A stretch of DNA of 64,000 nucleotides from Haladaptatus paucihalophilus DX253. Its GTDB lineage: Archaea > Halobacteriota > Halobacteria > Halobacteriales > Haladaptataceae. Shown here in pieces: positions 1-64,000 of this stretch (the first letter of the stretch is position 1; the number at the start of each line of letters is the position of its first letter). The stretch is from the NCBI RefSeq assembly GCF_000376445.1, contig NZ_AQXI01000001.1, positions 1,458,962 to 1,522,961 of the forward strand, read 5' to 3'. The position numbers were made by a program, and so were the translations under genes. The notes beneath the pieces were generated by a model, which was not told the DNA's origin, did no database searches, and saw only the letters and a program-made list of their open reading frames with translations.

Positions 1-43
1 CACCCGCTCCGTCCGAACTCCCTCGATTCGCTGTTCTCGGTCA

Positions 44-1084
44 TCATAACTCGCTATCGGGTTTTACCACCACTTTACCAAAGCCTTCCCGGTTTTCGAG
101 CATCTCGTGGGCGCGGGCCGTCTCGCTCATCGGGAGGACCTCCCGAATCGCGGGTTCGAAGGTGCCGTCCCAGACGAGTTCCATCACGTCGTCCGCCTCG
201 CCGAGGCTGGCCATCGTCGAACCGATGACCGAGAGCTGGTTCCAGAAGATTCGGTTGATGTCGGTTTCCGGTTGGCCCCCGGTGGTCGCACCACAGGTGA
301 CGATTCGTCCGCCCTTGGCGAGACTCTTGAGCGAATCCTGCCACGTGGCCTTGCCGATGTGGTCCACGACGACATCGACGCCGCGTCCGCCGGTCAGCTC
401 GCGGATTTGCGAGGCGAAATCCTCTGCCTCGTAGTCGATAACGTGGTCGGCACCGAGTTCGCGGGCGTGTTCGAGTTTCGCCTCGCTGCTCCCCGTGGCG
501 TACACCGTCGCCCCGGCGTAGTCGGCGATCTGAACCGCCGCGTGGCCGACGCCGCCGGACGCGCCGAGGACGAGAACGTGTTCGCCCGACGTGACGTCGG
601 CGCGCGTGATGAGCATCCGCCACGCGGTCTGGAAGACGAGCGGGGCCGCCGCGGCCGTCTCCCACGAGACGCCCTCGGGAACCGAAAGCAGATTGTCCTC
701 GGGGACGGCGGCGAGTTCGCTGTGAACGCCGCGGACGTGCTCGCCGATGATGTGGTAGTTGACGCACATCGAGTGCTCGCCGTGGCGGCAGAACTCGCAC
801 TTCCCGCAACTGACGCCCGCCGAGAGCGCAACGCGGTCGCCGGGTTCGAAGCGCGTCACGTCTTCGCCGACGTCCACGACCTCGCCCGCCCCGTCGCTGC
901 CGGGGATGTGCGGCATGTCGAGGGTGATTCCGGGCAGTCCGCGGCGCGTCCACACGTCCAAGTGGTTCAGCGCGCCCGCCTTCACGTCGACGAGAACCTC
1001 GTCGCGTTCCGGTTCCGGGTCGGGGAAATCGCCGTATTCGATGACTTCGGTTCCGCCGTGTTCCGTGAACTGGACGGCCTTCAT
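44..1084 (-). CDS. Zinc-binding dehydrogenase (quinone oxidoreductase/alcohol dehydrogenase, MDR family)
   Basis: A 346-residue medium-chain dehydrogenase/reductase, predicted to be a cytoplasmic NAD(P)-dependent oxidoreductase. Residues 1-150 form the GroES-like domain. Four cysteines at 93, 96, 99 and 107 match the structural zinc site. The usual catalytic Cys near residue 40 is replaced by an N-H-x-D motif, as in a subset of this family, so the catalytic metal site may be altered. The nucleotide-binding loop GASGGVG lies at 174-180. The start at MKAVQF is the normal family N-terminus; the open frame extends upstream only as low-complexity sequence. It diverges from the MoaB gene across about 87 bases. 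The substrate cannot be told from sequence. Confidence 0.88.
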   Translation of the reverse strand: MKAVQFTEHGGTEVIEYGDFPDPEPERDEVLVDVKAGALNHLDVWTRRGLPGITLDMPHIPGSDGAGEVVDVGEDVTRFEPGDRVALSAGVSCGKCEFCRHGEHSMCVNYHIIGEHVRGVHSELAAVPEDNLLSVPEGVSWETAAAAPLVFQTAWRMLITRADVTSGEHVLVLGASGGVGHAAVQIADYAGATVYATGSSEAKLEHARELGADHVIDYEAEDFASQIRELTGGRGVDVVVDHIGKATWQDSLKSLAKGGRIVTCGATTGGQPETDINRIFWNQLSVIGSTMASLGEADDVMELVWDGTFEPAIREVLPMSETARAHEMLENREGFGKVVVKPDSEL

Positions 1085-1171
1085 GCTTGCACCGTCGGCG
1101 GCGAAGACCAAAACTGTGTGCAAATCGGGGGTTCGTGTGGACTTTTGGGGTGGCCCGCCCAAGAGTCGGAC

Positions 1172-1825
1172 ATGACTAATCACGACGATAACGGCGGAGA
1201 CCACAGCGACGGCCACGATGACACTGGACACGACGAGGGCGAACACGGCCACCACGACCACGAAGACGGTCACGACGGCCACAGCGACGATGAACACGGC
1301 CACCACAACCACGCGCACAACCACGACCACGACCATCACAGCCACGACGTGAGCGAACTCGGCTTCGCGGTCGTCACCGTCTCCTCGTCGCGGTCCGTGG
1401 ACGACGACCCGGCGGGCAACGCCATCGCGGAACTCGTCGAGGATGCGGGACACGACGTCGTGACGCGGGAACTCGTCGCCGACGATCACGACGGGGTGCA
1501 GAAGACGGTGCACAACATCGTCGGGCGCGACGACGTGGGCGTCGTCGTCACGACCGGCGGCACCGGAGTCACGCCGGACGACGTGACGGTAGAGGCCGTT
1601 CGCCCGCTGCTCGAGAAGGAGCTACCCGGTTTCGGCGAACTGTTCCGGCGGCTCTCCTACGACGACATCGGGACGAAGATCGTCGGGACGCGAGCGACCG
1701 CGGGCGTCGCGAACGGCGTCGTGGTCTGTTGTCTCCCCGGGAGCGAGAACGCGGTTCGACTCGGCCTGTCCGAAATCATTCTCGAAGAGGCGGGCCACCT
1801 CGCCGGTCTCGCGCGCCGCGAGTGA
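1172..1825 (+). CDS. moaB: MoaB/MogA-family molybdenum cofactor protein with histidine-rich N-terminal extension
   Basis: A 217-residue protein. From about residue 60 it matches the MogA/MoaB fold, which adenylylates molybdopterin before molybdate insertion: it has the TTGGTGVTPDD substrate-binding motif, and LPGSENAV near the C-terminus fits the family LPGSPxAV motif. Residues 4-58 form a separate extension with 20 histidines among Asp/Glu/Gly, a likely metal-binding (Ni, Zn or Cu) or metal-storage tail. Start is the ATG directly before this tract. The gene ends three bases from the convergent TrmB gene. Whether the His tail affects cofactor synthesis or is a passive metal buffer is not known from sequence. 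Confidence 0.9.
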   Translation: MTNHDDNGGDHSDGHDDTGHDEGEHGHHDHEDGHDGHSDDEHGHHNHAHNHDHDHHSHDVSELGFAVVTVSSSRSVDDDPAGNAIAELVEDAGHDVVTRELVADDHDGVQKTVHNIVGRDDVGVVVTTGGTGVTPDDVTVEAVRPLLEKELPGFGELFRRLSYDDIGTKIVGTRATAGVANGVVVCCLPGSENAVRLGLSEIILEEAGHLAGLARRE

Positions 1826-1827
1826 TA

Positions 1828-2634
1828 TCAAAAGTGGAGCGGTTCCGCCGTCTCCCACCGCGAGGAGAACTGGCTGTTGACGTTCGCCGCGAACTCGGGG
1901 TCTTTGAGGTCTATCATGGCGAACGCCTCGCCGGGTGAGAGGGGATTCGCAACCTCGATGCACACCTCGATGTCGTCGATGAGGTTGAACGTGCCGTCGA
2001 TTTCCGGCGTCGTCCGAACCGAAAACTGCGGATGGTCGGAGAGGGTCGATGCGTATCGCTGTCCGACGCTCTCGGGGAGCGTGCTGACGAGTTCCGGCGA
2101 CATGAGGACGGACACGTCCACCCCGCGATCCAACGCGCGTTCGAGGTGCTCGGTAACGGTATCGCCGATATTTCCGATATCGAACGTCGGCGAGACGCGC
2201 CCGGCGACCATGTCGATGCGACGCTCCGCGGCGTCCAACCGCTCGATGAGCAGTTCGAGCGAGTCGTCCGCGCCGACCGCCGCCGTCCAGAACCCCTCCT
2301 CGATGGGTGGCTCAACGGCGTCCAGTTCGGTGCTCAACTCGTCGACGATATCTTCGTACTGGTTCGCCTTGGCGTTCAGTTCGTCCAGCTTGTCGTCCAG
2401 CAGTCGGTCGAGTGCGGTGCTGGGTTCGACCGCGACGTACTTCTTCGGACGGCTCGCGCTCTGACTCCGGACGAGATTGTGCGTCTCCAAACTGTTGAGA
2501 ACGTCGTAAATCCGCCCCATCGGAACGTCGCTCACACGGGAGAGGTCCTTCGCCGTCGTCGGGCCGGTGTTCAACAGCGCCCGGTACGCGCGAGCTTCGT
2601 ATTCGGAGAGACCCAAATCGCGGAGATTTGCCAT
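1828..2634 (-). CDS. TrmB-family transcriptional regulator
   Basis: A 268-residue regulator. The N-terminal winged helix (about residues 1-75) starts with LGLSEYEARAYRALL, the typical TrmB opening, followed by a short coiled linker and a C-terminal TrmB effector domain that in characterised relatives binds sugars or other small ligands. An in-frame ATG lies 12 bases upstream, but a TATA-like box at 2658-2665 is centred 27 bases before the ATG at 2634, so a leaderless start at MANLRDLG is preferred. Target genes are not evident: the neighbours are a convergent moaB and an upstream DUF255 gene on the same strand. Confidence 0.88.
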   Translation of the reverse strand: MANLRDLGLSEYEARAYRALLNTGPTTAKDLSRVSDVPMGRIYDVLNSLETHNLVRSQSASRPKKYVAVEPSTALDRLLDDKLDELNAKANQYEDIVDELSTELDAVEPPIEEGFWTAAVGADDSLELLIERLDAAERRIDMVAGRVSPTFDIGNIGDTVTEHLERALDRGVDVSVLMSPELVSTLPESVGQRYASTLSDHPQFSVRTTPEIDGTFNLIDDIEVCIEVANPLSPGEAFAMIDLKDPEFAANVNSQFSSRWETAEPLHF

Positions 2635-2657
2635 ATCTGGTGACATTAGGGCGACAG

Positions 2658-2665
2658 TATAAAAA
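2658..2665 (-). promoter_or_regulatory. TATA-like box of the TrmB-family gene
   Basis: On the minus strand the sequence reads TTTTTATA, centred 27 bases before the ATG at 2634. This is the spacing expected for a leaderless haloarchaeal transcript and supports the shorter TrmB start. Confidence 0.6.
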
Positions 2666-2723
2666 CGCTACGTGCGTTTTCCGGACGTTCGACCGAATGC
2701 CCGCTTATTTTCTCACGATCAGT

Positions 2724-4364
2724 TCAGAAGAAACTCGCCGCAAGTTCACTCAACTCCGCGGGCGACGTCGCCGCGTCCGAGACCGTTTCGCCATCGACGA
2801 GGCGGGCGGTGCCCCGCTCGTACTCGCCGTCGGGGGCGAGCACGACCACCTTCTCGTGGTCGGCGAGACGAAGCGCGGCGCGATGCAGGTTCGAACCCGG
2901 TTCGGTGGCGACGACGACTCGCAGGGGCGGACGACACAGCCGAGACGCGGCGGTTGCGTAGCCAGCCACCTGCACGCCGATTCTGTCCGCCGCACCGGCG
3001 AACGCGCCGATGGCGTCCCGTGCCGCGTCTTCGTACGCTTCCTCGCCCGTCAGCATGGCCAAATCGACCAGCGCGTCCGCGATTGCGGCGTTGTCGTCCA
3101 CGGGGCGGAGCGACCGGTCGAGCAGGCCCGGTCCCTCCTCCGGCCCGTCGATGAACGCGCCGTCGTCCGTCTGTAGCGTGTCGATGGCGTGGTCGGCGAC
3201 GGAGCGGGCAATGTCGAGATAGCCCTCCTCATCCCCGAGCACTTGCGCGGCGGTGACGAACGCTCGAATCACGGTGGCTTGGTCGGCGAGCAGGCCCCGC
3301 TCGCCCTCCTCGTCGCCGTCGCGGTAGTGGACGACCGCGCCGTCCTCGACGTACGATGCGAGGAAATCGAGGGTCCGCTCGGCGTAGCGGCGGGCGTGTT
3401 CGTCGTCCGTATAGGCGGTGTAGGTGAGCAGGGCGTCGGCGGCGAGCGCGTTCCGGTCGGCGAAGGCCGTGAAATCGACCGCCGGGGCTTCCCGGCTCTC
3501 GCGGTCGCTCACGTCGCCCTCGTAGTAGCCGTCGCCGGGTCGCTGGCTGCCGCCGAAGGCGTCGCCCTCCCAGAGCGTCGTCGTCAGGTACTCGACGGTC
3601 TTCGCGGCGGGGTCGCGGTAGCGTTCCTCGCCCGTGTACAGGTAGGCGTTCGCGTAGGCGCGCAACAGCGCGGCGTTCACGTCGAGCATCTTCTCGCGGT
3701 GAACGTCGTTCCACTCGCGGGTTCCGGCGTATCGGAAGAAGCCGCCCTCGTAGTCGTCGTAGAGGTTCGCCGTGATGGGCGAGAGCGTGGCGAGCGCTCG
3801 CTTCCGGTCCCGTTTCAGCGCGAACTCGACGGTCCGGGGAAGCGGAAACTTCGCGTCGTCTCCCCAACCGCCGTTGGTCGGGTCGAACCGGTCTTCCACC
3901 TGACCGACCAGCAGGCGCTCGATTTCGTCCGTGACCTCGCCCGCTGGGGGGTTCTGGTCGCGGACGGTTCGCGGGACTTGCGACGCCTCGCGTCCCTTGT
4001 GCTTCCAGAGGTCCCGTACCTGTCCGACGACCTGGCGCATGGTGTTCGCGTCGAGGAATGTCGCGCCGGTCAGGTGTTCGCCTTCGGGCGTGAGGAACAC
4101 CGTCGTCGGGAAGCCGCCCATGTTGTATCGCTCCCTGACGCGCGGCTGACGGTCGATGTCGGCCCGAACCGGAATGAATGAGTCGTTGACGTTCGCCGCC
4201 AGCGTCGGCAGCGCGTAGGTCGTCTCGTCCATCTCGTGGCACCACGAACACCAGCGCGCCGACAGCGAGAGCAGGACGGGTTTGTCTTCCTCCCGCGCCT
4301 CCTCGAACGCCGCGTCACCCCACTCGCGCCACTCGACTTTCGTCCGTTCCGCAGAGTCGTCCAT
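2724..4364 (-). CDS. DUF255 / thioredoxin-domain protein (YyaL/SPATA20-like)
   Basis: A 546-residue protein. Residues 1-150 are a thioredoxin-like (DUF255) domain with a C-S-W-C redox motif at 39-42 in the context ARWCSWCHEMD. The remainder is an all-alpha region resembling the six-hairpin glycosidase-like toroid of the YyaL/SPATA20 family. The family is widespread and its reaction is not settled; a cytoplasmic thiol-redox or sugar-related role is suggested by the domains. It is shorter than bacterial YyaL (roughly 650-700 residues). The start at MDDSAERT is chosen because upstream in-frame sequence is Arg/Ser-rich and unlike protein. It faces a long hairpin-rich intergenic region. Confidence 0.85.
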   Translation of the reverse strand: MDDSAERTKVEWREWGDAAFEEAREEDKPVLLSLSARWCSWCHEMDETTYALPTLAANVNDSFIPVRADIDRQPRVRERYNMGGFPTTVFLTPEGEHLTGATFLDANTMRQVVGQVRDLWKHKGREASQVPRTVRDQNPPAGEVTDEIERLLVGQVEDRFDPTNGGWGDDAKFPLPRTVEFALKRDRKRALATLSPITANLYDDYEGGFFRYAGTREWNDVHREKMLDVNAALLRAYANAYLYTGEERYRDPAAKTVEYLTTTLWEGDAFGGSQRPGDGYYEGDVSDRESREAPAVDFTAFADRNALAADALLTYTAYTDDEHARRYAERTLDFLASYVEDGAVVHYRDGDEEGERGLLADQATVIRAFVTAAQVLGDEEGYLDIARSVADHAIDTLQTDDGAFIDGPEEGPGLLDRSLRPVDDNAAIADALVDLAMLTGEEAYEDAARDAIGAFAGAADRIGVQVAGYATAASRLCRPPLRVVVATEPGSNLHRAALRLADHEKVVVLAPDGEYERGTARLVDGETVSDAATSPAELSELAASFF

Positions 4365-4469
4365 GGCGAGGCTTGGCGTCGAACGACGGAAGTGGTTTCG
4401 GAATCGGCATGCCGACGGAAGGGGACAAACTGCCGCAAATCGATAGCCGTCCGGCCAACGGGACGCGCG

Positions 4470-4508
4470 GTGGTCGCGGCGCGTTCGATATGAACGCGCC
4501 GCGACCAC
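4470..4508. repeat. Perfect 17-bp stem-loop
   Basis: Arms at 4470-4486 and 4492-4508 are perfectly complementary over 17 bases, with a 5-base GATAT loop. The stem is very GC-rich, so it would fold stably as RNA from either strand. It lies in the 381-base region between the DUF255 gene (minus) and the frameshifted small gene (plus), about 106 bases upstream of the DUF255 start. Confidence 0.8.
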
Positions 4509-4534
4509 GCCCGGGGAAGGAACGGGGGCGCCGA

Positions 4535-4568
4535 GGATGGGCGGCCGTGCGGTTCCGGCCGCCCATCC
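4535..4568. repeat. Perfect 12-bp stem-loop next to the 17-bp hairpin
   Basis: Arms at 4535-4546 and 4557-4568 are perfectly complementary over 12 bases with a 10-base loop. It starts 27 bases after the previous hairpin. Neither is followed by a T-run on the plus strand, so simple termination is not obvious. The rest of 4365-4745 shows no convincing gene. Confidence 0.75.
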
Positions 4569-4745
4569 ACATGCGGTGCGGTCGTGGACCCTAGCAATCG
4601 TGGTGAAAACCGGTCGTCGTGTCGAAACCCTCGGCGGCGAACGGTCGAAAATGAACGATTTTCGGGATTCCACCGAGAAGACGAACAGCACGGATTCTCC
4701 GTTCGTGGGCAAAAACATGTAGAAACACGACATGTCGTTTCGAAT

Positions 4746-4924
4746 ATGAGTCCGAAAGCGAAACACCTGCTCGGCGCGTGCCTTCTCGTCGTCGGTGCCC
4801 TCCTCGTTCTCTCTCTGCACGTGTACCCGTTCCACTACGGTTTTACAGAAAGCGGCGTTCTCGCGGGACTGCTCTCGTCTGCCTCGCGCTGGTCGAAATC
4901 GTCCTCGACAACGCGTCGATCTGA
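4746..4924 (+). pseudogene. Small two-helix membrane protein gene with a -1 frameshift
   Basis: The ATG at 4746 opens a frame starting MSPKAKHLLGACLL with one clear membrane helix followed by HVYPFHYGF. After about 42 codons the frame becomes Arg/Ser-rich and runs antisense through the creatininase gene. Reading one base differently near 4869 (as though one G were missing in the GCGGGACT context) continues as a second helix, TALVCLALVEIVLDNASI, and stops at TGA 4922-4924. The restored product would be about 59 residues with two membrane helices. Either the gene is broken or there is a sequencing error. Function unknown. Confidence 0.6.
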
Positions 4925-4955
4925 GTTTCGAGGCGCCGACCACCGAGCGGTACGC

Positions 4956-5714
4956 TCAGATAGCCTCGCGCTCCGCGTCGATTCGCTCCGCGTACGCCGA
5001 CGCGACGGTATCGAGAATCTCCTCACCGGCCTCCGTAGTCCCTTCGCGCGGGTCGCCGAGGACGCCGTTCTCGGTGATGGACTGAAACCCCTCGCTCAGC
5101 AACCGAGAGACGGAAATCTCCTCCTCGTGGCCGACTTCGAGTTCGTCGGTTCGGACCAGCCCCTCGTCTATCGCCAGTACCATCGCCGTCTCCGCGGCCC
5201 CCGCGTGAATCACGTCCTCTTGGTACTCCACGCCGCCCTTTCGGAGGCCCTCGTTCTGGAGTTCCATGAGGTCCGCGAGGTCAGCGAGCGCGATGACGTT
5301 CGCGTCGATGTCGCGGGCGACCTCCGGAGCGACGGTGTTGACGGGTGCGAAGTTGCCGCCGTGAGTCGGAACGAGGACGATGTGTTCGAAGCCGTGTTCG
5401 TCCAACGACTTGCAGTACGCGCGAATCAAGTCCATGAGCACCGCCGCGGGAATCGTTATCGTTCCTGGGAACTCCATGTGATGCCCCGAACAGCCGGGAC
5501 GAACAGTCGGTGCGGCCAGCGCGTCGCCGAGTTTCTCCGCGATTCGTTTCGCCAGTTCGTCGCCCGCCAGCGTGTCCATTATCAGCGGGAGATGCGGACC
5601 GTGTTGTTCGACCGACCCGACCGCTACGATAACGGTCCGTCTTCCATCGTCGAGGGCGGCTTCGACTTCCGGCCAGCTGTGCTCCGCGAGTTCGGTGTTC
5701 GAATTCGTCGTCAT
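4956..5714 (-). CDS. Creatininase-family amidohydrolase
   Basis: A 252-residue protein of the creatininase/creatinine amidohydrolase superfamily, metal-dependent cyclic amide hydrolases. The signature GSVEQHGPHLPL at 33-44 supplies metal ligands (E36 and H38), with D47 shortly after, and THGGN in the middle supplies another His. In archaea this superfamily includes enzymes of F420/riboflavin metabolism (2-amino-5-formylamino pyrimidine deformylase, ArfB-like) as well as genuine creatininases, so the substrate is open. Start at MTTNSNTE is preferred; an in-frame ATG 27 bases upstream gives a non-conserved tail. Confidence 0.85.
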   Translation of the reverse strand: MTTNSNTELAEHSWPEVEAALDDGRRTVIVAVGSVEQHGPHLPLIMDTLAGDELAKRIAEKLGDALAAPTVRPGCSGHHMEFPGTITIPAAVLMDLIRAYCKSLDEHGFEHIVLVPTHGGNFAPVNTVAPEVARDIDANVIALADLADLMELQNEGLRKGGVEYQEDVIHAGAAETAMVLAIDEGLVRTDELEVGHEEEISVSRLLSEGFQSITENGVLGDPREGTTEAGEEILDTVASAYAERIDAEREAI

Positions 5715-5810
5715 GTCTGTTACGGTGTGTGAGTGTCGCAATCGAACGGGCAGAAATCACCCGGTAGCTGTGAAGATGAACCGAAAAAGAATCGACGTTC
5801 GCGTCGGCGC

Positions 5811-6329
5811 TCAGTCGTGAATCTCGACGGATTCGAGAACCACGTCGTCGAGCGGTTTGTCCTGCGGGTTCGTATCAACGTTGCCGATCTCTTCGACGAC
5901 GTCCATGCCGTCGATGACCTCGCCGAACACGGCGTGGCGGTTGTCGAGGTGCGGTTGAGCGTCGAGCGTGATGAAGAACTGCGAACCGTTGGTGTTCGGG
6001 CCGGAGTTCGCCATCGAGAGGATGCCCGGACCGTCGTGGGAGAGTTCGGGGTGGAACTCGTCGTCGAACTGGTAGCCGGGACCGCCGCGGCCGGTTCCGG
6101 TCGGGTCGCCGCCCTGAATCATGAAGCCGTCGATGACGCGGTGGAAGAGTACGTCGTCGTAGAGCGGTTGGTCGGTCATTCGGTCGCCCGACTGCGGGTC
6201 CGTCCATTCGCGCTCGCCGGTCGCCAGACCGACGAAGTTTCCGACGGTTCGGGGTGCGCGTTCGTCGAACAGTCGAACCTCGATGTCGCCGTGATTCGTG
6301 TGAAGCGTGGCCGTTAGGTCGTCTGCCAT
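5811..6329 (-). CDS. Peptidyl-prolyl cis-trans isomerase, cyclophilin type
   Basis: A 172-residue cytoplasmic cyclophilin that catalyses cis-trans isomerisation of Xaa-Pro bonds. The core motifs [14 protein letters not shown] and GSQFFITL are intact, with the catalytic Arg in FHR and the NG-S-QFF strand. The N-terminal beta strand [12 protein letters not shown] and the segment with [12 protein letters not shown] are standard. No signal peptide is seen. Start at MADDLTAT fits the family; an ATG seven codons upstream is unlikely. It is followed on the same strand by the creatininase gene about 96 bases downstream. Confidence 0.95.
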
Positions 6330-6368
6330 GTCCGAACGGTCGGCCTCCAAGGAAAAAAGACGTTCTAT

Positions 6369-6629
6369 CTATCGACCGGCCGTCGTGTACAGCAGGGGCG
6401 CGATGACCAGCAACACGACGCCGAGATAGGCGTACGTGGCCGGTGCCCCCATCGACACGATGAGGAGGAACAGAATGCCGAACAGAATCGAGTTCAGCGA
6501 GAGTACTTTCCGTGACTTCAGCGGAATCGAAGCCACGAGCGAAACCGCGAACAGCGCGAAAATCGCGTCTCCGACGTTGATTTTGAGAAGGAAGTCGTCG
6601 ACGAGCGGTAATGGGACGAACTCGAACAT
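6369..6629 (-). CDS. Small membrane protein, function unknown
   Basis: An 86-residue hydrophobic protein. Two to three membrane helices are apparent: around residues 18-36, 47-62 and 65-80, separated by a basic KSRK segment near residue 39. It has no recognised catalytic motif. It sits about 40 bases upstream of the cyclophilin gene on the same strand and may be co-transcribed. I do not recognise a named family. Confidence 0.7.
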   Translation of the reverse strand: MFEFVPLPLVDDFLLKINVGDAIFALFAVSLVASIPLKSRKVLSLNSILFGILFLLIVSMGAPATYAYLGVVLLVIAPLLYTTAGR

Positions 6630-6670
6630 TCCTGTCCGAAAGTCGGTGTGAGTTCTCCTTTAAACTTCCG

Positions 6671-6883
6671 CTATGCCCCGCTCGAACCGGTCAACTCCAG
6701 CGGTCTGATCCAGACGTACCAGATTACGACGGCGGCCGAGAGATAACCGGTGTAGAAGATCACGGACCCGAGTAGACCGTATCCGCTCTGGGTCAGGACG
6801 TATTTCAGCATGCCCGGCACGATGACGCCGAGCGCCATCGCCAGGCCGAACCGAACCTTCTTCGCGGCGTTCCCTGTGCTCAT
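6671..6883 (-). CDS. Small membrane protein, function unknown
   Basis: A 70-residue protein starting MSTGNAAKKV, with two predicted membrane helices (about residues 14-32 and 38-58) and a short acidic-free tail. An in-frame ATG 12 codons further upstream gives a polar leader that is less likely. It lies about 40 bases upstream of the 86-residue membrane protein on the same strand, suggesting a small membrane-protein operon with the cyclophilin gene. No family assigned. Confidence 0.65.
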   Translation of the reverse strand: MSTGNAAKKVRFGLAMALGVIVPGMLKYVLTQSGYGLLGSVIFYTGYLSAAVVIWYVWIRPLELTGSSGA

Positions 6884-7001
6884 ACCACCGGCTTCGTACT
6901 CCACTTGCGTGAATCGCACGGTTTTGCCCGCCGAGAGGTAAGCGACTGCACACGAGTCACTTGTCGATGTCGTCCGGGAGATGGACTGAAAGAGGAACGG
7001 T

Positions 7002-8321
7002 TTACCGCGCTCGCACCGTCACCTCGACCGGATTTGCCGGGTGCAAGGTGACGAGCGGAACGAGGTCCAACGGCGCGGTGGAAACGAGGTCGAACTCGAA
7101 TCGCGTGCCGAGCGTCGCCAGCACGAGTTTCGCCTCGCGCATGGCGAAGCCGTCGCCGATACACTTGCGCGGGCCGCCGCCGAACGGGAAGTAAGCGAAC
7201 GGCGGGAGGTCGCGGCGGAACTCGTCCGTCCAACGCTCGGGGCGGAATTCCCACGAGTCGGAGAAAAACCGCTCGTCGTGGTGGACGACCCACTGCGGCG
7301 TGGAGACGATGGTGTCCGCCGGGACGTGGAATCCGGCGAGTTCGTCCGCCGCTGCCGCCTGCCGATAGACGACGTAGGCGGGCGGATACAGTCGCATCGT
7401 CTCCGTCACGATGTTGTCGAGGTAATCGAGGTCCGCGAGGTCGGCGACCGTCGGCGTCCCCTCCACCACCGAATCGAGTTCGTCGTGAAATCGCTCCGCG
7501 ACCTCGGGGTGTTTCGAGAGCAGATACCACGCGTACGTGAGCGTCAAGGCCGTCGTGTCGTGGCCAGCGAGCAACATCGTCATCATCTCGTTGCGGACGC
7601 TCTCGTCGGAGAGCGCTCCATCGTCGCGTCGGTCGAGCAACACGCCGAGCAGGTCGTCCTCGTCGCCGGTGTACTCGTGTTGCCGTCGGATTTCTCGAAG
7701 GATTCGGTCCAATCTATCAACGGCGCGGCGATACCGCACGTTTCGCGGCGTCGGTATCTCCTCGGGGACGAATCCCTGCGGACCGGGTTGGAAGCGCTCG
7801 CCGACTTCCATCAGGGCTTCCCGAATCGCGCGTTCCATCCCGTCGATTCGAGCGCCGAGCAGGCTCTCGACGACGATTCTGAGGGTGAGTTCCGACATCT
7901 CGGCGTGGATGTCGGTGTGCTCACCGTCGGAAAACGAGTCGGCCAACTCGGTCGTATCGCGGACGATTATCTCCCCGTACTCGTCCAGTTTCTCGCCGTA
8001 GAAGGACGGTTGCATGGCCTTACGCTGACGCTGCCAGTGGTCGCCGTCGCTGGTCAGCAGACCGTCGCCGAGGAGACCACCGAGTCCCTCGTCGCCGCCC
8101 AGACTCGGCTTGCGGTAGTTCGCGGCGTTCGTCACGAGGACGCGTCGGATGGCCGCCGGGTCGGTCACCTGGTAGACCTCCGTCCCGTACACGTCGATGC
8201 GGGCCACGTCGCCGTACTCGCGTGCGACGCGCTCCATGAACCCCAGCGGGTCGTCCGCGTACTGCAGGCTCGACCCCAGAAACGGTACCCCCTCCGGTCC
8301 CGATGGTACCCGGTTCGCCAT
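7002..8321 (-). CDS. Cytochrome P450
   Basis: A 439-residue soluble P450 monooxygenase. The heme-binding loop FPFGGGPRKCIG places the thiolate Cys at about residue 387. The I-helix oxygen-activation motif AGHDTT and the K-helix ETMR (ExxR) are present, followed by a PERW (PERF-like) motif. No membrane anchor is seen, so it should be cytoplasmic and depend on separate ferredoxin-type electron donors, none of which are in the window. The substrate is unknown; haloarchaeal relatives are often placed near carotenoid or lipid genes, but that is not so here. Start MANRVPSG is the usual family opening. Confidence 0.93.
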   Translation of the reverse strand: MANRVPSGPEGVPFLGSSLQYADDPLGFMERVAREYGDVARIDVYGTEVYQVTDPAAIRRVLVTNAANYRKPSLGGDEGLGGLLGDGLLTSDGDHWQRQRKAMQPSFYGEKLDEYGEIIVRDTTELADSFSDGEHTDIHAEMSELTLRIVVESLLGARIDGMERAIREALMEVGERFQPGPQGFVPEEIPTPRNVRYRRAVDRLDRILREIRRQHEYTGDEDDLLGVLLDRRDDGALSDESVRNEMMTMLLAGHDTTALTLTYAWYLLSKHPEVAERFHDELDSVVEGTPTVADLADLDYLDNIVTETMRLYPPAYVVYRQAAAADELAGFHVPADTIVSTPQWVVHHDERFFSDSWEFRPERWTDEFRRDLPPFAYFPFGGGPRKCIGDGFAMREAKLVLATLGTRFEFDLVSTAPLDLVPLVTLHPANPVEVTVRAR

Positions 8322-8576
8322 GGTTGTGATTGGGTCGCACGCGCTAAGAACCTGCGCCCGAACGAGTGGAAGAATTTTTACAAATTCTAGTGGAGAAGTT
8401 CGAACGGCGGGCGGACCTACTGTTGGAGAACGAGACGGTCGGGGACGTGACAGCGCGGCATGAACGGGAGCGGCGGAAGCGGGAACGGTAATTCGACTGA
8501 CGGCGGTTTCTTCCGAGTTTTCGAAGAACGGACCGAGCGCCACAACCGATTTCAGTGACTCTCCCGACGAGAACCC
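8322..8576. other. Intergenic region with possible very short reading frames
   Basis: The first part of the 531-base interval between the P450 gene and the 65-residue membrane protein gene. A TATA-like ATTTTTA lies at 8373-8380. A GTG-initiated 33-codon frame (8390-8491, ending in an Arg/Glu-rich tail) and an ATG-initiated 32-codon frame (8460-8558, Gly/Asn-rich start) overlap in different frames; at most one can be real and neither has recognised homology. Confidence 0.3.
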
Positions 8577-8708
8577 ATGGAGAACGAAGGGGCGGAAACC
8601 GACTATCCGAATTGGCGCGGACTTGCGAAACACCTGCTGACGGGGGTGGCGGTCATCTCGTTCGTCTGGGTGGTACGGAAAGTGCAGAAGAGCCGAAGCA
8701 GTTGCTGA
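8577..8708 (+). CDS. Possible 43-residue single-helix membrane protein
   Basis: An ATG frame encoding MENEGAETDYPNWRG followed by one hydrophobic helix (LLTGVAVISFVWVV) and a basic tail ending KSRSSC. The acidic N-terminus, helix and positive C-terminus are a plausible membrane microprotein. There is no homology evidence and no clear promoter, so it stays a low-confidence call. It precedes another small membrane protein on the same strand. Confidence 0.35.
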   Translation: MENEGAETDYPNWRGLAKHLLTGVAVISFVWVVRKVQKSRSSC

Positions 8709-8852
8709 CGGTCGTAAAGTGGTGGAGAATCGAACCGCGAGAGAGAACTCTCGAAGGCTCGTCGTCCCTCCAGAAATCACGAGTCCCGTTCACGGGTTCT
8801 CCGTCCAATGCTCAATCGATGGGACCTTTTATCTACCTGAGGTAGTGGGCAC

Positions 8853-9050
8853 ATGGCCCTGAAAAAGAGCCTTCTGAGCGGTTTCGTAGCATTCATCGTC
8901 GCAACAGCCGCCGCGCGTATCGTCGGCGGGAAAGAACTCGGGACGCGGATCGGCATCTTGACCGGGGTGTCAGTGGCCCTGAGCACGTGGGTATCCAGTC
9001 GTCGGAGTGCGGCGGAAACCGAACTCGAAGACGAAACGACGGCTGCGTAA
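8853..9050 (+). CDS. Small membrane protein, function unknown
   Basis: A 65-residue protein starting MALKKSLLSG, with a hydrophobic segment (residues 8-24), a second weaker one (about 32-47) and an acidic C-terminal tail rich in Glu/Thr. A TATA-like TTTTAT at 8827-8832 lies about 25 bases before the ATG, supporting a leaderless transcript. No family is recognised. Confidence 0.6.
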   Translation: MALKKSLLSGFVAFIVATAAARIVGGKELGTRIGILTGVSVALSTWVSSRRSAAETELEDETTAA

Positions 9051-9311
9051 TCGGACAAGAGCGTGAAGTAGAAGATAAACCGTGTATTTTTGCACACGTC
9101 GATAGATCGAACGACCCGTCCGGTTTCGGGAAGGGGTTCACAGCGACCACCTCTGGCTATGGAAATCGCCAGAAGGCGTAGATAGCCGTCGGGAAACAAG
9201 TTCAACGTCACACGAAAAGCGGGTCGCTGTAGAATGTGAGTACCGTAAGATTAGTTGGCTGGGGAGGTTGCGCCCCGTTTTCGATCGGTCAAAGACCGAG
9301 TGAAATTGGGA

Positions 9312-9385
9312 TGGGCCAACGCGGATTTGAACCGCGGACCTCCCGGTTATCAGCCGAGCGCTCAACCTAACTGAGCTATTGGCCC
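9312..9385 (-). tRNA. tRNA-Ile (anticodon GAT)
   Basis: A 74-base tRNA on the minus strand. The acceptor stem GGGCCAA pairs with TTGGCCC plus discriminator A. The D-arm GCTC/GAGC, the anticodon stem CTCGG/CCGGG around loop CTGATAA (anticodon GAT at 9349-9351) and the T-arm CGCGG-TTCAAAT-CCGCG are all intact. CCA is not encoded and there is no intron. Confidence 0.97.
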
Positions 9386-9421
9386 CGGTTGGACGCATTT
9401 ACTCGTTGCCGGTTGTGAGTT

Positions 9422-9979
9422 TTAAGGGTTTCCTTTCTCCTCCGAGTCGTCATCGAAATCGATATCATAGGCGTCCGAATCTACCCGGTACGTGTCACCA
9501 CTGGAGCCGTTCGAGGAGGTCGTGTTGCCCGAATTTCCGGTTCCGGTGACGTTGCCGCCGTTGGGGAAGCCGAAGGTGTAGACGTTGCCCGTGGCGAATC
9601 CGCCGGTCTGTTTGTCGAGGTAGGGCGTGATGACCCACTTTTTCGCCACCGTACGGAACACCGCACGCGTGGGCGGGAGCGCGAACAGGAACCCGAGCGT
9701 GTCCGTGATGAGGCCGGGCGTGAGCAGGAAGGCACCCGAGACGAGCAGGAAGCCGCCGTCGATGATTCGGTTCGTCGGGGCGTCCCCGCGTGCGAGGTCG
9801 GTTTGAATCCGTCTGATGGTGTGTCTCCCTTCGGCACGGACGAGCATCATGCCGATGAGGGCGGTCAGTACGACGAGCGCGACGGTGATCATCCAGCCGA
9901 TCTGCGAGGCGACGAAGATGAGGAACAGCCCGTCGAGTAACGGTATCAACAGCAACAGCGCCAGCAACCGTTTCCACAT
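9422..9979 (-). CDS. fxsA: FxsA family membrane protein
   Basis: A 185-residue membrane protein of the FxsA family. Two N-terminal helices (about residues 3-22 and 28-45) are followed by the family segment with GDAPTNRIIDGGFLL, then LLTPGLITDTLGFLF and a third membrane region. In bacteria FxsA relates to phage exclusion and to cytoplasmic membrane assembly; the archaeal role is unknown. The C-terminal third is a Gly/Asn/Ser-rich and then acidic disordered tail, typical of haloarchaeal copies. The gene lies 37 bases upstream of the tRNA-Ile gene on the same strand. Confidence 0.88.
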   Translation of the reverse strand: MWKRLLALLLLIPLLDGLFLIFVASQIGWMITVALVVLTALIGMMLVRAEGRHTIRRIQTDLARGDAPTNRIIDGGFLLVSGAFLLTPGLITDTLGFLFALPPTRAVFRTVAKKWVITPYLDKQTGGFATGNVYTFGFPNGGNVTGTGNSGNTTSSNGSSGDTYRVDSDAYDIDFDDDSEEKGNP

Positions 9980-10213
9980 GATTCGACGTAGTGGTTCAGG
10001 CTGTAAAACCCTTTACCTGCAGATATGTACTCGAAGAGGCGAACGTGAGGAAGGAAAAATCCCCTGCTGAAACGCCGATTGCGCCCACGACAATTGTTCT
10101 TTCGTTCAGTTCTGGACACCGCCCCCCGCTTTCCGTCCTGTAATCCCCGGAATCCTCCCGAACAACGCAAATCTGCTCGTGGATTTCCGAAATTCGAAAT
10201 TCAGTTTCGTTCC

Positions 10214-10241
10214 TCGTAATGATTCGTGGGGCTTATTACGA
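10214..10241 (+). promoter_or_regulatory. Inverted TCGTAA/TTACGA half-sites upstream of carB
   Basis: TCGTAA at 10214-10219 and TTACGA at 10236-10241 are inverted half-sites with a 16-base spacer, 28 bases before the carB start. The right half overlaps the likely TATA region (TTATTA, about 10233-10238). They resemble the arms of the perfect palindrome between carA and the Lrp gene, so shared control is possible. This is a weak match and an inference. Confidence 0.35.
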
Positions 10242-10268
10242 TGTACGAACTTCACACCGATAACAGCC

Positions 10269-13406
<3,138 letters not shown>

Positions 13407-13422
13407 CCGCTCGACGTTCGAC

Positions 13423-14565
13423 TCAGGCCGGCTGTAGGTAGAACTCGTTTTTCGACCACAGGTTGCGGCTCGAATCCCCGTTCGAGAACTGCGCTTTCAC
13501 TTCGTTCCCGGAGATAGTTCGTTTTCCCATCGACGATGAGTCGTAGTGGTTCATCGACGCCGCGCTCGACGGCTGGAAGCCGATGAAGTTCTCGCGGGTG
13601 TCATCGTCCCATGCGGAGTTGAGCTTCAACTGCCACTGGTTGTACTCGCTGGTCGGCGAGGACTCGTCCACGACCTCGACGTTCGGTTGGGAGTACGACC
13701 AGCTTATACCCGCCGTAACCGACGCCGTCATCCAACCGGCGCTCACACTGAGCGAATAGCTGGTCGACGACGACCCGCCTTGGGTTCCGTACGGTTTCCA
13801 CTGCCCGTAGTCCACGTCGGTGTTACCCATCTCGCTCTGGTTCCAGCGGTGGAATACGCGACCCCATTCGTTCTTGTAATCGGACCCGTACTTGGACGTG
13901 CCGGGTTCGTAACCCGCCGGGGAGTGGAGCGCGTGGACATCGCCCTCGGAACTGCCGAGCGTGTCAATGAACCAGTAGAACGTGGAACCGACCGTGCCGT
14001 ACGGGTCTTCGAGGTATTCGAGCTTCTGTGAGAACACCTGCTCCATGTTGTTCGTATCGGAGACCATCCCACCAGCCATCGTGGTAACCTGCTCGGATGT
14101 TTCGATGGCCGAGGAGATGTCCGCGACGTGACTGTCGAATTGGTCGTGAATCTGGGCTTCAGCGCGTCCCGACTCCGCCTGTGGCTCCGTCATGTCCTCA
14201 CCGGCGATGCCGACGTAAGAGCGCCCGACACCGTTCGCGTCGAAGCCGTAGGCGTACGCCACGACCTCGCCGGAACTCGTCACCTGCTCGCTCGCCGGGA
14301 TGGCTGCGGGGGCGCGACCGTTTTTCCGTTCGAAATCGCGGGCGGCCTGCCGTCGAACTGCTCGTCGCCGTTCGTTGGAGATGGCCGCGCCTCCCGACGC
14401 CTTCGCCGTGTAAACCGCGCTTCCCTGTGGTTGCTTCTGGTTCAGTTCCGCACTGGCAAGACCGGTCCCACCGACGATGCTCGTCAGTCCGAGCGCGCCG
14501 GTTTTGAGAATTGCCCGCCTGTCAGGTTGCGTTCCGTCCGTATCTCCGTTGTAGCTTCTCTTCAT
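13423..14565 (-). CDS. Tat-secreted protein of unknown function
   Basis: A 380-residue protein with a twin-arginine signal: RR at 16-17, a hydrophobic stretch, and a likely cleavage after ASA at 37-39. The mature part has an Arg-rich helical segment (about 62-85), a central region with many Ser/Thr/Tyr, and an alternating small/polar region SYSLSVSAGWMTASVTAG that suggests amphipathic beta strands, then Trp/Asn-rich sequence to the C-terminus. No known fold or catalytic motif is recognised. The upstream 100 bases are strikingly AT-rich, unlike neighbours, which may mark a strong or regulated promoter. A secreted enzyme, adhesin or toxin are all possible. Confidence 0.75.
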   Translation of the reverse strand: MKRSYNGDTDGTQPDRRAILKTGALGLTSIVGGTGLASAELNQKQPQGSAVYTAKASGGAAISNERRRAVRRQAARDFERKNGRAPAAIPASEQVTSSGEVVAYAYGFDANGVGRSYVGIAGEDMTEPQAESGRAEAQIHDQFDSHVADISSAIETSEQVTTMAGGMVSDTNNMEQVFSQKLEYLEDPYGTVGSTFYWFIDTLGSSEGDVHALHSPAGYEPGTSKYGSDYKNEWGRVFHRWNQSEMGNTDVDYGQWKPYGTQGGSSSTSYSLSVSAGWMTASVTAGISWSYSQPNVEVVDESSPTSEYNQWQLKLNSAWDDDTRENFIGFQPSSAASMNHYDSSSMGKRTISGNEVKAQFSNGDSSRNLWSKNEFYLQPA

Positions 14566-14739
14566 AGCTGCAGATTATTTAATAGAGTGCAATAATAAAT
14601 AATTAATCTAGACCTTAGTAAATTTATTATTTTATTACTTATGCAAATATATGGGTAGAGACGTGTAGCGATCCCGGTGAGTCGGCACGACACCGTTGGC
14701 CGCGAGACCTTTCAGGGTTCTACGCCTACCCACGCTACA

Positions 14740-15465
14740 ATGTCGAACGAAATCGAGCGACTGCTCGTCGCGGGTGCCAGCGGCGGAACGGGACGTGAAC
14801 TTCTCCGGCGACTGCGCGATACGGATATCACCGTCAGGGCGATGACTCGCTCGCGCGAGAAGGAGCGAACGCTGTCGGAAGACGGTGCGGACGAGGTTAT
14901 CGTCGGCGACCTGCTGGACCCGGCGGACGCCTCCCGCGCCGTCGCCGACTGCAACGGCGTCCTCTGTGCTGTCGGGTCATCGCCGGGATTGCACGCTCTG
15001 ATGGGCGACCTCGTGGACGGGACGGGCGTCGAGAACCTCGTCCATGCGGCCGTCGCCGCCGACGTCGAGCACTTCGTCTTCGAGAGTTCCATCGGCGTCG
15101 GCGACTCCCGTGAAGGGATTCCCGCCCCGTTTCGATTCCTCCTCTGGCGCGTCCTCAACGCGAAAAATCACGCCGAATCCGTGCTTCGGACCTCGGGTGT
15201 TCCGTACACCATCATCCGCCCCGGCGGACTGACGAACGCGCCCGCGACCGGTGACGTGTTGGTCGGCGAGGGCGGCGAAACCGTCTCCGGGTCCATCCCG
15301 CGTGCGGACGTCGCTCGACTGATGCTCGCCTCACTCTTTACGCCAGAAGCCGAGAACCGGACGTTCGAAGTCGTCAGTCGGGACGGCCACCGCGGAACGT
15401 CGCGGGGGCTGGTCGAACTCGATTGGAACGTCCCGGGCGAGAAAGGAATCGAAATCGAGGAATAA
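14740..15465 (+). CDS. NAD(P)-binding atypical SDR (NmrA/SDR_a5-like)
   Basis: A 241-residue single-domain Rossmann protein. The nucleotide-binding loop GASGGTGREL occurs at residues 11-20, and the IIRPGGLT motif near residue 165 is typical of the NAD(P)H-binding NmrA/SDR_a5 group, which includes reductases and redox-sensing proteins. The classical YxxxK catalytic pair is not obvious. Start is the ATG directly before SNEIERLL; upstream in-frame sequence (from GTG 14677) is less likely. It stands alone between a secreted protein gene and carA. Substrate unknown. Confidence 0.85.
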   Translation: MSNEIERLLVAGASGGTGRELLRRLRDTDITVRAMTRSREKERTLSEDGADEVIVGDLLDPADASRAVADCNGVLCAVGSSPGLHALMGDLVDGTGVENLVHAAVAADVEHFVFESSIGVGDSREGIPAPFRFLLWRVLNAKNHAESVLRTSGVPYTIIRPGGLTNAPATGDVLVGEGGETVSGSIPRADVARLMLASLFTPEAENRTFEVVSRDGHRGTSRGLVELDWNVPGEKGIEIEE

Positions 15466-15526
15466 TCGGAAAACGGTACGTCGCGTTACCGCCGATAATC
15501 AGCGGTCGGTGAGTGGAGTCGGAGTC

Positions 15527-16597
15527 TTAGTCCGCGGCGACGAGTCGCCGTCGAGGTGCCATCGAGAGAACGTCGTCGAAGAATCCGAGGGTGTCGTTCG
15601 GTCCGGGGTTGGCTTCGGGGTGGTACTGGCGCGTCAGGATATCGAGATCGTCGCTCTCCAATCCTTCCGGCGTGTCGTCGTTGACGTTGATCTGCGTGAC
15701 TTCGAGGTCGCCGGGGTCGGCGACGGTGTAGCCGTGGTTCTGCGTCGTCATGACGACCTGTCCAGATTCGAGGTCGCGGACGGGCTGGTTGACGCCGCGG
15801 TGACCGAAGTCCATCTTCTCGGTCGTGCCGCCGAGCGCGCGGGCGATGATCTGCTGTCCGAGGCAGATGCCCGCGAGCGGCAGTTCGCCGACGAACGTCT
15901 CGACCAGTTTCTGGGCCGCTTCGAAGTTCGCAGGGTCGCCCGGACCGTTCGAAACGAAGAGCACGTCGGCATCGACGCCCTCCACGTCGGCCGCGGTCGC
16001 GTCGTGCGGGAGGACGTGGACGTCCGCACCGCGTTCGACCAGCGAGTCGATGATGCTCCCCTTCGCGCCGCAGTCGATGAGCGCGACGGTCGTGTCGGTC
16101 TCGTCACCGTCACCGGGGTGAATCTCGTGTTCGGAGACGCTGACCTGCTCGCCGATGTCGTCGTGGTCGCTCATGCCCGGACAGCGTTCGAGTTCCGCGA
16201 GCGCGTCCTCGGGCGTGGCGTTCTCGCCGACCGCGATACCGCACTTCATCGCACCCTGCTCTCGAATCCCGCCGACGAGGTCGCGGGTGTCGAGGTGGTC
16301 CACCGCGGGAACGCCCTCGGCTTCGAGCCACTCGGCGACGTCTTCGGTCAGTTCACGCGCGACGACGGCGCGCGGGTGTACTCGGTCGCTCTCGAAGCGC
16401 TCCTCTCGGACGCCGTAGTTCCCGATGAGGGGGTACGAGAACGTGAGTACCTGTTCTTCGTAGGACGGATCGGTGAGGCTCTCCTCGTAACCCGTGTATG
16501 CTGTTGTAAAAACCAGTTCTCCGCAAGCCGTTCCCGGAGAACGGCCACGGGCTTCCACCACATGGCCACCCTCCAGCGCGACGTAGGCACCCGGCAT
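15527..16597 (-). CDS. carA: Carbamoyl-phosphate synthase small (glutaminase) subunit
   Basis: A 356-residue glutamine amidotransferase that hydrolyses glutamine and channels ammonia to CarB. The N-terminal CPSase-specific domain starts AYVALEGGHVVEARG and the C-terminal class I glutaminase has the nucleophile motif GICLGQQ and the catalytic His/Glu in YHPEANPGP. In-frame ATGs also occur at 16609 and 16615, but the TATA box at 16624-16629 lies too close to these and about 27-30 bases from the ATG at 16597, so the shorter start MPGAYVAL is preferred. It diverges from an Lrp-type gene across a shared palindromic control region. Confidence 0.95.
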   Translation of the reverse strand: MPGAYVALEGGHVVEARGRSPGTACGELVFTTAYTGYEESLTDPSYEEQVLTFSYPLIGNYGVREERFESDRVHPRAVVARELTEDVAEWLEAEGVPAVDHLDTRDLVGGIREQGAMKCGIAVGENATPEDALAELERCPGMSDHDDIGEQVSVSEHEIHPGDGDETDTTVALIDCGAKGSIIDSLVERGADVHVLPHDATAADVEGVDADVLFVSNGPGDPANFEAAQKLVETFVGELPLAGICLGQQIIARALGGTTEKMDFGHRGVNQPVRDLESGQVVMTTQNHGYTVADPGDLEVTQINVNDDTPEGLESDDLDILTRQYHPEANPGPNDTLGFFDDVLSMAPRRRLVAAD

Positions 16598-16623
16598 TAC
16601 GAGATTCATATGCAATCCGGGCC

Positions 16624-16629
16624 TATAAA
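16624..16629 (-). promoter_or_regulatory. TATA box of carA
   Basis: On the minus strand the sequence is TTTATA, centred about 29 bases before the carA ATG at 16597. This fits a leaderless or nearly leaderless transcript and decides between three possible in-frame starts. Confidence 0.6.
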
Positions 16630-16648
16630 CCTTGCTTTCGAAGCATTG

Positions 16649-16663
16649 TTACGAAATTCGTAA
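16649..16663. promoter_or_regulatory. Perfect palindrome between carA and lrp, candidate Lrp operator
   Basis: TTACGAA-A-TTCGTAA is a perfect 7+1+7 inverted repeat. It lies 20 bases upstream of the carA TATA box and 37 bases before the Lrp-type start codon. Lrp/AsnC regulators commonly bind such short AT-edged palindromes and often control themselves and a divergent neighbour. Binding itself is inferred. Confidence 0.6.
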
Positions 16664-16699
16664 TCGTCAAGTAGCGTGCACCACTACCTGCAAATCTCC

Positions 16700-17113
16700 A
16701 TGGACGCACTCGACCGACAGATACTGAATCTCCTCCGGCGAGACGCCCGCACACCGTACACAGAGATAGCCGAAGCGGTCGGAACGTCGGAAGGGACCGT
16801 TCGAAATCGAGTCGAACGCATGACCGAGGACGGCGTTATCGAGCGGTTCACGGTTACGACCCACACGGGGAACGTGAAAGCGATGATAGAAATCGGCGTG
16901 GACGTGGCCGTCGACACGACGAGGATGTCCGACACGCTCGCGGAGTGGGAACAGGTCGATTTCGTCTGGCAGGTCAGCGGCGAGGACGACATCGTGCTCG
17001 TCGTGGACGCCTCCGACACGCAAGGCGTGAACCAACTCATAACCCGCGCGCGGGAGTTGGAGGAAGTTGTGAGTACGAAGACTCGATTGATTTTGGACGA
17101 GCGACTCGGCTAG
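16700..17113 (+). CDS. Lrp/AsnC-family transcriptional regulator
   Basis: A 137-residue feast/famine regulator: an N-terminal winged HTH (about residues 1-50; starts MDALDRQILNLLRRDART) and a C-terminal RAM ligand-binding domain of about 75 residues. Proteins of this family form dimers and octamers and sense amino acids. The start at MDALDRQ is the universal family opening; an ATG eight codons upstream would add a non-conserved tail. Divergent from carA across a perfect palindrome, it probably regulates carbamoyl-phosphate supply in response to an amino acid. Its stop codon overlaps the convergent PHP gene stop by four bases (CTAG). Confidence 0.92.
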   Translation: MDALDRQILNLLRRDARTPYTEIAEAVGTSEGTVRNRVERMTEDGVIERFTVTTHTGNVKAMIEIGVDVAVDTTRMSDTLAEWEQVDFVWQVSGEDDIVLVVDASDTQGVNQLITRARELEEVVSTKTRLILDERLG

Positions 17114-17814
17114 TCTTCCGGTTTCGGCGGTTCGCCGACGCCGGGTGACTCCTCCGCCGGGCGGTGGAGGTTGTCCTTCCCTTCGTGTACCTTCTGATAC
17201 CCGCGACGGACCAGTTGGTCGAACGTTCCCCGCTCGACTCGCGGTTCGACGCGGCCGTCCCGAATCGCGCTGACGACGCTCTCGGGCGTCAAGACGTCCG
17301 CATCGACCATCGTGTACGCGCGCCCGACTTCGACCGGGTAGTGGGCGTCGCTGCCGCCGACCAGCGGCAGGTCGTAGCTCTCCGCCAGTTCCCGCGCCCA
17401 CTCCTCGGTTCGCGGGTGTTTGCCGTTGATTTCGATGGCGTCGAAGTCGGCGTCCACTTCGCGCACGGTGCTGTTCCGGTACGGATGGGCGACGATGGCG
17501 GCACAGCCTCGTTCGTGGGCGAGGGCGACGGTTTCCTTCGGCGTGAGCGTCCCGGGTTCGGTGCGCGTCGGCGGGTCGGGACCGACGACGAGGACGTGGC
17601 CTTTCGTCGTGGAGATTTCGATACCCGGTATCGTCTTCACGACGCGTCCGACGAACGGGTGATAGTAATCGTGGTTCGTCAACGCCACGCCGTCCAGTCC
17701 GCGGTAGCGCGCGCCGAGTTCGAGGAGTCTGACTCCCAGCGGGTCGAACAGCGCGGCGGCGCGTTCACGGCCGTGGAAGAATCGCGTGTGAGCGTGAAGG
17801 TCGAGGGCGAACAC
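17110..17814 (-). CDS. PHP-domain metal-dependent phosphoesterase
   Basis: A 234-residue PHP-family hydrolase. Metal-binding motifs are intact: DLHAHTRF at residues 5-12 (HxH), TNHDYYHP, PGIEIST and GGSDAHYP near residue 170. Members hydrolyse phosphate esters or nucleotides with Mn/Zn/Fe; the substrate here is unknown. No ATG is available at the conserved N-terminus, so the GTG giving VFALDLHAHT is taken as the start. It diverges from the diacylglycerol kinase-like gene (54 bases apart) and overlaps the Lrp gene stop. Confidence 0.88.
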   Translation of the reverse strand: MFALDLHAHTRFFHGRERAAALFDPLGVRLLELGARYRGLDGVALTNHDYYHPFVGRVVKTIPGIEISTTKGHVLVVGPDPPTRTEPGTLTPKETVALAHERGCAAIVAHPYRNSTVREVDADFDAIEINGKHPRTEEWARELAESYDLPLVGGSDAHYPVEVGRAYTMVDADVLTPESVVSAIRDGRVEPRVERGTFDQLVRRGYQKVHEGKDNLHRPAEESPGVGEPPKPED

Positions 17815-17868
17815 GTCCGTAGCTATACCGCCGATAGCTCTTTGGTTTTTCCGCCGGTCAGTCAGTGC

Positions 17869-18837
17869 ATGAAAGCCGACGAGGAGGGTGCGGTGGACGA
17901 CCTCGTGGCGAACGAGGACGCCATCGAGTACGAGCGCGTCGTCGTGTTGAACCCCGTCAGCGGTAACGCGAACCACCGCGAGCAGGTCCAGCGCCTCGCG
18001 ACGGAGTACGACTGTACCGTCCTCGAAACACAGGGCGAGGGGGACGCTCGCGAGTTCGCGCGCCACGCCGCGGAGAACGGTGCCGCCGTGGTCGCGGCCG
18101 CGGGCGGCGACGGGACGATACACGAAGTCGTCCGCGGATTGGACGACGCCGACGCGCTGGACGCCGTGACGTTCGCCGTGATTCCGGCCGGAACGGGGAA
18201 CAACTTCGCCGGAAACGTCGGCGTCACCGGAATCGAACACGCCTTCGAGGTCCTCGACGCGGGCGAACGGCGGCGAATCGACCTCGGCACCACGAACGGA
18301 CGGCCCTTCGTCAACTCGTGTGTCGGGGGGCTGACCGCGGACGCGAGCCACCAAACCGACCCGGAGCAGAAGGCGCGCCTCGGCGTGCTGGCATACGTCG
18401 TGAACACCCTTCGGTTGATGACCGACTACGAGGGGCTTCCGCTCACGATAGCGGCGTCCGACGAGGGCGACGTGACGTGGTCCGGCGACGCGGTGTTCGT
18501 CCTCGTCGGCAACGGGCGACGGTTCCCGGCGAAGGGCCGGACGCAGGCGAACATGGAGGACGGTCTGCTGGACGTGACCGTCATCGAGAAGACCCCCACC
18601 GCGAACCTGCTTCAGGAGGCGACGATGCGACGCCTGTTCGGCAGCGAAACGGAGAACGTGACCCACCTCAAGACGCCCGCGCTGGAGATAGCGGTCGAAC
18701 AGGATTCGCCCGTCGAATTCAGTCTGGACGGCGAGAAGGGCGAATGGGACGGATTGACGCTCGGCGTTCGACCCCGCACGATGGAACTCTGTGTCGGCGA
18801 AGAGTACGAGCGATATCCCGAGAATTCCGGCGAGTGA
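17869..18837 (+). CDS. Diacylglycerol/lipid kinase family protein (YegS-like)
   Basis: A 322-residue protein of the diacylglycerol/sphingosine kinase catalytic family. The N-terminal DAGK domain shows NPVSGNANHR and AAAGGDGTIHEVV (the GGDGT nucleotide-binding motif) and PAGTGNNFA; the C-terminal beta-sandwich region follows. It likely phosphorylates an isoprenoid lipid alcohol or diether glycerol at the membrane, since haloarchaea have ether lipids; the substrate is inferred, not shown. It has no transmembrane helix. Start ATG is 54 bases from the divergent PHP gene start. Confidence 0.9.
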   Translation: MKADEEGAVDDLVANEDAIEYERVVVLNPVSGNANHREQVQRLATEYDCTVLETQGEGDAREFARHAAENGAAVVAAAGGDGTIHEVVRGLDDADALDAVTFAVIPAGTGNNFAGNVGVTGIEHAFEVLDAGERRRIDLGTTNGRPFVNSCVGGLTADASHQTDPEQKARLGVLAYVVNTLRLMTDYEGLPLTIAASDEGDVTWSGDAVFVLVGNGRRFPAKGRTQANMEDGLLDVTVIEKTPTANLLQEATMRRLFGSETENVTHLKTPALEIAVEQDSPVEFSLDGEKGEWDGLTLGVRPRTMELCVGEEYERYPENSGE

Positions 18838-18963
18838 GCGGCGATTCGTTCGGGTGACGGATCGGTCGAGGTCCCCTGACCGCACCACAGAGGCGTTCGA
18901 CGGATTCTCACGGAGCGCAGTCGTGTAATAACGTTTACCCCGCGTGCGCACCAGCGTTCACGT

Positions 18964-19461
18964 ATGGCAATCACCGCCCGCGACCTGATGACGAACGACG
19001 TGGAAACCGTCGCACCGGACGACGAAATCGGCGAAGTGCTGACGCGTCTCGCACGGGTTCAGTTCAACGGCTTCCCCGTCACCGAGGACGGGGAAGTCGT
19101 CGGCATCGTCACCCAACACGACCTCGTACACATGTTTCAGCCGAGCGACCGAACGCTGTGGATTCCCATCGGTTTTCCCCCGTTCCTCGAAAGCCTCGAA
19201 TACGGCTTCGACCTCTCGTGGGACGAACTGGACACCAGTCTCGACCTCGCGAAAAACGCCGGAAAGCCGATTCGAAGCGTCATGACCGAGGACGTGGTGA
19301 CGGTGACGCCCGACGACGACATCGACCACATCCTCGACCTGCTCGTCGATACCGAACGGGACATCAACCGCCTCCCGGTGGTCGAGGACGGGAGCCTCGT
19401 CGGCATAATCGCTCGACAGGACGTGCTGCGAGCGCTTCGGGACGAGCGCCGAGAGGAGTAA
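18964..19461 (+). CDS. CBS-domain pair protein
   Basis: A 165-residue cytoplasmic protein made of two CBS motifs: residues 5-60 (ARDLMTNDVETVAPDDEI) and about 105-160 (SVMTEDVVTVTPDDDI), separated by a Trp/Phe-containing insert. CBS pairs bind adenine nucleotides or related ligands and act as energy or ion-strength sensors. A TATA-like GTTTACC lies about 27 bases before the ATG, consistent with a leaderless transcript. There is no attached effector domain, so it would act through a partner that cannot be named. Confidence 0.9.
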   Translation: MAITARDLMTNDVETVAPDDEIGEVLTRLARVQFNGFPVTEDGEVVGIVTQHDLVHMFQPSDRTLWIPIGFPPFLESLEYGFDLSWDELDTSLDLAKNAGKPIRSVMTEDVVTVTPDDDIDHILDLLVDTERDINRLPVVEDGSLVGIIARQDVLRALRDERREE

Positions 19462-19568
19462 GGAGTCGAACGCGGGGAGTCCGACCGGCATCGTGAATCC
19501 GCGACCGAACCCGGCATTCGAGGGGGGTTTTCGAAAGCTACTCCCCCTCACGGAAGAGACCTCGTAGA

Positions 19569-20504
19569 GTGAGCCGGTATCGAAACCTTCTGTTGTTCAT
19601 CATCCTCGCCGCGTTCTGGGGGTCCGCGTTCATGGCCATCCGGGCCGGACTGGAGTTCATCCCCCCGGTGTTGTTCGCGGCGATTCGCTACGACGTGGCG
19701 GGCGTCCTGATGCTCGCCTACGCCATCTACGTCACCGACCGGTGGCGCCCGCGGACGAGCGGCGAGTGGAAACTCGTCCTCGTCGGCGGCGCGCTCATGA
19801 TCGCGGCCTACCACGCGTTCCTATTCGTCGGCGAACAGGATACGCCGAGCGCGGCGGCGGCCGTCATCGTCAGCCTCAGTCCCATCCTCACGACCGGTTT
19901 CGCGCGGGTGTTCCTCCCGAGCGAGCGACTCACCCCCGCCGGAATCGCGGGGCTGCTCCTCGGGTTCGTCGGCGTCGCCGTCCTGAGTTTCGCCAACGCA
20001 GGGTCGAGCGAGTCGCTGACGACGAGCATCGTCCCCCAGATTCTCGTCTTCCTCGCCGCGTTCTCCTTCGCACTCGGAAGCGTGCTGACCCAGCGTATCG
20101 AGGCCGAACTCCCCATCGAAACGATGGAGGCGTGGTCGATGCTCCTCGGCGCGCTCATGATGCACGGCATCAGCATCGCCCGACCGAGCGAATCCGTCTC
20201 GGCCATCGAGGTGACGCCGGAGGCAATCGCCGCCGTCGCCTACCTCTCTATCTTCGCCAGCGCCGTCGGGTTCCTCATCTACTTCGACCTGCTCGACCGC
20301 CTCGGGGCGGTCGAGATCAACCTCGTCTCCTACGTCGCGCCGGTGTTCGCCGCGATTACGGGCTGGTTCTTCCTGCAGGAACCGGTGACGCCGCTGACCG
20401 TTGCTGGGTTCTGTATCGTCTTCACCGGCTTTTGCCTGCTGAAGCGGCGCGCGATTTCGCGCGAACTGCCGCGGATAACCGGCGCGTTCTCGTCCGGCCG
20501 CTGA
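19569..20504 (+). CDS. EamA/DMT-family transporter
   Basis: A 311-residue inner-membrane protein with about ten predicted helices in two repeated EamA units (residues ~5-140 and ~150-290). The first unit opens LLLFIILAAFWGSAFMAIR, a typical family signature. These proteins export amino acids, nucleotide precursors or other metabolites; the substrate here is unknown. The start codon is GTG (giving SRYRNLLLF), since no ATG fits the first helix. Its 3' end converges with purQ, 18 bases apart. Confidence 0.88.
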   Translation: MSRYRNLLLFIILAAFWGSAFMAIRAGLEFIPPVLFAAIRYDVAGVLMLAYAIYVTDRWRPRTSGEWKLVLVGGALMIAAYHAFLFVGEQDTPSAAAAVIVSLSPILTTGFARVFLPSERLTPAGIAGLLLGFVGVAVLSFANAGSSESLTTSIVPQILVFLAAFSFALGSVLTQRIEAELPIETMEAWSMLLGALMMHGISIARPSESVSAIEVTPEAIAAVAYLSIFASAVGFLIYFDLLDRLGAVEINLVSYVAPVFAAITGWFFLQEPVTPLTVAGFCIVFTGFCLLKRRAISRELPRITGAFSSGR

Positions 20505-20522
20505 AAAATCGCGTCTCGAAAC

Positions 20523-21197
20523 TCAGGCGAATCCGAGGAGGACGCCTTCGCCGTCGGTGCCACCGATGTCGGGAAGCGTCGCTCGCTCGGGGTGGGGCAT
20601 CATGACCGCGACGGAATCCGACTCGCCGACGATTCCGGCCACGTTGCCCTTCGACCCGTTGGGATTCGTTCCGTCGGCCACTACGCCGTTCTCGTCGCAG
20701 TAGCGGAAGAGAATCCGGTCGTCCGCGTCGAGTTCGTCGTACTTCTCGTCGGTGATTTCGAATCGACCCTCGCCGTGCGCGATGGGGACTTCAATAACCT
20801 GCCCCTCCTCGTAGGCCGCGGTCCACGGCGTGTCGGCGTTTTCGACCCGGAGATAGACGTGTTCGCACTGGAAGCGCGCGCTCCGGTTGGTCGTGAACGC
20901 GCCCGGCGTCAGGCCGGATTCACAGCCGATTTGTGCGCCGTTGCAGACGCCGAGGACGGGAACGCCCGACTCTGCCGCCTCGCGGACCTGCGCCATGATG
21001 GGCGAGTTGGCGGCGATGGCCCCCGCACGGAGGTAATCGCCGTACGAGAATCCGCCCGGCAACATCACGCCGGTCGTGTCCTCGGGCAGGTCGTCCTCGT
21101 GCCAGACGAGTTCGGCGTCGATTCCGAGGTGGGAGAGCGCGCGCACCGCGTCGCGGTCGCAGTTGCTCCCGCCGAACTGGACGATTGCGACCGTCAT
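20523..21197 (-). CDS. purQ: Phosphoribosylformylglycinamidine synthase, glutaminase subunit
   Basis: A 224-residue class I glutamine amidotransferase supplying ammonia to PurL in step four of purine synthesis. The nucleophile elbow GVCNGAQIG and the catalytic His/Glu region PHPERA near the C-terminus are intact, along with the GGFSYGDYLRAG motif specific to PurQ. The ATG overlaps the purS stop by four bases (21194-21197), so the two are translationally coupled and form the separate small subunits of the archaeal/Bacillus-type complex. The large subunit PurL is not in the window. Confidence 0.97.
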   Translation of the reverse strand: MTVAIVQFGGSNCDRDAVRALSHLGIDAELVWHEDDLPEDTTGVMLPGGFSYGDYLRAGAIAANSPIMAQVREAAESGVPVLGVCNGAQIGCESGLTPGAFTTNRSARFQCEHVYLRVENADTPWTAAYEEGQVIEVPIAHGEGRFEITDEKYDELDADDRILFRYCDENGVVADGTNPNGSKGNVAGIVGESDSVAVMMPHPERATLPDIGGTDGEGVLLGFA

Positions 21198-21445
21198 CGC
21201 TCCTCGACCGCGACCGTGTAGTCGTGAATCGTCGGATTGGCGAGCAGGCGCTCTGCCATCTCACCGGCGCGCTCCTCCGCGTCCGCGGACGACTCGGCGT
21301 CGAGGTCGATTTCGAACACGTCCGCAGAGCGGAGCGAGTCCAGTTCGAAGCCGAGTCGTTCGAGCGCGCCTCGCGTCGTTTCGGCCTCCGGGTCGAGGAC
21401 GCCCCCTTTCAACCGAACCGTCACCGTCGCGGTGTAAGCAGTCAT
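21194..21445 (-). CDS. purS: Phosphoribosylformylglycinamidine synthase subunit PurS
   Basis: An 83-residue protein matching PurS: TATVTVRLKGGVLDPEAETT at the start, then the alpha-beta sandwich typical of this dimeric bridging subunit, which holds PurQ and PurL together. The length is normal. An upstream in-frame ATG (21502) would add 19 residues not seen in the family, so MTAYTATV is chosen. purS is first of a two-gene operon with purQ. Confidence 0.95.
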   Translation of the reverse strand: MTAYTATVTVRLKGGVLDPEAETTRGALERLGFELDSLRSADVFEIDLDAESSADAEERAGEMAERLLANPTIHDYTVAVEER

Positions 21446-21740
21446 CGGTTGACCGTGCGCGTCCGTGTTCAAAAGCTCTTTTGGAACGAAGTCGTTGTGC
21501 ACGTTCGTGTGGTTCTAACGGGGGAGCGTCACCCCACGACCAGCGGCCGACGCCGTTCGTCCTCGTTTTCGCTCCGCCTGTTTCGGTTCACGCCGTGGTT
21601 GTCGCCGGGCGGTATTCGAGTAGGCACACCCTGCTACTTGTCAACGCGGACGGGAAATTTTGCACCGTCACAAACGCTTTTGCCACCCTGACCCGATACG
21701 TTTCTTCCATGGCCGTACCTCGTAACCGGCAGGTGAAGCG

Positions 21741-22691
21741 ATGAACCACCGAGAGCTGACCGAAATCACCGTCGTCGGGGACGACGATACCGGACTCGTC
21801 GCCCGCGTCACGACCCTCCTCTTCGAGCGCGGAATCAACATCGAGGACGTGGACCAAGCCGTCCGCGAAGGCGTCTTCCGCATGACGATACTCGTCGAGA
21901 CGAGCGAGATGTCCGTGAGCAAGCACCGACTCCGGCGCGACCTCGCCGAACTCGGCGACGACCTCAACGTGGACGTTCGCGTCCGCTTCCCGTCGGAGCG
22001 CGACTCACGACAGGTCGCCGTGCTCGTCACCAAGGAGTCACACTGTCTCCGGCGACTCCTCGATGAGCGCAACGAATTCGACGCCGAAATCGGGGTCGTC
22101 ATCGGGAACCACGACGACCTCGAACCGGTTGCGAAGGAACACGGCATCCCGTTCCACGACGTCGGCGACGAACGCGGCGTTCACGACGAGGAGCGACTCC
22201 TCTCTCTGTTGGACGACTACGATGTCGACCTCGTGGTCCTCGCGCGGTTCATGCGCATCCTCAGCCCCAACGTCGTCTTCCGGTACGAGGGGCGTATCAT
22301 CAACATCCACCCGAGCCTGCTTCCGGCCTTCCCCGGCGCGAAGGCGTACCGGCAAGCGAAGGAAGCGGGCGCGCGAATAGCGGGCGTCACCGCCCACTAC
22401 GTGACGACCGACTTGGACCAAGGTCCCATTATCACCCAGCGGGCGTTCAACGTGCCGGACGGCGCGAGCGTCGATGAACTACGCGAGCGAGGCCAACCGC
22501 TCGAAGCCGACGCCCTGCTCGAAGCCGTGCGCCTGCACCTGAACGACGACGTGGAGATTCGCCGCGGCCGGACCGAACTCCGCGACGGCGGAGACGAAAC
22601 CTACCACCTCGGCATGCCGGACGAACTCGACGACGTGACGCCCGACGGACCCGTCGATGGGACGATTACCGTGGGCAAGTCGGACGACTGA
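21741..22691 (+). CDS. purU: Formyltetrahydrofolate deformylase-like protein
   Basis: A 316-residue protein with an N-terminal ACT domain (residues 5-85; GDDDTGLVARVTTLLF) and a formyl-transferase hydrolase domain. The catalytic Asn, His and Asp are present in IGNHDDL, NIHPSLLPAFPGA and TTDLDQGPI. The family hydrolyses 10-formyl-THF to formate and THF; in organisms with PurT this feeds formate to purine synthesis, and in haloarchaea PurU-like proteins may take part directly in formyl transfer. Its location next to purS/purQ and purC supports a purine role. The C-terminal ~45 residues extend beyond a typical PurU core. Confidence 0.9.
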   Translation: MNHRELTEITVVGDDDTGLVARVTTLLFERGINIEDVDQAVREGVFRMTILVETSEMSVSKHRLRRDLAELGDDLNVDVRVRFPSERDSRQVAVLVTKESHCLRRLLDERNEFDAEIGVVIGNHDDLEPVAKEHGIPFHDVGDERGVHDEERLLSLLDDYDVDLVVLARFMRILSPNVVFRYEGRIINIHPSLLPAFPGAKAYRQAKEAGARIAGVTAHYVTTDLDQGPIITQRAFNVPDGASVDELRERGQPLEADALLEAVRLHLNDDVEIRRGRTELRDGGDETYHLGMPDELDDVTPDGPVDGTITVGKSDD

Positions 22692-22692
22692 C

Positions 22693-23337
22693 CTACTGAT
22701 TGTAGTCCTCGGGGTCGAGTTTTCGCGCCAAGACGAAACAGGTGTCGCCACCTAAAACGTCGTTGACGGTCTGTCGCCAGAGAACGTCGAACCCCGCGTT
22801 TTCGAGTGTCGTGACGCTCTCGTCCGGGGACGGGACGCTCCAGTGCATCTCGACGCCGGTGCCGAGCCAATCGTCGTTGCTCCCTTCCCACGCCGTGGAA
22901 CCGACCGTGAGCAGGAGGTGGCCACCCGGACGCAACAGGCGATAGAACTCGCTCGCCACGTCGGGATGCTCGTCGGTCGGCACGTGAATCACGGAGTGAT
23001 ACGCACAGATACCGTCGAACGCCTCGTCCGTCAGACCGAGCGCGGTCATATCGGCCTGGCAGAATTGCCCCTCGGGGACGTTCTCGCGGGCGCGGGCGAC
23101 CTGTTCGCGGGAGAAATCGACGCCGACGAGGTTCGTGTGAGTCGCCAACAGTTCCGCGATGGGACGGCCCGCACCGCATCCGGCGTCGAGGACGCGGGCG
23201 TCGTCGGGGAGATGGCCGTGGAACTCCGCCAAGAGGGCGATGTCCTCGCTCTCCTCGTCGCTGCCGTTTCGCTCGGCGAGGTAGTCATCCGCGATTCGGT
23301 CGTAGGCGCGACGAACGTCGTTTCTCTCGTGGGGCAT
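22693..23337 (-). CDS. Class I SAM-dependent methyltransferase
   Basis: A 214-residue protein with the Rossmann methyltransferase fold: motif I VLDAGCGAGRPIAELL near residue 48, an acidic motif II (VGVDFS), and LRPGGHLLLTVG (motif III region). The substrate is unknown. Its stop codon almost touches the stop of the convergent PurU gene. The start MPHERNDVRRAYDR fits the family, where an N-terminal helix covers the active site. No membrane or secretion signal. Confidence 0.88.
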   Translation of the reverse strand: MPHERNDVRRAYDRIADDYLAERNGSDEESEDIALLAEFHGHLPDDARVLDAGCGAGRPIAELLATHTNLVGVDFSREQVARARENVPEGQFCQADMTALGLTDEAFDGICAYHSVIHVPTDEHPDVASEFYRLLRPGGHLLLTVGSTAWEGSNDDWLGTGVEMHWSVPSPDESVTTLENAGFDVLWRQTVNDVLGGDTCFVLARKLDPEDYNQ

Positions 23338-23433
23338 GGGTCGGAACGGTGAAACCGTACTGTCGTTCCATGGTTCGGTCTCGTATAAAAAGGTTCGCCG
23401 ACGGCGTTCGTGCCGTCGTTTCGAAAGTCCGCG

Positions 23434-24453
23434 TTACAGGTTCTTGATGGCCATCACCGCGTCCTCCAGCGACGGCGCGTCGAACAGGTCCCTATCGACG
23501 TAGGCGTTCGTTCCCGCGGTGTAGAGGTCTCGGGCGGCGGTGATAACGCCGTCCGGGAGGGGTTGCGGTTCGACCGAGCACAGCGATTTCCAGTCGGCCA
23601 CGTCGCGCTCTTTCGCCTCGACCTTGGCGTCTCGAACCGCGTCGACCCACTCGGTCTGCTCGCGCTTGTGGTACTGGCGGATTGACTCCTTGCTGACCTG
23701 CTGGCCGTGGAAGGTGAATCGGTTCTCGTCGAAGGTTCCAACCACGTCGGCGACGCGAATCTCGCCGTCGTAGTAGAGACACTCGATTTTGCCGTCCTCG
23801 TGGGTGAGGTCCGCTTTGGCAGCCTGCCGGGTAACGAAGTCGTTCACCTCGTGAGCGATTTGCTCCAGTTCGTCCACGTCGGCCTTTCCGGCGATTTCGT
23901 CGGCTTCGCTCCGCGAGAGGTATCGGTCGCTCTCCTCGAACTTGGTCGAAAACTCGACGGCGGGTTCTTCGAGTTGAACGGCCCCGTCGGGCCACTCCGG
24001 GAAGTCGAGCCCGTGGTCTTCCGGGTCGGTCCGTCGTCGAAGGCTCGACCCGACCGGTACGCTGTTGCGGAAGACGATTTCCAACGGGATGAGGTAGTTG
24101 TCGTCCGCGCCGCTATGAAAGAGGTCGTAGTCGTAGTCGCGCCCCTCGCGCGGCAGGTTCGGAACCTGCGTGAGGTCGATGGCCATCTCGGTCGGCGGTT
24201 CGGTGACGTCCGAGAGGGGGACGACCTCGTCGTCGGAAACGACGCCGCGGTAGTGGGTCGGGATACCTTCCTCTTCCAGTCGTTCGAAGTTGAACGCGCC
24301 CATCGTACAGAGGCTGGCACCCTTGTCGGGAATCGTATCGGGCATCTTGCCCCAATCGAACACCGAGTAGTCGTCCGTGAACACGAACGACCCGCGCCCG
24401 AGCGAGTCCGGCGTCGGTTCGCGTTCGACCCGGAACTCCTTCACACTCGTCAT
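23434..24453 (-). CDS. purC: Phosphoribosylaminoimidazole-succinocarboxamide synthase
   Basis: A 339-residue haloarchaeal SAICAR synthetase (step seven of purine synthesis: CAIR + Asp + ATP). The N-terminal motif [22 protein letters not shown] is the ATP-binding entry of the family, and the ATP/CAIR contacts continue with [20 protein letters not shown]. It is longer than bacterial PurC (about 240 residues) by a central insertion and C-terminal extension, as usual in halophiles. A TATA-like CTACTTAG lies about 27 bases before the ATG, suggesting a leaderless transcript. It faces cofH with 145 bases between. Confidence 0.95.
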
Positions 24454-24598
24454 GGTGTTGGGTCGGCCGCCCCCCGACTAAGTAGTTTCCATCTTCGTGC
24501 TGAACTGCACCGACATGTGGCCGAAAGATGTACATATGTATGCGATACGGACTGCCGTGACCCGGCGATTTTTGGGGGTCCGACGGGATTGATGGGGC

Positions 24599-25951
24599 AT
24601 GACTAACGTGCGCGCGGAGAGCAACGTACCTCGGGAGGGGTTTGGGTTCGAACACGTACCCGAAACCGACCAATCGTTCGAGAACGCGCTGGAACGGGCG
24701 CGAAACGGCGACCGACTGACGGTCGCCGACGGCGTGGAACTGCTGACGACCGGCACCGACCGTCCCGGCATCGACATCACCCGAAAGGAGCGCGTGCTGG
24801 AAGCCGCGGACCGACGGCGCGAGGAGGTCGTCGGGGACCGCGTGACCTTCGTCGCCAACCTGAACAACAACGTCACGACGGCGTGCAACACGGGGTGTCT
24901 CTTCTGTAACTTCAAGAACACCGCCCAGAACTTCGAGGTCGGTTCGGATGAGGAGCACGGCGGATTCACGAAAACGCCCGAGGAGTCACGCGAAATCGTC
25001 GCCGACGCGCGCGAACGAGGGATTTACGAAGTGACGTCCGTCAGCGGCCTGCATCCCGGAATGGCGCTGGACGACGACCACCTCGAACTCCTCGAAGCGA
25101 GCGAACGGGGCGACCTGAACTACAAATCGCCGGACGAGTACACGATCGACCCCGCGACGTACACCGAGCAGATACGCGCGATGAGCCTCCGCGGAATCCA
25201 CGTCCACTCGATGACGCCCGAGGAGGCCTACCACGCTCGCCGCGGCACTGACTGGAGCTACGAGGACGTCTTTCGAAAGCTGAAGGCTGCCGGCCTCGAC
25301 AGCGTTCCGGGCACCGCCGCGGAGATTCTGGTGGACGAGGTGCGCGGCGTCATCTGTCCCGGAAAAATCGGCACGGACGAGTGGATGGAGGCGATGGAGG
25401 CCGCCGCGAACGTCGGCCTCGACACCACGGCAACCATCATGTACGGCCACGTGGAAAACGAGATGCACCGCGTCCTCCATCTGGAACGACTCCGGGAGCT
25501 ACAGGACCGAACCGGCGCGATAACGGAGTTCGTCCCGCTCTCGTTCGTCCACCAGAACACGCCGCTGTACGAGCGCGGCATGGTCGAAAACGGCGCGAGC
25601 ACCCACGAGGACGAACTACTCATCGCCGTTTCCCGCCTGTTTCTGGATAACATCGACAACATCCAATCGTCGTGGGTGAAGTACGGCGACGAACAGGGGT
25701 TGAAGATGCTCTCGTGTGGCGCGAACGACTTCATGGGCACCATCCTCTCGGAGGAAATTACGAAGCGGGCGGGTGGGCAGTTCGGCGAGTTCCGCTCGTT
25801 CGAGGAGTACGTCGAAATGATAACCGCCATCGGCCGCGTCCCGGCGGAGCGTTCGACCGACTATCGCCAAATCCGTGAAATCGACCCCGACGACCCGCCG
25901 TTCGGCCCCACGCTCGGGCCGTGCGCCGACGGAACGCCGCTGCTCGACTGA
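24599..25951 (+). CDS. cofH: FO synthase subunit CofH (5-amino-6-(D-ribitylamino)uracil-tyrosine 4-hydroxyphenyl transferase)
   Basis: A 450-residue radical SAM enzyme of coenzyme F420 synthesis; it joins tyrosine with the ribityl uracil precursor to give the intermediate for CofG. The cluster motif is CNTGCLFCNF (CX3CX2C) near residue 100, within TTACNTGCLFCNFKNTAQN, and SVSGLHPGMALDD and FMGTILSEEITKRAGG are hallmarks of CofH. The length is larger than many methanogen copies (around 360), with a long N-terminal part. It runs convergent with cofG, whose stop is 76 bases away. Confidence 0.96.
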   Translation: MTNVRAESNVPREGFGFEHVPETDQSFENALERARNGDRLTVADGVELLTTGTDRPGIDITRKERVLEAADRRREEVVGDRVTFVANLNNNVTTACNTGCLFCNFKNTAQNFEVGSDEEHGGFTKTPEESREIVADARERGIYEVTSVSGLHPGMALDDDHLELLEASERGDLNYKSPDEYTIDPATYTEQIRAMSLRGIHVHSMTPEEAYHARRGTDWSYEDVFRKLKAAGLDSVPGTAAEILVDEVRGVICPGKIGTDEWMEAMEAAANVGLDTTATIMYGHVENEMHRVLHLERLRELQDRTGAITEFVPLSFVHQNTPLYERGMVENGASTHEDELLIAVSRLFLDNIDNIQSSWVKYGDEQGLKMLSCGANDFMGTILSEEITKRAGGQFGEFRSFEEYVEMITAIGRVPAERSTDYRQIREIDPDDPPFGPTLGPCADGTPLLD

Positions 25952-26027
25952 CGAACCGAGCGGGGTTCGGGTGCGGAGTACGACGGCGACGCGACCGTTC
26001 GGAAACGATGATTACCGGAAGCGACGA

Positions 26028-27116
26028 TTACGGGTGGTCCATCGCGGAACGGTACCGTTCCCCGGCCTCGCCGTCGGCGTCGAGCGCCGCTCGAATCCGG
26101 TCTGAAACCCGACCTTCGTTCACGAACCGCTCGTAAACGGGGAGGCGCTCGCGGAGCGGAACGCCCGCCGATTCCGCGATGTCCTCCAGTTCACGTACGG
26201 CGGGCCACGCGTAGTCCGGGTTGATGTAGTCGTCCGTCACGGGCGAGACGCCGCCCAAATCGTCCACGCCGCAATCAAGCAGGTCGCGCGTCGGCGAGAG
26301 GTTCGGCGGCACCTGCACCGACACCTCGTCGGGAAGCGCCACCCGCGCCATCGCCACGACGCGGCGCATCGTCTCGACCGACGGCCGCTCGAAGCGGGAC
26401 CGTTCGTTCGGCACCACGTTCTGGACGATGACCTCCTGTACGTGGTCGTATCGGTCGTGCAGTTCACGAATCGCCAGCAGGCTTTCCGCTCTGTCCCGCC
26501 AGTCCTCGCCGATACCGACGAGCAGTCCGGTCGTGAACGGCACGTCGAGTTCGCCCGCGTTCCGAATGGTGGCGAGGCGCTGGCCCGGACTCTTCCGCCG
26601 CGGCCCCGCGTGGGCGTCCACGTCCGCCGTCGTCTCCAGCATCACGCCCATGCTCGCGTTCACGTCCGCGACGAGTTCCATCTGGTCGCGCGTCTGGTCG
26701 CCCGGATTCGAGTGCGGGAGCAGTCCCTCCTCCAGCGCGATTTCACACACCTCGCGGAGGTACGAGTGAATCGAGTCGTGACCCCAGTCGGCCAACTGCT
26801 CGTGTACCCGCGTGTACCGCTCGTCGGGGTCGTCGCCGAAGGTGAACAGCGCCTCGGTACACCCCGAGTCAGCGCCCGTTCGAAGCATCTCCCGGACTTC
26901 CTCGGGAGACAACAGGGAGGCCTCGCCCGGCGCGTCGAAGTACGTGCAGTAGGTGCAGGTGTACCGACACGCCGTCGTCAGCGGAACGAAGACGTTCCTC
27001 GCGTAGGTCAGCGCGTCGGCGGGCGAGGCGTCCGCCGGGGTGACGGCGAGGAGTCGGTCCACGTCCGTTTCGTCGAAGCTGATGTCGATGTCGTACTCGT
27101 CGGCCCCCGGAATCAT
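26028..27116 (-). CDS. cofG: FO synthase subunit CofG (7,8-didemethyl-8-hydroxy-5-deazariboflavin synthase)
   Basis: A 362-residue radical SAM enzyme completing the deazaflavin chromophore FO. The FeS cluster motif is CRYTCTYCTYF near residue 54, followed by SLLSPEEVREMLRTGADSGCTEALFTFGD, the family's second conserved segment, and NVVPNERSRFERP later. The start is the ATG before IPGADEYDID; upstream in-frame sequence is Arg/Ser-rich and unsupported. Together with cofH and cofC in one 3.4-kb stretch this gives three steps of F420 synthesis; CofD and CofE are not in the window. Confidence 0.96.
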   Translation of the reverse strand: MIPGADEYDIDISFDETDVDRLLAVTPADASPADALTYARNVFVPLTTACRYTCTYCTYFDAPGEASLLSPEEVREMLRTGADSGCTEALFTFGDDPDERYTRVHEQLADWGHDSIHSYLREVCEIALEEGLLPHSNPGDQTRDQMELVADVNASMGVMLETTADVDAHAGPRRKSPGQRLATIRNAGELDVPFTTGLLVGIGEDWRDRAESLLAIRELHDRYDHVQEVIVQNVVPNERSRFERPSVETMRRVVAMARVALPDEVSVQVPPNLSPTRDLLDCGVDDLGGVSPVTDDYINPDYAWPAVRELEDIAESAGVPLRERLPVYERFVNEGRVSDRIRAALDADGEAGERYRSAMDHP

Positions 27117-27149
27117 GATGTGGGCTACGGGACTGGGGGTAAAAGGGTT

Positions 27150-27379
27150 TGGAGCTTCGGGACGAGGCGTACGTCGGCGGCGCCGACGACTGCGAGGAGC
27201 TTCCGAACTGCCCCGCACCGCACGCCGGGTTCATCACCAAAGGCGACCACAACGGCGAGTACGACCAGGTCTACCGTGGTATCGGCGGGCCGATGAGCGG
27301 CCCTATCAAATCGTCGTAGATCGTCGGCAAGGCGAAGCTCAGAATTCCGTGGCTCGGTTGGGTTCAGCTGGCGCTCTGA
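27150..27379 (+). pseudogene. Remnant of an archaeal signal peptidase I (Sec11-type)
   Basis: A frame without a start codon (TAA at 27140-27142 just upstream) encodes ELRDEAYVGGADDCEELPN, then CPAPHAGFITKGDHNGEYDQ, an in-frame TAG at 27317-27319 where the family has Trp, then IVGKAKLRIPWLGWVQLAL up to TGA 27377-27379. The Lys-Gly-Asp-x-Asn and IPWLG motifs are those of the C-terminal half of haloarchaeal signal peptidase I. The N-terminal half with the catalytic Ser and the membrane anchor is absent. It sits between cofG and cofC, as though an old insertion or rearrangement left a broken copy. Confidence 0.75.
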
Positions 27380-27406
27380 CGGGGCGCTTCGGCTTTTCTT
27401 CGCGGT

Positions 27407-28012
27407 TCACCGCGTGACCGACACCCGACCACCCGTCACGGAGAGCGAAAAGCCCGCGTCCAGCAGCCAATCGCGGGCGGTCCCCTCGCTGTGCAGCAAC
27501 ACCTCCGCGAGGTCCGCGGTCTCATCGACGTCCGTTGCGAGGCGGTGTGAGTCCAGTTCGGTGACCGACGCACCCACCTCCCGCGCGATTTCGCGGTGGT
27601 CGAGATACGATGTGCCGTGGTAATCCACCCGAAACTGGGGGTGGCGGGAAACGAGCGCGTTGGTTCCGCCGCCGCGACCCGGCGCGAGAACGACGTCGCC
27701 GTCGGCCGAAAAGAGCCGCTCCAGCGCCGTCGGCGTCGCCAACGCGAGGTCGGCCATCACGATTGCGGTGGGGTCGCCGTCGGCCAACACCCCGTTCACG
27801 GCGGGCGTCAACGGTCGTTCGTCCACCGCGAGCGGCGCGTCGATGTCGATGCGGCGGGTCGTGAGCACCTGCGGCTCCCGGCCGGTCGAACGAATCGTCG
27901 CACAAACGTCGTCGAGCATCGCCAGCGCGAACTCGCGGCGCTCGGCTGCCGTGAGCGTCTCGGCGAGTCGCGTCTTCGGTTCGCCAGCGGCGAACGGCAC
28001 CACCACCTGCAT
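27407..28012 (-). CDS. cofC: 2-phospho-L-lactate guanylyltransferase
   Basis: A 201-residue nucleotidyltransferase that activates 2-phospho-L-lactate (or phosphoenolpyruvate) with GTP for coenzyme F420 assembly. The N-terminal motif [16 protein letters not shown] (P-loop-like KTRLA) and [17 protein letters not shown] match CofC. The C-terminal part contains the [10 protein letters not shown] motif. It lies downstream of cofG on the same strand, separated by the signal peptidase remnant. The start ATG at 28012 gives MQVVVPFA, the usual opening. Confidence in family is high; the exact substrate (PEP or phospholactate) is not decided by sequence. Confidence 0.93.
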
Positions 28013-28110
28013 ACGCGACGCTACTCGGGTGACGGGTTAAGTGGTTGCGAAACGAGGAAGCGTGGTCGCAATACGGCTACCTCAGCGGTTGCGAAAACGG
28101 GGAAGCCGAT

Positions 28111-28908
28111 TCAGCGCAGGCGGTAGTTGTCCTGCTGCTGGGAGCGGTACCAGAACCCAGCGCCGCCGATGACGACGAGGCCGATGACCGCGACGCCGCC
28201 GTACATCAGCAGTTTGTTCTGCTGTTCGGATTGCTTGGCCTTGTCCGCGGCCGAGTTGGCGCTCTTCTTCGACTTGTCGGCGAGGTCGATGGCGTTGTCG
28301 AAGTTCTGCGCCTCGTAGGCCGAGATGGCGTTGTCGAGGGTGCTTTCGGCGTCCTTCGTGTTCGCACCCGAGGGAGCGTCGTCGATGGCACCCTGTGCGC
28401 CGACGATGGCCTCACGGGCGCTCTTGCTGTCCTCGGTGTGGTAGTTCGCCGTCCACGTCTCGATTTCCTCGCTGTTGCCGCCCTTCCGGGTCTGGCTCAG
28501 CGTGGCGAACGTGAACTCCTGCTGCGGGTCGAACGTGAAGTTCTCGACCTCGGGAACGGTGCCGGACACCTTCACGACCGCCTTGCTCGCGTCGGTGTCG
28601 AGGGCGAGGGAGTGATTGAACGACCGGCCGTCGTAGGACTCCTTCGCCTTCTGGTTGCCCGCTTGGTCGAACGTCGTGACGGTCCACGTCACGTCGGTCA
28701 GTTCGGTCTCCCCGTTCAGGGTCCACTGCTCGTAGTCACTGTAGAGGTCGGTGAGCGTCAGCTTCGCCGTCACCGAATCGCCGACCGCCGCGTCGTTCGG
28801 GACGCCGCTCTGCTCCGTCGAAATCGCCGTGGCGGGTGCGACCGCCGAGAGGGCGAGCGTGACGACGAGGAGCAGGGCGAACAGCTTAGAACAACGGGTC
28901 GAGTTCAT
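28111..28908 (-). CDS. Type I membrane protein coupled to cetZ, function unknown
   Basis: A protein of about 265 residues. It has an N-terminal signal peptide (LFALLLVVTLALSAVAPATA), an extracytoplasmic region with probable beta strands (residues ~30-140), an Ala/Asp/Lys-rich helical stretch likely to be coiled-coil (about 150-225), one membrane helix (KLLMYGGVAVIGLVVIGGAGF) and a short cytoplasmic tail ending YRSQQQDNYRLR. Its start lies inside the last codons of cetZ (overlap of 23 bases), which implies translational coupling. In-frame ATGs three and two codons earlier are equally possible. It may be a membrane partner of CetZ; this is an inference from overlap and topology. Confidence 0.8.
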   Translation of the reverse strand: MNSTRCSKLFALLLVVTLALSAVAPATAISTEQSGVPNDAAVGDSVTAKLTLTDLYSDYEQWTLNGETELTDVTWTVTTFDQAGNQKAKESYDGRSFNHSLALDTDASKAVVKVSGTVPEVENFTFDPQQEFTFATLSQTRKGGNSEEIETWTANYHTEDSKSAREAIVGAQGAIDDAPSGANTKDAESTLDNAISAYEAQNFDNAIDLADKSKKSANSAADKAKQSEQQNKLLMYGGVAVIGLVVIGGAGFWYRSQQQDNYRLR

Positions 28909-30061
28909 CCTCATCATCCTCGACGAGATTTTCGAGGTTCGTTTGGCTTTCCTGTTGGATGTCGTCGATGTTGTCCTGCGCCTCGATGGCGACCTGCTGG
29001 AGTTCCTTGATGCGTGGCACGTTCGTCACGCCCGAAAGCAGGACGACGCTGGCCACGCTGGGTTCGTTGACGGGGTAGTCGCCGCCGCGAACTTCCATGC
29101 TGCCGGTCTGCTCTTCGAGCCACTTCCGGCCGCGCTCGATACCTTTCCGATTGAGGTGGTGCGACGGCCCGCTCATGACGAGCAGAGCGCGCTCCGTTCC
29201 CTGAATCTCACACGGAAGCGTGAGACGACCGAGCGCCGCCTTTCGGACGAGGCTCGTGATGCGGTTCGTCGTGTGTGCGGTGTCCTCGGCCCGTCCGCCG
29301 CCACCGCCGGTGAAGCGCGAGAGAAGGCCGCCGGAGTTCTGCATCTCCACTTCTTCCGCGGCGTAGCCGATGGTAGAAACGCCGCCGCCCGCGAGCGTGT
29401 TGATGATTTCGCTGGAGTCGACGACGCTTTCCGCGACGTCATCGCCGCCGCCGACTTCACCGGCACCGAAGAGGATGCCGAAACGGGTGACGATTTCTTC
29501 GTTAATCTCCTCGTAGCCGCTCTCCATGCTCTCGCCGGATTGGCGCCACGCGTCGTTGTCGAACACCATCAGGTTGTCCACTTCGCGGACGAACGTCTGG
29601 AACGAACGCGCCGCGTTCAGCGTGTAGATTCCCCCCTCGTCGCCGCCGGGCAAGATACCCAGCCCGTAGACAGGTTCGGTGTAGATGCGTTTCAGGTGTT
29701 TCGCCACGACTGGTGCACCACCGCTTCCAGAACCGCCGCCCATTCCGGCGATGATGAGGAAGGCGTCCACTTCGTGAACGGGGATGTTGTCGATAGCGCC
29801 CTGTACTTCGTCGATATCCTCTTCGGCGATTTCCGCGCCGAGTTCGTTGTCCGCACCCACGCCGTGTCCTTTGACGCGGGACTGTCCGATAAGCACCCGA
29901 TTGTCCTCCGGGACGTGCTGCAGGCCCATGAGGTCAGCACGGGCGGTGTTGACGGCGACAGCCGCACGGACGATGCCGCTCTGTGTTCGCTGGTCGTACT
30001 CCAGGAACTTGTCAACGATTTTCCCGCCTGCCTGACCAAATCCGATCATCGCGAGTTTCAT
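28886..30061 (-). CDS. cetZ: CetZ, tubulin/FtsZ-superfamily cytoskeletal GTPase
   Basis: A 391-residue CetZ-type protein. It opens MKLAMIGFGQAGGKIVDKFL, has the conserved VLIGQSRVKGHGVGADNELG, the nucleotide-binding G-box GGGSGSGG at about 108-115, and the GILPGGDEGGIYTLNAARS motif. The known family controls rod shape and motility in haloarchaea through GTP-dependent polymers and does not divide cells like FtsZ. The C-terminal tail ends in acidic DELDPLF-like sequence that may bind partners. A TATA-like CATAAAC (plus strand, 30108-30114) suggests a 23-base leader. The gene overlaps the start of a type I membrane protein. Confidence 0.95.
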   Translation of the reverse strand: MKLAMIGFGQAGGKIVDKFLEYDQRTQSGIVRAAVAVNTARADLMGLQHVPEDNRVLIGQSRVKGHGVGADNELGAEIAEEDIDEVQGAIDNIPVHEVDAFLIIAGMGGGSGSGGAPVVAKHLKRIYTEPVYGLGILPGGDEGGIYTLNAARSFQTFVREVDNLMVFDNDAWRQSGESMESGYEEINEEIVTRFGILFGAGEVGGGDDVAESVVDSSEIINTLAGGGVSTIGYAAEEVEMQNSGGLLSRFTGGGGGRAEDTAHTTNRITSLVRKAALGRLTLPCEIQGTERALLVMSGPSHHLNRKGIERGRKWLEEQTGSMEVRGGDYPVNEPSVASVVLLSGVTNVPRIKELQQVAIEAQDNIDDIQQESQTNLENLVEDDEDELDPLF

Positions 30062-30263
30062 TTTTCGGTACCGTTCTCCGTTGAGAGAAGAACAGAAGGA
30101 AAGAGGACATAAACTTTGTGGTATGTTCTGTTTCAAACTGCAGACATTCACAACACAAAAACGCAATACGGCATCGGATTTTGGTGCAGTTTCCTTTCCG
30201 ACCTAATTTGTATCATATGCCCCCTCTTTAAGTCTGCATATATCCAGAATGGTCTCGTTTGTG

Positions 30264-31160
30264 TTATGTCGGATCGACGGACTCAATCCCGAGATATTCC
30301 TCCAGCGTAGTCAATTCTTCGGATTTAATGTCGAAGTTCCGAACATCGTTGTCCGACGTCGTATTGTCGAACTTCAGTGATCGATACTGATCCGCACCCA
30401 TCGGGAATCCCGGAATCGCGCCGCCGACTTTCAGCCCGACGCCCGCGAGTTCCATCGGGATGGGGAGCACGGTAACCGATTGCCCCTCGGCCCGTCGAGC
30501 GAGTTTCGCAACTTCCGCCAGGGTCAACACTTCCGGGCCGCCGATTTCGTAGATCTTCCCGTCGTGGGATTCGTCCAGTCCGTCGGCCAGTATCGGCGCG
30601 AGGTCGTCCACCCAGATGGGCTGAAACCGCGTTTTTCCCCCGCCGGGAAGCGGCGCGAGGTACGGCGGCGTGAGTTTCTTCGTGAACGAGAGGAACTCGC
30701 TTCCCTCGCCGAAGACGACCGACGGACGGAATATCGTCCACCGGAGGTCGGACCCCTTCACGAGTTCCTCGGCCCGTCCCTTGGCTCGAATGTACTCGGT
30801 CGGCCCCGTCGGGTCCGCACCCAGCGCGCTCATCTGGACGATTTTTCCGACGCCGTGTTCCTCCGCGGCCCGGACGACGTTTCGAGTTCCACCGAGGTGG
30901 ACGCGCACGTGGTTGAGCCCGCGCGGCGGTTCGAACAGCGGCGAGAGCGAGACGAGATTGATGACCGCATCCTGTCCGGCAAACGCTCCCTCGATGGACG
31001 CGTAGGCCGTCACGTCACCCATGGCTCGCTCGACGTCCGCCGGAAACGCCGCCTCGTCGGGACTCCGAGCGAGCGCGGTCACCTCGTGTCCCCGGTCGTG
31101 GAGTTCGCGGACGAGGTGTCGGCCGATGAAACCGGTGCCGCCGGTCACGAGAATCTTCAT
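30264..31160 (-). CDS. NAD-dependent epimerase/complex I NDUFA9-like SDR
   Basis: A 298-residue atypical SDR. The nucleotide-binding loop GGTGFIGRHL at residues 7-16 and the IFRPSVVFGEG motif near 160 define the group related to NDUFA9 and NAD-dependent nucleotide-sugar epimerases. No canonical YxxxK pair is clear. The start MKILVTGG is standard. It is divergent from the thymidylate kinase gene (110 bases). The substrate is unknown. Between its stop and the cetZ start is an AT-rich 202-base region with the cetZ promoter but no gene. Confidence 0.88.
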   Translation of the reverse strand: MKILVTGGTGFIGRHLVRELHDRGHEVTALARSPDEAAFPADVERAMGDVTAYASIEGAFAGQDAVINLVSLSPLFEPPRGLNHVRVHLGGTRNVVRAAEEHGVGKIVQMSALGADPTGPTEYIRAKGRAEELVKGSDLRWTIFRPSVVFGEGSEFLSFTKKLTPPYLAPLPGGGKTRFQPIWVDDLAPILADGLDESHDGKIYEIGGPEVLTLAEVAKLARRAEGQSVTVLPIPMELAGVGLKVGGAIPGFPMGADQYRSLKFDNTTSDNDVRNFDIKSEELTTLEEYLGIESVDPT

Positions 31161-31270
31161 AGTTCAGATAGGTGACGAACGGACCTAAAGATACCTGCCA
31201 ACAAGAAACTCGTTCGACGGTTCCCGTCCGAAACCCCGAACGTTTTACCCAGCGACCCGAACGTCTCGCT

Positions 31271-31864
31271 ATGCTGCTCACGCTGGAAGGACTCGACGGG
31301 AGCGGAAAAACGACCGTCTGGGAAGTGCTCCACGAGGAGTTCCCCGACGCCGTGTTCACCCGCGAACCGACCGACTCGTGGTACGGCGAGGCCGTGAACC
31401 GCTCCATCGAGGACGACGACGCGGATTCGGTCGCCGAGTTGTTCCTCTACACGGCCGACCACGCAGCCCACCTCGCGGACACCGTTCGTCCCGCGCTCGA
31501 AGAGGGAAAACTCGTCATCTCCGACCGCTATTCCGATTCCCGATACGCCTATCAGGCCGTCGCGCTGGATGGGGTCGTCTCGCGCCCGATGGAGTACATC
31601 ATCGGCGTCCACAAGCCGTGGACGCGCCCGCCTGACTGCACCATCTACCTCGACGTGGACCCCGAGACAGGCGCGGCGCGGAGCGGCGCGACGAACAAGT
31701 TCGAACAGGCAGGCTTCCTCGCGCAAGTACAATCGAACTACGAACGGCTGATGGACGCGGAACCCGGTCGGTTCGTCCGAGTCGATGCGACCCAGTCGCC
31801 GGAGGACGTCATCGAGAGCGTCGTCTCCACCATCGAACGCGTCACCGAGGACGCGGACGAGTAG
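31271..31864 (+). CDS. tmk: Thymidylate kinase
   Basis: A 197-residue P-loop kinase that phosphorylates dTMP to dTDP. The Walker A loop GLDGSGKTT lies at 7-15, the LID and dTMP-binding motifs are represented by [14 protein letters not shown] and [12 protein letters not shown], and [12 protein letters not shown] matches the Asp-rich catalytic region. Length and order match archaeal Tmk. The start [10 protein letters not shown] is the family N-terminus. It is followed 28 bases later by a membrane protein gene on the same strand. Confidence 0.96.
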
Positions 31865-31892
31865 TTTTGACGGTCGAGGGCGTACGTCACCT

Positions 31893-32456
31893 ATGACTAA
31901 GGGGGACGACGATTCGGGACTCGGATTCACGCTGCCGCCGATGCACCTGCCGCCGCTCTCGCTTCCCGAGCAGATTCGACTCGTCGTTCCGCTGTTCAAG
32001 CTGCCCGAGCGACCGGAGCGTTCCTCGCAGGTTCGCGTGCGGACGAAATATCTCGTGGCCGCGCTGTTGCTGTTCGACCTGCTGGACGCGATACTGGCGG
32101 TGGGGCTTGGTTCGCCAGCGCCGTGGCTCCGCGCGCTCGTCGGCGTCGGTCTCACGGCGACGCTGATAGGTCCCGCGAGCCTCCTCTACCTCTGGGAACC
32201 CCTCGCGGTCGTGTTCGGGGTGGGATGGGTGACGGTGGTTCCCTCAGCGACCCTGTTGTTGCTTACGCGAGTTGTCCGGCAATTCGACCTCCTCGGGCGG
32301 CGGCATCCAGAACAGGTCGATGGAGACGCCGAGCGAGAACGGAAGCACCCAGATGAGGATGAGGGCGGTTCCGATGTCTCGGATACCGCTGCCCCCGAAC
32401 CCGACCACGCCGCTCAACACGATGGTCGTGACGACGTAGACGAGCGGGACGAGTAG
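31893..32456 (+). CDS. Membrane protein of unknown function (3' end uncertain)
   Basis: A 187-residue reading frame. Residues 1-125 look real: a Pro/Leu-rich start, two or three hydrophobic helices (TKYLVAALLLFDLLDAILAV, VGVGLTATLIGPASLLYLW, VVFGVGWVTVV). After about residue 127 the sequence becomes Arg/Asp/His-rich and is antisense to the convergent 113-residue membrane protein (overlap 32244-32456), suggesting the true stop lies earlier and a frameshift has lengthened the frame. Only the first part should be trusted. It follows tmk by 28 bases. No family recognised. Confidence 0.55.
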   Translation: MTKGDDDSGLGFTLPPMHLPPLSLPEQIRLVVPLFKLPERPERSSQVRVRTKYLVAALLLFDLLDAILAVGLGSPAPWLRALVGVGLTATLIGPASLLYLWEPLAVVFGVGWVTVVPSATLLLLTRVVRQFDLLGRRHPEQVDGDAERERKHPDEDEGGSDVSDTAAPEPDHAAQHDGRDDVDERDE

Positions 32457-32585
32457 GAGCGTGTAGACGACCGCTCCCCAGCGCGTCGAGAGGCGGAGAC
32501 GGAAGAAGCGAACGACAACCGCCGTGATGACGGTGTTGACGAGGATGATGACGAAGAGTCCGAGCATCGTGGCGGCCGAAACCAT
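32244..32585 (-). CDS. Small membrane protein of unknown function
   Basis: A 113-residue protein with three likely membrane helices (about residues 7-27, 34-58 and 70-88) and an acidic Pro-rich C-terminus (MPPPEEVELPDN). It converges with and overlaps the 3' part of the previous gene by 213 bases; the hydrophobic pattern here is convincing, whereas the plus-strand frame in this part is not, so this gene is favoured for the overlap. The last few residues (KQQQGR) may themselves be frameshifted. No function known. Confidence 0.65.
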   Translation of the reverse strand: MVSAATMLGLFVIILVNTVITAVVVRFFRLRLSTRWGAVVYTLLLVPLVYVVTTIVLSGVVGFGGSGIRDIGTALILIWVLPFSLGVSIDLFWMPPPEEVELPDNSRKQQQGR

Positions 32586-32708
32586 ACCCGGAGATACGAA
32601 GTCCGTACTCTTTTGCGTACCGGATGGCGCGCGAGAAGGTGCATCCTGGTGAGCACGGCACCGTGAGAACGTGCGGTCGGCGGTCGCTTACACCCGCTGG
32701 TCGGTCGC

Positions 32709-33077
32709 TTACACCGCGCCGGTGTTTCCGAATCCGGGATGCTCGCGGTGGTACCGGATGAGTTGTTCGGCGCGGTCCGCTTTCGCCAGCAGAACCTCCT
32801 TCAACTCCGGCGGGTTCCGGATTTGCGTGTTTTCGAGCACGGTATCGGGAAGCGCGAGCGTGTTCTCGGGAACGCCCTCCTCCGCGTGGACGGGGAAGTG
32901 TTGCTGGTCGATTTTCATCACGAGCGGCCAGTCCAACCGCTCGACGCCTTCACCGGAGGAGTACAGGGCTTGGTTCACGGACTCGTGTTCGTCGCGGCTC
33001 ATGACCGCGTGTTCACCGTCGTGTGGTTCGACGTACAATCGCCCGAGGTAGTAGCCGCTGGAAAACGACTCAAACAT
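32709..33077 (-). CDS. Haloarchaeal DUF5802-like protein
   Basis: A 122-residue soluble acidic protein starting MFESFSSGYYLGRLYVEPHDGE, a pattern I associate with the haloarchaea-specific DUF5802 family (recognised from memory, not a search). The sequence has no signal peptide or membrane helix. It contains one His/Glu-rich C-terminal segment RYHREHPGFGNTG. The function is unknown. It diverges from a DUF1405 gene across 151 bases that contain AT-rich likely promoters (for example TATATAG near 33109). Confidence 0.75.
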   Translation of the reverse strand: MFESFSSGYYLGRLYVEPHDGEHAVMSRDEHESVNQALYSSGEGVERLDWPLVMKIDQQHFPVHAEEGVPENTLALPDTVLENTQIRNPPELKEVLLAKADRAEQLIRYHREHPGFGNTGAV

Positions 33078-33228
33078 GATAGTCAATAGCACACAAGGAC
33101 CAATAATTATATAGTAGTTATGCCGAACAGTTATGAAGAAGGACAAATCTACCCGTCGTTCGTTCCACCCGTTTCGGACCTGCAACGGTGATAGCAGTTC
33201 TTTTAGTAACTCGCAACGCGGATACAAT

Positions 33229-33861
33229 ATGGCAATTCCCGAGCGCTACGCCCGCTACTATCTGGAGAACACGCCGAGTTTGGTCTGGTTGATAGTCGTC
33301 AACGTCGCCGCCATCCTCGTCGGTCTCGACTTCTACATCCGGACGATGCCGAATTTCCCGACGTTTCTCTGGCCGCTGTACGCCGATTCTCCGACCGCGC
33401 TCGCGCTCATGGCCGCCTCGCTCTTTACGCTCCTGCCGAATCTCGGGAATCGACTCTCCGACGCGCCACAGAACCTCCCGCTCGCGTATCTCAATACGTT
33501 CGCCTTCGTCTGGTTGGTCAAGTTCGGACTCTGGACGTTCCTCGCGCTCAACCTCGGTTTCTCGCTCTACTTCGGCCCGCCGTGGGACCAACAGGCCCTC
33601 TGGGACTACTGGGGCATCATCATCACCCATCTCGGGTTCGTCGCCGAAGCGTACCTCATCCCGAACTACGGGAAGACGACCACGGGCGCGCTGGCCGCGG
33701 CGCTCGTCGTGTCGCTCGGCAGTGACGTTCTCGACTACGGCTTCGGCTACCACCCGCCGCTTCGGTACGAGGTCGGCCTTGTGCTTCCCCTAATAACTGT
33801 TGCACTCTCCTTCGTCTCGGTCTTCGCCGCCTCCCACGCGATGGGGAGATTGGACGACTGA
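33229..33861 (+). CDS. DUF1405 membrane protein
   Basis: A 210-residue polytopic protein with six to seven membrane helices. It matches the DUF1405 family: an N-terminal LVWLIVVNVAAILVGLDFYI, a central KFGLWTFLALNLGFSLYFG, and a THLGFVAEAYLIPNY segment with DVLDYGFGYHPPL. A second member occurs at 59039-59767. The role of the family is unknown. The in-frame ATG at 33133 adds 32 polar residues, so the ATG at MAIPERYA is preferred. A T-run (GTTTTTAAAC) just after the stop may terminate transcription. Confidence 0.85.
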   Translation: MAIPERYARYYLENTPSLVWLIVVNVAAILVGLDFYIRTMPNFPTFLWPLYADSPTALALMAASLFTLLPNLGNRLSDAPQNLPLAYLNTFAFVWLVKFGLWTFLALNLGFSLYFGPPWDQQALWDYWGIIITHLGFVAEAYLIPNYGKTTTGALAAALVVSLGSDVLDYGFGYHPPLRYEVGLVLPLITVALSFVSVFAASHAMGRLDD

Positions 33862-33967
33862 GCGTTGTTTTTAAACGTTCTTCTCGTCTCTCGCACCCTC
33901 ATTTCGGCCCGTGAACAGAACGAACGAATTACCCCCTTTTTAATCAGCGGGTGGTAATGGCCTGTTG

Positions 33968-34774
33968 ATGAACTCCCCTCGTGCCGTCCTCTTAGTCGTC
34001 CTTACTCTATCCGGGTTCGCCCTCGCCGTCCCGACCGCCGGGGCACCGACGCAAAACACGCAGGCCGATGACATCACCGCGGCATCGTTCCAAGCGAACC
34101 AACAAGCGGACGACAACAGCACCCTCGGTGCAGAAATATCGTCGTTCATGCAGGTCAGCACCACGCAGGCGCAAGGAACGGTCGATACCGGTATGTGGGT
34201 CGCCCGGTTCAACCAGACGAAGAACAAATCCGCACAGAAGGCGCTCGTCAGCAACCACGTCGGCGACATGAAAAACCAGCTCGCGAGCCTTCGAGACAGA
34301 AAGCAAAAGCTCGTCGAGGCGCGCAACGACGGACAGATCAGCCAGCTCAAGTACCAGTCGGAAATGAGCCAGTTGATCGGTGAGATTCGCGCGGTCCAAC
34401 ACTCCATCAACGCGACCAGACCGCGCGCCGTGACGGTCGGAGCGCGCGTAAGGGACGTCAACGAACTCGACAAGCAGGCCAACACCGTGGGCGGTCCCGA
34501 GATAGCCGCGGTGGCCAAATCGATGCACAGCGTCAACCTCCGTGCCGAGAACGCGAACAACTCCACGAGCGCACCGGGAGTGGGAAACGGAACGGGAAAC
34601 GCGAGTGGTGAACACCCCGGAGCTGGAATCGGAGGGAACGGAACTATCAGCATCGGAAACGGTGACGGCAACAGTACCGTCGGCATCGGCGTCGGAAACG
34701 GTGACGGCAACGGCGGGAACGGAAGCGTCGGTGTCGGTAACGGAAACGGACACGGCAGCGGAAACGGAAACTAA
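33968..34774 (+). CDS. Secreted Gly/Asn-rich protein of unknown function
   Basis: A 268-residue exported protein. A signal peptide (MNSPRAVLLVVLTLSGFALA) precedes a helical segment rich in Gln/Lys (about residues 60-160; coiled-coil likely) and a C-terminal tail of about 70 residues built of GN/GNG units (for example GVGNGTGN, SIGNGDGN, GNGNGHGS). It resembles a haloarchaeal family (DUF7096-like, from memory) that is often encoded beside the ArsR-type regulator found immediately downstream here. TTG directly before the ATG is a less likely start. Function unknown; the repeat tail may sit in the cell wall region. Confidence 0.75.
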   Translation: MNSPRAVLLVVLTLSGFALAVPTAGAPTQNTQADDITAASFQANQQADDNSTLGAEISSFMQVSTTQAQGTVDTGMWVARFNQTKNKSAQKALVSNHVGDMKNQLASLRDRKQKLVEARNDGQISQLKYQSEMSQLIGEIRAVQHSINATRPRAVTVGARVRDVNELDKQANTVGGPEIAAVAKSMHSVNLRAENANNSTSAPGVGNGTGNASGEHPGAGIGGNGTISIGNGDGNSTVGIGVGNGDGNGGNGSVGVGNGNGHGSGNGN

Positions 34775-34880
34775 CGCTGGCGGCAGGGAAACGCCGTCCA
34801 TCCACTCTTTTTCGGGAGATTTCACCGTTTGACGCCGAGAGACACCCTTTTCCGTCCGGGTTGCCAAGTTGTGAGCGCGA

Positions 34881-35612
34881 ATGGACTCCGCCGCGCTGCT
34901 CGATATACTGGGAAACGAAAACCGAAGACGTATCCTGCGGCTCCTCTCACACAAACCCTGCTACGTCACCGAAATAAGCGACTATCTCGGTGTCAGCCCG
35001 AAGGCGGTCATCGACCACCTCCGGAAACTGGAGGAGGCGGGATTAGTCGAAAGTCGGACCGACGACCAGCGCCGCAAGTATTTCAACATCTCGCGGAACC
35101 TCCGGCTCGAAGTCGACGTTTCCCCCTACGAGTTCGGAATGAAGAGCGCGTATCCCGCGAGTCCGAACCTCGACGTGAGCTCGTGTCAGTATCTCTCCTT
35201 GAACGTCCAGTATCTCAACGAGCGCGTCGAACCCGCGGACGACGCCGAGGATGACATCGAGCACGACGTCGAGCGAATAAGCGACTCCGAAGCGAGCGAG
35301 GTGGCAGAGCTCGCCGCCGAACTCAACTGTTTGGAGGACCTGAAGAGCGAGCTGTCGCTCGCACAGCGATGGGTTCACGGGCGGATGACGAGCGTCCTCG
35401 ACTCGCTGAGCGAGGCTGTGGACGGAGACGGCGAGAACAGGATTCGAGCCGAAATCTTGGCCGCGCTCGCGGCGGGTGCGGAGACGACGGTCGAGATAAG
35501 TCGAGAGATAAAAGCCCCGGAACGAATCGTCGAGAGCCACCTCAAGAGTATGGCGGAGCGGGGAGTCGTCGAACGGGACCGCGAAAACGACGAGTGGACG
35601 TTGACCGGTTAG
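34881..35612 (+). CDS. ArsR-type HTH transcriptional regulator
   Basis: A 243-residue protein with an N-terminal winged helix (about residues 3-70; LLDILGNENRRRILRLLSHK) of the ArsR superfamily, a central Asp/Glu-rich helical region (about 115-190), and a second C-terminal HTH-like unit (about 190-243; AGAETTVEISREIKAP) that could also bind DNA. The lack of the metal-sensing Cys pattern argues against a metal sensor. The upstream gene encodes the Gly/Asn-rich secreted protein; co-regulation is likely. The stop overlaps the convergent membrane-protein gene stop by four bases. Confidence 0.85.
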   Translation: MDSAALLDILGNENRRRILRLLSHKPCYVTEISDYLGVSPKAVIDHLRKLEEAGLVESRTDDQRRKYFNISRNLRLEVDVSPYEFGMKSAYPASPNLDVSSCQYLSLNVQYLNERVEPADDAEDDIEHDVERISDSEASEVAELAAELNCLEDLKSELSLAQRWVHGRMTSVLDSLSEAVDGDGENRIRAEILAALAAGAETTVEISREIKAPERIVESHLKSMAERGVVERDRENDEWTLTG

Positions 35613-36082
35613 AGGTCTCGGGTCAGGCCGTCGCGCAAATCGCCGCCGAAGTACGCGCCCAAACCGGCGACGAGCAGGCCGGAGACGAGACCGATGGCGG
35701 CGACGGGGAAGCCCCCAACCGTGAGGGCGACGATATGTTTGAGTGCGAACGTCAGACCGCCAGCGACCGCACCGGCGAGCGCGGTTTCGGCGATTTTCGA
35801 CTCGCTCGTCAGTGCGCCGAGTAGGAACGACACGGCGAACATGGCGATGAGACCGGTCAAACCACCGATGAACGGGATGACGCCGCCGAAGAACATCGCC
35901 ACCGTCAACACGACCGTCGCGAGGCCGAAGTAGCGAACCGAGAACAGATTCCCGACGCGCTTTTTTGCGCGACTCCGACGGCTTTCGCTTCCCCCCGTGC
36001 GCTGTTCGCTATCACCGTCGATGTCGCTGAGGAGGTCGGAGATGTCGTCGTCGGCTTCGCGCGTCCGAGTGCGCTGGGTCAT
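35609..36082 (-). CDS. Membrane protein of unknown function
   Basis: A 157-residue protein with a soluble N-terminus (first 45 residues, rich in Asp/Arg/Ser) followed by three to four membrane helices that alternate Gly/Ala/Val (LATVVLTVAMFFGGVIPFIGG, LIAMFAVSFLLGALTS, AIGLVSGLLVAGLGAYFGG). The Gly-rich helices suggest tight packing. No recognised domain. Its 3' end overlaps the ArsR gene stop. Confidence 0.75.
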   Translation of the reverse strand: MTQRTRTREADDDISDLLSDIDGDSEQRTGGSESRRSRAKKRVGNLFSVRYFGLATVVLTVAMFFGGVIPFIGGLTGLIAMFAVSFLLGALTSESKIAETALAGAVAGGLTFALKHIVALTVGGFPVAAIGLVSGLLVAGLGAYFGGDLRDGLTRDL

Positions 36083-36163
36083 GTTTCCGAATTGACTCCC
36101 GTGGGTAATGTGCCTTTCCCCGAAACGAGTGGATTCAAGTCGAACGGCGCGCTACCCCGTGGT

Positions 36164-37405
36164 ATGAATCCAGGGGACCGCGTTCGCGTCGAGCGAGCGG
36201 ACGAAACCTACGAGGGCGTACTGCTTCCCTCCACGACGCCGGACAATCTCGTCGTCAAACTCGACGGGGGATACAACGTCGGTATCGACCGCGACCAGTC
36301 GGACGTGGAGGTGCTCGAATCCGAGGTCTACGATATCGAAGACGAGGAGTCGGACGACTCGTCGGTCGTCGAATTCGACCCGGACCTGCCGACCATTTCG
36401 CTCATCAGCACCGGCGGAACCATCGCTTCGACGGTCGATTACCGCACCGGCGCGGTGACCGCACAGTTCGACGCGAAGGACGTGCTTCGCGCGGTACCGG
36501 ACCTCGCCGGACGGGCGAACTACCGCGGTCGCGTCGTCGCAAACATCCTGTCGGAGAACATGACGCCCGACGTCTGGCGGGAGTTGGCACAGGCCGTGTA
36601 CGACGAGATAGCAAACGGCGCCGATGGCGTCGTCGTCATGCACGGGACGGACACGATGCAGTTCAGCGCGTCCGCGCTCTCGTTCATGCTCGACACCCCC
36701 GTTCCGGTCGTGTTCACGGGAAGCCAGCGCTCGGCCGACCGGCCGTCCTCGGACAACGTGATGAACGCCGTCTGTTCGGTCGAGGCCGCGAAGGCCGACT
36801 GCGCGGAAGTTCTCGTCTGCATGCACGCCAGCGAGAGCGACGACACCTGCGCGCTCCACCGCGGAACGCGGGTTCGGAAGAACCACACCTCGCGCCGCGA
36901 CGCGTTCGAGACCATCGGCGCGGAACCGCTCGGAGAAGTAGACTACGACGCCGAGGAGGTCACGTTCCGACGCGAGTACGACGAACGAGGCACACAGGAA
37001 CTCGCGCTCGCGGACGACCTCGAAAGCGACGTCGAACTCCTGAAGTTCACGCCGGGGATGGGCGTGGAAGCGCTCGACTACGCCGATGGGAAGGCCGGAC
37101 TCGTCCTCGAAGGGACGGGACTGGGCCACGTCCACTCCGACTGGGTGGACCGAATCGGCGAACTCGTTGACGACGGGACGACCGTCGTCATGACCAGTCA
37201 GTGTCTCGGCGGCCGCGTCTGTGACCGCGTGTACGACACGGGCCGCGACCTGCTCGACGCGGGCATCATCGAGGGCGAGGACATGCTCCCCGGAACCGCG
37301 AAGGTGAAGCTGATGTGGTCGCTGGCGAACAGCGACGACCCCGCGACGACGATGCAGGAACCCATCGCGGGCGAGATTACGGAGCGGTCGGTGCCATGGG
37401 AGTAA
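36164..37405 (+). CDS. gatD: Glutamyl-tRNA(Gln) amidotransferase subunit D
   Basis: A 413-residue archaea-specific asparaginase-like enzyme that, with GatE, converts Glu-tRNA(Gln) to Gln-tRNA(Gln), releasing ammonia from glutamine. The N-terminal barrel (1-70) precedes the type I asparaginase domain with the nucleophile region STGGTIAST at 82-90 and the second catalytic motif MHGTDTMQFSASA. The C-terminal region TSQCLGGRVCDRVYDTGRDLL is also diagnostic. The start MNPGDRVRV is conserved in the family. GatE is not in the window. The stop overlaps the ATG of the acetyltransferase gene. Confidence 0.96.
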   Translation: MNPGDRVRVERADETYEGVLLPSTTPDNLVVKLDGGYNVGIDRDQSDVEVLESEVYDIEDEESDDSSVVEFDPDLPTISLISTGGTIASTVDYRTGAVTAQFDAKDVLRAVPDLAGRANYRGRVVANILSENMTPDVWRELAQAVYDEIANGADGVVVMHGTDTMQFSASALSFMLDTPVPVVFTGSQRSADRPSSDNVMNAVCSVEAAKADCAEVLVCMHASESDDTCALHRGTRVRKNHTSRRDAFETIGAEPLGEVDYDAEEVTFRREYDERGTQELALADDLESDVELLKFTPGMGVEALDYADGKAGLVLEGTGLGHVHSDWVDRIGELVDDGTTVVMTSQCLGGRVCDRVYDTGRDLLDAGIIEGEDMLPGTAKVKLMWSLANSDDPATTMQEPIAGEITERSVPWE

Positions 37406-38310
37406 TGGAGATAGAACTCCGCGAGGCGACCCACGACGACTACGATGCGGTCGCGGCGTTCACGGAGAACACGTGGGCGGACCGGGACGGCAGCGACTAC
37501 ATCCCGCACGTCTACCACGACTGGATAGACGGCGACGACCGGTACACCGTCGTCGCGGATGCCGGGGACGACATCGCTGGCATCGTCCAGTGCGTCATGC
37601 TTTCGGACTGGGAAGCGTGGGGACAGGGAATGCGCGTCAATCCCGACTTCCGCGGACACGGCGTCGCAAACCGGATGACCCACGAACTGTTCGACTGGGC
37701 GCGAGCGCAGGGGGCGACCGTGCTCCGCAACATGGTCTTTTCGTGGAACATCGCCGGACTCGGCCAATCGCGGGCGACGGGCTACGACCCGATTACGGAG
37801 TTTCGGTGGGCGCACCCCGAACCCGACGCCGATGCCGACCCGGTCATGACCGTGACCGACGACGCGGACGCCGCGTGGGGATACTGGAGCAAGAGCGACG
37901 CGCGCGCACATCTCCGCGGCCTCGCCCTCGACTTCGAGGAGTCGTGGGCGGTGTCCGAGCTGACCCGCTCCGGACTCCATCGAAGCGCCGAGAACGACGA
38001 ACTCCTCGTCGTGCAGGAGGACGGAACGCACGGGTTCGCGTGTCTCTCCCGCGAAGAGGAGCGAACGAACGAGGACGATGAGACGACGACGTTCGTCGAA
38101 TACGCCGTCGGTGCGTGGACGGATGCGGACGCCGCGCGCTCGCTGTTCGCCGCGATTTCCCGCGACGCCGCGGAACGCGGTGCGGACGAAACGCGGGTCC
38201 TCATCCCCGAGACACCTCGGTTCGTCACCGATACGGCCTACTGCCGGGTGAAAATTTCCGACGAGCCGGACTTCGTGATGGGGATGGACCTGACCAAGGA
38301 CGACCGCTGA
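37405..38310 (+). CDS. GNAT-family acetyltransferase
   Basis: A 301-residue protein. The N-terminal GNAT domain (about 1-130) has the acetyl-CoA motif MRVNPDFRGHGVANRM (R/Q-x-x-G-x-G/A). The second half (about 160-300) is less conserved and may be a second, decayed GNAT or a substrate-binding domain. The target is unknown. The ATG overlaps the last base of the gatD stop (TAATG), so it is translationally coupled to gatD; an in-frame ATG three codons earlier is also possible. A 14-base tandem repeat begins at the stop codon. Confidence 0.85.
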   Translation: MEIELREATHDDYDAVAAFTENTWADRDGSDYIPHVYHDWIDGDDRYTVVADAGDDIAGIVQCVMLSDWEAWGQGMRVNPDFRGHGVANRMTHELFDWARAQGATVLRNMVFSWNIAGLGQSRATGYDPITEFRWAHPEPDADADPVMTVTDDADAAWGYWSKSDARAHLRGLALDFEESWAVSELTRSGLHRSAENDELLVVQEDGTHGFACLSREEERTNEDDETTTFVEYAVGAWTDADAARSLFAAISRDAAERGADETRVLIPETPRFVTDTAYCRVKISDEPDFVMGMDLTKDDR

Positions 38311-38368
38311 CGGCCAGCTGTTGACGGCCAGCTGTTGGCGCCAGCTGTTGACGGTCGATTGTTGACGG
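38308..38368. repeat. 14-base tandem repeat starting at the acetyltransferase stop codon
   Basis: Units TGACGGCCAGCTGT at 38308-38321 and 38322-38335 are identical; a 13-base variant (TGGCGCCAGCTGT) follows at 38336-38348 and a variant (TGACGGTCGATTGT) at 38349-38362, then a partial TGACGG. The first TGA is the stop codon of the upstream gene. The CAGCTG core is a palindrome. Confidence 0.85.
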
Positions 38369-38465
38369 ACCGCGGCGGTTAGCAGTTTTTCCTTTCGTGA
38401 CTCGGACGACGCGTCGATGCCGAGAGCAGCGGCTCCGTCGTCCGGAAGACGACCACAATTACGCG

Positions 38466-38741
38466 CTATCCGCCGCTAACGGGGGGGAAGAGCGCCAACT
38501 CGTCGCCCGATTCGAGGGTCGTGTCCAACCCGTCTTCGGTGAAGACGTTGGTCCCGTTCCGGAGCACGTTGATGTGGTCGCGGAGGCGGCCATCGTCGTC
38601 CAACACGCGGTCTTCGAGTTCGGGCCGGGGAGAAAGCAGGTCGTCCAAGGCGTCGCCGACGGTTTCGCCCGGTTCGGCGTCCACGGACACCTCCTTTTGT
38701 CCCGCGAGTTCGGCCAAGTCCGCGAAGAGTTTCCACTGCAT
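38466..38741 (-). CDS. samp1: Ubiquitin-like small archaeal modifier protein (SAMP1-type/MoaD-like)
   Basis: A 91-residue beta-grasp protein of the MoaD/SAMP1 type, used for archaeal protein conjugation and as a sulfur carrier for molybdopterin. It opens MQWKLFADLAELAG and ends FPPVSGG; the C-terminal Gly-Gly is essential for adenylation and isopeptide attachment by the UbaA (E1-like) enzyme. The DHINVLRNG core is nearly identical to characterised Haloferax SAMP1. An ATG nine codons upstream is unlikely. UbaA is not in the window. Confidence 0.93.
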   Translation of the reverse strand: MQWKLFADLAELAGQKEVSVDAEPGETVGDALDDLLSPRPELEDRVLDDDGRLRDHINVLRNGTNVFTEDGLDTTLESGDELALFPPVSGG

Positions 38742-39090
38742 GGACGATGGAACGGGCGGCGACGGCAAGTGACTTTCTTTCCGCGAAGGATCTTCGTGAC
38801 GGACGCGGTTCGGGACGGGAGAGGCACTGCCCGCAGACGGACGCCGGGACGAATATCTCTATCCTCATCACTATCGCTAGCGCAACCGCGGTCGCAATCC
38901 GTATCAGCCCCGTCTCCGTCACCATCGGGGCGGATTGGTCCCGGTATCCGACATAAAGATTCGGATGGTCGAATCGCCGAGGTTTGTCATTCGGCGACAC
39001 GAATCGGGTCCGTTCCGGCCACGACTCGAGTGGGAAACGTGACCGTTCGGCCACCCGATTTATCGCGGCGGCCGTCGCACGAACGGTCGT
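38742..39090. other. Intergenic region with an orphan leaderless-type promoter
   Basis: A 349-base gap without a convincing gene. On the minus strand a TATA-like CTTTATG (plus 38952-38958) precedes an ATG at 38923-38925 by about 30 bases; the frame opens MVTETGLIRIATAVALAIVM, which looks like one membrane helix, but it has no early stop and runs antisense into samp1. It could be a broken small membrane protein gene. Confidence 0.3.
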
Positions 39091-40269
39091 ATGGCGAGGG
39101 GGGTCCGGCGGTTCACGTCGGCGCGCGTCGTGGTATGGCTGGTGATCGGGGTCGCGCTGCTCTCGATAGCGACGGGTCTCGTGACCACCGCGACAGGTCC
39201 GACCGGTGGCGGCCTGTTCGGGGGACTGATTCCGCGCGCCGTCCGTCAGGCCACTTCGTACACCGGCACCATCGTGGGGTTTCTGCTCCTCGTCGCGGCT
39301 GTCGGCCTTCGTCGCGGCCTTCGCGCGGCGTGGTACGCGAGCGCGATTTTGCTGCCGGTCACCGCGATTCACGGCCTCCTCCAGTCGACACCGTACTCGC
39401 TTCCGCTCGTCGTCTTCTCGCTCCTCACGCTTCCCGCGTTGTTCCTCGTTCGAACGCGGTTTCAGCAACCGGTCGAACTGTCGGCGGCGCAAGTCGCCAC
39501 CGCCGCCGCCGTCGTCGGCGCACAGCTCTACGGGACGATCGGCGCGTACGCGCTACGCACGAACTTCGCCGACCTAAACACGTGGTTCGACGCGTTCTAT
39601 TTCACGCTCATCACCGCCAGTACGGTCGGGTACGGCGACATTCACCCCACGACCACGGTCGCTCGTGCGTTCGGAATGACCGTCATCGTCTTCGGCGCGG
39701 GGAGCTTCGCGGCGGCGCTGGGCGTGCTCTTCGCACCGATTCTGGAAAACAGCTTCGCCAGCGCGCTCGGGAAATCGACGAACACGAACATCAACCTCAT
39801 GGAAGACCACTTGCTCGTCCTCGGTTACGGCCACCTGCTCACGGAATCGATACTCGACGAACTCGACGGAGGAACCGAATACGTCGTCGTCGCGGAGGAT
39901 TCTGACCTCGTAGAGGACCTCCGGGAGGCGAAGAAAACCGTCATCCACGGGGACCCGAGCGATGAAGACGTCCTTCAGCGCGTCGGCATCGACCGCGCCA
40001 AATCGGTGCTCGTCGCCACCGAAGACGACGCCGCGGACTCGCTCGCCGTCCTGACCGCTCGGCAGTTGAACCCGGACATTCGAATCGTGGCGGCCGCCAC
40101 CGAGCGCGAGAACGTGCGAAAGCTCCGTCGGGCGGGTGCGGACATCGTGGTCAGTCCGGCGCTCATCGGTCGCATGCTGGTTCAGGCGGCCCTCGGCGGC
40201 GAACACGTCGAGGAGTTAGCGGCGCAGTTGGCGGGCGAGCCGTCGAACCGAACGCTGGACGATTTCTGA
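39091..40269 (+). CDS. Potassium channel with TrkA-N (RCK) domain
   Basis: A 392-residue membrane protein. There are about four N-terminal helices (residues 12-125), then a two-helix pore unit with the K+ selectivity filter TVGYGD at 178-183, and a cytoplasmic RCK/TrkA-N domain from about residue 218 (EDHLLVLGYGHLLTESIL; Rossmann GxGxxx-type) with a short tail after residue 370. It is predicted to pass K+ under control of nucleotide or Ca2+ binding to the RCK domain, relevant to salt-in osmoadaptation. It converges with the HPP-UspA gene, 15 bases apart. Confidence 0.93.
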   Translation: MARGVRRFTSARVVVWLVIGVALLSIATGLVTTATGPTGGGLFGGLIPRAVRQATSYTGTIVGFLLLVAAVGLRRGLRAAWYASAILLPVTAIHGLLQSTPYSLPLVVFSLLTLPALFLVRTRFQQPVELSAAQVATAAAVVGAQLYGTIGAYALRTNFADLNTWFDAFYFTLITASTVGYGDIHPTTTVARAFGMTVIVFGAGSFAAALGVLFAPILENSFASALGKSTNTNINLMEDHLLVLGYGHLLTESILDELDGGTEYVVVAEDSDLVEDLREAKKTVIHGDPSDEDVLQRVGIDRAKSVLVATEDDAADSLAVLTARQLNPDIRIVAAATERENVRKLRRAGADIVVSPALIGRMLVQAALGGEHVEELAAQLAGEPSNRTLDDF

Positions 40270-40284
40270 GCCGTTTCGCGCGAT

Positions 40285-41766
40285 TCAACCGCGGTGGACG
40301 ACCGCCACGTCGCATTCGACCTCGTGCAGTCGCTCGAACGTCGGCGGCGAGATGAACCGCGACGCGGCGCTTCGGTTGGTGCTCGCCCCGATGAAGATGA
40401 GGTCGTAGTGGTCGTCGTTCGCCGTCAGGAACTGCTCGATGTGGTCCCGCGAAATTCGCGTCTCGAACGACCCCTCGAACGCCTCTACGAGGTCGGCGAG
40501 GGTCGATTCCGCTCTCCGCCGCTCCGACTCACGGTCGATGCAGGTACAAACGCTCACCGTCCCAGTTCGACCGACGAGACGTTGGGCGAAGTCGATCATC
40601 GCGTGGGCCGTGTCGCCAGCCCGTCGGACGGGAACGAGGATTCGCTTCCACCCGTACCTCCGGGCGTCCGCCGAGTCGGTGTCCGGGGCGGGTCGATAGA
40701 CGATGGCGTCGATTCTCCCGCGGAACAGTTTGCGAACGAACGGCGAGAGGCTACCGTGTTTCTCCTCGTAGGGCGTGACGATGAGGTCGCAGTTCGTCTC
40801 GCGGGCCGTCCGCAGTATCGTCCGCGACTGTTTACTCCCGTCACCGGCGATGACGACTTCACAGGGGACACCAACCCGCGTTCGAATCCGTTGTGCCTGT
40901 CGTTCGAGGCGGGCGGCCGCTTCGTCCGCGGCTTGCGTTTCTGCCACCCCATCGGCGTCGAGTTCCGCGTTCTCGCGCGCGACGAGCGTCGGATCGGTCC
41001 CGTCCCCGTCGTCCCCTTTCGCGTTCTCGATGGCGGTATCGTCCACGATGTCCACCAGAACGACTTTTCCGGCGTCGTGGGCGGACGCCAGCTTCGCGCC
41101 GAACATGGCCGCTCCCTCGGCGTACTGTCCCCGCATCGGCACGAGAACGTGATCGTCACCGTTCGTGGATTGGTAGAGATAGCGCGACCGTTTCTGATAG
41201 AATTCCCGTCGCCACGCACCGAAGACCGAGATGACGATGACGCTCGAAACGATGACGCTCGCCACGTAGTACGGGTCGTGAACGCCGACGACGACGGCGA
41301 GCAGCGACGTGGAGAACGCCGCCGGAAGTTCGAGCGAGAGCGCCCACGTCGCTGCGATGGTTAGGAAGACGGCGAGCGCCGCGGTGACGGGGTGGGCCTG
41401 CAATGGCTGTATCTCCGGGACGTTGAGGAACGCCTCCGAGAAGAGAACGGAAAACCAGCCACAGACCGCGCCCGTGCCGAGGCCGCCGACGAAGTTCCGG
41501 GGCGAGGCGTATCGTCCGTCCGGGTCGCTGAAGAGGGTGTAGGTACCCGATGCGAGCGGCGGATAGAGCAGGAACGAAAGCTCTTCGATGCGGTCGGAGA
41601 GCGCCGTAATTCCGGCGATGAGCAGCGGGAGGGCTATCAACGCCGTCAGATGGCGGAGGTTCGCACTCGTTTCCAACCAGCGACGAAACTCCTTGGTTTC
41701 GCGGCGTCTGACGCGTCGAGCGCGCGCTAACGACCGCTCGTACATCGTCCGCAACCAGTTGCGCAT
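40285..41766 (-). CDS. HPP membrane protein fused to two UspA domains
   Basis: A 493-residue fusion. Residues ~40-190 are an HPP-family integral membrane domain (LLYPPLASGTYTLF, NFVGGLGTGAVCGW, AHPVTAALAVFLTIAATW), with five or six helices. Residues ~205-345 and ~360-493 are two universal stress protein (UspA) nucleotide-binding domains (DHVLVPMRGQYAEG; RILVPVRRAGDTAHAM). HPP proteins are thought to transport nitrite or other anions; UspA parts may sense ATP. The N-terminal 35 residues are Arg-rich. The start is the ATG before RNWLRTMY (a TTG precedes it). It lies between a K+ channel and two ClC genes. Confidence 0.9.
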   Translation of the reverse strand: MRNWLRTMYERSLARARRVRRRETKEFRRWLETSANLRHLTALIALPLLIAGITALSDRIEELSFLLYPPLASGTYTLFSDPDGRYASPRNFVGGLGTGAVCGWFSVLFSEAFLNVPEIQPLQAHPVTAALAVFLTIAATWALSLELPAAFSTSLLAVVVGVHDPYYVASVIVSSVIVISVFGAWRREFYQKRSRYLYQSTNGDDHVLVPMRGQYAEGAAMFGAKLASAHDAGKVVLVDIVDDTAIENAKGDDGDGTDPTLVARENAELDADGVAETQAADEAAARLERQAQRIRTRVGVPCEVVIAGDGSKQSRTILRTARETNCDLIVTPYEEKHGSLSPFVRKLFRGRIDAIVYRPAPDTDSADARRYGWKRILVPVRRAGDTAHAMIDFAQRLVGRTGTVSVCTCIDRESERRRAESTLADLVEAFEGSFETRISRDHIEQFLTANDDHYDLIFIGASTNRSAASRFISPPTFERLHEVECDVAVVHRG

Positions 41767-41840
41767 CAACGAAGGGTTTTCCAGCGTGAACTATATGCGT
41801 TCCTGCCGAATCGGACCGATTCGGTCGGTCAGATCGATTC

Positions 41841-43805
41841 TCAGTCCTGCTTGTCGGCACTGACGTTGGGGAGCTTCGATTCGGCGACCACCGGAATATC
41901 GACTTCGGTCCCTCGGGACAACTCGGGAATGTTGTCGTAGGCGTCGAGGATGTCGCTCCGAGTGACGATTCCGACGGGGTGGTTTTCCTCGTCCACGATG
42001 GGGATGCGGCCGACGTCCAACTTCTCCATGATATCGACCACGGAGAGCAGGTTCGCGGACGGCGGGACGGTCAGCACCTCGGTCGTTCCGATCTTCTCCA
42101 CCGGGGCGAGTTCCTCGTCCGGTAGGTTGATCTCCTCGCGGCCCTCGATGGTGTGGATGATGGAGTTGGTGAGTTCGGATTCGAGGTCCGTCAGGGTCAT
42201 GATACCGACGAGACTGCCGCTCTCGTCGACGATTGGAAGCCCGTGGTGTTTCGTCTGCTGGAACATCATGAGGGCGTCCTCGCAACTGGAACCGGTCGTG
42301 AGCGTGTCCACGTTCGTCGTCATCACGTCTTTCGCGGTCAGATCCTCCAGACTGCCGATGCGACGTTCCTGCACGGTGATGCCCTTGTCTCGGAGCTTCT
42401 CGGTGTAGATAGTCCCGCGGTTGAGCAGGCGTTGGGTGACGACGCTGCCGATGACCGTGACGACGAGCAGCGGGAGGATGATGGTGTACTGGCCGGTCAA
42501 CTCGAAGATGATGAGTGTCGCCGTCAGCGGCGCGCGGGCGGTCGCCGCGAACACGCCGCCCATGCCGACGAGCGCGTACGCACCGGGTCCCGCGGTGCCG
42601 GGGAAGAGCATGCTGGCGAGGATGCCGAATCCCCCGCCGATCATCGCGCCGATGTAGAGACCGGGCGAGAACACCCCGCCGGAACTGCCGCTACCGACCG
42701 AGAACGAGAAGGCGAGCAGTTTCAGAATCGCCAGCGCGAGGATGATCTTGAGCGTCAGGTCGCCCGCGATGGCCGAGTGGATAGTCGCGTAACCGACGCC
42801 GAACAGCCAGTCAGCGGTCGTCAGCGCCGACTCGTGGAGCAGGACGGTGCTGATGAGAACGGTGGCACCGAGGAGCAGACCGCCGATGGCGGGTTTCACG
42901 TACTCGGGCAGGTCGAGGCGCTCGAAGACGTGTTCGGTACCGTACAGCATCTTGACGACGGCGGCACCGGACAGGCCGATGACGAAGCCGAGGCCGATGT
43001 AGAGCGGGAACTCCACGATGGGCGTGACCATCTGATAATCGACGGGAACTAGAAACGCCCGAACGCCGGGATTCGGCGTGAATTCGAGGATGGTCCGCGC
43101 GACGGCGGTGGACATCACGGACGCCAACACGACGACGATGACGTTCTGCAGGTAGTACTCCGCTAGGAGGATTTCCAACGAGAACATGACGCCCGCCAGC
43201 GGCGCGTTGAACGTTCCGGCGATACCCGCCGCCGCACCCGCCGCCACCAGCGTCCGGGTGTACTTCTGGTCCATGAAGCGACCGAAGAAGGACCCCGCCG
43301 CGCTCCCGATTTGGATGATGGGACCCTCACGACCCAGCGATCCACCACTGCCGATAGCGAGCGAGGAGGCGACCGTCTTGTACACCGAAATCTTCGGGTC
43401 TATCTTCCCGCCGCGAACGAGCATCGATTCCATGACTTTCGGCACGCCGTGGCCCTTCACCTCCGGCGTCGTCAGCACGACGATGACGCCGACGAGAAGG
43501 CCGCCGATGGCGGGAAGCAAAAGGAACCGCGCGTTACCGAGGAACGACAGCGCGCCGAACACGTTCGGAAAGTCTATCAGTTCGAACTCGACGTTTCCCG
43601 GGTTGAGTGTCGTTCCGAAAAAGACCTCCTGTGCCGCCCAAATCGTCAGCCGAAAAACGACCGCCCCGAGTCCCGCAATGATTCCGATGACGATCGCAAT
43701 AAGGTTCATCTGTATTTCTTCGTCACCGAGTGATAACCCCCGAGAGCTATCACCGGTAGTTGATTGTGACCCTGATAGGATAGGTAATGAACTCAATAAC
43801 CCCAT
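41841..43805 (-). CDS. ClC-type chloride channel/antiporter with CBS pair (copy 1)
   Basis: A 654-residue ClC protein. The transmembrane core (about residues 33-460) has the anion-selectivity motif GSGGSLGREGP at 152-162, whose gating Glu is residue 160, and GSGSSGGVFSP later. Two CBS motifs occupy the cytoplasmic C-terminus (about 480-620; AKDVMTTNVDTL and GIMTLTDLES). ClC proteins exchange Cl- for H+ or conduct Cl- and can be gated by CBS nucleotide binding; which of the two modes applies is not decided here. A proximal ATG at M33 is possible but the longer start gives a plausible polar leader. Confidence 0.94.
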   Translation of the reverse strand: MGLLSSLPILSGSQSTTGDSSRGLSLGDEEIQMNLIAIVIGIIAGLGAVVFRLTIWAAQEVFFGTTLNPGNVEFELIDFPNVFGALSFLGNARFLLLPAIGGLLVGVIVVLTTPEVKGHGVPKVMESMLVRGGKIDPKISVYKTVASSLAIGSGGSLGREGPIIQIGSAAGSFFGRFMDQKYTRTLVAAGAAAGIAGTFNAPLAGVMFSLEILLAEYYLQNVIVVVLASVMSTAVARTILEFTPNPGVRAFLVPVDYQMVTPIVEFPLYIGLGFVIGLSGAAVVKMLYGTEHVFERLDLPEYVKPAIGGLLLGATVLISTVLLHESALTTADWLFGVGYATIHSAIAGDLTLKIILALAILKLLAFSFSVGSGSSGGVFSPGLYIGAMIGGGFGILASMLFPGTAGPGAYALVGMGGVFAATARAPLTATLIIFELTGQYTIILPLLVVTVIGSVVTQRLLNRGTIYTEKLRDKGITVQERRIGSLEDLTAKDVMTTNVDTLTTGSSCEDALMMFQQTKHHGLPIVDESGSLVGIMTLTDLESELTNSIIHTIEGREEINLPDEELAPVEKIGTTEVLTVPPSANLLSVVDIMEKLDVGRIPIVDEENHPVGIVTRSDILDAYDNIPELSRGTEVDIPVVAESKLPNVSADKQD

Positions 43806-43874
43806 TTGCGTGCCTATACTGAGCGAGGGGGGATTTCCCTTTCGATATGCAGACGACCGAAAAAGTGGACGTTC

Positions 43875-45779
43875 TTAAACGAAAGACGGCATTCGGTCGT
43901 ACGCATCCAACACGTCGCTCCGGGTGACGATTCCGACCACCCCGCCGTCTTCGACCACCGGTAACCGTCCGATATCGAATGACTCCATCTTGTCCACGAC
44001 CGACAGCAAGTTCTCGCCGGGCGTCACGGTATGGACGTCCGTCGTGCACACGTCGCCGACGGTCTGTTCCGCCTCGGGACGCTCGGTTTCTCCCTCGGCG
44101 CGACCGGACATGAACGGTTCGAGGTCGGTGAGCGTGACGATTCCGGCGAGATTCCCCTCGGAATCGACGACCGGAAAGCCGCCGTGGTCGCTGGTTCGAA
44201 TCGTCGGAATCGCGTCCTCGACCGACAGTTCCGCGGGGAGCGTATCGACGGTCGTCGTCATCACGTCGCTCGCGGTCAGGTCCTCCAGACTGCCGATACG
44301 GCGCTCTTGCACCGTGATTCCGCGCTCCCGGAGTTTTTCGATGTAGATGGTGCTCCCGCGGAGGAGGCGGTTCGAAAGTTCGTTGCCGAGGACGCAGACG
44401 AGCAAGAGCGGGAGGATGATGGTGTACTGGCCGGTCAACTCGAAGATGATGAGCGTCGCCGTCAGCGGCGCGCGGGCGGAGGTGGCGAAGATGCCGCCCA
44501 TGCCGACGAGCGCGTACGCACCGGGTCCGGCGGTGCCGGGCACGAGCGCGTGGACGACGGCCCCGTACGCGCCGCCGAGCATCGCGCCGATGTACAGCGA
44601 CGGCGAGAACACCCCGCCGGAACTGCCGCTCCCGACCGACAGCGAGAACCCGACGGCCTTCATCAGCGCGAGCACCAACAACAGGACGAATCCGAAATCG
44701 CCGAGGATGCTGTGGCGAATCGTGCCGTACCCAACGCCGAACAGCCACGTCGCACCGCGGAGCGGGGAGACGCCGAACGCGACCGCCGTGACGAGGGCTG
44801 AAAGACCGAGGAGCGCCCCGCCGAGCGCGGGTTTCGTCACGGGGGGAAGGTCGAACCCCTCGAAGACGTGTTCGGTGCGGTAGAGGAGTTTCACGACGCC
44901 CGCGCCGACGAGCGCGACGAGCACGCCGAGCAGGACGTACAGCGGATATTCGACCACCGGCGAGACGAGGTGGTACTGAATGGGAACGAGGAACTCGCGG
45001 ACGCCGGGGTTGGGAGTGAAATCGAGCAACGACCGCGCGACGGCCGTCGCCATTACCGCACTCAAGACGATGGCGATGACGTTCTGCAGGTAGTACTCCG
45101 CCAGGAGGATTTCCAACGAGAACATGACGCCCGCCAGCGGCGCGTTGAACGTCCCGGCGATACCCGCCGCCGCACCCGCCGCCACCAGCGTCCGGGTGTA
45201 GGCGCTTCGGTCCACGTACCGCCCGAAGAAGGACCCCGCCGCGCTCCCGATTTGGACGATGGGACCCTCACGACCCAGCGACCCGCCGCTACCGATTGCG
45301 ATGGACGAGGCGACCGTCTTGTACACCGAAATCTTCGGGTCGATTTCGCCGCTCCGAACGAGGATGGATTCGAGGACCTTCGGGACGCCGTGGCCCTTCA
45401 CTTCCGGCGTCGTCAGTTTGATGATGACGCCCACGATGAGGCCGCCGACGGCGGGAAGGAGGAGGAGTCTAACCGGACCGAGCGCCGACAGTATCGAAAA
45501 GGCGTTCGGAACCGGGACGAGCGCGAACTCGACGCTCCCCGGATTGAGCGCCGGGCCGTAGAAGACCTCTTGGACGACCCAGATGGCGAACCGGAAGAAC
45601 ACCGCGCCGAGTCCGGCGATAATCCCGATTGCGAGCGCCAACACCACCATTCGAAGGTCGCTGTCCGCCGGAAGCGACCGGAGGGAATGCGGGGAGAGGG
45701 GCGAACGAACCTTCCCTAACATGGGCTCGTCGCTCGCCGCCTCCTCGCTCCCGTCCCCTCCACCCATAGAGAGCATCAC
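43875..45779 (-). CDS. ClC-type chloride channel/antiporter with CBS pair (copy 2)
   Basis: A 634-residue paralogue of the downstream gene, 69 bases away on the same strand. The core opens MVVLALAIGIIAGLGAVFFR; the anion motif SGGSLGREGPIVQIGSAAGS with its gating Glu and GSGSSGGVFSPSLY are conserved. Two CBS motifs close the protein (ASDVMTTTVDTLPAEL, then a stretch with SFDIGRLPVVEDGG). The N-terminal first 45 residues (MMLSMGGGDGSEE...) are acidic and probably cytoplasmic. Tandem duplication is evident from similar length and order. The pair probably serves Cl- balance under high salt. Confidence 0.93.
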   Translation of the reverse strand: MMLSMGGGDGSEEAASDEPMLGKVRSPLSPHSLRSLPADSDLRMVVLALAIGIIAGLGAVFFRFAIWVVQEVFYGPALNPGSVEFALVPVPNAFSILSALGPVRLLLLPAVGGLIVGVIIKLTTPEVKGHGVPKVLESILVRSGEIDPKISVYKTVASSIAIGSGGSLGREGPIVQIGSAAGSFFGRYVDRSAYTRTLVAAGAAAGIAGTFNAPLAGVMFSLEILLAEYYLQNVIAIVLSAVMATAVARSLLDFTPNPGVREFLVPIQYHLVSPVVEYPLYVLLGVLVALVGAGVVKLLYRTEHVFEGFDLPPVTKPALGGALLGLSALVTAVAFGVSPLRGATWLFGVGYGTIRHSILGDFGFVLLLVLALMKAVGFSLSVGSGSSGGVFSPSLYIGAMLGGAYGAVVHALVPGTAGPGAYALVGMGGIFATSARAPLTATLIIFELTGQYTIILPLLLVCVLGNELSNRLLRGSTIYIEKLRERGITVQERRIGSLEDLTASDVMTTTVDTLPAELSVEDAIPTIRTSDHGGFPVVDSEGNLAGIVTLTDLEPFMSGRAEGETERPEAEQTVGDVCTTDVHTVTPGENLLSVVDKMESFDIGRLPVVEDGGVVGIVTRSDVLDAYDRMPSFV

Positions 45780-45842
45780 GACCGGGAGCCGCTACACTCT
45801 TGTGGTCGGTTTTACGAAAATCACCCCCGTATCAGCTCTCGG

Positions 45843-46574
45843 TTACGCCAACGATACGACGGCATCGAGCGTGATGCGAATCGCGCGCTCGACGTTGTTC
45901 TTCGCCTTCTCGGGCAGTTCGTCGTCCTCGGTGTCGGTGCCCTTCTGGGTTCCCTTCACGAGGTTGCCGTCCACGGTGCAGATGGCCCCCGAGCGCATGC
46001 CCTTGCGTCGCGCGACGGAGAAGACCGCGGCCGCTTCCATCTCGACGGAGAGGATGTTCGCCTCTTCCCACGACCGAACGTACTCGTCGGTTTCCGCGTA
46101 GAACGCGTCGTCGGACGCAATCGGGCCGACGTGAACGTCCTCGTCGTTCGATTCCGCGGAATCGACCAGCGCCGAGAGGACGTGATAGTCCGGCACCGCC
46201 GGGTAGGTGTCCTTCTCGTAGCGACGGGTCGTCCCCTCGTCTTTCGCCGCGCCCGTGGCGACGACCATATCGCCGATTTCGATGTCCGTCTGGAGCGCAC
46301 CCGTCGTCCCGACGCGGATGACGGTTTCGACGCCGACGGCGTGCATCTCCTCGATGGCGATGGTCGCCGACGGACAGCCGATTCCGGTCGAACAGATGGT
46401 CAGCGGCGTCCCCTCGTACTCCGCGTTGACGACCTTGTACTCGCGGTTCTCGGAGACGACCTCCGAAGAGTCACACTGCGCCGCGATTCGGTCCACGCGC
46501 CCCGGGTCGCCGGGAATCAGCGCGATGTCGTTCAGGTCGCCCTCGTCAACGAGTAGGTGCGGTTGCATTGCCAT
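45843..46574 (-). CDS. udp: Uridine phosphorylase-type nucleoside phosphorylase
   Basis: A 243-residue phosphorylase of the PNP/UDP family 1, releasing uracil (or another base) and ribose-1-phosphate from nucleosides with phosphate. Family signatures include IALIPGDPGRVDRIA near the N-terminus, GCPSATIAIEEMHAVG, RVGTTGALQTDIEIGD and NILSVEMEAAAVFSVAR. The last contains the ribose-binding Met-Glu-x2-Ala pattern. The start MAMQPHLLVDEGDLN matches the family; the second ATG two codons later is equally plausible. Upstream is a truncated HTH gene. Confidence 0.92.
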   Translation of the reverse strand: MAMQPHLLVDEGDLNDIALIPGDPGRVDRIAAQCDSSEVVSENREYKVVNAEYEGTPLTICSTGIGCPSATIAIEEMHAVGVETVIRVGTTGALQTDIEIGDMVVATGAAKDEGTTRRYEKDTYPAVPDYHVLSALVDSAESNDEDVHVGPIASDDAFYAETDEYVRSWEEANILSVEMEAAAVFSVARRKGMRSGAICTVDGNLVKGTQKGTDTEDDELPEKAKNNVERAIRITLDAVVSLA

Positions 46575-46609
46575 GGACGAGGGGTTTTGGGGTGAGGTAG
46601 AAAAGAGTA

Positions 46610-46747
46610 GCTGTAACGCGTCAGGATGTCGTGTTCCTCGCGGATGAGTTCGCCGATACCGTGTTTCATCACTGCTTTTCCGAGCGAGGTGGCGACGTAG
46701 TACGAATAAGGGCTGTCACCGCCTCGTTTCTTGCGTTTTAAATATAG
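46610..46747 (-). pseudogene. Truncated C-terminal fragment of a haloarchaeal HTH-type regulator
   Basis: In one minus-strand frame the sequence reads LYLKRKKRGGDSPYSYYVAT then SLGKAVMKHGIGELIREEHD and ILTRYS, about 46 residues. This looks like the end of a winged-helix regulator (the phrase YYVATSLGKAVMKHG resembles haloarchaeal wHTH C-termini). A TAA at 46754-46756 lies three codons upstream and there is no start; the N-terminal part is gone where the AT-rich islet begins. The frame continues into udp without an obvious stop, so only the fragment is annotated. Confidence 0.55.
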
Positions 46748-46851
46748 GCCACATTATAATACACAATATATCATAGACATGAAGTGTGGATTAATAGTTC
46801 TATGATAAGTTAATTGATAAGAATCTTATGCATGGGTGCAATACCGCTAGT

Positions 46852-47283
46852 ATGTCCGCCCTATACAAACGGCGAAAAGTCCTCTATGGAGCATGCACAG
46901 TCTTTTTTGCAGGTTGTCTCGGTGAAGATAGTGGAGACAAAAGCATTTGCACCTACTCGACTAAACGTGCGTTCAAGACGGATGCGATTACAGCGCTCAA
47001 GTATCAGGGAGATTCTGTCAAACGAGATACCGACGATGGAACGGAAACGGTGTTTCAAATTACAACCACTCTGGAAATCGAACCGAAGTCTGTAGGGAAG
47101 ATTACGGTCTACTCGGAAAATGGTTCCAAAATCTCTACATCAAAGGTGACAGAGAAGCAAACAGACGTTACTTGGGACGTGAGAAATCGACGTCCTACTG
47201 GAGAAACGTACGAAATGGTCGCCTACCAGAATGGCAAGAGAGTCGATAGTAGTACGATTCGCGCCAAATGTGGCACTGAGTAA
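46852..47283 (+). CDS. Putative lipoprotein of unknown function in an AT-rich islet
   Basis: A 143-residue protein with a lipoprotein-type leader: KRRK at 7-9 region, a hydrophobic stretch and the lipobox FFAGC with the modified Cys at 22. The mature part has beta-strand-like repeats ending in a Cys-containing tail (AKCGTE). Codon use is much richer in A/T than in neighbours, and the whole stretch 46741-47320 is AT-rich. An upstream in-frame ATG (46828) is less likely because it adds a Cys-containing leader. Likely horizontally acquired. No homologue recognised. Confidence 0.65.
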   Translation: MSALYKRRKVLYGACTVFFAGCLGEDSGDKSICTYSTKRAFKTDAITALKYQGDSVKRDTDDGTETVFQITTTLEIEPKSVGKITVYSENGSKISTSKVTEKQTDVTWDVRNRRPTGETYEMVAYQNGKRVDSSTIRAKCGTE

Positions 47284-47318
47284 GTAGCACTTATTAAAGA
47301 CATTGACCGCAAACAATA

Positions 47319-47783
47319 CTAGGGCAAGTACCGAACGCTCACCGTTCCGTCCTCGGACCTGACTTCGACGCGGTTCACGCCGAGTCGAGCCGCGCGCGAG
47401 AGCGTTCCCTCGTCGTCCAGCACGTCGGCCACGGCGTCTTCGGTTTCCTCCGGCGGAACAGATAGAACGTGAATCTCGCCGATTCCGGCGCGTTCGGTGC
47501 GTTCCAAGTCGCCAACCTCCTGTTCGTCGGCGATGTCTCGCTCGTGACTCGTCGGCGGTTCGTCGCTCTCGTGGACCGTGAGGGACCGTCGTTCGTCGAT
47601 TTCGACGGCGGTCCACGTCACCTCCATCGGGGGTTCGGGTTCGACCGTGGCCTCGATGGCGTCGTCCGCTTCGACGCCGGGGTTCCTCGAAAGCGTGTGT
47701 ACCTGTCCGTCGTGAACGTCCTTCAACACCGCCGAGTCGTCTTCGGCGTGTGTGACGAGGAACGTGCTCGTCTTCTCGGTCAT
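47319..47783 (-). CDS. Haloarchaeal DUF5812-like protein
   Basis: A 154-residue acidic soluble protein starting MTEKTSTFLVTHAEDDSAVL, which I recognise (from memory) as the DUF5812 family: an OB-like beta-barrel N-terminus followed by a conserved segment PEPPMEVTWTAVEI and a C-terminal helix-strand unit ending VSVRYLP. Function unknown; it is found across haloarchaea. It precedes a membrane-protein gene and lies just after the AT-rich lipoprotein islet. Confidence 0.78.
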   Translation of the reverse strand: MTEKTSTFLVTHAEDDSAVLKDVHDGQVHTLSRNPGVEADDAIEATVEPEPPMEVTWTAVEIDERRSLTVHESDEPPTSHERDIADEQEVGDLERTERAGIGEIHVLSVPPEETEDAVADVLDDEGTLSRAARLGVNRVEVRSEDGTVSVRYLP

Positions 47784-47830
47784 GGCAGGTGGTACGTCGC
47801 GGTTCCTTTTCCGGGTTGCGCTCCCGTTCG

Positions 47831-48349
47831 CTACTTGAGGAACCGATGGAGGGCGTAGATGAACAGCGCCGAGACGATGGGCGGGACGAGGCCGGACAGT
47901 TGCGGGAGCGAGTAGAGAAAGCTCCCGAGGGCACCGGCGTTCGCCGACTGGTACTGTGCCGGAACGGAGATGATGACCCCGACGTACAGCGAGAGCAGGA
48001 AGAGGACGCCCGAGAGCGCGAGAATCGTGTCGTAGCGGGCGTCTTCGCCTTCGTCGCGTCGGTGACGACGCGCCACGAACAGGACGGGCGCGAACAGCGG
48101 TCCGAGGACGAAGAGCGCGATGACGCCGAGGAAGGCGTTCGAGGTCGTCTCCAGCGCGGAGTGACCGAGCGTGAGGTAGAACCAGCGAACCAGTGCGAGG
48201 ACGAACGCGAACCCGAGGATGACCCCGAGAACGAAGCTGAGAAGGACGTACAGACGGAAAACGAGCGAGTCGGAGACGCGGAAACTGTAGCGGAACGCGC
48301 CAAGCAACCCGGAGTAGTCGTCCTCACCGGCGGTAGCGGCGTCGGTCAT
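47831..48349 (-). CDS. Membrane protein of unknown function
   Basis: A 172-residue protein with four clear membrane helices (residues ~28-52, ~72-97, ~108-128, ~147-168) and an acidic N-terminus. The third and fourth helices contain aromatic and Gly residues but no known motif. The longer frame extending to 49087 is antisense to the IPP isomerase gene and is rejected. It is divergent from the isomerase gene with 123 bases between. Function unknown. Confidence 0.75.
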   Translation of the reverse strand: MTDAATAGEDDYSGLLGAFRYSFRVSDSLVFRLYVLLSFVLGVILGFAFVLALVRWFYLTLGHSALETTSNAFLGVIALFVLGPLFAPVLFVARRHRRDEGEDARYDTILALSGVLFLLSLYVGVIISVPAQYQSANAGALGSFLYSLPQLSGLVPPIVSALFIYALHRFLK

Positions 48350-48472
48350 CACACGACACTCGGACTCGCGCGAAGGTAAATGGCGCGACTTCGAGTCGGG
48401 AGGACCGACGGTACGATTTCGTGTCGAACGATTTCCGAAGAACGTTTGAAACGGATGGTTCTCTATAGCGGT

Positions 48473-49075
48473 ATGAGCACTGACAACGCCGCCAACTCGT
48501 CGGGCGGAGCCGCCAACGAGAGCGCCGAAACCGACGAGCGACACAAGAACGCTCGCCAGAACGTCGTCGCCGTGGACGGCGACGACAACGAACTCGAAAT
48601 CGTGAACCGCCTCGACGCCCACATGGGCGACGGCATCCGCCATCGAGCGTTCACCGCGCTCATCTTCGACGAGGACGACAACATCCTCCTCGCCCAGCGC
48701 TCGCCGACGAAGCGCCTCTGGGACACCTACTGGGACGGTACCGTCGCGTCCCACCCCGAACCCGGCCAATCCCAAGAGGAGGCCACGCGCCAGCGCCTCG
48801 AAGAAGAACTCGGCATCTCGCCCGACCAGTACGACGATCTGCGCGTGACGGATAAGTTCGAGTACAAGCGCTACTACCCGCAGGAGGGCGTCGAACACGA
48901 GGTCTGTTCCGTCCTCAAACTCACCCTGACGGACAAATCGCTCGACCCCGTTGAGGAAGAAGTCGGCGGCGTGATGTGGGTTCCCTACGAGCGCCTGCAC
49001 GAGAACCCGCGCTGGTACCGTCAGCTTCGCCTGTGTCCGTGGTTCGAAATCGCCATGCGACGAGATTTCGAATAG
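48473..49075 (+). CDS. idi: Type I isopentenyl-diphosphate isomerase homologue (Nudix), catalytic Cys replaced
   Basis: A 200-residue Nudix-fold protein aligned to type I IPP isomerase, which converts IPP to DMAPP for isoprenoid (ether lipid, carotenoid) synthesis. Metal-binding His residues are present (AHMGDGIRHRAFTAL), as are the Nudix helix EEATRQRLEEELG and the Glu region EHEVCSVLKL. In E. coli Idi the catalytic Cys67 lies in VCGHP; here the matching segment is VASHP, so the Cys is Ala. The N-terminal ~30 residues are Ala/Asn/Ser-rich. Activity as an isomerase is therefore uncertain; haloarchaea also have type II enzymes. Confidence 0.85.
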   Translation: MSTDNAANSSGGAANESAETDERHKNARQNVVAVDGDDNELEIVNRLDAHMGDGIRHRAFTALIFDEDDNILLAQRSPTKRLWDTYWDGTVASHPEPGQSQEEATRQRLEEELGISPDQYDDLRVTDKFEYKRYYPQEGVEHEVCSVLKLTLTDKSLDPVEEEVGGVMWVPYERLHENPRWYRQLRLCPWFEIAMRRDFE

Positions 49076-49226
49076 CGACTTTCGCAAGAGCCTGTTGTGT
49101 CGTTTTTTCGATTAATTTCGTGGAAGTAGTCTGTCGAATAGTGGCCTACCGCACCAATGCTTGAGAATTTTGTGACCCGATATACCCTTTCAACGATCAC
49201 AGACGAATCGCTCAACCACGACAGGT

Positions 49227-50378
49227 TCACCACTCGGCTATCCCGCCGTCTTCGTGACGCCAGACCGGGTTGTACCACTTCACGTCAGCACGTGACTGCT
49301 CACGCACGTACGACTCGTCCACCTCGATTCCCAAACCTGGTTCGGTCGGGCAACTGACGTAGCCGTCATCGAATTCGAACGTCTCGGGGTCGTCGAGATA
49401 CTGGAGTCCGACGCTCTCTGCTGGGTCGTGAAAGGATAAATCCTGTTCCTGCATGACGCCGTTGTGCGAACAGAGGACCACTTGTAGGGTCGCTGCGAAG
49501 GCGATCGGACTCAACGGACAATGTGGAATGACGGCTACGTCGAACGCCTCTGCCATCGTCGCAATCTTCCGCAGCTCTGTAATCCCGCCGACGTGTGTCA
49601 CGTCGGGTTGGATGACCGTGACTGCGCCCTCTACGAGGAGCGGTTTGAAATCGTACCGCGAGTAGAATCGCTCACCTGTCGCAATGGGGACGCTTGTCTG
49701 TTCCGTGAGCGTCGAGAGGAACCCCGAGTGTTCCGGCAACACTGGTTGGTCGATGAACATTAGACCATACGATTCCAGCGTCTCGACGAGCCGACGGACC
49801 ATCGGCTTCGAGACGCGCCCGTGAAAGTCAACGCCGAGATAGAGATCGTCACCAACGGCGTCCCTGACGGTAGCGACGCGCTTTCGCACCCGTTCAACAG
49901 TACCCGGTGGTTCGAGCGCACGGAACTCGGCGGTTGCGTTCATCTTGATCGCCTTGTATCCCTGATTGCGACGGGAAATCGCCTCTTTCGCGATCGCCTC
50001 CCTGTCCTCGCCGCCGATCCACTGGTGGACCAGCACCCGGTCCCGAACCTGCCCGCCGAGTAGTTCGTGAACCGGTGCCCCGTAGTGCTTCCCCTTGATG
50101 TCCCACAGAGCGTGGTCGATCCCGGCTAGGGCGCTCATCAGGATCGGCCCACCGCGATAGTACCCTCCTTGGTACATCGTCCGCCAGTGACGTTCAACCT
50201 CTAACGGGTCTTCACCGAGGAGATACGCACTGACGAGCTCGTCGACAGCAGTTTGGACTGTTTCGAGTCGTCCCTGGATGGTCGGTTCACCCCAGCCCAC
50301 GAGGCCGTTGCTCGTCTCCAGTTTGAGAAAGAGCCATCGCGGTGGAACAGCGAAGAGTTCGTAGTCAGTGATGCGCAT
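49227..50378 (-). CDS. dgoD: Galactonate/gluconate dehydratase (enolase superfamily, DgoD-like)
   Basis: A 383-residue mandelate-racemase-type sugar-acid dehydratase, close to D-galactonate dehydratase and haloarchaeal gluconate dehydratase: it makes 2-keto-3-deoxy sugar acids. The start MRITDYELFAVPPRWLFLKL is diagnostic. Catalytic features: DFHGR (metal Asp and His), QPDVTHVGG (Asp of the dyad), IPHCPLSP (His), and ATGERF (metal Glu). The middle metal ligand, Glu in IEEP/IEQP of relatives, is Asp here (FIDQPVLPEH). Which sugar acid is used cannot be settled from sequence. It ends the ABC transporter/dehydrogenase cluster. Confidence 0.87.
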   Translation of the reverse strand: MRITDYELFAVPPRWLFLKLETSNGLVGWGEPTIQGRLETVQTAVDELVSAYLLGEDPLEVERHWRTMYQGGYYRGGPILMSALAGIDHALWDIKGKHYGAPVHELLGGQVRDRVLVHQWIGGEDREAIAKEAISRRNQGYKAIKMNATAEFRALEPPGTVERVRKRVATVRDAVGDDLYLGVDFHGRVSKPMVRRLVETLESYGLMFIDQPVLPEHSGFLSTLTEQTSVPIATGERFYSRYDFKPLLVEGAVTVIQPDVTHVGGITELRKIATMAEAFDVAVIPHCPLSPIAFAATLQVVLCSHNGVMQEQDLSFHDPAESVGLQYLDDPETFEFDDGYVSCPTEPGLGIEVDESYVREQSRADVKWYNPVWRHEDGGIAEW

Positions 50379-50726
50379 GCTACACGTTGTGACGACTACT
50401 ACTTCAAGACACGGAGTATTCGATGATTTTTAGAACGCGCGATTCTCGGGACAGTCGCCGTCGAACCGAACTGATGCTGGGACAGCCGCGAACGACGACG
50501 ATATCTTCCCCGCTCGAATAGACGGAAAGAGTTCCGATACAGTTGTTAAAAGTGACAAAGATGAGAGAGCGGGACGAACAACGGTAAGAATGATTGACTT
50601 TTCTGGACAGGGTTCAAACCCCGACGGAGGTCGCCCAACAACTAGGCCGACAAGTCGCGCCAGCTGCGTTCGGGGAACCGGCCGAGCAGCACCCGCCTCT
50701 TCGAATGTATCCATTCATGTGAAAAC
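50379..50726. other. Intergenic region upstream of the dehydratase gene
   Basis: A 348-base gap between the dehydratase and the ABC ATPase genes. No convincing gene. It holds T-rich stretches and a GGTTCAAACC box (50611-50620) that resembles a tRNA T-loop consensus, but no flanking arms form a tRNA. The likely promoter of the dehydratase gene lies near its 3' side. Confidence 0.4.
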
Positions 50727-51905
50727 TTATAGCGTGCCGGAACTCGCGCCTGCATTCTGTGACTGTCCGGCGGCGGACGTCCCAATGTCGCTGTCGAGTT
50801 TGCGCTGGTGGAGCGTTTCGCCGGTAGCGCCGTCGAAGAGGTGCACATCTTCGGGGGGGATATGCGCGTAGAGCGTCTGTTCTTCACTGATTGGCCGCTG
50901 TCCGCCGACTTCGACGACGAACGTGTCCTCGGATTCCTGGTCCGCGACCCGGCAGTACACGTACGAGATACTACCCATCGGCTCGACCACATCGATGACG
51001 ACCTCGAAACTGTTCCGATCGACGGCCTCGTCGTGTAGGGCTACGTCCTCGGGGCGGATTCCGAGTTCCAGATCTCCGTAGCTCCCGACGCTTTCCTGCA
51101 TTCGTTCCGAGAGGTCGTACCCGAACCCGTCACACTGGAGTGTTCCCCCTCGCGCGGTCCCGGCGAAGAAGTTCATCGACGGCGACCCGATGAACCCCGC
51201 GACGAATCGATTGGCGGGGCGGTAGAAACATTCCAGTGGCGTGCCGACCTGTTGGAGTTCACCGTAGTTGAGAACGACCAGGCGGTCGCCCATGGTCATC
51301 GCCTCGGTCTGGTCGTGCGTAACGTACAGCGTGGTGACTCCGAGGTCGTTCTGGAGCCGGTTGATCTCCGTTCGCATCTCCGTCCGAAGCTTCGCGTCCA
51401 GATTCGACAGTGGCTCGTCCATCAGGAAGACGTTCGGGTCGCGAACGATCGCCCGGCCGAGCGCGACGCGCTGTTGCTGCCCGCCGGAGAGCTCCCCTGG
51501 TTTGTTATCCAGCAGGTTCGCGATACCCATCATCTCCGCCGTCGACGTGACATTCCGTTCTATCTCACTCGCGGACATGTTCGTCGACATCTTCAGTCCA
51601 AACGACATGTTCTCTTGAACGGTCATATTCGGGTACAGCGCGTAGTTCTGGAATACCATCGCAATGTCGCGCGCGCGTGGTCCGAATTGGTTGACGACCG
51701 TGTCACCGATCGTGATGTCACCTTCCGTCTGGGTTTCCAGCCCTGCTACCATCCGCATGAGTGTCGATTTCCCGCTGCCCGACGGTCCGACAAACACGAC
51801 GAACTCACCGTCGTCGATTTCGAGCGATACGTCGTCGACCGCCACTACTGAGTTGTTGTCTCCACCGAATCGTTTGGTAACGTCGTCGATTGTGATTCTT
51901 GCCAT
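50727..51905 (-). CDS. Carbohydrate ABC transporter ATP-binding protein (MalK/UgpC type)
   Basis: A 392-residue ATPase. Walker A is GPSGSGKST near residue 40, the signature motif LSGGQQQRVALGRA and Walker B VFLMDEPLSNLD follow, and a C-terminal OB-type TOBE domain (about 235-392) is present, as in MalK/UgpC importers. The open frame extends 11 codons upstream, but MARITIDDVTKRF is the family start. The gene is the last of the transporter genes, 91 bases downstream of the second permease. The substrate is probably a sugar or sugar acid given the dehydratase and dehydrogenase neighbours. Confidence 0.94.
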   Translation of the reverse strand: MARITIDDVTKRFGGDNNSVVAVDDVSLEIDDGEFVVFVGPSGSGKSTLMRMVAGLETQTEGDITIGDTVVNQFGPRARDIAMVFQNYALYPNMTVQENMSFGLKMSTNMSASEIERNVTSTAEMMGIANLLDNKPGELSGGQQQRVALGRAIVRDPNVFLMDEPLSNLDAKLRTEMRTEINRLQNDLGVTTLYVTHDQTEAMTMGDRLVVLNYGELQQVGTPLECFYRPANRFVAGFIGSPSMNFFAGTARGGTLQCDGFGYDLSERMQESVGSYGDLELGIRPEDVALHDEAVDRNSFEVVIDVVEPMGSISYVYCRVADQESEDTFVVEVGGQRPISEEQTLYAHIPPEDVHLFDGATGETLHQRKLDSDIGTSAAGQSQNAGASSGTL

Positions 51906-51996
51906 TATCGTACCGCCATTGTGCAGCAGTCTGTCCACGCTGCATGGGTGTCGTTTGCGAGCGATGCGTGTCGTCCGTGTACAGTCGTAGTTTCGT

Positions 51997-52872
51997 TCAT
52001 TCTTTTAGCACCACACCGAAGCTGAGTCCAGCAGCAAGGTACTTGTTGACCAAGATGAGGAAGACCGCGACAGGGATGATCATCGCCATCGAAGCAGCTG
52101 CAAGCATCGACCACTCGATCGAGCGCGAGCCGATGAACGAGTAGACGTACAACGTCACCGGGACTGCTTTGGAGTTGGTCAGCACGAGCCCGAACAGCAA
52201 CTCGATCCATGCGAAGATGAAACTGATAATGGCGACCGAGTAGATTCCGGGTTTTGCCGCCGGCAGGACGACTTTTCGGAACCCCTGAAATCGCGTTGCG
52301 CCGTCGACCCGCGCTGCTTCCTCCAAGGTCACGGGGATACCATCGAAGAACGCCTTCATCACCCAGACCACCAACGAGAGGTTGATGCTGACGTACATGA
52401 GGACCATCCCGATCCTGGTGTCGAACAAGTTGAGGTTCCGGAAGATGAAGAAAAACGGGAGCACAACGGCGATCGGCGGGAGCATCCGTGAGGAGAGGAT
52501 CCACACGAGTACGTCCCGTTCCATGGGGATGTCGTATCGAGAGAGCACGTACGCCGCCGGTACACCGATCAGCAGGACGAGCACCACCGATGCCGCCACC
52601 ATGATCAGGCTATTACCGAACGCCGTGACGAACTTCGACCGCTGGAAGAGCTGCAGGTAGTTGTACACCGTCGGCAAGAAAACCCAGTCCGGCGGGAGCG
52701 TGTTCGCCTGTCCCGGAGGCTTCAGTGACATGGACGCGAGCCAGTAGAGGGGGAACAGCACAACGAATGACCACGTTAACAGGATGGCGTGTCGGACCAC
52801 CGAAACGATCTTCTCGCGCGTGTCTTTTTCGAAGCGTTGGGACGAACCGGGTTCGGCTTTTGTCGTCGCCAT
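51997..52872 (-). CDS. ABC transporter permease (MalG/UgpE type)
   Basis: A 291-residue inner-membrane permease with six predicted helices and the EAA loop (EEAARVDGATRFQGFRKVVLPA), which contacts the ATPase. The N-terminal 35 residues are cytoplasmic and charged. The start at MATTKAEP overlaps the last base of the upstream permease stop, so translation is coupled; a second ATG three codons upstream would extend into that gene. It belongs to the carbohydrate importer formed by the neighbouring solute-binding protein, permease and ATPase. Confidence 0.93.
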   Translation of the reverse strand: MATTKAEPGSSQRFEKDTREKIVSVVRHAILLTWSFVVLFPLYWLASMSLKPPGQANTLPPDWVFLPTVYNYLQLFQRSKFVTAFGNSLIMVAASVVLVLLIGVPAAYVLSRYDIPMERDVLVWILSSRMLPPIAVVLPFFFIFRNLNLFDTRIGMVLMYVSINLSLVVWVMKAFFDGIPVTLEEAARVDGATRFQGFRKVVLPAAKPGIYSVAIISFIFAWIELLFGLVLTNSKAVPVTLYVYSFIGSRSIEWSMLAAASMAMIIPVAVFLILVNKYLAAGLSFGVVLKE

Positions 52873-53816
52873 CAGTCCCACACCCCGTCAAAGCCGACTT
52901 TTGCGATGACGATATTACACAGCGCGACGACCATGATTAGGTAGACGACGGCGATGGCTGCGGCGACGGTAACCTGGTTGTTGACGAACATCTGTTCGTA
53001 GATATTGATGCTCACTAGCTGCGTCGCTGTCCCCGGCCCACCTTGGGTCAGCCCGTACACGACACCGAACGTCCGGAACAGATCGATCATCCGGATGAGG
53101 GTCGCAACGAACACCACCGGCTTCATGTACGGGATGATGACGTGGACGTAGCGACGCCAGAGTGGCGCTCCATCGACTCGCGATGCCTCGACCAGCGTGT
53201 CGGGTACCGAGGATAAGCCCGCGTAGAAGATGATGAACATGAACGGCGTCCAATTCCACGTATCCATGAGAATCACCGTTAGCAGCGGCATCTTCGAGAG
53301 GAACGCCGGTGCGGTGAACGGGGTCGCGGAGTTGATCACGTACGGAATGATTCCAACCTCGCTGTTCAACATGATTCGTCCGATCGTCGCGAGCGACACG
53401 GGTGCGACTGCCATCGGAATAATGAACAGAACCCGATAGAACGACTTGACCCGGCCGGAGCCGACACCGGCAACGAGCGCTGCCAAGACGAACCCAAGGA
53501 CACTCTCGAGGATCAACGCACTGACGACGACAGTGATGGTGATGATGAGCGAATGCAGCGCACCACCACGGGAAAACGCCGTCGAGAAGTTACTCAGACC
53601 GACGAAATCGGCCGCGAATACGTTCAGCGTCGGCTCTTTAATCAAGCTGAGATAGAGGTCGTAGGCGCCGGGGAAGAAGGTAATCAGAACCATTACCGTC
53701 GCCATCGGTGCGATGAACCAGATCGGGAGATGGTCGTTCCACAATCTCCGGACCCTCGCGATCTTTCCCTCGGGCTTTGTTCGCGTTTCCGATTGCGTCT
53801 GTGTTGGTGTACTCAT
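52872..53816 (-). CDS. ABC transporter permease (MalF/UgpA type)
   Basis: A 314-residue permease with six helices and the binding-protein-dependent EAA loop (VEASRVDGAPLWRRYVHVIIPY), paired with the MalG-type permease whose ATG overlaps its stop. The N-terminal 25 residues are Thr/Gln-rich and cytoplasmic. Together these form the transmembrane heterodimer of a carbohydrate importer. It lies 27 bases downstream of the solute-binding protein gene. Confidence 0.93.
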   Translation of the reverse strand: MSTPTQTQSETRTKPEGKIARVRRLWNDHLPIWFIAPMATVMVLITFFPGAYDLYLSLIKEPTLNVFAADFVGLSNFSTAFSRGGALHSLIITITVVVSALILESVLGFVLAALVAGVGSGRVKSFYRVLFIIPMAVAPVSLATIGRIMLNSEVGIIPYVINSATPFTAPAFLSKMPLLTVILMDTWNWTPFMFIIFYAGLSSVPDTLVEASRVDGAPLWRRYVHVIIPYMKPVVFVATLIRMIDLFRTFGVVYGLTQGGPGTATQLVSINIYEQMFVNNQVTVAAAIAVVYLIMVVALCNIVIAKVGFDGVWD

Positions 53817-53843
53817 GATTTTATCTGTGTCCGAACGGCTAAC

Positions 53844-55247
53844 TCACCCGCTGTAAATGTTTTCGGCGACGGTGGCGGCCTTTTTCATCGCTGCCTCGGC
53901 CGATTTCTGCCCGGCGATGGCTCGCTGTAGTTCTTCGGAGTACTGCTGGCCCCACTGGGGATACTTCCGGTCGAACGGGTCCGGTTTCGCTGCCTTCAGC
54001 GAATCGAGCGTGATCTGGGCGAAGTCCTCGCCGACACGCGACCGGAACTCGTCGTTCTTCCAAACCGACTGGCGAACCGAAAATGCGGCGTCGTTATTGA
54101 GATGCATCCACGTGTTGGTCGGTTTAGACGTCGCCCACAGCATGAAGAGGAAACCCTGCTTCGAGTTCTTCGCATTCTTCGACGTCGATATCTGCCAGTT
54201 GTATGCGTTAGGGGAGAACTGACCATCGGCCGGCTTCGGTGCTTTCGCGATACCGATCTTATCACCTACTTTGGAGTCGGATCCGGTCAGGTCCGGCCAG
54301 AACAGATTGGCGTCCGCGACGATGTGACCGGCGCGCCCCTCTTGCATCGTCGTGAGCACGTCGGACCAGGTCTGGGTTGACGCGTCCTGTGGACCGTAGT
54401 CTTTCAGCAGGTTGACGTACCACTTTGCGGCGTCGATGGTGCCGTCCGTATCGAGACCGGAGTTGTTCGGGAAGTCGGTCCAGAGTGATGTGCCGAACTC
54501 GCGGAGGAACGTGTTCAGGATGTAGATGTTCATCCCGTAGCCTTTCTGTCCGCGTCCGACCGTCCCGGCGATGTCGGACTCCGCTTCGTGGATCGTCTTT
54601 GCGTTCTGTCGGAATTGGTCGAGGGTCTCCGCGACTGTTAATCCGTGTTTCTCGTATAGGTCTGTCCGGTAGAACTGGGTCTGGACCTCGACGGTGATCG
54701 GGAGTCCGGTCCACTTGTCGCTATAGCCACCGCCGTGGGCCTGCCATTTCGACGCGTCGAACATATCGCCCGGATGGTACCAACTCTCGTCGTACAAGCT
54801 GCTGTCATCGAAGTACGGATCGAGGGGTTGTAGCCACCCTTCGTGGCGATACTGGTTGACGACTTGATCCATGAAGAACACGTCGAACTGTCCAGCACCG
54901 GTACTGGCATCGGTTTGTCGCTTGGTCCGGAATTGATTTTCCGGCAGGATGTTCCAGACGACATCGATTCCGGTGAGTTTCTCAAAGATCGGAACGGCGG
55001 GCTTGATTGCATCGACCCACGGGTGCTGGACGGCACCGATGTTGATCTTCGAGTCCTCGAACTGTTTCCAGTCGATATCAGCCTGTTGGTACTTTTTGAG
55101 TGGGATATCCGCGCCACCGTCCGATTTGGAGTCGGTATTAGCGCTGTCATCGGAACCGGTTCCACCGCGTGTGCAGCCCGCGATGCTGGTGAGCAATCCT
55201 GCACTGGTCGCCGTCAGAAACGTCCGTCGATTGTGTTTTCCGTTCAT
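53844..55247 (-). CDS. Extracellular solute-binding protein of the carbohydrate ABC importer
   Basis: A 467-residue binding lipoprotein. The leader has a twin-arginine pair (RR at 7-8, MNGKHNRRTFLT) and a lipobox ending in Cys 25 (SIAGC), so it is exported by Tat and lipid-anchored. The mature protein starts with an Asp/Ser-rich linker, then the class I sugar-binding protein fold with family 1 motifs. It heads the permease genes and follows the zinc dehydrogenase by 48 bases. The ligand is unknown. Confidence 0.93.
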   Translation of the reverse strand: MNGKHNRRTFLTATSAGLLTSIAGCTRGGTGSDDSANTDSKSDGGADIPLKKYQQADIDWKQFEDSKINIGAVQHPWVDAIKPAVPIFEKLTGIDVVWNILPENQFRTKRQTDASTGAGQFDVFFMDQVVNQYRHEGWLQPLDPYFDDSSLYDESWYHPGDMFDASKWQAHGGGYSDKWTGLPITVEVQTQFYRTDLYEKHGLTVAETLDQFRQNAKTIHEAESDIAGTVGRGQKGYGMNIYILNTFLREFGTSLWTDFPNNSGLDTDGTIDAAKWYVNLLKDYGPQDASTQTWSDVLTTMQEGRAGHIVADANLFWPDLTGSDSKVGDKIGIAKAPKPADGQFSPNAYNWQISTSKNAKNSKQGFLFMLWATSKPTNTWMHLNNDAAFSVRQSVWKNDEFRSRVGEDFAQITLDSLKAAKPDPFDRKYPQWGQQYSEELQRAIAGQKSAEAAMKKAATVAENIYSG

Positions 55248-55295
55248 AATTATGTCAGATCTGTGTGTATCTCTGTGGTGTTCGTGGTTACTGCA

Positions 55296-56321
55296 CTACC
55301 GATTGGGGTAGACTATCTTTTTCAGCCCTTCTCGAGCCTCCATCTGTTCAAACGCCAGTTCGATGTCGTCGAGTGAGAACTCGTCAGTGACGAGCGTGTC
55401 AGCATCGATGCGACCGTTCTGGAGAAGCGTGACCGCACGGGCGAACGAGTCCGGAGTCAACGAGTAGGTACCGACAATCTCTCGTTCCTCGTAGAACACG
55501 TCGAACGGTGAGATTTCGACCGTCGCATCCTCCGGCGGAACGCCGAACACGAGGGTTCGACCGCCAGGTCCGGTGAGTTCGTGGGCTTGCTCGATGGTGT
55601 CTGGCAGTCCAACGGCTTCGATGGCCACATCGACGGAACCGACGAGGTCCGGGATCACCGTCGTCGGGTCCTCCTCGGTCGGGTCGATGACGTAGTCCGC
55701 ACCGATGTCGAGCGCCGCCTCACGTCGTTCCGTGACGGGTTCGGAGACGACGAGGGGCCCAGTAGCACTCGCCCGGAGCAGTTGCGTGAGCAACAGCCCG
55801 ATTGCACCAGCGCCGACGATGACGACCGTCTCACCGCTGGTGAGATCGATCTGATCGACGCCGTTGATACAGCAACCAAGGGGTTCCGCGAAGGCCGCCG
55901 TCCGGTAATCCATGTCGCCGATGTCTTCGACGTTGCTGGCAGGGGCCGTTACGTACTCCGAGAACGCACCCTCGATGATGTGTTCGGCCGCGCCGCCGAG
56001 CGAGGTGAGATCCTTGCAGAGGTTTTCCCGTCCGGATTTACACGCCGAACACTCGTTGCACGGGATCGAGGGGTTGATCGCGACGCGGTCACCCACCTCG
56101 TAGTCGTCTATGTCGTCGCCCACTGCCACTATCTCCCCGGCGCTCTCGTGGCCAGGGGTCATCGGGTAATCGACGGTGAGTGACCCACTGTACATGTGCA
56201 CGTCCGTCGTACAGACGCCGCAGGCAGTGACTTCTACGAGCAGTTCATCGCTGTCCGGCTCCGGTCGTTGCCGGTCGTCGATTTCCACCGAGTTTACGTC
56301 CGTGAATGTTGCTGCCTTCAT
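55296..56321 (-). CDS. Zinc-dependent sugar/polyol dehydrogenase (MDR family)
   Basis: A 341-residue zinc alcohol dehydrogenase-type enzyme. Catalytic zinc ligands fit C-x-x-D/H: ACGVCTTDVHMYSG (Cys 37) and GHESAGEI (His-Glu), with a structural zinc set of four cysteines in PCNECSACKSGRENLC. The cofactor loop is VGAGAIGLLL. Relatives include L-idonate/sorbitol and threonine dehydrogenases; the context (transporter, sugar-acid dehydratase, IclR) suggests sugar or aldonate oxidation. Start MKAATFTD is typical. Upstream of it lies the shared control region with two candidate operators. Confidence 0.9.
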   Translation of the reverse strand: MKAATFTDVNSVEIDDRQRPEPDSDELLVEVTACGVCTTDVHMYSGSLTVDYPMTPGHESAGEIVAVGDDIDDYEVGDRVAINPSIPCNECSACKSGRENLCKDLTSLGGAAEHIIEGAFSEYVTAPASNVEDIGDMDYRTAAFAEPLGCCINGVDQIDLTSGETVVIVGAGAIGLLLTQLLRASATGPLVVSEPVTERREAALDIGADYVIDPTEEDPTTVIPDLVGSVDVAIEAVGLPDTIEQAHELTGPGGRTLVFGVPPEDATVEISPFDVFYEEREIVGTYSLTPDSFARAVTLLQNGRIDADTLVTDEFSLDDIELAFEQMEAREGLKKIVYPNR

Positions 56322-56429
56322 CGAACTAACTGCCCAACCCCATTCAGAAGTCCCTGTTAAATGTTTCCCCTCAAAAATCAAATATCGCCTTTCACGCGTC
56401 GAGAACCACGATATCTGCATTTCAGAATC

Positions 56430-56446
56430 GTTCTTCTCTGAAAAAC
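56430..56446. promoter_or_regulatory. Candidate IclR operator, copy 1
   Basis: A 17-base imperfect palindrome GTTCTTC-TCT-GAAAAAC, 109 bases upstream of the dehydrogenase start. It shares GTT-x-T-x-CTCTGAA-x-AACA with the second copy 114 bases away. The position suits a repressor or activator of the dehydrogenase/transporter operon. Binding is inferred. Confidence 0.5.
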
Positions 56447-56543
56447 AGGATTCAATTCAACGTAAAAATGGTAAGTGAAAACCCAAATAATGAACGATTA
56501 TGTACGTCTCGGCCAGTTATCAACCGACTCTTTCGAGAGGGTT

Positions 56544-56560
56544 GTTTTCCTCTGAAGAAC
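56544..56560. promoter_or_regulatory. Candidate IclR operator, copy 2
   Basis: A 17-base imperfect palindrome GTTTTCC-TCT-GAAGAAC, 40 bases upstream of the IclR ATG, matching copy 1 in most positions. It could mediate autoregulation of the IclR gene. Confidence 0.5.
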
Positions 56561-56599
56561 AACTGATATGGATTTCTAGCTCCTATCGGGAATCGAGTG

Positions 56600-57361
56600 A
56601 TGTCGAGCCAAAGCCCGAAGATCGTCGAAGCAACGACACATTCGTTCGAAATTTTAGAGACGCTCGTCGAGGCAGATCGACCGATGGGAGTCACGGAACT
56701 GTCCAACGCGGTCGGACTCTCGAAAGGGGTGACCTACAACCACTTGGGGACACTCTCGGAACTCGGCTACGTCCGGAAAGAAAACCGAAAATACTGTCCG
56801 TCACTCCGCTTGCTATCGCCCGGCGAGCAGACGCGCTCGAACCACGAGGCCTACCGCGTCGCACGATCACACGTCGACAACCTCGCCACGACGACCGGCG
56901 AAGTCGTGACGCTCCTCGTCGAGGAAGACGGACTCGGCATCTGCACGTACATGGCGGGTACCGACATCTGGTCACCGGACTACGTTTGTGGCGATGCGTT
57001 CCCGTTACACGTCTCCGCGCCCGGAAAGGCGATTCTCGCTGCGCTCGAAACAGACCGAATCGACGAGATTGTCGCGCGACACGGCCTGCCATCGGTGACA
57101 GACCACACTATTTCAGACCGACAGTCGCTCGAAACGGAGTTGCGGTCGATTCGAGATAAGGGGATCGCGTTTTCCAGAGAAGAACAGTTCGAGGGAGTCG
57201 TCGGCATCGGAATCTCATTCGGTCTCGACGAGCGCGCGCCAGCCGCCGCGATCGGAATCTGTGGACCCAGAGGTCAACTGTCCGGTCGCTACCTCCAGGA
57301 GGACATAACCGGTCAGGTGATCAGTACGGCGAAGTCGATACAAGTCGAACTGCGGAAGTGA
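56600..57361 (+). CDS. IclR-family transcriptional regulator
   Basis: A 253-residue regulator with an N-terminal winged HTH (about residues 5-65; THSFEILETLVEADRPMGV) and a C-terminal IclR effector domain (about 80-250; VCGDAFPLHVSAPGKAILAAL). IclR proteins in haloarchaea usually control sugar or aromatic-acid catabolism and bind small ligands in the effector domain. The start is the ATG directly before SSQSPKIV (a GTG precedes it). It is divergent from the dehydrogenase-transporter operon and is its probable regulator. Confidence 0.93.
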   Translation: MSSQSPKIVEATTHSFEILETLVEADRPMGVTELSNAVGLSKGVTYNHLGTLSELGYVRKENRKYCPSLRLLSPGEQTRSNHEAYRVARSHVDNLATTTGEVVTLLVEEDGLGICTYMAGTDIWSPDYVCGDAFPLHVSAPGKAILAALETDRIDEIVARHGLPSVTDHTISDRQSLETELRSIRDKGIAFSREEQFEGVVGIGISFGLDERAPAAAIGICGPRGQLSGRYLQEDITGQVISTAKSIQVELRK

Positions 57362-57462
57362 TCGATGCGGCCACCATCGCTGGCAAATTCTACGAACTAC
57401 CACGCCACACACCCCCACACCCTCGAAAAACCCATCATTTAAGAAAGGGAACGAACGAACAG

Positions 57463-57900
57463 ATGGTGCTCACACGCGACATCGAACTCGACGACGCAGG
57501 GGAGTTGACCGACCTGTACGAGGAATACGAGTGGTGGGAGGACCGCGAGGCCGGAGATGTCCGAACCGCCCTCGCCGAAACCGAAGTCGCGGTCGGCGTC
57601 GAGGAGAATGGTACTCTCGTCGCTGCAGCACGTATCCTGACCGACTACACGTACTACGCGAACGTCTTCGACGTGATAGTGGCCACCGACCGCCGCGGCG
57701 AAGGGTTCGGTAAGATACTCATGGAAGCCGTCGTGGACCACCCCGACCTACAGAGCGTCGTCGGTCTCTCGCTGCTCTGTCGCCGTGGACTGGTGCCCTA
57801 CTACGAGTCGGTCGGCTTCGAGCTGTTCGACCCCGAGATGGAAGTCCCCGAAGGCGGCGTCGAGACGCTGGTTCGAATGACGTACCGGCAGACCGACTGA
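57463..57900 (+). CDS. GNAT-family acetyltransferase
   Basis: A 145-residue GNAT protein. The acetyl-CoA motif is IVATDRRGEGFGKILME (R-x-x-G-x-G) near residue 73, and the C-terminal YYESVGFELFDPEM matches the family end. Target unknown; the small size fits amine or antibiotic-type acetyltransferases. It starts at MVLTRDIE, the upstream frame being Pro/His-rich. A 20-base tandem repeat begins at its stop codon. Confidence 0.9.
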   Translation: MVLTRDIELDDAGELTDLYEEYEWWEDREAGDVRTALAETEVAVGVEENGTLVAAARILTDYTYYANVFDVIVATDRRGEGFGKILMEAVVDHPDLQSVVGLSLLCRRGLVPYYESVGFELFDPEMEVPEGGVETLVRMTYRQTD

Positions 57901-57960
57901 TGGACGCACGAACTGACTGATGGACGCACGAACTGACTGATGGACGCACGAACCGACTGA
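57898..57960. repeat. 20-base tandem repeat x3 starting at the acetyltransferase stop codon
   Basis: Three units of about TGATGGACGCACGAACTGAC follow one another from the TGA stop (57898) to 57960; the first two are identical and the third has one change (AACCGAC). Each unit contains ATG-x-TGA in frame, but the encoded MDARTD peptides are not convincing products. Confidence 0.85.
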
Positions 57961-58022
57961 CGCGGTTGCCACTCCGTCTCGAATCGAAAGCGCGTTAACG
58001 CGCGGCGAAAAGGGGGTCTCGA

Positions 58023-58931
58023 TTAATTTCCGCGGCCCTGCATCTTCTCTTCTTCGGGCAGGTCCACGTTGGCCTCGCCCTTCATGCCCGAGCCGATGTC
58101 CTTACTAATCTCGGCGAGGCGCTCCGGGTCGTCCCAGTTGTTCGTCGCTTCCACGATGGCGTTGCCCATCAGCACGGGGTCCTCCGCACCGAAGATACCC
58201 GACCCGACGAAGATGCCGTCGCAGCCGTGGTGCATCATCAGCGCCGCGTCGGCGGGCGTGGCGATGCCGCCCGCCGCGAAGTTGACGACGGGGAGACGGC
58301 CCGCTTCGGCGGTTTCGTGGACGAGTTCCGCGGGGGCTTCGAGTTCGCGGGCGAGCATCTCGCGTTCCTCGTGGGTCTTGCCCTGCAGTTCTCGAATCGC
58401 GCCCTTGATGGTGCGCTGGTGGTGGACGGCCTGGTTCACGTCGCCCGTACCGGCCTCGCCCTTGGTTCGGATCATCGCCGCGCCCTCGTTGATGCGGCGA
58501 AGCGCCTCGCCGAGGTTGCGCGCGCCGCAGACGAACGGCGAGGTGAACTCGCGCTTGTCGATGTGGTACTTCTCGTCCGCCGGGGTGAGCACCTCGGACT
58601 CGTCTATCATGTCCACGCCGATGGATTCGAGGATTTGGGCCTCGGTCGTGTGACCGATTCGCGCCTTTCCCATCACCGGGATGGACACTTCGTCGATGAT
58701 CTCCTCGACGTCGGCGGGGTCGGCCATCCGCGCCACGCCGCCGCGCTTTCGGATGTCCGCCGGGACGGCTTCGAGCGCCATGACGGCGACCGCGCCCGCG
58801 TCCTCCGCGATGCGAGCCTGTTCTGGGTTCACGACGTCCATGATGACGCCGCCTTTCTGCATGCGGGCGAACCCGCGCTTGACCAGTTCCGTGCCGCGCT
58901 TCAGTTCCTCGATGTCGGTTGGCTCTGCCAT
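58023..58931 (-). CDS. pdxS: Pyridoxal 5'-phosphate synthase lyase subunit
   Basis: A 302-residue TIM-barrel enzyme that makes PLP from ribose-5-phosphate (or ribulose-5-P), glyceraldehyde-3-P and ammonia. Conserved motifs are [36 protein letters not shown] (with the catalytic Lys) and [13 protein letters not shown] (the second Lys region). The C-terminal tail ends with EEKMQGRGN. The glutaminase partner PdxT is not in the window. A TATA-like box about 26 bases upstream of the ATG fits a leaderless mRNA. Confidence 0.97.
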
Positions 58932-59038
58932 GCATGCCCCTAACGAAGGGGAGGGTTAAGACGTACCGATTGCGGAACGGCTAATGCGGTGACACGCCAA
59001 CCGAAGCCTCTTTGCCCCGACAATTCCTCGCCGTGGGT

Positions 59039-59767
59039 ATGACGACCCTCCCGCCGCGAGAACGCCTTCCGTGGTACGTCGCACCACTCCCGCAATGGCT
59101 GGAGGATTTCGGGTTGCGGATGGCGTGGCCCATCGTGATAATCAACCTCGTCGGCACCGCGTTCGGCTTCTGGTACTACGGCTTTCACCCGTACCCGTTT
59201 TCCGACCCGCTAATGACGTGGCAGTTCGGCGTCGAACCGGCCGTCATGTGGCCCTTCGTCCCCGACAGCCCGATGGCGACGCTGTTCATCGCGCTGTCGC
59301 TCGCCCTGTGGAAACTCGGACGGAACAACGAGTGGGTGAACATGCTCGCCTTCTTCGGGTGCATCAAACTCGGCCTGTGGACGCCGTTCGTGCTGGCCGC
59401 GTTCTTCTCGGGATTCATCGGCGTCGGCTGGCCGATGTACGCCTTCCTGTTCTGTAGCCACCTCGCCATGGTCGTCGAGGCGTTCCTCATCCACCGCTAC
59501 AGCGACTTTCCGGTCGGTGCCGTCTTCGTCGCCGTCGTCTGGTACGGCTTCAACGACCTCGTTGACTACTTCGTTCCCATCGTCGGTACACCCCACCACA
59601 CCGGCGTTCCGGCCCAACAAATCCTCGCCGCGGGATACAGCCATCCGTCGCCGACCCACGAAATCGCGGCGGCCGGTGCGGTCGTCATCACTCTGCTGGC
59701 GACGTTCCTGGCGCTCACGACGCGGGTGGAGAAGTTGGAGGCGGGGACGATAGAAGCGGAGCGATAG
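59039..59767 (+). CDS. DUF1405 membrane protein (second copy)
   Basis: A 242-residue membrane protein with about seven helices. It is homologous to 33229-33861: the paralogues share the KLGLWTPFVLAAFFSGF-type helix and the VEAFLIHRYSDFPVG segment with its conserved Asp. Start is the ATG before TTLPPRERL; a TTG nine codons upstream is less likely. The function of the family is unknown. A minisatellite follows about 100 bases downstream. Confidence 0.85.
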   Translation: MTTLPPRERLPWYVAPLPQWLEDFGLRMAWPIVIINLVGTAFGFWYYGFHPYPFSDPLMTWQFGVEPAVMWPFVPDSPMATLFIALSLALWKLGRNNEWVNMLAFFGCIKLGLWTPFVLAAFFSGFIGVGWPMYAFLFCSHLAMVVEAFLIHRYSDFPVGAVFVAVVWYGFNDLVDYFVPIVGTPHHTGVPAQQILAAGYSHPSPTHEIAAAGAVVITLLATFLALTTRVEKLEAGTIEAER

Positions 59768-59870
59768 GAACTGGACGATAGAAGCGGAACGGGAGAGACG
59801 GGATGATAAAAACGAGGCGAAAAGTCACGACCAGCGTTCGGTGTTCTCGGGACGTTCCAGTTGAAAACCG

Positions 59871-59997
59871 GAGGAATCAGTGAAACAGGAGAGGAATCAG
59901 TGAAACAGGAGAGGAATCAGTATCGAAACAGGAGAGGAATCAGTATCGAAACAGGAGAGGAATCAGTGAAACAGGAGAGGAATCAGTATCGAAACAG
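59871..59997. repeat. Minisatellite of 20- and 23-base units
   Basis: Six units: 59871-59890, 59891-59910 (20 bases, GAGGAATCAGTGAAACAGGA), 59911-59933 and 59934-59956 (23 bases with an extra ATC), 59957-59976 (20 bases), 59977-59997 (partial, 23-type). The units differ only by the ATC insertion. The array lies between the DUF1405 gene and a small HTH gene and is followed by an AT-rich promoter region. The translated frames are not protein-like. Confidence 0.88.
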
Positions 59998-60040
59998 CTG
60001 TTCTAGTAGTATTCGATGGCATTCAGTACTACCCAGTATA

Positions 60041-60052
60041 TTTTAGTATAAT
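60041..60052 (+). promoter_or_regulatory. TATA-like promoter of the small HTH gene
   Basis: TTTTAGTATAAT is centred about 25 bases before the ATG at 60071, matching a leaderless haloarchaeal promoter. Confidence 0.55.
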
Positions 60053-60070
60053 CCCGTCGAAATCCGTTCC

Positions 60071-60379
60071 ATGCCCATCGACAGAGACGAGTTTCGACAC
60101 CTGCCGGACGCCGCGCTCGATATTCGACAAGGAACCAACGCCCACCGCGTGATGTCGTTTCTCGCCGTGAACGACCAGCAGGCGTTCACTCGGTCCGAGG
60201 TGCGCGACGGCACGGACATCCCGGATGGTAGCGTCGGCCCGGTGTTGAGCCAGTTGGCCGACGACGAACTGGTCGAACACCGCGGCCAGTACTGGACGCT
60301 CGCGACAGAGCAGTTGGAGGCGGCGGGCGAAGAGGGGTTCCTCGAAGACCTCCGCGAGCAGTGGAAAGAGTACCTGTAG
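60071..60379 (+). CDS. Small HTH (winged-helix) protein
   Basis: A 102-residue protein with a winged-helix fold: VMSFLAVNDQQAFTRSEVRDGT then GSVGPVLSQLADDELVEHRGQYWTL, the helix-turn-helix with a wing. The N-terminal 25 residues are acidic. No ligand-binding domain is attached, so it resembles MarR-like or phage-type repressors. Neighbours: the minisatellite upstream and a CARF-like regulator on the opposite strand, 60 bases downstream. Confidence 0.85.
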   Translation: MPIDRDEFRHLPDAALDIRQGTNAHRVMSFLAVNDQQAFTRSEVRDGTDIPDGSVGPVLSQLADDELVEHRGQYWTLATEQLEAAGEEGFLEDLREQWKEYL

Positions 60380-60439
60380 AAGGGAAAACAGCCGATTGGA
60401 CCGCCCTCCGACCTACGCCCTACGCGTCTGTCCTCCGCC

Positions 60440-61333
60440 CTACGCGTCCCCGTTCGTGTGTGCCCGCACCCACAGCTCCCCGATTCGTGAGAGTCGGGTG
60501 CGGTAGGATTTGCCCTCCTCTTCCTGTTCGATGTAGCCCTTTCCGCCCGGTCCGAGGCGGTCAACGTTGTAGATGACTTTCGAGCGGAAGCTGTCGGTGT
60601 ACTCCTCGTTCAGGTCGCGGGCCAAGGTCTGGGCGAGTTCGCTCACGCTCTCGAACTGACCGTGGTCGCCGAGCGTGAACAGGATGAGTTCCTCGAACGG
60701 CTTGACGTTCGAGAACGAGGCGACCGGCAGTTCCACGATGTGTCCCGAGCCGACGCGCTTCGCGCCGATGGTCGTCCCGCGCTCGTCGAACTCCGAGAGC
60801 AGGTCGCGGGCGCGTTCGAGGTGGGTTTCGATGCTCCCTTCGTCCACTTCGCCGTTCAAGACGGATTCGAGCAGATCGGTCTCCTCGCGGAGTTCCTCGG
60901 CGAGTTCCGTCTCCAGATACTTCTCCGGGGCGGTGTAGTAGGTGTGAATCCGCTCGCGGTCCTCCTGCCGTTCGACCATGATGGAGTGAGCGGCGGTGGC
61001 GAACGCGAAGCTGACCGTTCGGGGCATGGCGCTGACGTTCACCCACACCTCGCCGCCGCCGTCGAGTTCGGCGTTGATGCGGTCGTAGGCCTGTTCGAAC
61101 GCGGTGTCGTAGTCGTACACGTCTTCGATGATCACACGCTCGGTTTCCGCGCCGAGCAGGTTCTCGAAGTCCTTGCCGAGTTTGCGGGAGAGGTTCCGCG
61201 AGTATTCGACGTTGGCCTCGCTGCCCACCGCGCCCTCCAGGAGGATGACGCGGTCCACGTCGAGTTGGTCGCGCACGAGCGGCGCGATGAGCCGGTCGTA
61301 GTCGAAGCCGACCGGGACGATGTGTGTCTGCAT
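60440..61333 (-). CDS. HFX_2341-family transcriptional regulator with CARF-like N-terminal domain (DUF6293)
   Basis: A 297-residue protein. The N-terminal ~150 residues have a Rossmann-type layout like CARF/Csa3 domains: TLIVPVGFDYDR-type opening (here HIVPVGFDYDRLIAPLV), a VDRVILLEGA strand, and WVNVSAMPRTVSFAFATAA. The C-terminal part is a winged helix (FEELILFTLGDHGQFESV, then LAQTLARDLNEEYTDSFRSK). CARF domains bind cyclic nucleotides. No CRISPR locus is in the window; the class is named from memory. A TTTAAA-type box about 26 bases upstream of the ATG fits a leaderless transcript. Confidence 0.85.
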   Translation of the reverse strand: MQTHIVPVGFDYDRLIAPLVRDQLDVDRVILLEGAVGSEANVEYSRNLSRKLGKDFENLLGAETERVIIEDVYDYDTAFEQAYDRINAELDGGGEVWVNVSAMPRTVSFAFATAAHSIMVERQEDRERIHTYYTAPEKYLETELAEELREETDLLESVLNGEVDEGSIETHLERARDLLSEFDERGTTIGAKRVGSGHIVELPVASFSNVKPFEELILFTLGDHGQFESVSELAQTLARDLNEEYTDSFRSKVIYNVDRLGPGGKGYIEQEEEGKSYRTRLSRIGELWVRAHTNGDA

Positions 61334-62144
61334 GCGCGGAAATTCTCACGAAACGGGTTTAAAGTCGTCGTCAACGCGTTTGGGGGATGCGTGGGAGATT
61401 TTTCAAAATCGTTCCCCGTTCGGGCCGACGAGAAGTTCCCGCTGACCGGGCGGCCTCCCGCTGACTGGGCGGCCTCTTTCATCCCCGCAAGGAACGAGCG
61501 GGGAGTTGAACGGCGGAGGTTTTCAGAAGTCCTCCCACAGCACCGCAACCGCATCAGCCACTCCCTCCCCAGCCGATTCCTTCGCATTCGCTCAGTCATC
61601 CCTCACACGCTACGACGGAACGACGTGGCCGACCGCTGGCCACGTCGCCCCGACAGCGCGCGCCAGAGTAAAAGACGAGATTTGCTCGAATTTGGGCAGT
61701 CCACCTCGGCGTGTGCGACAGCAAGCCTTCGGCTATTGGGGCCGAAGGCTTGCGGGTTATCACGCGAGGGATGAGTACCGCAACGAAGTGAGGAACGCAA
61801 TCGGTTGGGGAGGGTGTGGGTATCGCGGTGCTGTCTGTGTGGGTGGATTGAAAGGGGCCGCCCGCTCGCGCCTGCGTGGTCGGTGTGCGGGCAACTATTC
61901 TGGCCGAACGTGGCGGAGAGGCCAGAATATCTCGCACATCGACCGCGAGCGGGCGGGGGCTTTCGAGGACTGCTTCTCGATTGTTCCGATTCATCTGTTC
62001 CCAATCACAATTCGTAGCGGGCGGGGGCTTTCGAGGCATCAGCCATCCAACTATCGTCGTCCGAGTCGAAACCAAAACGAGTGAAACGTTCAGAGACGGA
62101 TGGAACAGAATCCACCGATTTACATCGACGAAACCGATTCCTCG
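61334..62144. other. 811-base non-coding region with hairpins and repeats
   Basis: No convincing gene on either strand. Features: a 19-base direct repeat (61438-61456 and 61457-61475, one mismatch); a 13-bp perfect stem (61721-61733/61741-61753, 7-base loop); a 10-bp stem (61896-61905/61920-61929); and a 21-base direct repeat (61948-61968 and 62016-62036, identical). The region also carries short GAGCG/GAACGA-type runs common between haloarchaeal genes. It may be a structured RNA or an eroded element. Confidence 0.5.
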
Positions 62145-63614
62145 CTAGTCGGCGTGGAGGTCGAAGTAGAGGTCCGTCTCCTCGCTCGGAGCGGCCGCGG
62201 TCACGGCGGAAACGGAGACGGTCAGCACCAGACCGAGGAGCATGCCGACGACGGACGCGAGCCACCCGCCGTAGGTGTCCGGCACGAACGGCAGGAACAC
62301 GCTGGCGAGGTAGAATACTTGACTGCCGAGAAGTCCGACGAACATCCCAGTTCGCGTCACCCGCTTCCAGTAGAGGGCGACGATGACGGGGAGCGCGAGT
62401 TGGGCGAATCCGCCGAAGGCCGTCGAACCGATGGTCATGATGGTGCCGGGGGTGTACAGGCTGGCGACGAACGCGGCGATTGCGAAGACGGCGACGCCGA
62501 TGCGTCCGAGGGTGTCCTCCCAGCTATCGCTGGCGTTCGGATTGACGAACGGGCGGTAGAGGTCGCGGGTGAAGTACGAGGACCCGGAAAGGAGCATCGA
62601 GTCCGACGAAGACATCATCGCGGCCATGGCACCCGCGATGACCAGCGCGGCGAACCACGCGGGGGCGTACTCGGAGAGCACGATGGGAAGGACGTTGCCG
62701 TTCTCCGGCACGTCGATGGGCAGGCCGCGCGCCCACGCGCCGAGCATGAACGCGGGGACGAACAGCAGGACGACGAGGATGGGCCACAGCGAGAACGTGC
62801 GCTTCAGGACTTTCTTCGACCGGGCGACGAAGAAGCGCTGGTTGACCTGCGGGAACATCGCCACGCCGAAGGCGATGCCGATGGCCTGCGAGAGCATCCA
62901 CTGCGGGGAGTACGGCACGCCGCCGAGCGAGAGAAATTCGGGATTCGACTCGGCCATCCCCGCGGTTGCGGCGCTTATTCCGCCGAACTCGGTAAGCGCC
63001 CAGAGCGTGGCGGCCCAGACCATGACGAGCATGAACGCACCCTGTAATGTGTCGGTCCACGCGATGCCGCGCATGCCCGAGAGGACGACGTAGGCGATGA
63101 TGAACACCGTCACGAGACCCGCGCCGACGGCGTAAGAGATGTCGCCGCCGGTCAGCGCTTCGAGCGCGGTTCCGGCCCCGACCTGCTGAAGCATGACGTA
63201 GGGGAACAGCCAGAAGAGACTGATTGCGGCGACGAGGCCGCGGAGTGCGGGCGACCCGAACCGGTCGCCGAGCATCTCGCCGAGCGTGACGTAGCCGTGT
63301 TCGCGCCCGAGGAGCCACTGCTTGTAGCCGACGACGTACCAGAGGACGGCGAACAGCACGCCGTCCATCAATCCCATGACGAGAATCCACTCCGGGCCGG
63401 ACCCGTAGGCGACGTTCGGCCCGCCGAAGAACGTGAACGCCGACAGGAGCGTCGCAAAGGTCGTGAACAGCAGGACGACGGTCCCGAAGGTCCGACTGGC
63501 GAGGTAGTAATCCTCCGCGGTTCGGTCGGTCAGCCGATACGCGAGCAGGCCGATCAACAGCGAGAGGACGAGATAGCCGCCGATGATGCCCAACTGGAGC
63601 GTCGTGTCGCTCAT
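62145..63614 (-). CDS. Sodium:solute symporter (SSS family)
   Basis: A 489-residue membrane protein with about 13 helices, of the SSS family (proline, pantothenate, acetate and similar). Segments typical of the family: GPNVAYGSGPEWILVMGLMDG, FPQVNQRFFVARSKKVLK, and SSSDSMLLSGSSYFTRDLYR, which holds sodium-binding residues. The solute is not decided by sequence. The gene overlaps the DUF3311 gene by four bases, a conserved pair in which DUF3311 is the accessory subunit. Confidence 0.9.
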   Translation of the reverse strand: MSDTTLQLGIIGGYLVLSLLIGLLAYRLTDRTAEDYYLASRTFGTVVLLFTTFATLLSAFTFFGGPNVAYGSGPEWILVMGLMDGVLFAVLWYVVGYKQWLLGREHGYVTLGEMLGDRFGSPALRGLVAAISLFWLFPYVMLQQVGAGTALEALTGGDISYAVGAGLVTVFIIAYVVLSGMRGIAWTDTLQGAFMLVMVWAATLWALTEFGGISAATAGMAESNPEFLSLGGVPYSPQWMLSQAIGIAFGVAMFPQVNQRFFVARSKKVLKRTFSLWPILVVLLFVPAFMLGAWARGLPIDVPENGNVLPIVLSEYAPAWFAALVIAGAMAAMMSSSDSMLLSGSSYFTRDLYRPFVNPNASDSWEDTLGRIGVAVFAIAAFVASLYTPGTIMTIGSTAFGGFAQLALPVIVALYWKRVTRTGMFVGLLGSQVFYLASVFLPFVPDTYGGWLASVVGMLLGLVLTVSVSAVTAAAPSEETDLYFDLHAD

Positions 63615-63823
63615 GCTCCCTCCTCGATGCCGGTGCCCCACGCGCGGTTCGCAAACAGCGTGAAGACGAGCGACACCACGATCATCCAACCGATGTGCCA
63701 CCAGAGCCACACCGGCAACCCGTACGCGACCCGCCCGTCGCCCCAGAGGAACCACGGGATGGTGAGCGCGATGAGCACCGCGAACACGACCGCCCAACCG
63801 ATTCGCCCGAGATTGCTAATCAT
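63611..63823 (-). CDS. DUF3311 membrane protein
   Basis: A 70-residue protein with two membrane helices (about 4-24 and 40-60) and the family segment IPWFLWGDGRVAYGLPVWLWWHIGW. DUF3311 proteins are encoded directly before SSS symporters in many archaea and bacteria and probably assist or regulate them. The start ATG is preceded by a TTATC-type box about 27 bases upstream. Its stop overlaps the symporter ATG by four bases, implying translational coupling. Confidence 0.87.
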   Translation of the reverse strand: MISNLGRIGWAVVFAVLIALTIPWFLWGDGRVAYGLPVWLWWHIGWMIVVSLVFTLFANRAWGTGIEEGA

Positions 63824-64000
63824 TATCCGAACGTATGAACCGACGGTGATAAGAGTTGCCAAAAATGTTCGGAGGTCGATTTCGAAGAGAATTCCTCTTC
63901 GAAACTCGGGTTCGTACCCGTCCCGTTGATGCGGTTTCGACGGAATGAAATCGAGACGGGGAACGAGCGTTGCAGGGAGAACAACCACTAAAGCCGTCGG

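Follow-up and report, generated by a model that had tools for sequence, protein, structure and literature searches.

We found strong support for the view that the gene overlapping the end of cetZ in Haladaptatus paucihalophilus DX253 encodes a CetZ-dedicated single-pass membrane protein that is functionally linked to CetZ. Since the pair is kept together across a whole archaeal phylum, this protein, here called the partner, probably links the CetZ cytoskeleton to the cell surface. A gene that follows CetZ through the phylum offers a single, directly testable membrane-attachment candidate in the genetic model Haloferax volcanii, and the candidate bears on the question of how CetZ filaments are held at the membrane and bring about rod shape and motility.

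The cetZ locus and the overlapping gene

The window, i.e. the whole stretch of 64,000 nucleotides that was analysed, contains the following features at this locus:

28886..30061, minus strand: cetZ, a CetZ1-type tubulin-like GTPase of 391 aa with the C-terminus DDEDELDPLF (Pfam)
28111..28908, minus strand: CetZ-linked type I membrane protein (the partner), 265 aa, stop included in the coordinates
28886..28908, minus strand: overlap of 23 nt, from the partner ATG (28908) to the cetZ stop (28886) (sequence)
30062..30263, minus strand: intergenic region 5' of cetZ, in which the TATA-like sequence AAGTTTATG is a candidate promoter for both genes (sequence)
30264..31160, minus strand: nolA-like NAD-dependent epimerase, conserved upstream neighbour of cetZ1 (neighbourhood as in PMC9856176)
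27407..28012, minus strand: cofC-like gene (F420 biosynthesis), directly after cetZ1 where the partner is absent

The cetZ product matched the Pfam families CetZ_C (E 2.2e-81) and Tubulin (E 4.3e-32), and its gene is one of four tubulin-family genes found in its own genome. It shared 82% identity with the CetZ encoded at this locus in Haloferax and was assigned to the CetZ1 subfamily by its GTPase and C-terminal domains, with nolA upstream and cof genes nearby. The tubulin signature of the window CetZ1 was GGGSGSGG; the CetZ consensus built in the analysis was GGGTGSGG.

An earlier note on this DNA had placed the start codons of the membrane protein in the stop region of cetZ, and this was confirmed, with ATGs at 28908, 28914 and 28917. 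Read from MNSTRCSK the partner has 265 aa, and the in-frame ATGs at 28914 and 28917 would give 267 or 268 aa. The ATG at 28908 falls within the two cetZ codons that encode D-E in ...DELDPLF. There is no intergenic space ahead of the partner gene, and the TATA-like element stands upstream of cetZ.

Topology and fold of the partner

The window protein is predicted to have the topology of the family defined here, consisting of a signal peptide, a beta-rich outer part, a helical part, a C-terminal membrane helix and a short tail:

28825..28908, minus strand: signal peptide, residues 1-28, AxA (A-T-A) before the cleavage point (sequence, hydropathy, low-confidence N-terminal helix in the model)
28438..28821, minus strand: extracellular beta-sandwich, residues 30-157 (AlphaFold2, mostly pLDDT >85)
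28219..28434, minus strand: helical bundle of helices 159-177, 185-199 and the first half of 203-260 (AlphaFold2 model)
28156..28212, minus strand: single transmembrane helix, about residues 233-251 (hydropathy, alignment, model)
28114..28155, minus strand: short basic cytoplasmic tail of about 13 residues, ending in YRLR (sequence, alignment)

The AlphaFold2 model, obtained with 30 natural homologues, was confident (pLDDT 87.6, pTM 0.71), and in it residues 203-260 formed one long helix that passes through the membrane. Of the topology previously described for this protein, the signal peptide, beta-rich outer part, single helix and short tail held, but the supposed coiled-coil is better seen as a bundle of three helices, the last of which runs on across the membrane.

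No Pfam or NCBIfam family matched the partner above cut-off, and a PDB sequence search returned matches at chance level only. Assignments as ETRAMP, DUF4398, EssA or TPR were rejected, because the matches in the Pfam, NCBIfam and PDB sequence searches were sub-threshold and inconsistent. Foldseek with the partner model returned generic Ig-like sandwiches only. We also considered the partner as an archaeosortase (PGF-CTERM) substrate, but neither the window protein nor the other sequences inspected had a PGF motif ahead of the hydrophobic C-terminal helix.

From this layout we propose that the signal peptide would export the partner, which would fold outside as a beta-sandwich atop a helical bundle, and that the single long continuous helix would cross the membrane. 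The short basic tail, ending in [W/Y]D[E/K/R]L[G/K/R], would then most likely dock on CetZ polymers, either directly or by a small adaptor. Once docked, it would hold the polymers at the membrane and connect them with the contacts of the outer domain, whatever these are. We infer the docking, the tethering and a possible sensor role of the outer domain.

Instead of anchoring CetZ, the partner might sense the outer surface (S-layer, ions, surfaces) and regulate CetZ assembly through its tail. The large, fast-evolving outer domain with a conserved core would suit such a role (the partner was 62-90% identical where CetZ was 93-97% identical), as would the long helix that runs straight into the cytoplasm in the model. 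The partner has no known signalling domain, however, and its tail comprises just about 13 residues. We consider this explanation improbable.

Pairing of the two genes within and outside Halobacteria

The partner-family profile matched 206 of 391 Halobacteria genomes, or 201 after removal of five weak, partial matches. These five (G234, G282, G362, G373 and G384) were partial or unlinked and were left out of the counts as orthologues, as was the weak match L329. CetZ1-type genes were found in 364 Halobacteria genomes at E 1e-150, and in 366 when two just below this threshold are included. Among the 137 cetZ1 regions examined the partner lay directly downstream in 111 and was absent in 26, two of the latter having a damaged or incomplete cetZ. 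Every examined Halobacteria genome with both genes (111/111) had the partner adjoining cetZ1 downstream; where the partner was absent, cofC followed cetZ1 directly in the cases inspected.

The partner gene overlapped cetZ in 110 of the 111 Halobacteria pairs, its ATG falling in the stretch of cetZ that encodes ...D-E-L-[DE]-P-L-F. An ATG at -23, -29 or -32 in the cetZ end was present in 106/111 regions with the partner vs 1/24 without it. Likewise, the Asp codon in the overlap was GAT in 78 and GAC in 29 cases with the partner (n=107), and GAT in 1 and GAC in 21 cases without it (n=22; p 1.5e-9). From the ATG and the GAT bias we concluded that the overlapping start is maintained by selection. 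Translational coupling does not follow from this, because in H. volcanii termination-reinitiation coupling needs very short overlaps and long overlaps are typically uncoupled (PMC10666635). The overlap was accordingly rejected as proof of coupling, and the earlier claim that it implies coupled synthesis was not supported as stated.

All 12 Haloferax records contained the partner, which was also found in Halogeometricum, Halobellus, Halobaculum, Haloplanus, Haloarcula, Halapricum, Halorientalis, Haloarchaeobius and Halomicrococcus. Among the named genomes found through CetZ, no Halorubrum and no Natronorubrum record had it. In Haloferax volcanii cofC is HVO_2202 and cetZ1 is HVO_2204, so from the numbering and from synteny in relatives the partner should be HVO_2203, a tag that none of the papers found in our literature search mentioned. 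In Halobacteria we also inspected 20 copies of other CetZ paralogues, and none had such a gene downstream; within this class the partner is specific to one CetZ lineage. A solo second copy was seen in G123 on another contig, not beside cetZ (L209:1477-2289, minus strand), with the tail RRRRRLPSEHR.

The haloarchaeal profile also matched other classes of the phylum, and 15 of the 16 places inspected directly follow a cetZ. In a first set, 45 genomes had 47 CetZ copies, of which 35 were immediately followed by a protein of the same topology, the spacing outside Halobacteria ranging from overlaps of up to 47 nt to gaps of up to 29 nt. That the haloarchaeal form and the short and long forms are homologous was supported by profile-profile comparison (E 3e-18, 2e-14 and 5e-26). 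ORF, start codon and topology are kept across a phylum, and the partner ORF is not a product of chance.

With a non-haloarchaeal profile the family was found in 44/45 CetZ-bearing vs 5/35 CetZ-less genomes of the first set. A second set of 80 genomes was independent, as it contributed no sequence to that profile, and gave 56/57 CetZ-bearing vs 0/23 CetZ-less genomes, with 45 partner genes linked to cetZ and 11 unlinked. Taken together a homologue was present in 100/102 CetZ-bearing vs 5/58 CetZ-less genomes; the p-values of the Fisher tests ignore relatedness among the genomes. In one of the five CetZ-less genomes with a homologue the partner lies at a contig end and cetZ may simply be missing. 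A place directly downstream of cetZ, or co-occurrence with CetZ, is one mark of the family as defined here, and the window partner has it. Conservation of the neighbour pair, which the earlier note had named as a check on its proposal, was borne out by a wide margin both by the adjacency in Halobacteria and by the counts outside.

An unrelated membrane gene could have become fixed beside cetZ1 by conserved gene order, and the order around cetZ1 in Halobacteria is indeed conserved. Across the phylum, however, the other flanking genes vary and the partner stays, it is retained though unlinked from cetZ in at least 19 genomes (8 in the first set, 11 in the second), and its co-occurrence with CetZ is near-perfect. 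Such hitch-hiking is largely refuted and, in our estimate, very unlikely.

Some of the non-haloarchaeal families we take to be Archaeoglobales and Methanomicrobiales, from where CetZ is known. In the part of Brown and Duggin 2023 available to us (PMC9856176) the same cetZ1 locus is described with nolA upstream and cof genes downstream, and few neighbourhood similarities are given for Archaeoglobales and Methanomicrobiales; unlike in that account, we found that the partner gene adjoins cetZ as a rule in those families of the phylum that are not haloarchaeal. The available parts of this survey (arCOGs) and of a second context survey (PMC9871819, Pfam domains) do not discuss the partner. Nor do the available parts of the CetZ1 localisation and shape papers, which include few subscription papers or bioRxiv preprints so that earlier notice is possible, name a membrane partner of CetZ. 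As far as these sources go, the protein is probably an unrecognised partner of CetZ.

Further gene arrangements were observed. PRC-barrel proteins take part in haloarchaeal division, and outside Halobacteria a PRC-barrel protein with an FPWNF motif was encoded just upstream of cetZ at three loci (L315:5540-6406, minus strand; L316:299-1132, plus strand; L317:846-1595, plus strand), forming a cluster of PRC-barrel protein, CetZ and membrane protein. On two contigs (L305, G034:C14; and G490:C28) two cetZ genes were in tandem or close to each other.

Tail motif, gene losses and proposed function

Outside Halobacteria the tails read WDELG, WDELK, WDRLG, WERL and similar, with WDEL[GK] in most families, and in Halobacteria YDKLG and YDKLR dominate, the final Leu being kept in 148/149. 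With 2.7 bits per column vs 2.2 for the outer domain, the tail ranks with the most conserved regions of the partner. The eight unlinked copies with tails examined in CetZ-bearing genomes all keep [WF]DEL[KR], and the motif was lost in copies without or away from CetZ, namely in three f6 species, the solo paralogue and four f24 genomes. Two observations argue against docking by this motif: family f22 has KRGIY in its place, and the tails in the window's own genus are off consensus (NYRLR/TNRLR). The window tail is WYRSQQQDNYRLR; compared with [WY]D[EKR]L[GKR], its NYRLR keeps the Leu and the basic residues, the aromatic residue is shifted and the acidic residue is lost. At two loci (L380 and L381, in G497 and G485) two unlinked partner genes followed the gene of a large surface protein in tandem, and only the first copy kept the WDEL tail.

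On the CetZ tree the partner was ancestral, with 12 parsimony changes vs about 59 in shuffles. Within Halobacteria it was lost about 8 times with CetZ1 kept, which speaks against tethering. As CetZ1 persists without the partner in many haloarchaea, Halorubrum among them, the partner is not universally required by CetZ1, which can work without it in some lineages. We scanned CetZ1 for residues altered in lineages that had lost the partner, and this gave no convincing interface candidate; G88 changes in three clades.

The opposite loss was also found. In the three f6 species, all of one genus (L201, L202 and L203, in G289, G283 and G243), cetZ1 is lost and an intact partner with a diverged tail lies between nolA and cofC. 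Joint decay was seen in two genomes. G345 has lost cetZ1 and retains a remnant of the partner. In G002, of the window's own genus (L074, G002:C1:2365028-2368200), the cetZ1 pseudogene carries two stops as well as a deletion, which seems to join it to the last codons of a lost partner. These natural knock-outs, few and partly related, point in the same direction.

Adjacency and co-occurrence indicate functional linkage and not contact, and the two proteins might share a pathway without ever meeting, the partner being an envelope or surface protein that is produced under the conditions in which CetZ is, for instance in a motile rod programme. Its retention in the three species without CetZ1 would agree with this, as would the conservation of cofC and nolA, genes of other pathways, near cetZ1 (PMC9856176). 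Conservation of the C-terminus across the phylum and its loss in CetZ-less copies would be unexpected for a purely extracellular function, and we give this explanation a low probability, marginally below that of a surface sensor.

Unlinked retention and upkeep of the cytoplasmic C-terminus point to a membrane partner of CetZ, as far as the earlier proposal of a membrane anchor or surface sensor goes; to call it the anchor of CetZ is too strong, since many haloarchaea have CetZ1 without it. On balance we favour, with some reserve, an ancient CetZ-dedicated type I membrane protein whose tail would dock on CetZ polymers, fasten the cytoskeleton to the membrane and connect it with the surface layer. 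The more specific idea, a dedicated transmembrane linker, ancestral in the phylum and older than the haloarchaea, that uses a C-terminal docking motif of five residues to join a tubulin-like cytoskeleton with the extracellular surface layer, is speculative and we would sooner expect it to fail than to hold. If true, the linker would be comparable in logic to eukaryotic links from surface receptors to the cytoskeleton.

Like ZipA, the bacterial membrane anchor of FtsZ, the partner would cross the membrane once, be dedicated to a filament of the tubulin family and, as proposed here, contact it in the cytoplasm. In ZipA the membrane helix is N-terminal and a large FtsZ-binding domain lies in the cytoplasm, whereas the bulk of the partner lies outside with a short tail inside, and no sequence relation was found. 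SepF and FtsA are peripheral cytoplasmic proteins; the partner resembles them in its proposed job of attaching tubulin-family polymers to the membrane, and differs in fold and topology. Pfam and NCBIfam searches gave no match of the partner to the ZipA, FtsA or SepF families. In H. volcanii SepF is the FtsZ anchor (PMC7617429). Translocon-associated (TRAP-like) proteins, and other single-pass proteins that carry an Ig-like domain outside, possibly share the layout of an outer beta-sandwich and one membrane helix. At Foldseek rank 3 the partner model matched 9n9j chain 5, which may be a TRAP subunit, as a generic fold match with a TM-score under 0.5.
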